Below are positions 1 to 38,356 of a DNA stretch of 38,356 nt, piece after piece. Each line of letters opens with the position of its first letter. Position 1 is the first letter of the stretch. Below the pieces are notes generated by a model, which ran no database searches, was not told the origin of the DNA, and worked only from the letters and a program-made list of their open reading frames with translations. Where the stretch lies: positions 1 through 38,356 of the forward strand of contig CAIQUX010000027.1 in assembly GCA_903875055.1 (NCBI GenBank), read 5' to 3'. The position numbers and the translations under genes were made by a program. Source of the stretch: an uncultured Bacteroidota bacterium (lineage in GTDB: Bacteria; Bacteroidota; Bacteroidia; Chitinophagales; Chitinophagaceae).

Positions 1-316
1 ACACCACTTCTATTCTTCTTCCTGCGAACAAACATTCTCAAAAATAAGCCGGGACACCCAAAACCAAAAACACAATCCAGCATTTAAAGCCCTTTCAGAG
101 ACTTTTTTCTCCTAATTCTAAAAATCGCGGAAGTCAGGAAATCATTTAACGCACTGCGAGGTGATTTTTAAGAATAAGAAAACACACAAGGGCTACCAGG
201 CTGACAAACGATTTACGGATTCAATAAGAGATACATTTACAAGGTCGGAAACATTGAAATCAGAAGAGCCAACAGGATTAAAATTTTTATACCTATTTCT
301 GGCATCACCTGAAGGA

Positions 317-1264
317 TTAATTCATCAGAAGGATATTCACGCTTCGTTGCAATACATTGAAAGCGATTTCGGCCATCAGGTTTTCCTTATCAAGCGTCGG
401 ATTCACTTCAGTGATTTCAAAACAACAGATCTTGTGATTCTGCATCAGGCTGGCCAATAAATCCTCCGCTTCACGTTCCTTTAATCCATTAGGCACCGGT
501 GTGCCGGTGCCGCGCGAAATACTGCTGTCAAGACTGTCAACATCAAATGAGACATAGATGTCGTCGCATTGTTTGAGTGCCAGTAAAGTTTGTCGTACTA
601 CATGTTCGACCCCCTTTTTTCTTACTTCTGAAACCGGAATAATCTTAGTTCCCAGTTTTTTCAGGATATAATCTTCCTCTTTTTCAATATCACGAAGAGC
701 GATATACACGATATCTTCAGGCAAGACCTTAGGGCATATCTTTCCTATATTCTTCAGTTCATTCCAAACCTTCAGGGTCGCTTCATCGGGATGATGAACC
801 TGACAATCTAAATTGTCTTCGGCCAACGAAATGGCAAGTGGCATGCCATGCATGTTTCCGCTGGGTGTCGTATACGGCGAATGAATATCAGCATGGGCAT
901 CTATCCATATCACACCTAAACGACTTTTAGGTTTTGCCATTTTAATGCCGGCTATGGTGCCACCCGCACTACTGTGGTCTCCTGCCAATACCAACGGAAA
1001 CAAACCCGATTTCAAGTTGGTTTCTACGGCCTTGGCTACACGTTCATACATGGTTTTTACACCTTTGATCCGTTTTGCATAGGGGCTTTCAACCGGCTCA
1101 TACAACAGGTTGTTTTCGGTTTCTACCACATCGCTTGGAAAGTTGACGAAGAAATTGCTCATAAAATCAAGCGCTGCAATTTTCAATGCATCCACACCCA
1201 GACTGGCTCCGCGTGTGCCTGCGCCTATTTCAGATTTTACTTCAATGATTTTGATATTTCGCAT
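317..1264 (-). CDS. Arginase/agmatinase/formiminoglutamase family protein (probable arginase)
   Basis: 315 aa ORF with ureohydrolase metal-binding motifs AGDHSS, DAHADIHSP, SFDVDSLDSSISRGTGTPVPNGL. Confidence 0.92.
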   Translation of the reverse strand: MRNIKIIEVKSEIGAGTRGASLGVDALKIAALDFMSNFFVNFPSDVVETENNLLYEPVESPYAKRIKGVKTMYERVAKAVETNLKSGLFPLVLAGDHSSAGGTIAGIKMAKPKSRLGVIWIDAHADIHSPYTTPSGNMHGMPLAISLAEDNLDCQVHHPDEATLKVWNELKNIGKICPKVLPEDIVYIALRDIEKEEDYILKKLGTKIIPVSEVRKKGVEHVVRQTLLALKQCDDIYVSFDVDSLDSSISRGTGTPVPNGLKEREAEDLLASLMQNHKICCFEITEVNPTLDKENLMAEIAFNVLQRSVNILLMN

Positions 1265-1410
1265 AAGTCACAAAAATACATTTCTTATCGGGTGTCTGCA
1301 TAAATATTTGAATTATTAAACGAACAAGCGAAGAGACATCGATCGTTTTTCTGAAAGGTCTTCATCAATCTGTGCCTCTTCGTCTGATATTTTTGTCTGG
1401 AAATATGCGG

Positions 1411-2220
1411 TTAAATACCGTCACCGTCGAGCAGATTACCCAGACCTCCGAGTATGCTGCCTTCTTCCTTGCGACGTCCGAATGAACCGTAGGCAATGAT
1501 ACGTGAAGCCAGCCGACTGATAGGAAGCGATTGAACCCACACGGTTCCGGGGCCGCGTAAGGTTGCAAAGAAAAGCCCTTCGCCACCGAATACGACGTTC
1601 TTGATACCTCCGATAAACTGGATGTCGAAATCAATATCTTTGGTATACGCTACCACACATCCGGTATCGATTTTCAATACTTCACCGGGTGCCAGCGTTT
1701 TCTCAAACACATGTCCGCCGGCATGTACAAAGGCCAGTCCGTCACCTTCAAGTTTTTGCATGATGAAGCCTTCGCCACCAAAAATACCGGTACCCAGTTT
1801 ACGTTGAAACTCGATGCCTATGCTTACCCCTTTGGCAGCGCATAAAAAAGCATCTTTCTGGCAAATCATCCTGCCGCCATAATCTGCCAGGTTCATAGCG
1901 ATGATTTTTCCCGGATAGGGCGATGCGAAATGCACTTTCTTTTTTCCCTGACCGATATTCGTGAAGGCTGTCATGAACAGGCTTTCACCTGTGAGCAGGC
2001 GTTTCCCGGCCGAGAAGAGTTTGCCCATCAGTCCGCCCTGTTGTTGCGATCCGTCGCCGAAGATGGTTTGCATCTCCACGCCGTCATCCATCATCATAAA
2101 GGCACCGCTTTCACCAATAGCGGTTTCATTGGGGTCGAGTTCAATCTCAACGTGTTGCATCTCTTCCCCGTAAATTTTGTAATCGATTTCGTGTGCGTTC
2201 ATTGTTTTTGTTTTTTGCAA
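1411..2220 (-). CDS. AIM24 / TIGR00266 family protein
   Basis: 269 aa ORF; VEIELDPNETAIGESGAFMMMDDGVEMQT and glycine-rich GEGFIMQKLEGDGLAFVHAGG typical of the AIM24 family. Confidence 0.85.
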   Translation of the reverse strand: MQKTKTMNAHEIDYKIYGEEMQHVEIELDPNETAIGESGAFMMMDDGVEMQTIFGDGSQQQGGLMGKLFSAGKRLLTGESLFMTAFTNIGQGKKKVHFASPYPGKIIAMNLADYGGRMICQKDAFLCAAKGVSIGIEFQRKLGTGIFGGEGFIMQKLEGDGLAFVHAGGHVFEKTLAPGEVLKIDTGCVVAYTKDIDFDIQFIGGIKNVVFGGEGLFFATLRGPGTVWVQSLPISRLASRIIAYGSFGRRKEEGSILGGLGNLLDGDGI

Positions 2221-2345
2221 ATGTGAAAATAAAATAATTCCACTGAAAAAATCTTTGACAAGCGGTCTGAATCCGGTTGGAATTCAATACATTTTACTTC
2301 GTCATATCAAATTTCGTTGTATTTTTCCAACAAAATAAGCGCTGC

Positions 2346-2720
2346 ATGCAAGCACAAAATATGATCAATTGGTTTGAAATAGCTGTGACCGATTTTGACA
2401 GGGCAAGGAAATTTTACGAAACGATTTTCGGTATCGATATGAAGACCACTGAGATTCAGGGTTACAAGATGGCTTTTTTCCCGAATGAAGAAGGTGGCGT
2501 GAGCGGGGCTATCTGCTATGGTGAGGGTTATATTCCAAGCGGTGCCGGTGCTCTGTTGTATCTGAATGCTAATCCGGACGTGAATGTCGTTCTTGATAAG
2601 ACCGTACAATCCGGAGGAAAAATCATCGTACCTAAAACACTGATCGGTGAAGAAGCAGGCTACTATGCCTTCATCGTCGATACCGAAGGCAATAGAATTG
2701 CATTGCATTCAAACAGGTAA
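2346..2720 (+). CDS. VOC (glyoxalase/bleomycin resistance) family protein
   Basis: MINWFEIAVTDFDRARKFYETIFGIDM and GAGALLYLNANPDVNVVLDKTVQSGGKIIVPKTLIG...YYAFIVDTEGNRIALHS; in-frame ATG at 2346 preferred over 2277 because the upstream residues lack family similarity. Confidence 0.85.
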   Translation: MQAQNMINWFEIAVTDFDRARKFYETIFGIDMKTTEIQGYKMAFFPNEEGGVSGAICYGEGYIPSGAGALLYLNANPDVNVVLDKTVQSGGKIIVPKTLIGEEAGYYAFIVDTEGNRIALHSNR

Positions 2721-2812
2721 AGAGGCGGAAGGCGAAAAGTTACTAGTTAAAAGCAATCCTGACATCTATCAATATCTTCATAACTTTTATCTCATAACGT
2801 ATAACTTTCATA

Positions 2813-3394
2813 ATGAAAAAGACCTGTATCTGGCCCGGCAATGATGACCTCATGCATCAATATCATGATGAAGAATGGGGTGTTCCGGTTCATGATGATA
2901 AAAAACATTTTGAGTTCATTGTACTCGATACGTTTCAAGCAGGACTCAGCTGGAAAACTATCTTGCATAAACGAGAAAATTTCAGAAAGGCCTTTGCCGG
3001 ATTTGATGTAAAAAAGATCTCGAAATTTGATGAAGAAAAAATACAACTTCTCTTGCAGGATGCAGGCATCATCCGCAACCAATTAAAAGTAAAAGCTACC
3101 GTCAGCAATGCCATTGCCTTCATGGCCATACAGAAAGAGTATGGAACATTCAATGACTATATCTGGCAATTTGTCAACGGAAAGACTATCCATCATGTGC
3201 ATGCAGAACATAAAGGCATTCCGGCTACAAGTCCCGAAAGCGATGCCATGAGTAAAGCCTTATCTAAACGCGGATTCAAATTCGTAGGATCCACCATCTG
3301 TTATGCCTATATGCAGGCCGCCGGTATGGTCAACGATCATCTGGTAGAATGCTTCAGGTATAAGCAAGTGAAGAGACCCTCGGTTCAACGTTGA
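2813..3394 (+). CDS. tag: DNA-3-methyladenine glycosylase I
   Basis: KTCIWPGNDDLMHQYHDEEWGVPVHDDKKHFEFIVLDTFQAGLSWKTILHKRENFRKAFAGFD is characteristic of Tag. Confidence 0.95.
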   Translation: MKKTCIWPGNDDLMHQYHDEEWGVPVHDDKKHFEFIVLDTFQAGLSWKTILHKRENFRKAFAGFDVKKISKFDEEKIQLLLQDAGIIRNQLKVKATVSNAIAFMAIQKEYGTFNDYIWQFVNGKTIHHVHAEHKGIPATSPESDAMSKALSKRGFKFVGSTICYAYMQAAGMVNDHLVECFRYKQVKRPSVQR

Positions 3395-3429
3395 AAAAGG
3401 TAACATTTCACTTTCAAGAAGGCTCTTAT

Positions 3430-4149
3430 TTAATTTCCTCTCACCAGCTTCTCGCCTTCCAATTTCACCAGCACATTATGCTCATCAATCTTACAGCAAT
3501 ATTCCATGTCGTATTGTAAACCGAATTTCGAGAGACGAAGAAAATGCGCACTGTCTTGTATGAATCCATATAGATCCGGCTTCGCCTGACGATATAGATG
3601 AGTCGCCGCACGGGTACTGTCGCAATTCATTTCAAACTGATGACCGATGGCATCATACACCGCACCGGCAAATAAGGAATCTTCAAGGTTATAACGGTCT
3701 TTCCAGGAGGCGCAAGCCAGCAAGACGGGTTTCTTTTGTGCTGTCAGATAATCGCAAACGGCACCCAGATTCAGGAATGAACCCGTGATGATTTCACTGG
3801 CATCACTGCACATATGTAGCAAGCGTGTACCATTAGTGGTGGTGAGAATGAGGGATTTGTTTTCGATAAATTCACGTGGATATTCCAAGGGCGAATTGCC
3901 ATGTTGCAGGCCTGGTGCTACCTGGCCGTCACGTTCACCGGCGGTGATGGAGTTTTCGATTTCCGCACCCAGACGAATACATTTGTCCACATCGTCGACC
4001 GGGATAATTTCGAGGGCGCCGTTGTGTAAGGCAGCTGCCATCGTGGATGTAGCCCTGAAAACATCGATAATGACCACGATACTTTCACTGATGTCATACA
4101 GATGTAATAAGGAAGGAGAGAGACAGGTTTCGATTTTTGGTAATGCCAT
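3430..4149 (-). CDS. 2-phosphosulfolactate phosphatase family protein (ComB-like)
   Basis: 239 aa; VVIDVFRATSTMAAALHNGA, GERDGQVAPGLQHGNSPLEY, LTTTNGTRLL motifs of the ComB family. Confidence 0.88.
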   Translation of the reverse strand: MALPKIETCLSPSLLHLYDISESIVVIIDVFRATSTMAAALHNGALEIIPVDDVDKCIRLGAEIENSITAGERDGQVAPGLQHGNSPLEYPREFIENKSLILTTTNGTRLLHMCSDASEIITGSFLNLGAVCDYLTAQKKPVLLACASWKDRYNLEDSLFAGAVYDAIGHQFEMNCDSTRAATHLYRQAKPDLYGFIQDSAHFLRLSKFGLQYDMEYCCKIDEHNVLVKLEGEKLVRGN

Positions 4150-4154
4150 GTCGA

Positions 4155-4799
4155 TTAAATGAAAGTTTTGCAGATAATATAAGCCAGTAATTGCCCCAGA
4201 CCGCCAACGATATAACCGCTGTACAATTGACGTTTTTCATGTGCCTGTAAGTAAAGGCGTGAGGTGCCTACAAGTCCGGCTACAAGCACTGAAAATATGG
4301 TGAGTATAGCCGACAGATGAATCCTGTGGAACATGCAGATGACAGCAAATACTACCACACTACCCCAGGCACCTGCATGAAGACTTATTTTGAAAAAGAT
4401 GGTGGCCAGAAATAAAAAGACCGTAGTGAGGAACACCCCTAACAGGAAGCTTTGCAAAAGCATGGGTGCCTGAAACTGATGATGAAATAACCAAAAGGTC
4501 CAGAAATAAAACAGCATGGAGGCAATCAAGGGGCCATAACGTTCATTGGTACCCTGCATCAGCATGGAGTCGATAAATTTCAGTCGCCATAACAGAAAAA
4601 CAACCAGCAAAGGAAAGGTAATGGTGATATAACTGATGATGACCAGCCACCAGGCCTGCGTTTTGGCCGGCACGCCGAAAAGCAGATCGGGCGAACATAC
4701 TAATAGAAAGGCGTATATCATGGCCGGTACAAACACCGGATGGAAAAGAATGGATATGAACCGGGCTGTTATCCTGGCGGGAGAGTTATTTTCTTGCAC
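4155..4799 (-). CDS. Hypothetical multi-pass membrane protein (possibly PAP2-like)
   Basis: 214 aa with several hydrophobic segments; LHAGAWGSVVVF and GTSRLYLQAHEKRQLYSGYIVG resemble PAP2-superfamily C-terminal motifs, weakly. Confidence 0.6.
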   Translation of the reverse strand: MQENNSPARITARFISILFHPVFVPAMIYAFLLVCSPDLLFGVPAKTQAWWLVIISYITITFPLLVVFLLWRLKFIDSMLMQGTNERYGPLIASMLFYFWTFWLFHHQFQAPMLLQSFLLGVFLTTVFLFLATIFFKISLHAGAWGSVVVFAVICMFHRIHLSAILTIFSVLVAGLVGTSRLYLQAHEKRQLYSGYIVGGLGQLLAYIICKTFI

Positions 4800-4946
4800 G
4801 GCGCAAAAGTAATTTGAAAAATTGAAACTGAGTGAATTGCAGAATCGCGATGACTATCAATCTATTTAATGTGGTCTATCTGTGTTGTGATGATATGCAG
4901 TTTCAATGTAAAGTAAAACGAAGGCTTTCTCAAACCGGCATTAAAA

Positions 4947-5188
4947 TGTACCTGAAAGTGGTACATGTTGTACTAAAAACACCATCATATTGTACCACAA
5001 ACTAGTACATGATGATATAGAAACACTATCAATATGTCCCAGAAAGACTCTCATATTGTACCACAAACTAGTACATGATGATATAGAAACACCATCAATA
5101 TGTCCCAGAAAGACTCTCATATTGTACCACAAACTAGTACATGATGATATAGAAACACCATCAATATATACCTGAAACACCCTCATTA
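4947..5188. repeat. Tandem array: 11 consecutive 22-bp units with 66-bp higher-order periodicity
   Basis: Read directly: unit starts at 4947, 4969, 4991, 5013, 5035, 5057, 5079, 5101, 5123, 5145, 5167. The triplet TGTACCACAAACTAGTACATGA / TGATATAGAAACACYATCAATA / TGTCCCAGAAAGACTCTCATAT recurs with period 66 at 4991 and 5057, and its first two units again at 5123. Confidence 0.95.
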
Positions 5189-5233
5189 CATATCAATAAC
5201 GATGTTAGAGCCAGTCTATCAGAGGAATTATTC

Positions 5234-5956
5234 TTATAGTTTAGGGATAATGATACGGGCATTCATGGCTGTACCGAAAAATTCCTTCATTTCATCCATG
5301 GTGTAGGCATCTTCGATACGATACTCGCCGATGGCGGTCCGCCGCAACATTTTGAGATAACCGCCTACACCTAGCGCTTCACCTACATCATTGGCTATGG
5401 ATCGGATATAAGTGCCACTACTGCATTCTATGCGGAAATGAAGCTCGGGTAAATCTATTTTTGTCAGTTCGAATTGGCTGATCACAACATTCCGGCTTTT
5501 CATGGTTACTTCCTTACCCTGACGGGCCAGTTCATAAACTGGTTTTCCTTCTTGTTTGATGGCCGAATGGATAGGTGGAAACTGGGTGATTTCGCCGCGG
5601 AATTGTTGGATGATATCATGAATCATCGCTTCCGTGATATGCGAAATATCCTTTTTGTCTTGGGGGACGCTCTCTAAATCATAGGTCGGAGTGACTTCAC
5701 CCAATTGTATGATACCGGTATATTCTTTTTTCAGACCCAGTAATTCGGTTAATTTTTTTGTCCATTTTCCGGTGCATACTATCACCAGTCCGCTGGCCAG
5801 AGGGTCCAATGTACCTGCATGTCCTATCTTGGCTTTGGTCCATTTTTTAAGTTGTGCCACCACGCCGAATGAGGTCCAGCCGTAAGGTTTATCGATCAGC
5901 AACATATCTCCTTCGAGGTAGTTTAATTCGTCCAGTTTCTTTTTCATCCGGGGCAA
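5234..5956 (-). CDS. truB: tRNA pseudouridine(55) synthase TruB
   Basis: LLIDKPYGWTSFGVV, KIGHAGTLDPLASGLVIVCTGKWTK, SSGTYIRSIANDVGEALG. Confidence 0.96.
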   Translation of the reverse strand: MPRMKKKLDELNYLEGDMLLIDKPYGWTSFGVVAQLKKWTKAKIGHAGTLDPLASGLVIVCTGKWTKKLTELLGLKKEYTGIIQLGEVTPTYDLESVPQDKKDISHITEAMIHDIIQQFRGEITQFPPIHSAIKQEGKPVYELARQGKEVTMKSRNVVISQFELTKIDLPELHFRIECSSGTYIRSIANDVGEALGVGGYLKMLRRTAIGEYRIEDAYTMDEMKEFFGTAMNARIIIPKL

Positions 5957-6042
5957 AAGTAATTTAAGACTTGTTAATTAGGCCATGGATATAGTAAAAG
6001 CTCTTCTAAAACCATACATTTGTCCCATAACAATAAGGAAAT

Positions 6043-6357
6043 ATGCATTGGATTATACTGGCCTTCGGTATTTTGTTTGAGGTTTTGGGTACTGTGGCCA
6101 TGAAATATGCCGAAGGTTTTAGCAAACCGCTTCCTTCAGTATTGGTCTTTGTATTTTATGGTTTAGCGCTTGGATCCTTGGTTTTAGTGCTTAAAAAGAT
6201 GGACGTAGGCATTGCTTATTCGATCTGGGCGGGCTCCGGTACGGCCCTGATAGCGATTATGGGCATGATGTGGTTTAAAGAATCGGTATCTGTTCCTAAG
6301 ATATTGTCAATAGTATTGATCATTGCCGGTATTATCGGTTTAGAATTATTTGATTAG
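6043..6357 (+). CDS. Small multidrug resistance (SMR/EmrE-like) family transporter
   Basis: 104 aa, four hydrophobic segments, FEVLGTVAMKYAEGF and VGIAYSIWAGSGTALIAIMGMMWFKE. Confidence 0.92.
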   Translation: MHWIILAFGILFEVLGTVAMKYAEGFSKPLPSVLVFVFYGLALGSLVLVLKKMDVGIAYSIWAGSGTALIAIMGMMWFKESVSVPKILSIVLIIAGIIGLELFD

Positions 6358-6362
6358 AAAAA

Positions 6363-7523
6363 ATGAATGTTTTTATAACTGGTTCCACCGGTTTTTTAGG
6401 TGGCGAAATTTTAATGCTTCTCTCGAAAAGAGATGAAATAAAAAAGATATATTGTCTTCTCCGTGCTGAGAATGATACGGCTGCAGATGCCCGTCTTGAA
6501 AAGGTATTCAAGTTGCATGGTGATTTTTTTGACAGGAATAAAGTGATTCCGGTTATTGGCAATCTGTCAGACGATGGGATGGATCAGCAACTGATTGCAA
6601 ATGAACAATTGAAGGATGTCAATGTTATCATTCACTCGGCCGCTAACACCTCATTTGCCAAAATTTATGATGATGTGGTAAAGAAAGTGAATCTGAACGG
6701 CTTGCAGCAGATTCTGAATTGGAGTAAGACATTAGAACATCTTGAAACGTTTACTTATGTCGGCACTGCCACCATCATCGGGAAAGGGGTTACCGACCGA
6801 TTGATTTTTGAAGATGAGTCGCCAAGCGCCAATTCTGTCCATTTTGTCAAATACACGTATACTAAAATGATGGGTGAGTTGATGATACGTGAGACACTTC
6901 CTGAAGATAAGATCTTGATTGTGCGTCCTTCCATCATCCTCGGCGATTCAAGAGCTCGTATCCCTCGTTCGAATGTCATCCTTTGGACATTAGCGGCTGT
7001 GAATATGCTGCGTCTGATACCTGTGCGTCCGGCACCTAAGTTGGATATTATTTCGGTTGACTATGCCGCCTATGCCATCGATGCCTTGTTATTTACTAAG
7101 CGAAATCACACGGTATATCATATTTCAGCCGGTGAACATTCCTGTACTACCAATCTGAAACTGACGGAAGCCATCGCACCTCATTTTTCTGACCGGCCAG
7201 ATTTTAAATTCATTCCGCATAAATTATTAAACCAGATCAAACTCTGGGCTAAAAACAAGCTTCCTGCCGATGCCGAACTTCATCAGCATACCGAGTATCT
7301 TGATTACTGGCATGAAGTATTTGAAGAGAAATCACAATTGAGAATACTCTTCGGAGGTATGGATCCGTATATCGAATTCATCAATCTGGGGCAGGTATTT
7401 GATAACAAAAGGCTGATTGAAGATACCGGTATCAATTATCCCGAGCCCGTTCATGATTATGTGCAACGGTGTATCGATCATCTGGGTAATATTGATATCA
7501 TGGAAGGTGCTTTAGATCCATAG
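6363..7523 (+). CDS. SDR family NAD(P)-dependent oxidoreductase, thioester-reductase/male-sterility-like
   Basis: N-terminal Rossmann GSTGFLGGEIL; YTYTK (YxxxK) catalytic motif; starts 5 bp after the SMR stop codon. Confidence 0.85.
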   Translation: MNVFITGSTGFLGGEILMLLSKRDEIKKIYCLLRAENDTAADARLEKVFKLHGDFFDRNKVIPVIGNLSDDGMDQQLIANEQLKDVNVIIHSAANTSFAKIYDDVVKKVNLNGLQQILNWSKTLEHLETFTYVGTATIIGKGVTDRLIFEDESPSANSVHFVKYTYTKMMGELMIRETLPEDKILIVRPSIILGDSRARIPRSNVILWTLAAVNMLRLIPVRPAPKLDIISVDYAAYAIDALLFTKRNHTVYHISAGEHSCTTNLKLTEAIAPHFSDRPDFKFIPHKLLNQIKLWAKNKLPADAELHQHTEYLDYWHEVFEEKSQLRILFGGMDPYIEFINLGQVFDNKRLIEDTGINYPEPVHDYVQRCIDHLGNIDIMEGALDP

Positions 7524-7770
7524 AGCGGTTGCTGAAGCATTTTCTGATAGTGTTCGATTAAGTCGGTTGTAAACTAATCTGAACCTTTTAGACTGCGGCT
7601 GAATAGTTACAGAATTTCTTTTTAGTTCATATTGATAAATAGGATATATATACTCCCGTTATTTATTAACATCCAATGAAACCTGTTTTTATTTATGGCA
7701 ACTTGTTTTAAAAATAATTAGGTTTAAGTGTATATATTTGCTCTCAATTAAAAATCTTCATTAAAAGTTT

Positions 7771-8337
7771 ATGGCAACAACAGCAGACATGCGTTCCGGC
7801 TTAATCATCAAATTGGATGGCAGCCTTTATTCAGTGGTAGAATTCGGACAAAACAAAACAGCTCGTGCAGCAGCAAAAGTGTGGGCAAAATTGAAGGGCG
7901 TTGATAATAACCGCACGATTGAACAAACATGGAACAGTGGTGAAACGATTCATCCGGTAAGAGTAGAAAAGAAAACATACCAATATCTGTATAAGGATGA
8001 AACAGGGTATAGCTTTATGGACAATGAAACCTTTGAACAAATCACGGTCGCAGAAACACTCGTGAATGCACCACAGTTTTTGAAAGACGGACAGGAAGTA
8101 ATCGTTTTATTGAATGGCGAAACAGATATGCCGATTGGCGTTGAACTTCCTGAAAAGATTGATGTATTAGTCACCTACAGTGAACCAGGCATGAAAGGCG
8201 ATACGGCAACCCGCACCTTGAAGCCCGCCACCATTGAAACCGGTGCGACCGTCAACGTGCCTTTATTTGTGAATGAAGGGGAAATGATTCGTGTCAGCAC
8301 GAAGACAGGAGAGTACGTAGAGCGTGTAAAAAGCTAG
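7771..8337 (+). CDS. efp: Elongation factor P (atypical loop with Arg32)
   Basis: 188 aa; SFMDNETFEQI, VTYSEPGMKGDTATRTLKPATIETGATVNVPLFVNEGEMIRVSTKTGEYVERVKS is canonical EF-P; loop reads NKTARAAAKVWAKLKG. Confidence 0.96.
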   Translation: MATTADMRSGLIIKLDGSLYSVVEFGQNKTARAAAKVWAKLKGVDNNRTIEQTWNSGETIHPVRVEKKTYQYLYKDETGYSFMDNETFEQITVAETLVNAPQFLKDGQEVIVLLNGETDMPIGVELPEKIDVLVTYSEPGMKGDTATRTLKPATIETGATVNVPLFVNEGEMIRVSTKTGEYVERVKS

Positions 8338-8378
8338 TTTTTATCCATCCATAATTAAATCATTAAAATTCAATACTA

Positions 8379-8954
8379 ATGGCTAAAGCAAAAAAAGCGG
8401 CTCCTAAGAAAGCAGCACCTAAGAAAGCGGCAGCACCGGCTGCAGTTAAAGCGCTTGCTCCAAAGTCTTCAGATAAAATACCGGCTCCGGTTTTTAATAT
8501 CAATGAAATCAATGACCTGATCAATGCGGTCAATCATTCGAATGTGAATGAACTGAAGCTTGAAAAAGGTGATTTTAAAATCACTATCCGTCAGGGAGGA
8601 GAAGTAGTCAGTACAAAGCAAATGGTTGTACATGCACCTGCTGCACCTGCCCCGGCTCCAGTTGCGGTAGCTACAGAAGTAGCAGCACCTGTTCAGGAGG
8701 CGGCATCAGAAAACCTGCACACGATCAAATCTCCTATGATAGGCACGTTTTATCGTTCATCAGGCCCGGGTAAACCAGTCTTCGTAAATGTTGGTGACGA
8801 TATCAAAGTCGGAGATGTATTGTGTATCGTTGAAGCCATGAAACTGTTTAATGAAATAGAAAGTGAAGTGAACGGGAAAGTGGTTAAAATGCTGGTGGAT
8901 GATACCTCGCCTGTAGAGTATGATCAACCTTTATTTTTAGTACAACTGACTTAA
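8379..8954 (+). CDS. accB: Acetyl-CoA carboxylase biotin carboxyl carrier protein with Lys/Ala/Pro-rich N-terminal extension
   Basis: VEAMKLFNEIESEVNGKVVKMLVDDTSPVEYDQPLFLV biotinyl domain; N-terminus AKAKKAAPKKAAPKKAAAPAAVKALAPK. Confidence 0.94.
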   Translation: MAKAKKAAPKKAAPKKAAAPAAVKALAPKSSDKIPAPVFNINEINDLINAVNHSNVNELKLEKGDFKITIRQGGEVVSTKQMVVHAPAAPAPAPVAVATEVAAPVQEAASENLHTIKSPMIGTFYRSSGPGKPVFVNVGDDIKVGDVLCIVEAMKLFNEIESEVNGKVVKMLVDDTSPVEYDQPLFLVQLT

Positions 8955-9073
8955 TTTGAAAATTTGAAAAGGAGGTAAGTTGAAAATGGAAGAACAACGT
9001 ACAAGGCAATGTTCAAATTTTCAAATGGTCTCATTTTCAAATTTTTCATTTCCAACTCATCAAATTGAATCAA

Positions 9074-10411
9074 ATGTTTAGAAAGATATTAATAGCCAAC
9101 AGAGGCGAAATTGCGTTACGTATTATTCGTACATGTCGTGAAATGGGTATTCCTACAGTAGCCGTGTATTCGACAGCCGATAAGGACAGTTTACATGTTC
9201 GGTTTGCGGATGAAGCGGTCTGTATAGGAAAACCGTCAAGCGCCGAATCTTATTTGAATATTCCTCATATCATGGCGGCAGCCGAAATCACGAATGCGGA
9301 TGCGATTCATCCGGGATATGGTTTCTTGGCTGAAAATGCAAAGTTTGCAGAAATATGCGGACAGCATAAGATCAAATTCATCGGACCGACACCTGAAATG
9401 ATCAATGCGATGGGTGATAAGATCACAGCAAAAGATACGATGATCAAAGCCGGAGTGCCATGTATTCCAGGGTCTGAAGGTCTGATCGAATCGGTGGCTG
9501 AAGCAAAAAAGCAAGCCAAGAAAATCGGATATCCTGTGATACTGAAAGCCACAGCTGGTGGGGGTGGTAAAGGAATGCGACTGGTTTGGAAAGAATCTGA
9601 AATTGAAAAGGCATACGAAAATGCCAAATCGGAGGCAGCCGTTTCTTTCAAGAATGATGGTATTTATCTTGAGAAATATGTTGAAGAACCTCGTCATATC
9701 GAGATACAGATTGCCGGTGACCAATACGGAAAAGCATGTCATCTGAGTGAGCGTGATTGCTCCATACAACGTCGTCACCAGAAATTGGTGGAGGAAAGTC
9801 CATCCCCATTCATGACACCTGATTTGCGTAAGCGAATGGGAGACGCAGCCATCAAAGCGGCCAACTCAATCAATTATGAAGGTGTAGGAACGGTTGAATT
9901 TCTGGTAGACAAACATCGCAATTTTTACTTCATGGAAATGAATACCCGCATTCAGGTAGAACATTGCGTAACAGAGGAAGTGATCAACTACGATCTGATC
10001 AAAGAACAAATCAAGATTGCAGGCGGCGTGCCGATATCAGGGAATAATTATGAACCTAAGATGCATGCCATCGAATGTCGTATCAATGCAGAAGATCCTT
10101 ATAATGACTTCAGACCTTCTCCGGGAAAGATAACAGTGTTACATACACCTGGCGGACATGGAGTCCGTATCGATTCGCATATTTATGCGGGTTATACCAT
10201 TCCGCCATTTTATGATTCTATGATAGCCAAGATCATTGCAGTAGCGCAAACCAGAGAAGAGGCCATCAATACCATGAGTCGGGCCTTAAGCGAATATGTC
10301 ATTGAAGGAATCAAGACCACGATTCCTTTTCATCAGCAACTGATGCATAATGAGGATTTCAGAAATGGCAATTTCACCACCAAGTTCATGGAATCGTTTG
10401 AATTGAAGTAA
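9074..10411 (+). CDS. accC: Acetyl-CoA carboxylase biotin carboxylase subunit
   Basis: [54 protein letters not shown] at 9074 preferred over the upstream TTG at 9065. Confidence 0.97.
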
Positions 10412-10454
10412 GTCTGGAATGTATTGAAGTCGTACATTTACTTTTCAAATCGTT

Positions 10455-11168
10455 TTGAAAATGAGAACCTTGTGCTTTCTTTTTTTTATAGTGCCTTTGT
10501 TTTGTCACGCGCAAACAGGCATAAAAGAAATTGCCGGTAAATGGCAGGAGGGAAGCCGGTCTAAGAAGAAAGATATACCATTGGATTTCACGGATACACT
10601 TAGATTGGAAATCCGTGAAGACGGGTTTATGATGGTAAGACATGCCAATGGGGCTACCATAACTGGTGAAGCTGAAATCAAAGGAAGTAAACTGAAACTC
10701 GAGCATATCAGTTTTACTATCATTGAATCCAATATGGATAAATTGGTATTGAATGATAATGAAGGTGATCATCTTTTCAGAAAGCTGCCAGAATTTACCA
10801 ATGCCCCAGTCACAAAGCGTATTCCGGGTGCGGATGTGGGCAAAAAAGATTTATCCAATACCACCATTCAAGGGAAATGGTCGTGTTATAAAAAGACAGA
10901 TCCGGAATTCAGCAGAAGAAAATTTTACCTGCGAAGTATCGATTTTAGGGAAAAAGCTAAAGAAGGCGTGTATAAAGGTTCTGTGAGTTTTAATAATAGC
11001 GATTCAGTGTATTCGGTGGATGCGGTTCTTTCATTCAATGATTCCGAATTACTTATGCGTTCTGAAAAGGAATTATGGAAGGCTGACATACAAAAATCAG
11101 ATGGTGATGAATTGATTTTGTTGAGTGGAAATATCCATTACTTCATGAAGCAATTCGGGAAAAAATAA
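10455..11168 (+). CDS. Hypothetical secreted protein with two lipocalin-like repeats
   Basis: Signal-peptide-like N-terminus (MKMRTLCFLFFIVPLFCHAQ); two segments opening with IAGKWQEG and IQGKWSCY, suggestive of lipocalin-like strands. Confidence 0.6.
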   Translation: MKMRTLCFLFFIVPLFCHAQTGIKEIAGKWQEGSRSKKKDIPLDFTDTLRLEIREDGFMMVRHANGATITGEAEIKGSKLKLEHISFTIIESNMDKLVLNDNEGDHLFRKLPEFTNAPVTKRIPGADVGKKDLSNTTIQGKWSCYKKTDPEFSRRKFYLRSIDFREKAKEGVYKGSVSFNNSDSVYSVDAVLSFNDSELLMRSEKELWKADIQKSDGDELILLSGNIHYFMKQFGKK

Positions 11169-11216
11169 AAAGAAGATCAATCAATTGAATACAATCTAAC
11201 TTGGAAAAATTACCTT

Positions 11217-11501
11217 ATGGATTTTCGTATCGCCCCACTTATCATGGCTTTTTTCAATTTGATTTTTATTTGTGCAGTCAATCCTGAAATCAATGATGGT
11301 CTCGCATTAAGCAGTGTGTCGAATATCTATAAAATATTGATTCCCTTCGGACTGATTTTATTAATGTCTGTTGGCGCCTTTGCCAGGCATTCCTATTATT
11401 CCAGATCATTCAGGTTCACATTTATTACGGTGCAGATAATGAATCTCTTGTTAGCGGTTTATTTTGTCTACGCTATCAAAAGCCAGCACTTGATGTCTTG
11501 A
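11217..11501 (+). CDS. Hypothetical small membrane protein
   Basis: 94 aa with three hydrophobic segments; no recognised family. Confidence 0.55.
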   Translation: MDFRIAPLIMAFFNLIFICAVNPEINDGLALSSVSNIYKILIPFGLILLMSVGAFARHSYYSRSFRFTFITVQIMNLLLAVYFVYAIKSQHLMS

Positions 11502-11650
11502 AGCAATAAGCCGTCCTACATTCTTAGATTGTGATGACCGACTTTAGCCAATTTGTTGCTATGTTTACCTCATTATTTGAAAATAGATATTCTGTAAAGG
11601 TCAACAAATGCAAATATTCTTTAAATTGAGAGTTCATACGTACGAATAAA

Positions 11651-14600
11651 ATGAAAAGATATTTATTTGTGGCTATTCTGGTTTTTACAGGCTTCAGCGT
11701 CTTTGCCCAATGCGGAGGCACCCCTGTCAATCACTGGGAATCATGTGTGTTGGAAAATACCACATGGAAATACAAGATTCCGACAGCAGCCATTTCGGGT
11801 TGGCAACTTCCTTCATTCAATGACGCAAGCTGGTCAAATGGTATCGGAGGTATCGGTTATGCCGACGGTGACGACAATACGACTACACCCAATCCAACTA
11901 CCTGCGTGTATATGCGAAAAACATTCAATATAGTTGACACATCGGTCATCAAATCGGCTGTATTCTGCATGGATTATGATGACGGGTTTGTGGCTTATCT
12001 TAATGGCAAGGAAATTGCCAGGGCCAACATGAATGCGAATCAACAATGGAATAGTCTTGCACAAAGTGGCACCGAGGCGCAGCTTTATCAAGGATTGCAG
12101 CCAGCTTATTTTGTCATTTCACAAGCTGCCTTGGATACGCTACTAATTAACGGAAGTAATGTTCTGTGTGTTGAAACGCATAATTTTACAAGTAACTCCA
12201 ACGATTTAAGTTCACGACCTTTTTTGCAATTAGCTATACTGAATTCTTCATATAACTATTCTCCGGTTCCGGCTTGGTTTATTGCACCTACATCATTGCA
12301 ATCTGACCTTCCTATTATTTCGATCAATACGCTTGGTCAGACTATCGTTGATAATCCGCGTATCATTTGTGACATGGGAATTATTTATAACGGACCAGGA
12401 AGTATGAATTGCATTTCAGACCCGTTCAATAACTATAATGGTAAAATAAGTATTGAATTCAGAGGTTCCACTTCACAGACCATGTTCCCAAAGAAACCTT
12501 ACGGTTTTAGTACTATTGATACTTCGGGCAATACTCAAAATGTATCGTTACTTGGATATCCAGCAGAAAGTGACTGGATTCTGTTAAGCCCGTATACCGA
12601 TAAGACCTTTATGCGGGATGTGATGGTGTATGATCTGGCAAGAGCTATGAATTGGTATTCAAGCCGGACGCAATTTGTTGAATTAGTGATCAATGGACAA
12701 AATCAAGGTATCTATGTATTGCTTGAAAAAATAAAACGGGATAAAAACAGGGTGAACGTTGCCAAGATAACACCTACTTCAAATAGCGGTGATTCTCTAA
12801 CAGGGGGGTATATTTTCAAAGTGGATAAGATTACAGGCAGTAGCGGGCCTTCATGGAATACCACACATAATATTACGATTCAAAACCACGATCCCGATTG
12901 GAATGAAATTACCAACACACAAAAAAATTATCTGCAGAATTATATCAACACATTTGAGTCGTCTTTATGGAGTTCAAATTTTACAGACCCTAATCTTGGG
13001 TACAGGAAATTCGCTAATCCATATTCGTTTGCAGACTTTTTTATCCTGAATGAGTTGAGCAATAATATTGATGGCTATCGGTTGAGTACATTTATGCATA
13101 AGGATAGGGATAGCCGATGCGGCCGCTTCACTATGGGACCTTATTGGGACTACAACCTGAGTTTTGGTAATGGGGACTATTGCAACGGATACCCGACATC
13201 GGGATGGCAATTATATGCGGGTTGTGGAATGGGTGGTAGCGGTTATTGGGTCGATAAGATGTTGCAGGACCCATGGTTTAAAAATCTGCTGAATTGCCGC
13301 TGGAATGAATTGAGACAAAGTACACTCAGTACAACATCGTTGATGGCACGTATTGATACCAATGCAGCACATTTGCAACAGGCAGCTGTTAGAGATTCTG
13401 CCATCTGGCAGACCATCGGTACGTATGTGTGGCCTAACGGATGGGTGGCCAATAGCTGGCATGGTGAGATTGATTCAATGAAGCTTTGGTTGACCCATCG
13501 CCTAAATTGGATGGATGCCAATATGTTCCCTTCAACACAAAATTGTTCTATAGCGGCTGGTTTGTCAGTAGTGATTGACGAGGTAAATTTCCATAGTGAA
13601 AATTCTATCGATGCGGGCGACTGGCTTGAACTGTATAATTATGGTAATGTAGCCGTTAATATCTCAAATGCTGTGCTCCTTGATGGTGATAGCTATGAGA
13701 AGTATTGTGTGATTCCGAATAATACGATGATCAACGCCGGCCAACGCTTGGTAATCTATGAAGACAGCTTAAAATTTGCCACGCAATTTCCGGCACTTAC
13801 GAATAAGATTGGTCCATTATGTTTTAAATTGGATAATATAAGTCAGAAGATTGTGATGCGCGACAAGGATAATAAACGGATCACATCATTCACATATTAT
13901 GATACCTGGCAATGCTCTGCCAGTGGAAACGGCCGGACCCTTCAACTTGTTTCACCGACTTCCATACCTGATAATTCCGCTTCCTGGTTTGCCGGTTGTG
14001 TGGGAGGCTCACCGGGCGTAGCATATACGCCATGCACTGAAAATCCGATTTATTCAGAAATCAATTATAGCTCTTCGTTGACAGCCGATGCAGGCGATTG
14101 GGTAGAGTTATATAATAAGAGCTCAACAACATTTAATCTGGATGGATGGAGTTTGCGTGACGGTAGTTCAACAAACCTGTATACATTTCCAGCCGGCTAT
14201 TTAATCGGGGCCAACAAGTATGTGGTGCTGTATGTTGATGATACTAAATTTACAACACAATTCCCTTCAGTCTATAATAAATTAGGCCCTTTGGGTTTTG
14301 GTTTAAGCAGCACAGGCGATGTCATCAGATTGTTTGATAATACAGGTAAGTTGAGATATAGTGTTTGTTATAGTCCGAACGCACCATGGCCTACGACACC
14401 GAATGGAGGAGGGAAGACTTTGGAAAACGGACAGTATTCAGGAAATCACAATGCGTCAACCTCTTGGTTTGCCGGTTGTCCGAAAGGTTCTCCAGGTTTT
14501 GCCTATAATCCATCATGTATACCCGTCGGGTTAAATGATATCGACGAAAACACCGCTTTGATTTCAGTGTATCCTAATCCAGTTAGTTCAATATTGTACA

Positions 14601-14776
14601 TTGAATCAAGTAAGGAATTAAAGAAGATTGTTGTTTTTGATATGGTTGGCCGAGAAGTTTTTTCGACAGAAAAACAAATCGGGCAAATCAATATCGAATT
14701 TCTACCTGCAGGCAATTACCTATTTAAATGCACCGATGAAAGGCAGAATTATCTTATAAGGTTTACCAAGAAATAA
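11651..14776 (+). CDS. CotH kinase family protein with lamin-tail-like domains and T9SS C-terminal sorting domain
   Basis: 1041 aa; signal peptide; CotH motifs ESDWILLSPYTDKTFMRDV, NGQNQGIYVLLEKIKRDKNRVNVAKI, GPYWDYNLSFGN; two LTD-like segments (DAGDWLELYNYG, DAGDWVELYNKS); C-terminus VYPNPVSSILYI...GNYLFKCTDERQNYLIRFTKK. Confidence 0.9.
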   Translation: MKRYLFVAILVFTGFSVFAQCGGTPVNHWESCVLENTTWKYKIPTAAISGWQLPSFNDASWSNGIGGIGYADGDDNTTTPNPTTCVYMRKTFNIVDTSVIKSAVFCMDYDDGFVAYLNGKEIARANMNANQQWNSLAQSGTEAQLYQGLQPAYFVISQAALDTLLINGSNVLCVETHNFTSNSNDLSSRPFLQLAILNSSYNYSPVPAWFIAPTSLQSDLPIISINTLGQTIVDNPRIICDMGIIYNGPGSMNCISDPFNNYNGKISIEFRGSTSQTMFPKKPYGFSTIDTSGNTQNVSLLGYPAESDWILLSPYTDKTFMRDVMVYDLARAMNWYSSRTQFVELVINGQNQGIYVLLEKIKRDKNRVNVAKITPTSNSGDSLTGGYIFKVDKITGSSGPSWNTTHNITIQNHDPDWNEITNTQKNYLQNYINTFESSLWSSNFTDPNLGYRKFANPYSFADFFILNELSNNIDGYRLSTFMHKDRDSRCGRFTMGPYWDYNLSFGNGDYCNGYPTSGWQLYAGCGMGGSGYWVDKMLQDPWFKNLLNCRWNELRQSTLSTTSLMARIDTNAAHLQQAAVRDSAIWQTIGTYVWPNGWVANSWHGEIDSMKLWLTHRLNWMDANMFPSTQNCSIAAGLSVVIDEVNFHSENSIDAGDWLELYNYGNVAVNISNAVLLDGDSYEKYCVIPNNTMINAGQRLVIYEDSLKFATQFPALTNKIGPLCFKLDNISQKIVMRDKDNKRITSFTYYDTWQCSASGNGRTLQLVSPTSIPDNSASWFAGCVGGSPGVAYTPCTENPIYSEINYSSSLTADAGDWVELYNKSSTTFNLDGWSLRDGSSTNLYTFPAGYLIGANKYVVLYVDDTKFTTQFPSVYNKLGPLGFGLSSTGDVIRLFDNTGKLRYSVCYSPNAPWPTTPNGGGKTLENGQYSGNHNASTSWFAGCPKGSPGFAYNPSCIPVGLNDIDENTALISVYPNPVSSILYIESSKELKKIVVFDMVGREVFSTEKQIGQINIEFLPAGNYLFKCTDERQNYLIRFTKK

Positions 14777-14779
14777 CTC

Positions 14780-17197
14780 ATGAGAATAATGAGAAAATTG
14801 TTGATTTTTGGAATCATTCTCGGGTGTTTAATTCGTTGTGAGGCACAAACTTTTACATCTTCGCCTAATCAAGTATGTACCGAAGGTTCAGGCCTGAGTT
14901 TTAGTCAGACAATTTCAGGCCTTCCGGCTTCATCATCTCCGGCGTATGGCTTTTACGAAATAAGTATCACCCTTAATCATCCGAAGGCAAGTGATGTGTC
15001 AATGGCACTGCAATCACCTGCCGGCACGTATATTCAGTTGTGCGGTAACAATGGCGGCAACGCCAATTTTACGAATGCTGTTTTTAGATTGTATGCATCT
15101 TCTTCCATACGATATAGTAACGCTCCATTTAGCGGAGCTTATATGGCGTATGATAATATGCGAGATCTGTTGAATTATCAAGATCCGAACGGTATATGGA
15201 CTTTATACTATTCAGACAATGTAGTCAATGGTGTTACAGGGACCTTGGTTAGTTGGAGTGTCAATTTTATATCAAACCCGCAAAATGCTGCATTGAATGC
15301 ATCCAATTCAAATCTTCCGATATTTAAAATTGATGTACCATCCGGTTATATTCCTGATGAACCGAAAGTGCCGGGTACTTTAAAGGTTATAGATAATGGA
15401 TCAGGTGTAAATCCGTTTAATTCAACCTCGTTCAACGGACCCTTCAATTTAGGTATTGAGCGGCAAGGATATACTTCGGCAGGTGGCGACAAGCCGAATT
15501 ATGATTTTCAATTGCAAACATCATCAGGCTCTGACACCTCCATTGCCTTATTGAATCTTCCGCTCGAAAGTGATTGGATAATAAAATCATGTTACACAGA
15601 TGAATATATGATGAAAGACCCAATCACTTTTGAAATGTCAAGACGCATGGGTTATTATGCACCTCGTACCAGATTTATCGAAGTCGTGTTAAACGGAGAA
15701 TATGTCGGTATTTATATCCTTGAAGAAAAAGTAAAGCGTGATGCAAACCGTGTTAATATTGCTAAGCTAAAACCTGCCGATACATCGGGTGTTGAACTAA
15801 CAGGGGGGTATATTTTTGAAATTAATCCTAATGGTGATCCAGCTGCTTGGTACTCAAATTATCCTGGTTATCAGGGGCAATTGCTAACGTCTTCCTATGA
15901 GTATAAGCTGGTTTATCCGCATCAGAATATCATACATCCTTTACAGCTCAATTATATTCATTCGTTTGTAGATAGTTTTGAAGATGCCTTGCATGGACTC
16001 AATTATCAGAACCAGCAGATCGGTTGGCGAAAATATGCCAGTGAAAATGACCTGATTAATTTTCTGATTGTAAGTGAATACAGCACTAATTATGATACAT
16101 ACGGACGAAGCACTTATTTATACAAAGAGAAAAGTACAGATGGTAATAAAATCCATTGCGGACCACCTTGGGATGCCGATCGTGGATATGAATCAGATAC
16201 AGGCTGGGTACATATCATTACGCATGGATATTGGATTTATCCTTTTTGGTGGCAAACCTTGCGCACGGATTCAGTATTCAATAAAACACTTGCATGTCGC
16301 TTCACAACGCTCAGAAATACTGTATTGACAGATGCTGCTTTTATCAATCTTATTGACAGTAACCAACTGTACATCAGAATAGCTGTGCAGCGGAATATGA
16401 ACCGATGGCAGAATTATGTTGAGAATATCAGTGTACTTAAAACCAACGTTACCAACCGACTCGCTTGGATGCAATCGCATCTGACAGGTACAGTATTCCC
16501 CCCACCGCCATTGACAAATGCATTTTATTGCGCTGGAGACCCGATTGATATATTTATGGGTAATCAATATACCTATAATTTTCAGCCAGGCCCCGATACA
16601 AGTTTTTTCATTCCGACAACAGGGGGCAATTACAATGCAATTGTGAGCTCCCTCTATGGATGTAAAACTACAAAGGCGATTACAGTCATGCCCCATCCTC
16701 AGCCAGTCATAGCAGGTAACCCATATCCTTGTCGCAATACAACGGAGATCTACAATGTAACCCATATTCCTGGTTCGCAATATATTTGGACCGTGAATGG
16801 CGGAACTCCAATGAACGGTTGTGGTATCAATGATTCATCATGTACGGTTCATTGGGGCAATCCTGCATATTGCATGGTCAGAGTCAAACAATCATTGAAT
16901 ATATCCTGTACCGATTCTGCTATTCGGCCGGTAACCATTCAAACCTGTACAAGCGTTCATGATATTGGCCCTTCATCATATATGACTGTATTTCCTTCAC
17001 CAACATCAGGTCTGTTGAATATACAAAGCGACTTTGCTATCACTAATGCAATGATAACAGATGCCACCGGGCGTGTGGTATTGATGATTGAAAAAGCAAC
17101 TATCATCGATGTGTCGACTTTGCCTGATGGCCGGTATGCAATCAAAGTAACAGATGAAAAGAATCAGGTTTATGTAACAAGTTTTCTGAAGGAGTAA
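14780..17197 (+). CDS. CotH kinase family protein with proprotein-convertase P-like domain and T9SS C-terminal sorting domain
   Basis: 805 aa; signal peptide; P-domain-like NHPKASDVSMALQSPAGT...DPNGIWTLYYSDNVVNGVTGTLVSWSVNF; CotH motifs ESDWIIKSCYTDEYMMKDP, GEYVGIYILEEKVKRDANRVNIAKL, GPPWDADRGYES; C-terminus VFPSPTSGLLNIQSDF...FLKE. Confidence 0.88.
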   Translation: MRIMRKLLIFGIILGCLIRCEAQTFTSSPNQVCTEGSGLSFSQTISGLPASSSPAYGFYEISITLNHPKASDVSMALQSPAGTYIQLCGNNGGNANFTNAVFRLYASSSIRYSNAPFSGAYMAYDNMRDLLNYQDPNGIWTLYYSDNVVNGVTGTLVSWSVNFISNPQNAALNASNSNLPIFKIDVPSGYIPDEPKVPGTLKVIDNGSGVNPFNSTSFNGPFNLGIERQGYTSAGGDKPNYDFQLQTSSGSDTSIALLNLPLESDWIIKSCYTDEYMMKDPITFEMSRRMGYYAPRTRFIEVVLNGEYVGIYILEEKVKRDANRVNIAKLKPADTSGVELTGGYIFEINPNGDPAAWYSNYPGYQGQLLTSSYEYKLVYPHQNIIHPLQLNYIHSFVDSFEDALHGLNYQNQQIGWRKYASENDLINFLIVSEYSTNYDTYGRSTYLYKEKSTDGNKIHCGPPWDADRGYESDTGWVHIITHGYWIYPFWWQTLRTDSVFNKTLACRFTTLRNTVLTDAAFINLIDSNQLYIRIAVQRNMNRWQNYVENISVLKTNVTNRLAWMQSHLTGTVFPPPPLTNAFYCAGDPIDIFMGNQYTYNFQPGPDTSFFIPTTGGNYNAIVSSLYGCKTTKAITVMPHPQPVIAGNPYPCRNTTEIYNVTHIPGSQYIWTVNGGTPMNGCGINDSSCTVHWGNPAYCMVRVKQSLNISCTDSAIRPVTIQTCTSVHDIGPSSYMTVFPSPTSGLLNIQSDFAITNAMITDATGRVVLMIEKATIIDVSTLPDGRYAIKVTDEKNQVYVTSFLKE

Positions 17198-17412
17198 TTA
17201 TTTGGTTATACTCTTTATTATCTATCGATGAGATTTGATTCTACTCCTCGTCTGAAGGACCACTAGGAAGTAGTAAATCCAAGTCAAGAAGTATGTATCA
17301 GGAAGGCAACATGCTTTAGTGCAAAAGTTCAAGGAATCATGACGGTCATAACGATGCGAAGAAGGCTTCAGGAAATGGGCCTTAGTAAAGTAGCATCACG
17401 TGAAAGCAAAAA

Positions 17413-18105
17413 TTACAGATTAATATAATGCATCAGCATATCATAATTCTGTTGAACATCTTCTTTTGTGAAGCTGGTTGAATATACTTCGGTCATTGTG
17501 TAATTAAATCGATCGAATGTAGACACGAGTGCCTGAATATCGTTTGAATTGACTTTGATAGTAACCCATATCATTCCCTGTTCGTCCTTGTTTTTAACTG
17601 TTAGGCTGAGGATACTGACTGAGTTAGTTTCACAAATTCTGGCAATCTCTGACAAGCTGTAATTTCGTTGCTCCATTTCAAAGACTAGAATGCTCCCATG
17701 GCTTTTTATGGCATTGTTGTCAGTCAGGAAAGAGAATAAACTGTCAATTGTAATCACGCCTGAAAAATGATTTTGTTTATCGACAACAGGAAGGACTGAC
17801 AAATTGAATTCTTTTGCGATTCGAACCGCTTCATATGGATGAGAACCTTCAGAAACTGCTGGTCTGAAGGTTAGGAATTCGGCTAGTGACAAGGGTTCTT
17901 CGGGAGTGTCCCAATCGAGGATATCGTCTTCCGAAATAAGGGCCAGATAATTATCACGTTGAATCAAGGGTAAATGAAAAACGCGGTACTCATTCATCAG
18001 GCGTAAAGCCTTTTCACCGCTGTCTTCCAATGAGAGGACAGGAAACTCAGATGATATTAAACTCTTGGAATCCATGAATAATTGACTAACGCAAATATCA
18101 TCCAC
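17413..18105 (-). CDS. CBS domain-containing protein (possible C-terminal ACT-like region)
   Basis: Tandem CBS-like segments (FPVLSLEDSGEKALRLMNEYRVFHLPLIQRDNYLALISEDDIL; AVRIAKEFNLSVLPVVDKQNHFSGVITIDSLF); C-terminal YSLSEIARICETNSVSILSLTVKN resembles an ACT fold. Confidence 0.85.
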   Translation of the reverse strand: MDDICVSQLFMDSKSLISSEFPVLSLEDSGEKALRLMNEYRVFHLPLIQRDNYLALISEDDILDWDTPEEPLSLAEFLTFRPAVSEGSHPYEAVRIAKEFNLSVLPVVDKQNHFSGVITIDSLFSFLTDNNAIKSHGSILVFEMEQRNYSLSEIARICETNSVSILSLTVKNKDEQGMIWVTIKVNSNDIQALVSTFDRFNYTMTEVYSTSFTKEDVQQNYDMLMHYINL

Positions 18106-18124
18106 ATATTTGATTAAGCAAGTA

Positions 18125-18886
18125 TTAATTCGAGTTTTTACTTAAAAATTCGTTGAGTAAAATATTGAATTCGCCAGGCACTTCCATCATCGGTGCGTGA
18201 CCGCATTTGTCTATCCAATGCAATTCAGAAGTCGGTAGGAGCTTCTTGAACTCTTCGGCAACCATAGGAGGAGTAATGGTATCATTTTTACCCCAAATCA
18301 GACAAACTGGTTGTTTGATATTCTGTAATTCATTCCCAAGATGGTGACGGATAGCAGACTTAGCGAGATAAATGATTTTAACAGCCTTCAAGCGATTATT
18401 GACGATATTATACACTTCATCTACTAATTCATCAGTGGCTGATTTAGGATCATAAAAGGTAAGTTCCACCTTTTTACGTATATAATCTTTATCACCTCGC
18501 TTAGGATATGTTTCACCCATGCCATTTTCAAATAAACCAGAACTCCCGGTCAGGGTGATGGTCTTTACTTTTTCGCTATGCTTAAGCGAGTAAACCAGTG
18601 CGATATGACCACCTAAGGAATTTCCCATCAGGTGAACATCAGTTAATTTTTTAACCTCAATGAATTTTGCTACATGCTTGGCCAGACCAGACACGGAGGT
18701 GTCTAAATTGGTGAGATCATATAAGGGTAACATCGGTATGTAGACCGTATATTTTTCTTTGAAGCATTCAATCAAGTCTTTGAAATTACTCAAAGCTCCA
18801 AACAATCCGTGGAGAAGAACCAAAGGCTGGCCCGACCCTTCTTCAACATACTTGAATTTGCCTGATTGTTTTATTTCGTATTGCAT
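18125..18886 (-). CDS. Alpha/beta hydrolase
   Basis: LVLLHGLFGALSNF, GNSLGGHIAL nucleophile elbow, CGHAPMMEVP; ATG at 18886 (MQYEIKQ) preferred over 18934. Confidence 0.9.
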   Translation of the reverse strand: MQYEIKQSGKFKYVEEGSGQPLVLLHGLFGALSNFKDLIECFKEKYTVYIPMLPLYDLTNLDTSVSGLAKHVAKFIEVKKLTDVHLMGNSLGGHIALVYSLKHSEKVKTITLTGSSGLFENGMGETYPKRGDKDYIRKKVELTFYDPKSATDELVDEVYNIVNNRLKAVKIIYLAKSAIRHHLGNELQNIKQPVCLIWGKNDTITPPMVAEEFKKLLPTSELHWIDKCGHAPMMEVPGEFNILLNEFLSKNSN

Positions 18887-18999
18887 AGTTTTAAGCTTGT
18901 CGCAAGATACTTTCAAAAAATGAAAAAAGAGCATGTTTGGTCTTCATTTGTTATTATTAGACCGTTACATTTATGTAGATTTTGATGATCAGTCCAAGC

Positions 19000-19374
19000 C
19001 TATTCATCTTTGATATCGTCTTTGATAAGTTCGATACTCACTTTGCAAACACCTTGCTTATAAAAACCCAGTATTTTTGCTGCTGAGGAAGAAACATCAA
19101 TAAGGCGTTTATTTCGACCGTGCATATGGTCGTTGATGGTGACAATGACAGAGTTGTTGTTTTTTAGATTTGTCACCCTAACCTTAGTCCCACATTTTAA
19201 TCTGTTACTCGCAGCAGTTAATTTTTCATTGTTGAAAACTTGCCCACTAGATGTTTTTCTGCCATTGAACCTTGGATGATAATAACTGGCAGTACCAGTC
19301 CATTGTGTCCGCTCTGTCTGTGCTTCGCTTGATAAATGCAGACAAAGCAATACTATCAGAATCAGTTTATGCAT
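19000..19374 (-). CDS. Septal ring lytic transglycosylase RlpA family protein
   Basis: GTASYYHPRFNGRKTSSGQVFNNEKLTAASNRLKCGTKVRVTNLKNNNSVIVTINDHMHGRNKRLIDVS; signal peptide. Confidence 0.9.
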   Translation of the reverse strand: MHKLILIVLLCLHLSSEAQTERTQWTGTASYYHPRFNGRKTSSGQVFNNEKLTAASNRLKCGTKVRVTNLKNNNSVIVTINDHMHGRNKRLIDVSSSAAKILGFYKQGVCKVSIELIKDDIKDE

Positions 19375-19539
19375 GCCATTCGGTTTGGATGTTTAGATAG
19401 TTGTAATACCCCGATTTGTAAAATTGAAACAAAATACGGCAAACTTGGTTATGTTGGCTGGAATTTTCATCAAATGATCATCAATCTGAAAACCTTAGAG
19501 GTTTTGAATCAGACTTTTCTGTCAACCAAATATAGCATA

Positions 19540-19953
19540 TTAATTGAAGGCAATATTGCCTTCTTCATCTGTCAGGACCTGTATCCGAACTTCGCCCAAA
19601 CCCTGATTCAGGAAACCTAATTTGTTTGCAGCAGCCTGAGAAAGATCAATCAGTCGTTTATTGCCCGGATGCATCCGGTCGTTTACTTTGACAATCACGC
19701 TTACTCCGTTTTTTAGATTGGATACAAGTATATAAGTTCCAAGTCGAAGAAAATTATTGGCGCATGTCAGTTTCCTATTGCTGAAAATTTCTCCATTGGT
19801 TGTTTTGCGGCCATTAAACTTAGGGTGATAATAACTTGCCATCCCTTTCCAGACATTCACGTTGATCTTATTAAATTGCGAAAAGGAGTTTTCATTAACA
19901 AACAACAGACAGGTGATAATGACTAAAACAGATACGTATTTAATTGCTTTCAT
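19540..19953 (-). CDS. Septal ring lytic transglycosylase RlpA family protein (paralog)
   Basis: GMASYYHPKFNGRKTTNGEIFSNRKLTCANNFLRLGTYILVSNLKNGVSVIVKVNDRMHPGNKRLIDLS; signal peptide. Confidence 0.9.
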   Translation of the reverse strand: MKAIKYVSVLVIITCLLFVNENSFSQFNKINVNVWKGMASYYHPKFNGRKTTNGEIFSNRKLTCANNFLRLGTYILVSNLKNGVSVIVKVNDRMHPGNKRLIDLSQAAANKLGFLNQGLGEVRIQVLTDEEGNIAFN

Positions 19954-20053
19954 CGTTCGTATTTTTAGTGAGACGCGAAAGTAGGCTTCCTGGTCTTACC
20001 AAAAAGACACTTAGGGTTTTGTAAACATAATGAAATGTTAGCCGGGCAAGTTT

Positions 20054-21085
20054 TTACCAAATGTTAACCTCTCGTTCTAACGTGATGTTAAACGCTTGTT
20101 GCACGGATGTTATAATTCGTTCAGAAAGTCCTAAGATGTCGCGTCCATTAGCATCTGAATAATTGACCAGACACAGGGCTTGTTTAATATGAACACCAAA
20201 ATTTAGCTCACGATATCCTTTCCAACTTAGCGCATTATCAGGATGACAATGCTCAATTAACCAGGCTGCTGGAATTTTTACTGCCTCGTTATTTTTGAAA
20301 AAGGGCATGTCATTGTATTTCTTATGAAGAATTTCAAATTCAGATTCGCTAACGCTTGGATTCTTAAAAAAACTACCGGCATTACCTATCATTGCCGGGT
20401 CTGGTAATTTGCTTTGACGAATACGGATGATTGCATCAGAAACTGCTTTTAAATTTAATTCAGTTACCCCCATTGAGTTCAGTTCATCCTGAATATGACC
20501 ATAGCTGGTATTGAATTGAGGTTTTTTAGAAAGTTGAAGCGTGACTGAAAGGATGATGTACTTTCCCTTTGCTTCAGTCTTAAAAATGCTGTTGCGATAA
20601 CCAAAATTACATTCATTTTTCATGAAAACTTTTCGCTGTTTCAAACAGATATGCATCGCTTCTAATTCAACAAAGACATCTTTTAATTCTGCTCCATAAG
20701 CACCTATATTTTGAATCGGTGCGGCGCCAATGGTCCCTGGAATGAATGAAAGATTCTCAATTCCTCCCAGGTTTTGCTCCACACACCAAAGAACACAATG
20801 ATGCCAGCTTTCACCGGCTTGGAATTTTACTTTTGCAATCGAATCATCTTCGTAAATAATTTCAATGCCTTTCATTTGATTGCGAATCACCAATCCGTTT
20901 ACTTCATGCGTCAGTAATACATTACTGCCTCCGCCAAGAATAAAAAGTTCCTGCTCTTTGGCTATTTCACTTTCCAGGACTAGTTGTAATTCTTTCTCAT
21001 TTTGAACTGTTGTAAAATAGCGGGCATATTCATCGATATGAAACGTGTTATAGTCCAGCAATGATTTTTGTTGTTCAATCAGCAT
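20054..21085 (-). CDS. murB: UDP-N-acetylmuramate dehydrogenase
   Basis: LFILGGGSNVLLTHEVNGLVIRN, LSFIPGTIGAAPIQNIGAYGAE, MIGNAGSFFKNP, AAWLIEHC. Confidence 0.97.
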   Translation of the reverse strand: MLIEQQKSLLDYNTFHIDEYARYFTTVQNEKELQLVLESEIAKEQELFILGGGSNVLLTHEVNGLVIRNQMKGIEIIYEDDSIAKVKFQAGESWHHCVLWCVEQNLGGIENLSFIPGTIGAAPIQNIGAYGAELKDVFVELEAMHICLKQRKVFMKNECNFGYRNSIFKTEAKGKYIILSVTLQLSKKPQFNTSYGHIQDELNSMGVTELNLKAVSDAIIRIRQSKLPDPAMIGNAGSFFKNPSVSESEFEILHKKYNDMPFFKNNEAVKIPAAWLIEHCHPDNALSWKGYRELNFGVHIKQALCLVNYSDANGRDILGLSERIITSVQQAFNITLEREVNIW

Positions 21086-21188
21086 CGATGCGAAAATAAG
21101 ATATTATTTTACAAATCGTTTGACACCCCTTTATTGTTTCATTCCTCAGAACATTGAATTTCTTTCACTACATTTAGACCCTAAAAGT

Positions 21189-22574
21189 ATGTTCACCATG
21201 ATGAAGAAAATCTTCGTTCTGCTGCTCGGCGTCAGCGTATCCGCGTCTTCCTTTTCTCAGGATGTCAAAAAGGATAGTGCTGTGATGAAGCAGATTTCCA
21301 ATCATATCCTCACCAACTATCAATGCTATAACGATTTGCGTTATTTGTGCAAACATATCGGTCATCGGATTAGTGGTTCACCGCAAGCCGAACAAGCAGT
21401 GGCCTGGGGAAAGGAAACGCTTGATAAGATCGGTTGCGACCGTGTCTTCCTTCAGGAAGTGATGGTGCCGCATTGGGTCCGTGGCGAAGAAGAAGCTTCT
21501 GTGATTGTCAAAGGAAAAAAGTCGGGTATACATATCGCTTCGTTAGGGAATGCTGTGGGCACCGGCGAACAGGGAATAACCGCCAAACTGTTGAGAATAA
21601 ATAATATCGATGAATTGAAACGGATGAGTCCGGATGATGTAAAAGGTAAAATCGTATTCTTCAATTTCAGATTCGACCAGACGAATATCAACACCTTCGA
21701 AAGTTATGGGCCCTGTGTCTATTACCGTTGGGGCGCACCCAGCGAAGCCAGTAAGATGGGTGCTATCGGTGTCGTGATACGTTCAGTGTCTTCGGCCTAT
21801 GACAATAAACCACATACAGGCACCTTGACGTATAATAAAGAATATCCCTCCATTCCTGCTGTCGCCATCTCCAATCTCGACGCAGATCAATTGGAGCAAA
21901 CCATGAATGCGAAGAAGGAAGTATCAATGTATATTCGAACCACTTGCCAGATGTTAGCTGATGTGAAGTCGCATAACGTGGTGGCTGAAATCAAAGGAAC
22001 AGAAAATCCAGATGAGATCATTGTCTTCGGCGGGCATCTCGATTCATGGGATATAGGCGAAGGCGCCCACGATGATGGCGCCGGTGTAGTACAGGCTATT
22101 GAAGTACTTCGTGTATTTAAGGAATTAGGTATCAGACCCAAACGTACCCTACGTGCCGTCTTATTCATGAATGAAGAGAACGGTTTGCGTGGCGGGAAAA
22201 AATATGCTGAGCTGGCAGAAGAGAATCATGAAAAACATATTCTGGCAATCGAAAGCGATGCCGGTGGTGCTACACCCTATGGTTTTTCGATGGAGATGGA
22301 CAAAGACAAACGTGATGCAATCAAATCATGGGCTTCGTTGTTCATGCCTTATAATGTCTGGAGTTTTGACCGCGAAGGTGGCGGCGCTGATATCGGACCC
22401 TTAAAACGAAAATTCGGTACACCTATCATGGAACTGATGCCCGATTCGCAACGTTATTTCGATATGCATCATAGCGACAACGACATCTTTGAAAATATAC
22501 AACGCAGAGAACTTTCATTAGGTGCGATCACCATGAGTCAAATGGTGTATCTGGTGAGTATGCATGGACTGTAA
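21189..22574 (+). CDS. M28 family metallopeptidase (carboxypeptidase Q-like, with PA-like insert)
   Basis: FGGHLDSWDIGEGAHDDGAGVVQAIEVLRVF, MNEENGLRGGKKYAE, MHHSDNDIFENI metal-ligand motifs; signal peptide from an in-frame ATG at 21189 or 21198. Confidence 0.9.
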   Translation: MFTMMKKIFVLLLGVSVSASSFSQDVKKDSAVMKQISNHILTNYQCYNDLRYLCKHIGHRISGSPQAEQAVAWGKETLDKIGCDRVFLQEVMVPHWVRGEEEASVIVKGKKSGIHIASLGNAVGTGEQGITAKLLRINNIDELKRMSPDDVKGKIVFFNFRFDQTNINTFESYGPCVYYRWGAPSEASKMGAIGVVIRSVSSAYDNKPHTGTLTYNKEYPSIPAVAISNLDADQLEQTMNAKKEVSMYIRTTCQMLADVKSHNVVAEIKGTENPDEIIVFGGHLDSWDIGEGAHDDGAGVVQAIEVLRVFKELGIRPKRTLRAVLFMNEENGLRGGKKYAELAEENHEKHILAIESDAGGATPYGFSMEMDKDKRDAIKSWASLFMPYNVWSFDREGGGADIGPLKRKFGTPIMELMPDSQRYFDMHHSDNDIFENIQRRELSLGAITMSQMVYLVSMHGL

Positions 22575-22607
22575 CGTTATGTTTATTTTCTCAAGTACAT
22601 TTGCCTC

Positions 22608-24026
22608 ATGCAACAATATCTAGAGCAATATTTCGGTAAGGAAAATATTCTGTCAGTCGAACCTCTGGCACAAGCCGGATCTAACCGAAAATATTACCGT
22701 GTATTCTCCGGCGATAAAACGTTCATTGCCTGCGAAAGTTCTAATACGGAAGAGAATGAATCGTTCTTTTATTTCACCGAGTTTTTTAAGCAAAACGGAT
22801 CGCCTGTCCCTCAACTTCTGCAGATCAGTAAGGACCGAAAAAAATATATTCAGGAAGATGTTGGTGACGAATCTCTATTGGATGTCGTATTGAGAGAAGG
22901 GTATACAGAAGCAGTTAAAGAACTATACAAAAAATCGCTCTCCGCACTCGTCAACATGCAATTGACAGGTGGATTGGAACTTGATTTTACAAAATGTTAT
23001 TCATCGTCTTCATTCGACAAGAATGCTGTCTTGGCTGATTTAAATTACTTCAAATACTTTTTTCTTGATCTGCATAAGATCGATTATAATAAAGCCAAAT
23101 TGATGGCCGACTTTGAAAAATTATCAAAAAGCATTGGACAAATTGGCCCTCTCTATTTCATGTATCGCGATTTTCAGGGAAGGAATATCATCATAAAAGA
23201 ACAAGAGCCACACTTCATAGATTATCAGGGTGGCATGAAAGGTCCTTTGCAATATGATGTGGCCTCACTTTTGTGGCAGGCCAAAGCCCAATTGCCGTTT
23301 GATTGGAAAACCGAATTGTATGCGCATTACAAACATGAACTGAGAAGTAAGATCCAGGTCGAAGAAAAAATGTTTGATGACGGTTATTCATCCATCGTAT
23401 TGGTTCGTTTACTGCAGGTGTTAGGTTCATACGGGTTAAGGGGCATCATCGAACGACGCGCCCATTTCCTGAGTAGTATCCCCTTGGGACTGGCCAATGT
23501 CAATGAATGGCGTTCACGATTTTCATTGGAAGGTTATGATGAATTGAATCATGTTCTCGTAGCGATGGAGGAACAGATCACTGAACATCAGATCGGTGTG
23601 GTGAAAAAATATGCAGAGAATAAACTCAGTATCCTGGTTCAAAGCTTTTCTTACAAGCAAGGGATTCCTGTGGATGAAAGCGGAAATGGTGGCGGCTTTG
23701 TTTTTGATTGTCGCGGCATCCTGAATCCCGGGCGGTTTGAGGAGTATAAGAAAAGTACGGGCAGAGACCGGTCCGTTATTCAATTTTTAGAATCAAAAAC
23801 CAAGGTTCATGAGTTTCTTCAACATGTGAAAGGCATCATTGATATTTCTGTTGACGATTATCTGAATCGCGGATTTGAAAACCTGATGATCAGTTTCGGT
23901 TGTACAGGCGGTCAGCACCGATCGGTTTATTGTACCGATGCGATAGCCAAACATCTGAAAGAAAAATATGGTATTGATGCTACAGTCAGGCATATCGTGC
24001 AGGATGCCAAAGACTGGGTCAACTAA
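22608..24026 (+). CDS. AmgK/APH-like sugar phosphotransferase fused to RapZ C-terminal domain
   Basis: N-half: QAGSNRKYYRV, YRDFQGRNIII, FIDYQGGMKGPLQYDVASLLWQAKAQLP (APH/AmgK type). C-half: VFDCRGILNPGR...SFGCTGGQHRSVYCTDAIAKHL (RapZ C-terminal domain signature). Confidence 0.88.
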   Translation: MQQYLEQYFGKENILSVEPLAQAGSNRKYYRVFSGDKTFIACESSNTEENESFFYFTEFFKQNGSPVPQLLQISKDRKKYIQEDVGDESLLDVVLREGYTEAVKELYKKSLSALVNMQLTGGLELDFTKCYSSSSFDKNAVLADLNYFKYFFLDLHKIDYNKAKLMADFEKLSKSIGQIGPLYFMYRDFQGRNIIIKEQEPHFIDYQGGMKGPLQYDVASLLWQAKAQLPFDWKTELYAHYKHELRSKIQVEEKMFDDGYSSIVLVRLLQVLGSYGLRGIIERRAHFLSSIPLGLANVNEWRSRFSLEGYDELNHVLVAMEEQITEHQIGVVKKYAENKLSILVQSFSYKQGIPVDESGNGGGFVFDCRGILNPGRFEEYKKSTGRDRSVIQFLESKTKVHEFLQHVKGIIDISVDDYLNRGFENLMISFGCTGGQHRSVYCTDAIAKHLKEKYGIDATVRHIVQDAKDWVN

Positions 24027-24055
24027 TAAAAAAACTCAACCGTTCAAGGTTGAGT
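24027..24055 (-). terminator. Intrinsic terminator for the minus-strand gene at 24080-24862
   Basis: Perfect 8-bp stem ACTCAACC(24034-24041)/GGTTGAGT(24048-24055) with 6-nt loop; on the minus strand it is followed by a T run (complement of A 24028-24034). Confidence 0.8.
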
Positions 24056-24079
24056 GTAAGAATTTCAATGAATGTCTGT

Positions 24080-24862
24080 TTAGAATTTGAATCCAAGATT
24101 CAAGCCAAAGCCGCGAAAACCTAATGAATTGTACTTCCCGCTGATATTACCGCCATTGGCATTTACAACGTAATTAATATTTTTAAAGCTGTTCGAAAGA
24201 TCCTTGATTTCCTGCAGGTTACTTCGTACATCCTGCTGATCAGTAGCCGTCATAGTCTTGGTTGAGGTGACATCAAGTTTGATATTCGTGCTTCCGTATT
24301 GAAACCCAATGATATACCAATCCAAGGTTACCATTTTGCCAAGATTGAATTGCGTCCCTATCATCAGACCACCAATATAGGACGAGAGATTGCCTTTGGC
24401 AGACACATGTTGCTTTACGCCATTCCCATCTGTATAATCAACCGGTAAATCTAAACCTATAGTCCTGTATCTGAAATAAGGGGCCAGGTAAAAGCCTTTG
24501 CCTGCATGCTTAGGGTAAAATCTGAATTCAGGTGTGATAGCCAGACTATTCGCTTTCCAATCAGACAGATGAACAGAATCTGAATTTGAATTGGAATTTG
24601 AATTGGCCAGATTGTCAATCGTTTTGGTATAAGCTAACGAACCTTTCGGCATAAATCTTACACCGCATGAAACCGATATTTTGTTGCCTAAGACACGTTC
24701 GTATTGCAATGAAATATTTTTATACGCGAGCGAACTGATGTTGATCTTTACTATATTAGGTCTTGCCATCGGATCGTAATCGGATCCGCTGCTTCGTTGT
24801 GCAAAAAGGCTTATAGATTGTGCAGTCATCAAGAGAGCTGCGAAAAGGATTTTCTTTTTCAT
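24080..24862 (-). CDS. Hypothetical outer-membrane beta-barrel protein
   Basis: Signal peptide; alternating hydrophobic strands; C-terminal GFGLNLGFKF aromatic end; contains NSNSNSNSDS low-complexity loop. Confidence 0.65.
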   Translation of the reverse strand: MKKKILFAALLMTAQSISLFAQRSSGSDYDPMARPNIVKINISSLAYKNISLQYERVLGNKISVSCGVRFMPKGSLAYTKTIDNLANSNSNSNSDSVHLSDWKANSLAITPEFRFYPKHAGKGFYLAPYFRYRTIGLDLPVDYTDGNGVKQHVSAKGNLSSYIGGLMIGTQFNLGKMVTLDWYIIGFQYGSTNIKLDVTSTKTMTATDQQDVRSNLQEIKDLSNSFKNINYVVNANGGNISGKYNSLGFRGFGLNLGFKF

Positions 24863-24926
24863 ATTCTTCGTTTTGTTTCGACAAATATAGTTCCCGTGTT
24901 TTGAATTCTATCACTCATCCGACCAA

Positions 24927-27900
24927 TTATTTCCTGTATCGGGAAGCCACACCTAATGCATTATAGATATACTCCTGTGCATGTTCACGCACATTCAGCT
25001 TGTTGATCATCTTGTTTTCAGCAGTCGGGTACGTGCGGTTCGATAAGAAAATGAATAACAATTCATGTTGTGGATCGGCCCATACGCTGGTGCCGGTAAA
25101 TCCCTGATGGCCGAATGTTGACAAGGATGCATTATCAGGACAAGGGCTTGATTTGCCAGGTGTGGGTTCTGGTTTGTCGAATCCTAATCCGCGTCGGCTG
25201 ATACCCGAGTTTCTTGCAGTGAACAGATCGACTGTAGCTTTTTGAAAATAGCGTTTCCCACTATACACACCACCGTTCATCAACATTTGAAAGATGACAC
25301 CCAAATCATTGGCTGAAGTGAAAAGGCCAGCATGACCAGAGACACCACCAAACATGGCCGCCGCCATATCATGTACATTTCCTTGTAGAGTCTGATATCT
25401 GAAATATTGATCGATTTCCGACGGCGCAATATCTTTTCCTGCCAAATTACGTCTCGGTAAATAGGCTGTGTTGGTAAGCCCTAAGGGATTATAAAATTCA
25501 TCATTCACATACACACTCAGCGATTTATCCGTTAATCGTTCCACCACTTTCTGAAGTAAAATAAAATCCAGATCACTATACACATATTTGCCTTCGTTCT
25601 CAAGTGGTGACGTGAGAATGCGGTTCCACATCGTATCGATCCAATCGCTTCGCATGAATAAATCGGGTGCAACGATCACGTTGAATTTTCCTGAAGGGGT
25701 CTTGCTATAGATATCGGCTTTAGGATGACCTGTACTATCGAGCGTCTCTTTATAAAAAGGAATCCATGCTTTTAATCCGGCCTGATGAGTCAGGATATCT
25801 TTAATCTTAAGATGTTCCTTATCGGTACCTTTTGTTATTGGTAAAAAAGTTCCTAATGATTCATTGAGATCGATCTTGCCTTGTTCATACAATTTCATCA
25901 TGGCAAGTGTCGTGGCAGCCACTTTGGTTACCGAAGCAATATCATAAATGGTATTGATGTCGACCGGCGTCTTTTTTGTTTCATCTGTAAAGCCAAAAGG
26001 TTTATCATAAAAAACTTTCCCTTCTTTCGCCACTAAAATGCGACATCCCGGAAACGCTCCCGACTTGATAGCTGACTCGATGAATTCATCCAGTTTATCA
26101 AGTTCCTTGTTGTTTACACCCAATGCATTCGGACTCACACAACATTGTAATGGATAATCGTGTGCGAATTTCACCGGAACTATTTTTTCGACAGTGACAT
26201 CCTTATTTTGCTTTGAAAATAAAGTGCTGTCGGCCACTTCACCAAGATTGGTAGTGATCGAACGGATACCATCACCCGCTTTATAATTGGCGCAGACGGT
26301 CACCGGCAATCTTCCCTTCGCTTTCAGTTGACCGGTAAGGATTTTCGCTGCGGCAATTTGTGTTTCTTCAGATTCGTCGTAGGTGACCATCATCCCTTCA
26401 TTCTCACAGAAATTCTTCATGGCATATGGATTACCGAATAAGACCATGATGCTCTTTTTAGTCTTGGTGAGTTCGGTAATCATATCAAGTTCATTTTGCG
26501 TTATACCGAAATTTTTCCCTGGATAACCGGTCAGGTTATGTATGCCGATAATTAGTATGTCGGCCGCTTTGATTTTCTTATAAAACGACTTTGTATGTTT
26601 TTCTTCGGCAGTAGGAGCAAAAAGTATCTGCTTCACACCGGCATCGGTCAGGGCTCTGGTGAAAGCGCTTTCAGAGGTGGTACCGATTCCTACATACGCA
26701 ATATCTGCTCCGGCATTTCGTTTGATCTTATCAATCATCTGGTTGGGATCATTGAGTAAGGTGATGGCGGCTTCAGCCATCTGTTGACGTAAAGTACTCA
26801 CATAACGGTTCAGGTCTTCATTCAGATTGGAAGTACTGATGGTATCATGTTTGTATAGCCCTGCATTATATTTTGCCTCCAAAATCTTTTTCACACTTTC
26901 TTCTAATCTTGCCTCCGGAACTTGACCATCCGCAATCGCTTGTCGTATCTTTTCGACACCGGTCGGTACATCCTGTGAAAAGAGAAGGACATCGTTGCCG
27001 GCGGCAAAAGCCTTCAGGTCGATTTCGCCGGGTGAATAGTATTTGGCAATGCCATCCATGTTCAAGGCATCGGTAAAGATCAGACCTTTGAATCCCATTT
27101 TTTGTTTCAATAATTGTGTTACCGCTTTATCGGAGAGGGTCGTAGGCGTATGCTCTCTATCGTCGATAGCTGGTATCTGCAAATGGGCTACCATGACAGA
27201 TTGCAGTCCGTTTACAATCAATTTGTTGAAAGGATAAAATTCAAGCGCTTCGAGTTCAGGAATGGTTTTTTTTATTTCGGGAAGATCTTTATGTGAGTCT
27301 ACGTCTGTGTCGCCATGACCGGGAAAATGTTTGGCACAGGCCATCACGCCATTATCCTGCAAACCACGCATATATTGCAAACCATAATTGGCCACCTTAT
27401 TCTTATTCTCTCCGAATGACCGGAAATTGATAACCGGGTTATTGGGATTATTATTGATATCGATGACCGGTGCGAAATCGACATGTACACCCATCCGTAC
27501 ACATTGGTTTGCAATGGCACTTCCCATCTTGTAGACCAGGGTACTGTCGGTCATGGCTCCCATCATCAGCTGTCGGGGAAAATCGCGAACACCTGTCAAC
27601 CGCATACCCAATCCCCATTCGGCATCCATCCCGATCATGAGGGGCACCTTACTCATCCTTTGATAGTGATTACATTGTTCGGCTTGTACCAGCGGTGTAC
27701 CTTGCATGAAAATCAATCCGCCGATACCGTTTTCGTTGATCAGTTTTTCCATCAGAGGCTGATTATATTTCTCACCACCTGAATAGGCCGCAATCATAAA
27801 CAATTGTCCGATCTTTTGAGTTAGCGACATTGAATTATATACACTATCGACCCAGACACGTTTGGCAGAAGCCATAGCAGGAAGTGGAACTGAATTGTTA

Positions 27901-27977
27901 GCTGGTTGCGCCATGACTTGATGCATTAGACAAAGCAGAACGAGTAATGACAGCAGAAACTTTTGCGGCATGAGCAA
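24927..27977 (-). CDS. Glycoside hydrolase family 3 (NagZ-like) fused to class C beta-lactamase-like serine hydrolase
   Basis: 1016 aa; KHFPGHGDTDVDSHKDLP and FTDALNMDGIAKYY (GH3/NagZ); C-terminal YDIASVTKVAATT (SxxK), YSDLDF and HQGFTGTSVWADP (serine hydrolase). Confidence 0.93.
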   Translation of the reverse strand: MLMPQKFLLSLLVLLCLMHQVMAQPANNSVPLPAMASAKRVWVDSVYNSMSLTQKIGQLFMIAAYSGGEKYNQPLMEKLINENGIGGLIFMQGTPLVQAEQCNHYQRMSKVPLMIGMDAEWGLGMRLTGVRDFPRQLMMGAMTDSTLVYKMGSAIANQCVRMGVHVDFAPVIDINNNPNNPVINFRSFGENKNKVANYGLQYMRGLQDNGVMACAKHFPGHGDTDVDSHKDLPEIKKTIPELEALEFYPFNKLIVNGLQSVMVAHLQIPAIDDREHTPTTLSDKAVTQLLKQKMGFKGLIFTDALNMDGIAKYYSPGEIDLKAFAAGNDVLLFSQDVPTGVEKIRQAIADGQVPEARLEESVKKILEAKYNAGLYKHDTISTSNLNEDLNRYVSTLRQQMAEAAITLLNDPNQMIDKIKRNAGADIAYVGIGTTSESAFTRALTDAGVKQILFAPTAEEKHTKSFYKKIKAADILIIGIHNLTGYPGKNFGITQNELDMITELTKTKKSIMVLFGNPYAMKNFCENEGMMVTYDESEETQIAAAKILTGQLKAKGRLPVTVCANYKAGDGIRSITTNLGEVADSTLFSKQNKDVTVEKIVPVKFAHDYPLQCCVSPNALGVNNKELDKLDEFIESAIKSGAFPGCRILVAKEGKVFYDKPFGFTDETKKTPVDINTIYDIASVTKVAATTLAMMKLYEQGKIDLNESLGTFLPITKGTDKEHLKIKDILTHQAGLKAWIPFYKETLDSTGHPKADIYSKTPSGKFNVIVAPDLFMRSDWIDTMWNRILTSPLENEGKYVYSDLDFILLQKVVERLTDKSLSVYVNDEFYNPLGLTNTAYLPRRNLAGKDIAPSEIDQYFRYQTLQGNVHDMAAAMFGGVSGHAGLFTSANDLGVIFQMLMNGGVYSGKRYFQKATVDLFTARNSGISRRGLGFDKPEPTPGKSSPCPDNASLSTFGHQGFTGTSVWADPQHELLFIFLSNRTYPTAENKMINKLNVREHAQEYIYNALGVASRYRK

Positions 27978-28137
27978 GTGATTTGCCCAAATTTAGTTTT
28001 TATTGTTGATTCGGAAAAACTGTGTTGAATCCGTTTGAAAATTGATTTGGACAGGTGAAAAAGACTCTCTTTAAAAAAGTGGGAATGAATGAAGCGTCGA
28101 GGTGCTTAATGGCTTACTTTTGAAAAAAATTAGTGAT

Positions 28138-28713
28138 ATGAAAAAGATACTCATTGCTCTGTTAATTTGTTCGTCAGCCCTGACTTCGATGGCGCAACCC
28201 GGAAGTTCATCCCTAGTCATTAAAAAAGAGTATGGCAAGAATATCCTGGCATTCAATCCTGTTCATCTGATTGCGAGTGATTTTGTAGGTGTAGGTTTTT
28301 CGTACGAACGATTGGTCAACAATTATCTGGGCTTGAAAATACCGGTGATGCTGGCAATCAACAATAATTATTTCAATGTCGGTATAGAAGCCAAATTGTA
28401 TCCGGCTAAGAATACTGGTCCGGTGAAATATGCGATCGCTCCTGCCATCATGTTGGGCATCGGTGAAAACAAGTATCAGACCTATAATTATGTAGGAAGT
28501 AATTATGTGCGAACAGATGTTGTTGAAAAGGCGTCGCATTTCGGATTCCTGTTGAACCAGACCTTGAACGTAACAATCACCCGTCAATTCTTTATCGGTC
28601 TTGATGGTGGCTTGGGTATCAATTATTATGATGAAAAAGCTAAAAACAACAACTCGAATAACAACCTGAGCTTTTTAGCCCAATTACATATTGGTATGGG
28701 TTACCGATTCTAA
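28138..28713 (+). CDS. Hypothetical outer-membrane beta-barrel protein
   Basis: MKKILIALLICSSALTSMAQ signal peptide; NYLGLKIPVMLAINNNYFNVGIEAKLYP; C-terminal IGMGYRF; ATG at 28138 preferred over 28102. Confidence 0.65.
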   Translation: MKKILIALLICSSALTSMAQPGSSSLVIKKEYGKNILAFNPVHLIASDFVGVGFSYERLVNNYLGLKIPVMLAINNNYFNVGIEAKLYPAKNTGPVKYAIAPAIMLGIGENKYQTYNYVGSNYVRTDVVEKASHFGFLLNQTLNVTITRQFFIGLDGGLGINYYDEKAKNNNSNNNLSFLAQLHIGMGYRF

Positions 28714-28842
28714 GATTCTTCAGACAGAAGCCTCAACATTAGCAAGTAACCATTTGGATGAATAAGACAATCATTTGTCTGATGTATATATTTTTCAACA
28801 TGAATACTATACTTTTGTTTGCAATACTTAACTTCTACTTTC

Positions 28843-29544
28843 GTGGCTAAACCTTCGCGCTTGTCGGCTTTTTTTAAAAAAGTAAAAAAAATAATCCTTC
28901 TTCTTTTCTTCGCGAATCTCGCGTTTATCATACTCACAAAATGGATCGACACACCTGTCACCACCGTGATGATAAGTTCATTACTTCGTGGCAATGGACT
29001 TGAACGTGATTATATCAGCTATGATGACATGGGACGAAATTGCAAACTGGCAGTCATCTGCAGCGAAGACCAGTTGTTTCCTGAACATAACGGGTTTGAC
29101 TGGAGCGCCATCAAAAAGGCCATGAAGTATAACGAGAATCCTAAACACAAAAAGGTCAGAGGAGCCAGCACCATTTCGCAACAAACGGCCAAGAATGTTT
29201 TTCTCTGGAACGGACGAGATTGGTTCAGAAAAGGACTGGAAGTCTATCACACCTTCATGATCGAATTGATCTGGCGTAAGAAACGGATATTGGAAACCTA
29301 CCTGAATGTGGCCGAAATGGGTAAAGGTATATTCGGCATTCAAGCCGCTGCCCAGCATTATTTTCATAAGGATGCCAGGAATCTGACAAAAAGTGAAGCC
29401 GCCTGGATTGCTGCTATTCTTCCCAGCCCGGTCAGGTATAGCATAGCCAATCCTTCATCATTGATAGTAAGAAGGCATAACTGGATTGTTTCACAAATGA
29501 ATAATCTGGATGATGATCCCGAGATTATGAATTTGATTAATTAG
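28843..29544 (+). CDS. mtgA: Monofunctional biosynthetic peptidoglycan transglycosylase
   Basis: ICSEDQLFPEHNGFDWSAIKKAMKYN...GASTISQQTAKNVFLWNGRDWFRKGLEVYHTFMIELIWRKKRILETYLNVAEMGKGIFGIQAAAQHYFHKDA (GT51). ORF track uses TTG 28819; GTG 28843 is an alternative start. Confidence 0.94.
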   Translation: MAKPSRLSAFFKKVKKIILLLFFANLAFIILTKWIDTPVTTVMISSLLRGNGLERDYISYDDMGRNCKLAVICSEDQLFPEHNGFDWSAIKKAMKYNENPKHKKVRGASTISQQTAKNVFLWNGRDWFRKGLEVYHTFMIELIWRKKRILETYLNVAEMGKGIFGIQAAAQHYFHKDARNLTKSEAAWIAAILPSPVRYSIANPSSLIVRRHNWIVSQMNNLDDDPEIMNLIN

Positions 29545-29599
29545 TTTTGTCGCTTCACATAAGCTGTTATATTTTAACGGTTAAACACAATTTTTTCGA

Positions 29600-30589
29600 A
29601 TGAAAATCGCAGTAGTAGGTGCTACCGGATTGGTAGGCACCAAAATGTTACAAGTATTGGAGGAACGCAAATTTCCGGTGACTGAATTGATTCCAGTCGC
29701 TTCCGAAAAATCAATCGGTAAGGAAGTCGACTTTGCCGGTAAGAAATATAAGGTGGTTTCCTATCAGGATGCCATTGCCATGAAACCGTCTATAGCCATC
29801 TTTTCAGCGGGTGGAAATACCTCACTAGCCTTGGCGCCCTTATTTGCTGAAGCGGGTATTACAGTCATCGATAATTCGTCGGCATGGCGAATGAATCCGA
29901 ACAACAAGTTGGTGGTACCCGAAGTGAATGGGAATGAATTGATAGCTACAGATAAGATCATTGCGAATCCCAATTGTTCGACCATACAGATGGTGATGGT
30001 ATTGAAACCTTTGCACGACAGATATAAGATCAAACGGGTGGTGGTTTCTACCTATCAATCAGTGACAGGTACGGGTGTGAAGGCTGTTACCCAGTTGCAA
30101 AACGAACGCAATAATATCGAAGGTGAAAAAGTGTATCCATATACCATAGACCTTAATATCATTCCGCAGATCGACGTGTTTACCGATAACGGGTACACCA
30201 AGGAAGAGATGAAGATGGTGAATGAAACCAAGAAGATCATGCATGACGATTCGATCATGGTTACAGCTACTTGCGTGCGTCTGCCGGTGATGGGAGGCCA
30301 TAGTGAAAGCGTGAACATTGAATTCGAAGAAGAGTTCGATCTGTATGATGTGAAGAAGTTATTGGCAGATTTTGACGGTGTGACTGTGGTTGACGATATA
30401 CAGCACCTCAAATATCCTATGCCTTTGGATGCCCATGACAAGGATGATGTCTTTGTCGGCAGGATACGTCGTGATGAAACGCAACCTAAAACCTTGAATT
30501 GCTGGATCGTGTCGGATAATTTACGTAAAGGTGCAGCCACCAATGCCATTCAGATTGCTGAATATCTGCTTGCCAACGGCATGGTTTAA
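29600..30589 (+). CDS. asd: Aspartate-semialdehyde dehydrogenase
   Basis: VVGATGLVGTKMLQVLEERKFPV, DNSSAWRM, ANPNCSTIQMVMVLKPL, STYQSVTGTGVKAV. Confidence 0.97.
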   Translation: MKIAVVGATGLVGTKMLQVLEERKFPVTELIPVASEKSIGKEVDFAGKKYKVVSYQDAIAMKPSIAIFSAGGNTSLALAPLFAEAGITVIDNSSAWRMNPNNKLVVPEVNGNELIATDKIIANPNCSTIQMVMVLKPLHDRYKIKRVVVSTYQSVTGTGVKAVTQLQNERNNIEGEKVYPYTIDLNIIPQIDVFTDNGYTKEEMKMVNETKKIMHDDSIMVTATCVRLPVMGGHSESVNIEFEEEFDLYDVKKLLADFDGVTVVDDIQHLKYPMPLDAHDKDDVFVGRIRRDETQPKTLNCWIVSDNLRKGAATNAIQIAEYLLANGMV

Positions 30590-30630
30590 TACATGGTTCA
30601 ATAGTTGTGAATGGATTTGAAAAGCAATGC

Positions 30631-32556
30631 CTACATCGATCGCCATTTTGCCCAGATAATTTTTACATCCTCCCAGGCATCGTATTTTTTGGCATACAAC
30701 CAATCGAGATGTTCTTTATTATCGGCCGGAATCTCAAAGCCATCAATAATCGGATAGACATTCAACAGGTGCGGTTTTAACGCAGGAAATTGGATATCAT
30801 CATACCCGACAAACGTCTTATCACCTTCAAGCACGAGAAAGGCATTCAGGAAATAGGAATGCTTGTTTTTGGCAAACCAGAAGCAAAGCGGTGAGAAAAT
30901 TAAAAGCAATAATGACGAAACGATATCGACCATCCGCTTGTTCCGTTTTGAGATTGAACTGGTGATCGCATACACCAATTCGGTGGTATACAAATCACCC
31001 GCGGTGTTTTTACTGTTGCTGCCGATAATACTGTCAGTACCCATACAATGAATCTTGTATTCAAGTTTATTGCCACAAGCTTGGAGGCTGTCTATGATTT
31101 GTTTAAACCCGAGATGATGCTGCGCAAAAATGATTTCTGTGGCTTTATAAATCTGACTCAGCGGTTTGAGTTGAGAAAAGACACCTAATTGAGAGCTTTC
31201 TTTTTCTTCGAAAGGACTCACCGTGCCGATGATATTCTTTTCAATAAAGGCATGGCTAAGCAGAGTTCGTATTTCATGTTCCTCTTCAGCTGTGCCCACT
31301 ATGATGACCTGCTTTTGAGTATCGTCGCTTTCCACGCTGCTTACATTGAGGTATTGTAAAACTTTCCTTGACAGTAGTATCAGCATGGTGCCGAACAGCG
31401 CACCCAAGACCGTGATGCCTCTCGAGAAACGCATCTGTTCACTTAACAATCCATACAAGGCTAAAGTCATGATGCCGCCGATGAGCATACTCCGCATCAC
31501 ACGACTCGCTTTATAGGGTTTGTCGTATCCGCCATTGACATAAATCGATGTGATCCAGATGACAATATAGGCCATGAAAAATCCTGCGAGTAAGGTAGAA
31601 GAATAATGCGTATCCGTCTTGATGTTCTTGATCCAAAGGGCTTTCATGGTGGTCATCGAAACCAATAAGAGAGCGGCATCGATCAATGGGAGTTTGACAA
31701 TCGAGAAGATACGTGTGACAAAAGCCAATATTGCCCGCATATAAATGGCCAGTTTGATCAGCAAGACAAAGAAACCTTTCTTCGAACTATGGAAATGTTT
31801 ACGCGCAAAGATGATCATCGCCTGATAAAACATTTTTACATAATTCAGACTGCCTTTCTTGGTGCTTTCACCTTTATAATGAATGACGCTTGTCTCAGGG
31901 AAATAGATATTCTTAAACCCGGCATTGTTGATCTTGTAACTCAGATCGATATCTTCGCCATACATGAAATAATCGGTATCGAAACTTCCGACGTTGTCGA
32001 TGACCGACTTGCGGCAAAACATAAAACAACCTGCCAACACATCCACTTCATTGATTGCGAATTCAGACAAATATCCGAGATGATAACGGTTGAAAAGTGT
32101 TGACCGTTTAAACAAAGAAGAAAGTCCTATGATCTTGAAAAATGCGACCGTTGCAGAGGGAAAACCACGTTTCGATTCGGGTAAGAATTGTCCTTTTCCG
32201 TCTATCAGTCGGCATCCCAGAGCACCTGTATCTTCATGGGTGTCCATGTAGCCGATACATTTCGTAAAGCAATCTTCAGGCACGATGGTGTCTGGATTCA
32301 GATACAGGATATATTTTCCCTTCGCTTTATCCACTGCCTGATTATTGGCTTTCGCAAAACCGATATTATCCTTGTTGGCTATTAGTTTGACCTGAGGGAA
32401 TTTGGCACTTACCATCTCAGCGCTTCCGTCGGCAGACATATTATCAACCACTAAAATTTCAGCCTCGATTCCTTCACATGCTTTGACCACCGAAAGCAGA
32501 CAATGCTCAAGGAAGTATTTGACATTATAGTTGACGATGATAACGCTTAATTGCAT
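30631..32556 (-). CDS. GT2 glycosyltransferase fused to a degenerate polyprenyl glycosylphosphotransferase-like C-terminal region
   Basis: N-terminal LSVIIVNYNVKYFLEHCLLSV, DNMSADGSAEMV, GEDIDLSYKINNAGF; then TM segments, Rossmann-like QVIIVGTAEEEHEIRTLL, and KRMVDIVSSLLLLIFSPLCFWF...FVGY...DAWEDVKIIWAKW. Confidence 0.85.
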   Translation of the reverse strand: MQLSVIIVNYNVKYFLEHCLLSVVKACEGIEAEILVVDNMSADGSAEMVSAKFPQVKLIANKDNIGFAKANNQAVDKAKGKYILYLNPDTIVPEDCFTKCIGYMDTHEDTGALGCRLIDGKGQFLPESKRGFPSATVAFFKIIGLSSLFKRSTLFNRYHLGYLSEFAINEVDVLAGCFMFCRKSVIDNVGSFDTDYFMYGEDIDLSYKINNAGFKNIYFPETSVIHYKGESTKKGSLNYVKMFYQAMIIFARKHFHSSKKGFFVLLIKLAIYMRAILAFVTRIFSIVKLPLIDAALLLVSMTTMKALWIKNIKTDTHYSSTLLAGFFMAYIVIWITSIYVNGGYDKPYKASRVMRSMLIGGIMTLALYGLLSEQMRFSRGITVLGALFGTMLILLSRKVLQYLNVSSVESDDTQKQVIIVGTAEEEHEIRTLLSHAFIEKNIIGTVSPFEEKESSQLGVFSQLKPLSQIYKATEIIFAQHHLGFKQIIDSLQACGNKLEYKIHCMGTDSIIGSNSKNTAGDLYTTELVYAITSSISKRNKRMVDIVSSLLLLIFSPLCFWFAKNKHSYFLNAFLVLEGDKTFVGYDDIQFPALKPHLLNVYPIIDGFEIPADNKEHLDWLYAKKYDAWEDVKIIWAKWRSM

Positions 32557-32582
32557 GGAAGTGAAAAAAGGAAGTATATTTG
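32550..32582 (+). promoter_or_regulatory. Candidate Bacteroidota-type promoter for the inositol monophosphatase gene
   Basis: TTG at 32551-32553, 21-bp spacer, TATATTTG (TAnnTTTG) at 32575-32582, 36 bp before ATG 32619. Confidence 0.5.
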
Positions 32583-32618
32583 TGTGGCTTCAAAAATAAC
32601 CGAATATTTCTGATAATT

Positions 32619-33395
32619 ATGAACGATTTGCTAAAAAACACCATGCTGCGGGCTATCCACGCCGGAGCCGAAATACTCCGGCATTATTTTGAAGGGACCT
32701 TCGAAATTCAGAGCAAGGATACCCTCAATAACTTGGTGACAGAGGTCGATAAGAAATCAGAAGATGCCATCATTGATGTCATTAAATCGGAATTCCCGGA
32801 GCATTTTATCTTAAGTGAAGAAGTTGGCGAGTTAAGTACATCGTCGAATCATAAATGGATTATCGATCCGATAGACGGTACAGTCAATTTTGCCCATGGC
32901 ATTCCGATCTGTTGTATCAGTATCGGCTTGGAACGTGACGGGCAAATGGTGATGGGTGCCGTATTCAATCCTTTCATGAATGAATTGTTTTTTGCCGAGC
33001 GTGGCAAAGGCGCTTTCCTGAATAATAAACCACTGAAAGTTTCTGCCAATCCGCAATTGGAAATTGCTTGTCTAGTGACCGGCTTCCCGTATCGTTGGGC
33101 CGCCATCGAGACCGACCCGATACCGGTATTTGAACGTTTCGTACGACTGGGCTTGCCAGTGCGCCGATTGGGAAGTGCGGCTATCGATTTATGTTGGGTG
33201 GCTGCAGGTCGCTTTGATGGTTTCTGGGAATACAATCTCAATCCATGGGATGTGGCGGCCGGTTATTTGATGGTAGAAGAAGCCGGTGGGCGAATCAGTA
33301 ATTTTAAAGGTGAGCCTTACAATGTGTATGATAAACAGACATTGGCCACGAACGGTAAAATACATGAACAGATGCTGGAGTTGATTTCGAGATAG
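32619..33395 (+). CDS. Inositol monophosphatase family protein
   Basis: WIIDPIDGTVNFAHGIPICCISIGL, NPWDVAAGYLMVEEAGG; ATG at 32619 preferred over 32580. Confidence 0.94.
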   Translation: MNDLLKNTMLRAIHAGAEILRHYFEGTFEIQSKDTLNNLVTEVDKKSEDAIIDVIKSEFPEHFILSEEVGELSTSSNHKWIIDPIDGTVNFAHGIPICCISIGLERDGQMVMGAVFNPFMNELFFAERGKGAFLNNKPLKVSANPQLEIACLVTGFPYRWAAIETDPIPVFERFVRLGLPVRRLGSAAIDLCWVAAGRFDGFWEYNLNPWDVAAGYLMVEEAGGRISNFKGEPYNVYDKQTLATNGKIHEQMLELISR

Positions 33396-33441
33396 TTTAT
33401 TGCTGATTCTTAGAGTGAAGGATTTAATAAAATATCGGGCC

Positions 33442-34110
33442 TTACTCCTTCCCCTTCAACACCACCACAATCTCCCCTTTCGGTGGATGCGCTTCATAGT
33501 ATGCAGCGACTTCAGTCAGTGTGCCGATCTTGTGTTCTTCAAATTTTTTAGATAGCTCACGACACACACAAACCTCCCTTTCCTCGCCAAAATATTTTTT
33601 TAGTTCGTGTAAGGTTTTCACTAATCGATGCGGGCTTTCATAAAAAACAATGGCACGCTCTTCTTCCTTCAGAAGATTGAGCAAGGTCATCCGTCCTTTT
33701 TTCTGAGGCAAAAAACCTTCATATACAAAACGGTTGATAGGGAATCCGCTATCAACCAGAGCAGGCACAAACGCCGTAGCACCTGGCAGGCATTCGACTT
33801 CGATGCCGTTCTTGATACATTCGCGCACCAACAAAAAGCCGGGATCGGAGATGCCTGGTGTACCGGCATCGGTGATAAGCGCCAATGTTTTTCCACCTAA
33901 AATTTCTGATACCAGATGTTGTAAGACCTGATGCTCGTTATGCATATGATATTTCCATAGCGGCTTGCTGATTTCATAATGCTTGAGCAAGACACCGGAA
34001 GTGCGCGTGTCTTCGGCAAGTATGGCATCCGCTTCCTTCAGGATACGGATGGCTCTCAGTGTCATATCCTCAAGATTACCGATGGGGGTAGGAACGATAA
34101 ATAGTTTCAT
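33442..34110 (-). CDS. rsmI: 16S rRNA (cytidine(1402)-2'-O)-methyltransferase
   Basis: MKLFIVPTPIGNLEDMTLRAIRILKEADAILAEDTRTSGVLLKHY, ALITDAGTPGISDPGF, PGATAFVPALVDSG; ATG at 34110 (or 34116) preferred over 34344. Confidence 0.96.
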   Translation of the reverse strand: MKLFIVPTPIGNLEDMTLRAIRILKEADAILAEDTRTSGVLLKHYEISKPLWKYHMHNEHQVLQHLVSEILGGKTLALITDAGTPGISDPGFLLVRECIKNGIEVECLPGATAFVPALVDSGFPINRFVYEGFLPQKKGRMTLLNLLKEEERAIVFYESPHRLVKTLHELKKYFGEEREVCVCRELSKKFEEHKIGTLTEVAAYYEAHPPKGEIVVVLKGKE

Positions 34111-34251
34111 CGGCATAAAGATAAGCGAAGCGACAGAATCCTGAAAAAATAGTTTGGTATCTGTAAAACTGATGAGGGATTCAAAAAATCTGAAACGATG
34201 ATTTTTTTTACGGCTGTAAAATTGTATTTTTACTTGACTCTCACTTTCCTT

Positions 34252-36489
34252 ATGGTTGATACAGACAAACAGATTCTTGCCGGCGAAGAAGAAAAAAAAT
34301 TGATTCTTCGCGAATACCGCTCCTTGTTGCGCGCCCTGAAACATCGTCTAAAAAAGGGTGACAAACGTCTGGTGCGTCGCGCGTTTGAAATTGCCGCCGA
34401 TGCCCATAAAGATATGCGTCGAAAATCAGGCGAGCCATATATCTTTCATCCGCTGGCTGTGGCTAAGATCGTGGTGGAAGAAATCGGATTAGGAGTCACC
34501 TCCGTGATTTGTGCCCTTCTTCATGATACGGTCGAGGATACCGAAGTGACATTGAAGGAGATCGAGATGGAGTTCGGTTCATCGTGCGCCAAGATTGTTG
34601 AAGGACTGACCAAGATTTCGAATGTGGTGGAGACAAAAAACACCACACAACAAGCCGAGAATTTCAAGAAGATATTATTGACCCTGGCCGATGATCCTCG
34701 TGTCATCTTGATCAAGATTGCCGACCGTCTGCATAACATGCGTACAATGGACAGCATGAGTCGCGATAAACAATTGAAGATCGCTTCGGAAACAACGTTC
34801 CTTTATGCGCCTCTGGCCATGCGGTTGGGTCTTTATGAAATCAAATCTGAGCTGGAAGATCTTTCGATGAAGTACACCGAGAATGAAGTATTCGAAGACA
34901 TTACACAAAAATTGAGGGATACCAAACGGGAACGGACCCGGTATATCAACGAATTCATCAAACCGATCAAAGAAGAGCTGGAACGGAATAATTTTGATTT
35001 TGATATTTACGGCCGGCCTAAATCCATCCATTCAATATGGAATAAAATCAAGACCAAGCATGTGACCTTTGAAGAAGTGTATGATTTGTTTGCAATCCGT
35101 ATCATCTTACGTACAAGCAATGAAAAGGAAGATTGCTGGAAGGTGTTTTCCATCATCACGAATTATTATCAGCATAGTGTCGAGCGTTTACGCGATTGGG
35201 TGAGCACGCCCAAGAGCAATGGATACGAAGCCTTGCACACAACCGTCATGGGGCCGGGCGGACGGTGGGTGGAGGTGCAGATCCGTACCGAACGTATGAA
35301 TGAGATTGCCGAGAAAGGGCTGGCCGCGCATTGGAAATACAAGGATGGTTCAAGCGGACAAGAATCGAAACTCGATGATTGGTTGAAACATATCAAGGAA
35401 CTGCTGCAGAATCCCGACAGCAATGCGATGGATTTTATTCAGGACCTGAAAAAAGATATTTTGGGTGATGAGATTTATGTCTATACACCACAAGGTGATA
35501 TGCGTATTCTGCCAACCGGTTCGACCTCCCTTGATTTTGCCTTCGATATTCACTCCGAACTTGGAAAGAATTGTATAGGTGCCAAAGTGAATTACAAGTT
35601 GGTGCCCATCAGTCATGAATTGAAAAATGCGGACCAGATTGAAATCATCACGTCCAAAAAACAAAAGCCCAATGCCGATTGGCTGAATATGGTGGTGACG
35701 GCTAAAGCCAAATCAAGGATCAAATATTATCTCAAGGAAGAGAAGCGGGTGATTGCTGCCGACGGAAAGGAAATGCTGATACGTAAGCTCGATAATATGA
35801 AGGTGGCTCATCATGCCGACAATATCAATGAGCTGGTGAATTATTACAAGTATACCTCAGCCCTTGATCTCTATTATGCCATCGCCGTGCATACGATAGA
35901 ACTAAAGGAATTAGCGAAATTCAAAATTGTTGGTGACCGACTCGAAGCACCGCATGAAGTTGAAAAGAAACTACCTGTCAGAGAAGAGTATCATATCGAT
36001 CTGGCAAAACAAATGCCGTCAAAAGGATATGAATTGGTGTTGTTCGGTGAAAGCAGCGATAAGATCGAATATAAGCTGGCGGCCTGTTGTCAGCCCATAC
36101 CGGGTGACGACGTATTTGGTTTTGTAACCAGTGGTGAAGGTTTGAAAATACATCGTACCAATTGCCCCAATGCATCCACCTTGCTGGCTAACTATGGACA
36201 TCGTGTCATCAAAGCTAAATGGGCTAAGAACAAAGAAATATCCTTCCTGACCGGTGTCAAAATAAACGGTATCGATGATGTAGGTATCATCAACAAGATT
36301 ACGAATGTGGTGTCGGGCGAATTGAAAATGAATATGCGAAGCATGAGTATAGATTCCGCCGATGGATTGTTCGAAGGAACCATCATGGTATTCGTCAATC
36401 ACAAAGAAGAACTCGATGATCTTTGCAACCGGCTTGAATCGCTCGATGGTATCAACAAGGTGGTGCGATTGGATATGGAGGAACGATAA
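34252..36489 (+). CDS. Bifunctional (p)ppGpp synthetase/hydrolase (Rel/SpoT)
   Basis: HD domain ALLHDTVEDTEVTL; synthetase EVYDLFAIRIIL and EVQIRTERMNEIAEKGLAAHWKYK; TGS; CCQPIPGDDVFGFVTSGEGLKIHRTNCPNA; C-terminal ACT. ATG at 34252 preferred. Confidence 0.96.
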   Translation: MVDTDKQILAGEEEKKLILREYRSLLRALKHRLKKGDKRLVRRAFEIAADAHKDMRRKSGEPYIFHPLAVAKIVVEEIGLGVTSVICALLHDTVEDTEVTLKEIEMEFGSSCAKIVEGLTKISNVVETKNTTQQAENFKKILLTLADDPRVILIKIADRLHNMRTMDSMSRDKQLKIASETTFLYAPLAMRLGLYEIKSELEDLSMKYTENEVFEDITQKLRDTKRERTRYINEFIKPIKEELERNNFDFDIYGRPKSIHSIWNKIKTKHVTFEEVYDLFAIRIILRTSNEKEDCWKVFSIITNYYQHSVERLRDWVSTPKSNGYEALHTTVMGPGGRWVEVQIRTERMNEIAEKGLAAHWKYKDGSSGQESKLDDWLKHIKELLQNPDSNAMDFIQDLKKDILGDEIYVYTPQGDMRILPTGSTSLDFAFDIHSELGKNCIGAKVNYKLVPISHELKNADQIEIITSKKQKPNADWLNMVVTAKAKSRIKYYLKEEKRVIAADGKEMLIRKLDNMKVAHHADNINELVNYYKYTSALDLYYAIAVHTIELKELAKFKIVGDRLEAPHEVEKKLPVREEYHIDLAKQMPSKGYELVLFGESSDKIEYKLAACCQPIPGDDVFGFVTSGEGLKIHRTNCPNASTLLANYGHRVIKAKWAKNKEISFLTGVKINGIDDVGIINKITNVVSGELKMNMRSMSIDSADGLFEGTIMVFVNHKEELDDLCNRLESLDGINKVVRLDMEER

Positions 36490-36491
36490 AC

Positions 36492-37592
36492 TTATCCTTT
36501 CACATCGAGCGCATCACGCAACGCATTTCCCAACAGATTAAAAGCAAGGACAATCAGCATGATGGCCAGACCCGGAATGATGGCCAGCATCGGATGGTTG
36601 GTGATGATGAAATTATAATTCTCTTTGATCATCAACCCCCAGGAGGAAGTGGGAGGTTGCACGCCGATACCTAAAAAACTAAGACCGGCTTCTATCAAGA
36701 TGGCGGTGGCAAAATTACTGGCGGCCATCACAATCGTCGGCCCCAATACATTCGGTAAGATGTGTTTGACAATGATACGAAGTGACGAGAATCCCATCAC
36801 TCTGGCGGCCTGTATGTATTCAAGTTCCTTGAGTGCCATGACTTGTCCGCGTATGAGACGGGCCGTACCGACCCACATGGTAAAACCAACCGCTATGAAG
36901 ATCTGCCAGAATCCTTTTCCCAACGCAAACGTAATCGCAAATACCAGCAGTAAGGTCGGAATTGCCCATAGCACGTTGATGAGCCAGGTGATGATCTGAT
37001 CGACCCATCCACCGAAAAAACCACTTAAGGCGCCAAGCAAGACGCCGATAAAAATAGAAATCAATACGGCTATGAAACCCACGGCCATACTGACTCTGCT
37101 ACCGATGAGCAGACGTGACAAAAGATCGCGACCATAACGATCGGTACCTAGCCAGAAGGTTCGATGCATGATCAGTTTCTCATGGATACTTGAAGGATCC
37201 AGATCGGCGGGATAAAGTTGTTTGATTGAAAAGGAAAGTGTTTCAGTACTATTTTCATCCATGATATGCTCAACATGAATGCTGTCTTTACTTAGCGTAT
37301 ATCTCTGTATTGGTATCAGTACCACCTGACTTACTTTTCCATGCATGAGATAGTTGAACAGATTAGTTTTCGGTTCATCTGTCGTTGTATATTTTTTCAG
37401 AAATGAGCAGGCGAATCCAGGCTTGCGTGTTCCGATTTCAACCATCATGGTATTGGCATCCGTACTGTCATCGGGTGACAGAGGATAGGCAAACAACGCA
37501 ATCAGGATGACTAAGACGATCACCAACAAAGAAGCAAGGGCTGCCTTGTTTTTTCGGAACCGTTTCCAGAATCGGGAGTTGGTATTTGTGAT
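36492..37592 (-). CDS. ABC transporter permease, OppC/DppC family
   Basis: RFRKNKAALASLLVIVLVILIALFAYPLSP; HRTFWLGTDRYGRDLLSRLLIGSRVSM; EYIQAARVMGFSSLRIIVKHILPN; GLSFLGIGVQPPTSSWG; ATG at 37592 proposed over 37634. Confidence 0.93.
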   Translation of the reverse strand: MTNTNSRFWKRFRKNKAALASLLVIVLVILIALFAYPLSPDDSTDANTMMVEIGTRKPGFACSFLKKYTTTDEPKTNLFNYLMHGKVSQVVLIPIQRYTLSKDSIHVEHIMDENSTETLSFSIKQLYPADLDPSSIHEKLIMHRTFWLGTDRYGRDLLSRLLIGSRVSMAVGFIAVLISIFIGVLLGALSGFFGGWVDQIITWLINVLWAIPTLLLVFAITFALGKGFWQIFIAVGFTMWVGTARLIRGQVMALKELEYIQAARVMGFSSLRIIVKHILPNVLGPTIVMAASNFATAILIEAGLSFLGIGVQPPTSSWGLMIKENYNFIITNHPMLAIIPGLAIMLIVLAFNLLGNALRDALDVKG

Positions 37593-37609
37593 CATGTCCT
37601 GTTTGAATA

Positions 37610-38356
37610 TTATCGCACTTGTCGTTCTTTCCATTCATACGTTCCAGTCTGACCTTTCAATCCTGAATAAAGTACATAGGGAATATGGATGAATTGTAAA
37701 AGAGCAAAGTACGTCAATTCTTTTTTCTTAAGAAAGAAAGCACTGACAGGAAGAAGTAAACTTACTTCAAGAGCCGTCTTTAGAAGCCATAAAAAAATGA
37801 AAGGGCCGATGAATGTATAATCGAAGAAGCTTGCTATCAACATGACAGGAAAAAGTAGATTGAACAGATAGACGATGGCTAATACGGTTGTGATACGTTT
37901 GTCTTCAAACTTATTGGCTTTGGAAGCCCAACGCGTTCGTTGTTGCAGAAAGGTACGCATCGTCGGCATCGGGCTGGTGTATACGATCGAATCTTTACAT
38001 TTCAGGTAACTTGTCTTTTGAGGATAATGTTTCTCGATCTTATACATCAGCAACATATCGTCGCCACTGGCGATATCATCGATTCCTTTAAAACCGTCCA
38101 CGGCGTTGAAGGCTTTTCGGGTATACGCCAGATTCGCGCCGTTACACATCGTACCGCTATGGGTAGCTGATAAGGCAGCGGTGATGCCTTGCATGGCTGT
38201 GAAATCGATTGATTGAAACGTTTGAAACCAACTGTTGTCGGTGGTGAAAAGTACGGGTGAGGCAATGAGCTGATGTCGATAGGTTTCATAATAACTGACG
38301 ATACTCAGCAACCAATAATTACACATCCTGCAATCGGCGTCGGTCGTGATGATGAG
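37610..38356 (-). CDS. Glycosyltransferase family 2 protein, truncated at window end
   Basis: Frame stays open to the window edge, where it encodes LIITTDADCRMCNYW (TDAD motif); QQRTRWASKANKF matches the processive GT2 Q..RW motif; C-terminal TM segments. Confidence 0.9.
   Translation of the reverse strand, partial: LIITTDADCRMCNYWLLSIVSYYETYRHQLIASPVLFTTDNSWFQTFQSIDFTAMQGITAALSATHSGTMCNGANLAYTRKAFNAVDGFKGIDDIASGDDMLLMYKIEKHYPQKTSYLKCKDSIVYTSPMPTMRTFLQQRTRWASKANKFEDKRITTVLAIVYLFNLLFPVMLIASFFDYTFIGPFIFLWLLKTALEVSLLLPVSAFFLKKKELTYFALLQFIHIPYVLYSGLKGQTGTYEWKERQVR

Follow-up and report, generated by a model that had tools for sequence, protein, structure and literature searches.

A 38,356-nucleotide stretch of DNA from an uncultured Chitinophagaceae bacterium (contig CAIQUX010000027.1; hereafter the window) encodes a protein in which an APH/AmgK-type sugar kinase is followed by the C-terminal domain of RapZ (RapZ_C), which raises the question of which sugar such a kinase phosphorylates and what a RapZ domain does at its end. 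The ORF codes for 472 amino acids and is free of internal stops. Pfam assigns residues 17-241 to APH (E 7e-9) and residues 341-462 to RapZ_C (E 9e-33; 113 bits, the cut-off being 27), and the NCBIfam models of AmgK and RapZ match residues 2-265 (59 bits) and 331-461 (105 bits), respectively, both far under their equivalog cut-offs. AlphaFold2 modelled the whole fusion protein with a mean pLDDT of 93.2 and RapZ_C alone with 93.7. Foldseek searches matched the C-terminal half to the E. coli RapZ-CTD (E 1e-10, TM 0.83-0.93) and the full model to APH-like kinases, with 3CSV on top and N-acetylhexosamine 1-kinase among the matches; 3CSV was also found by the kinase profile (E 9e-26), and a PDB profile search with RapZ_C returned RapZ plus chance matches and nothing else. 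The first-pass annotation had described the ORF as such a fusion, with the P-loop half of RapZ replaced by a kinase. Pfam, NCBIfam, AlphaFold2 and Foldseek agree on the architecture, Pfam and NCBIfam place an APH kinase in the N-terminal position, and the structure prediction that the annotation had proposed as a check on each half gave matches to the RapZ-CTD and to APH-like kinases. An assembly chimera could be ruled out because more than 100 loci show the same domain order in fused form. The features discussed below are as follows.

22608-24026, plus strand: gene of the 472-residue kinase-RapZ_C fusion, conserved in more than 100 loci (Pfam, NCBIfam, AlphaFold2)
22656-23330, plus strand: APH/AmgK-type kinase domain, residues 17-241 (Pfam APH, NCBIfam AmgK, 3CSV by profile and fold)
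23163-23186, plus strand: catalytic loop YRDFQGRN, residues 186-193 (no variation at Asp188 and Asn193; Tyr or Phe at position 186)
23214-23234, plus strand: metal-binding motif FIDYQGG, residues 203-209 (Asp205 invariant)
23538-23618, plus strand: predicted helix, residues 311-337, with a lower-confidence interdomain linker (AlphaFold2 model)
23628-23993, plus strand: RapZ C-terminal domain, residues 341-462 (Pfam, PDB profile search, AlphaFold2, Foldseek)
23679-23696, plus strand: Gly-rich insertion SGNGGG, residues 358-363, before VFDCR (alignment to 5o5s, conservation)
23724-23732, plus strand: NPG, residues 373-375, with Gly375 where E. coli RapZ has His190 (all 106 fusions have Gly)
23901-23924, plus strand: CTGGQHRS, residues 432-439, a CX5R motif equivalent to the RapZ Cys247-Ser254 anion pocket (conservation in 106 fusions)

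The hallmarks of AmgK-type enzymes, namely the catalytic Asp and Asn and the metal-binding Asp on an APH fold, are all present in the fusion. It shares its fold and the RDF...RN and ID(F/Y)Q motifs with AmgK, the MurNAc/GlcNAc anomeric kinase of Pseudomonas and Caulobacter, and like AmgK it is paired with MurU and occurs where MurQ is absent. It differs from AmgK in having Tyr or Phe for the His before RD and a C-terminal RapZ domain, and the window protein misses the NCBIfam AmgK equivalog cut-offs widely (59 bits for a cut-off of 550, and 31 for one of 500). Since these scores lie so far below the cut-offs, the sugar specificity of the kinase is not fixed by homology. This, together with the N-acetylhexosamine 1-kinase among the fold matches, leaves room for a kinase acting on another sugar, which with a nucleotidyltransferase would yield a UDP-sugar for surface glycans instead of recycled MurNAc.

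A comparison of 106 fusions revealed that Arg187, Asp188, Asn193 and Asp205 are invariant, and that position 186 is Tyr in 95 and Phe in 11; the equivalent residue is Ile in the split kinases of family f4 and His in those of family f17 (both discussed below). The first-pass annotation had correctly noted the Tyr in YRDFQGRN and the retained Asp and Asn, but had erred in regarding the His of the HxD motif as catalytic, as the catalytic base of the APH-type kinase fold is Asp, not His. YRD is also seen in active kinases, for example PKA. A pseudokinase reading based on the His-to-Tyr change was rejected given the invariant Asp and Asn and the prevalence of Tyr or Phe throughout the clade; the change is clade-wide and not a lesion.

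The genomic context points to MurU. Among the 104 loci with room to see the downstream gene, 60 have a MurU-like nucleotidyltransferase in the same orientation no more than 0.85 kb downstream, and two further loci have one 5.7-7 kb downstream; the best NCBIfam match of this neighbour is MurU, below cut-off. No other gene clearly recurs beside the fusion across lineages. In two Bacteroidaceae MAGs the kinase, RapZ_C and MurU form a single polypeptide of 757-760 residues (L071:7971-10253 and L085:7983-10256). In the window genome the MurU homologue is unlinked to the fusion (G000:C47:31961-32671), which counts against a pathway reading. Thus, of the survey of spread and MurU linkage that the first-pass annotation had proposed, the fusion proved widespread and MurU adjacent in most relatives, with the window copy lacking the linkage.

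A scan of species genomes retrieved 80 loci at 40-86% identity, mainly from Bacteroidota (Bacteroidales, Chitinophagales, Saprospiraceae, Ignavibacteria). A few of them carry the labels Neomarinimicrobiota, Delongbacteria or Chlorobiota. We also profiled 297 Bacteroidota genomes, a sample that is uneven and whose counts ignore relatedness except where stated. RapZ_C is present in 36 of these, fused to the kinase in 27 and as a stand-alone ORF of about 140 amino acids in nine, and a canonical P-loop RapZ was found in none of the 297; in the window genome the fusion is the sole RapZ_C. MurQ was scored as present at E <1e-40, a threshold that falls within a wide gap in the E values (3e-51 to 6e-12). 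An AmgK-like kinase (E <=6e-20) occurs in all 84 MurQ-less genomes as against 16 of the 213 with MurQ, and a MurU match at the cut-off used in all but one of the 84 (the exception being G024 of f17); 63 of the 84 belong to the single family f17, whose kinase is divergent and whose MurU scores less strongly (1e-34 to 1e-44). All 36 genomes with RapZ_C match both the kinase (E <1e-70) and MurU (E <1e-55) strongly. Mutual exclusion of AmgK-MurU and MurQ has been reported for Proteobacteria (PMC5371407), and AmgK and MurU have been assumed in Tannerella (PMC7670621).

The family f17 has neither AnmK, MurQ nor RapZ_C and resembles the fusion system in pairing a kinase with a nucleotidyltransferase in MurQ-less genomes, but its kinase has the canonical HRD. 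Its AmgK-like kinase, a MurU-like protein with a hexapeptide tail, and NamZ lie in an apparent operon (L134:2687-5837, L135:1752-4962, L139:3013-6139). NamZ is an exo-N-acetylmuramidase, and its place in this operon supports MurNAc as the substrate. AnmK alone, which occurs in 209 of the 297 genomes, is uninformative unless paired with MurQ status; the presence of NamZ, found in 39 of 41 selected genomes, is uninformative too. When AnmK is paired with MurQ status, all 13 genomes with AnmK and without MurQ, from six families, carry RapZ_C (family-level chance about 2e-6). The window genome, too, has AnmK and no MurQ. Thus, given the kinase in every MurQ-less genome, the linkage to MurU and the RapZ_C in every AnmK-positive, MurQ-negative genome, this enzyme very probably serves as MurNAc kinase in an anabolic AmgK-MurU wall-recycling route; the AmgK-like role put forward in the first-pass annotation finds backing in the MurU linkage and the complementarity with MurQ. 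The use of another sugar for surface glycans is improbable, as the neighbour's best family is MurU and both the MurQ complementarity and the f17 neighbourhood point to MurNAc.

The role of RapZ_C is harder to assign. RapZ/YvcJ proteins (UPF0042) include the E. coli RNase adapter and GlcN6P receptor, whose C-terminal domain binds GlcN6P with a KD of 10 nM (PMC7073468) in a pocket formed by H190, T248, G249, H252 and R253, with C247 nearby (PMC5737377, PMC9841335). The fusion shares the fold of this domain and four of the five pocket residues, and the small-anion pocket is the best-conserved part of RapZ_C: Cys432 (the C247 equivalent), Thr433, Gly434, Gly435, His437, Arg438 and Ser439 are invariant in the 106 fusions. 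It differs in having the kinase for the P-loop domain, a Gly at the position of His190 in every fusion compared, and the SGNGGG insertion, which is absent from E. coli RapZ. His190 is essential in E. coli RapZ (PMC9841335), and with Gly in its place GlcN6P binding cannot be assumed for the fusion; the constant Gly and the Gly-rich insertion nearby suggest that the ligand may differ from GlcN6P.

At least three lineages encode RapZ_C as a gene of its own. In six f4 genomes three neighbouring genes encode the kinase, RapZ_C and MurU separately, and in G180 and G272 RapZ_C is located away from the kinase. Stand-alone genes for 133-136 residues unlinked to the kinase, one of them in G180, lie at L122:3935-4336 and L123:4083-4493, in genomes with AnmK and without MurQ. 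Such separation would be unexpected for a purely cis-acting domain and thus counts against RapZ_C as a regulator in cis; RapZ_C need not act only in cis.

For the substrate, ligand and regulation of the fusion we infer the following scheme, which in its entirety we regard as about equally likely to be right or wrong. A cytoplasmic anomeric kinase would act on MurNAc, and perhaps also on GlcNAc, to form MurNAc-1-phosphate, which a MurU-like enzyme, encoded at another locus in the window genome, would convert to UDP-MurNAc, bypassing MurA/MurB. The conserved anion pocket of RapZ_C would take an amino-sugar 6-phosphate, either GlcN6P or a relative such as MurNAc-6P, and the ligand-bound domain would tune kinase activity to precursor supply. 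That RapZ_C regulates the kinase has perhaps slightly better than even chances, and the domain most likely senses GlcN6P or a different sugar-6-phosphate.

RapZ_C could instead serve in assembly or in signalling in trans, through oligomerisation or the binding of a partner or RNA, and have no direct influence on the chemistry of the kinase. The E. coli RapZ-CTD dimerises and binds RNA, and RapZ stimulates a two-component system (PMC5737377, PMC7073468); the stand-alone RapZ_C genes would also fit such a role. However, the basic RNA-binding tail, restricted among RapZ proteins to Enterobacteriaceae (PMC7073468), is missing in the fusions, which have a mean net charge of about 0 beyond His462, and conservation peaks at the small-anion pocket, making this role a rather remote prospect.

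In Pseudomonas the conversion of MurNAc-6P to MurNAc is carried out by MupP, an unrelated HAD enzyme. The fusion system is similar to the Pseudomonas anabolic route (MurU, MupP, AnmK) in having a linked or present MurU homologue and, in the window genome, AnmK; unlike that route, it has no MupP-like protein among the only two HAD_2 matches of the window genome, which resemble YjjG nucleotidase and glucose-1-phosphatase, and RapZ_C stands where MupP would be needed. The fusion matches a missing step of the Bacteroidota wall-recycling pathway. The Gph/MupP-like profile TIGR01449 gave no match above cut-off in 41 genomes and weaker matches everywhere, and so cannot name a MupP. RapZ_C might be a Cys-dependent sugar-6-phosphate phosphatase that takes MurNAc-6P, formed by AnmK, to MurNAc, so that the fusion would unite the functions of MupP and AmgK in one bifunctional protein. 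The invariant CX5R(S) motif is located on a strand-loop-helix element (CTGGQHRS, between strand and helix). The 13 AnmK-positive, MurQ-negative genomes, whose recycling pathway calls for a MurNAc-6P phosphatase, all have RapZ_C; several lineages retain the domain as an independent gene; and the two sampled kinase-MurU lineages that lack it lack AnmK too. In E. coli RapZ, the C247S variant is inactive and a catalytic thiol has been suggested by the authors, and GlcN6P soaked into a crystal of the CTD appears chemically transformed (PMC9841335).

Against a phosphatase, the fold resembles that of RapZ-CTD/PFK and the Foldseek matches listed include no PTP structure, the sequence does not match the PROSITE-type PTP pattern (of the HCxxGxxxR type), ten genomes with RapZ_C are without AnmK, the association with AnmK is not significant when f17 is left out (p 0.30), and most of these genomes encode other HAD phosphatases. 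We know of no RapZ with demonstrated phosphatase activity, and a search for weak Pfam homology of RapZ_C to phosphatases found none. On balance, a phosphatase function is unlikely, though it is the strongest of the rival readings, and the fuller proposal, in which RapZ_C would be the missing Cys-based MurNAc-6-phosphate phosphatase of Bacteroidota, joined to AmgK and, in certain species, to MurU as well, should likewise be considered doubtful. If true, the 760-residue form would take MurNAc-6P to UDP-MurNAc within one polypeptide, and the RapZ domain family, E. coli included, would have a hidden catalytic activity. The unexplained E. coli data on Cys247, which is essential, and on the altered GlcN6P in the crystal raise the question of whether the RapZ domain is catalytic.

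Our literature search, covering open-licence text, found no papers on the kinase-RapZ_C fusion, its spread or the MurQ complementarity. The parts are known and their combination is new and widespread: over much of Bacteroidota, gut-associated lineages included, it links a wall-recycling kinase directly to a known sensor domain for amino sugars. With MurNAc kinase activity and a sensory RapZ_C as the preferred reading, the fusion suggests how MurQ-less Bacteroidota recycle MurNAc. MurQ-independent MurNAc recycling has been linked to fosfomycin tolerance elsewhere.

In the kinase tree, in which deep forks are poorly resolved and G180 forms a long branch, the split forms are nested among the fused ones with about three changes of fused state, for which reason fission after fusion would be the simpler reading. 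The kinase of G180, with its unlinked stand-alone RapZ_C, is very divergent. We also observe a kinase-MurU pair of the fusion clade without RapZ_C (L136:3090-4801, genome G009), which has FRD for YRD; this genome has no match to RapZ_C, AnmK or NamZ and a weak match to MurQ.

Other wall genes near the fusion in the window encode MurB, two RlpA-like proteins, a GH3-beta-lactamase fusion and a glycosyltransferase, none of which was found as a conserved neighbour among related loci. The RlpA-like double-psi beta-barrel proteins are encoded in tandem (19000-19374 and 19540-19953, minus strand) beside MurB (20054-21085). The GH3 (NagZ-like) domain, joined to a beta-lactamase-fold serine hydrolase (24927-27977, minus strand), lies one gene off the fusion on the opposite strand.
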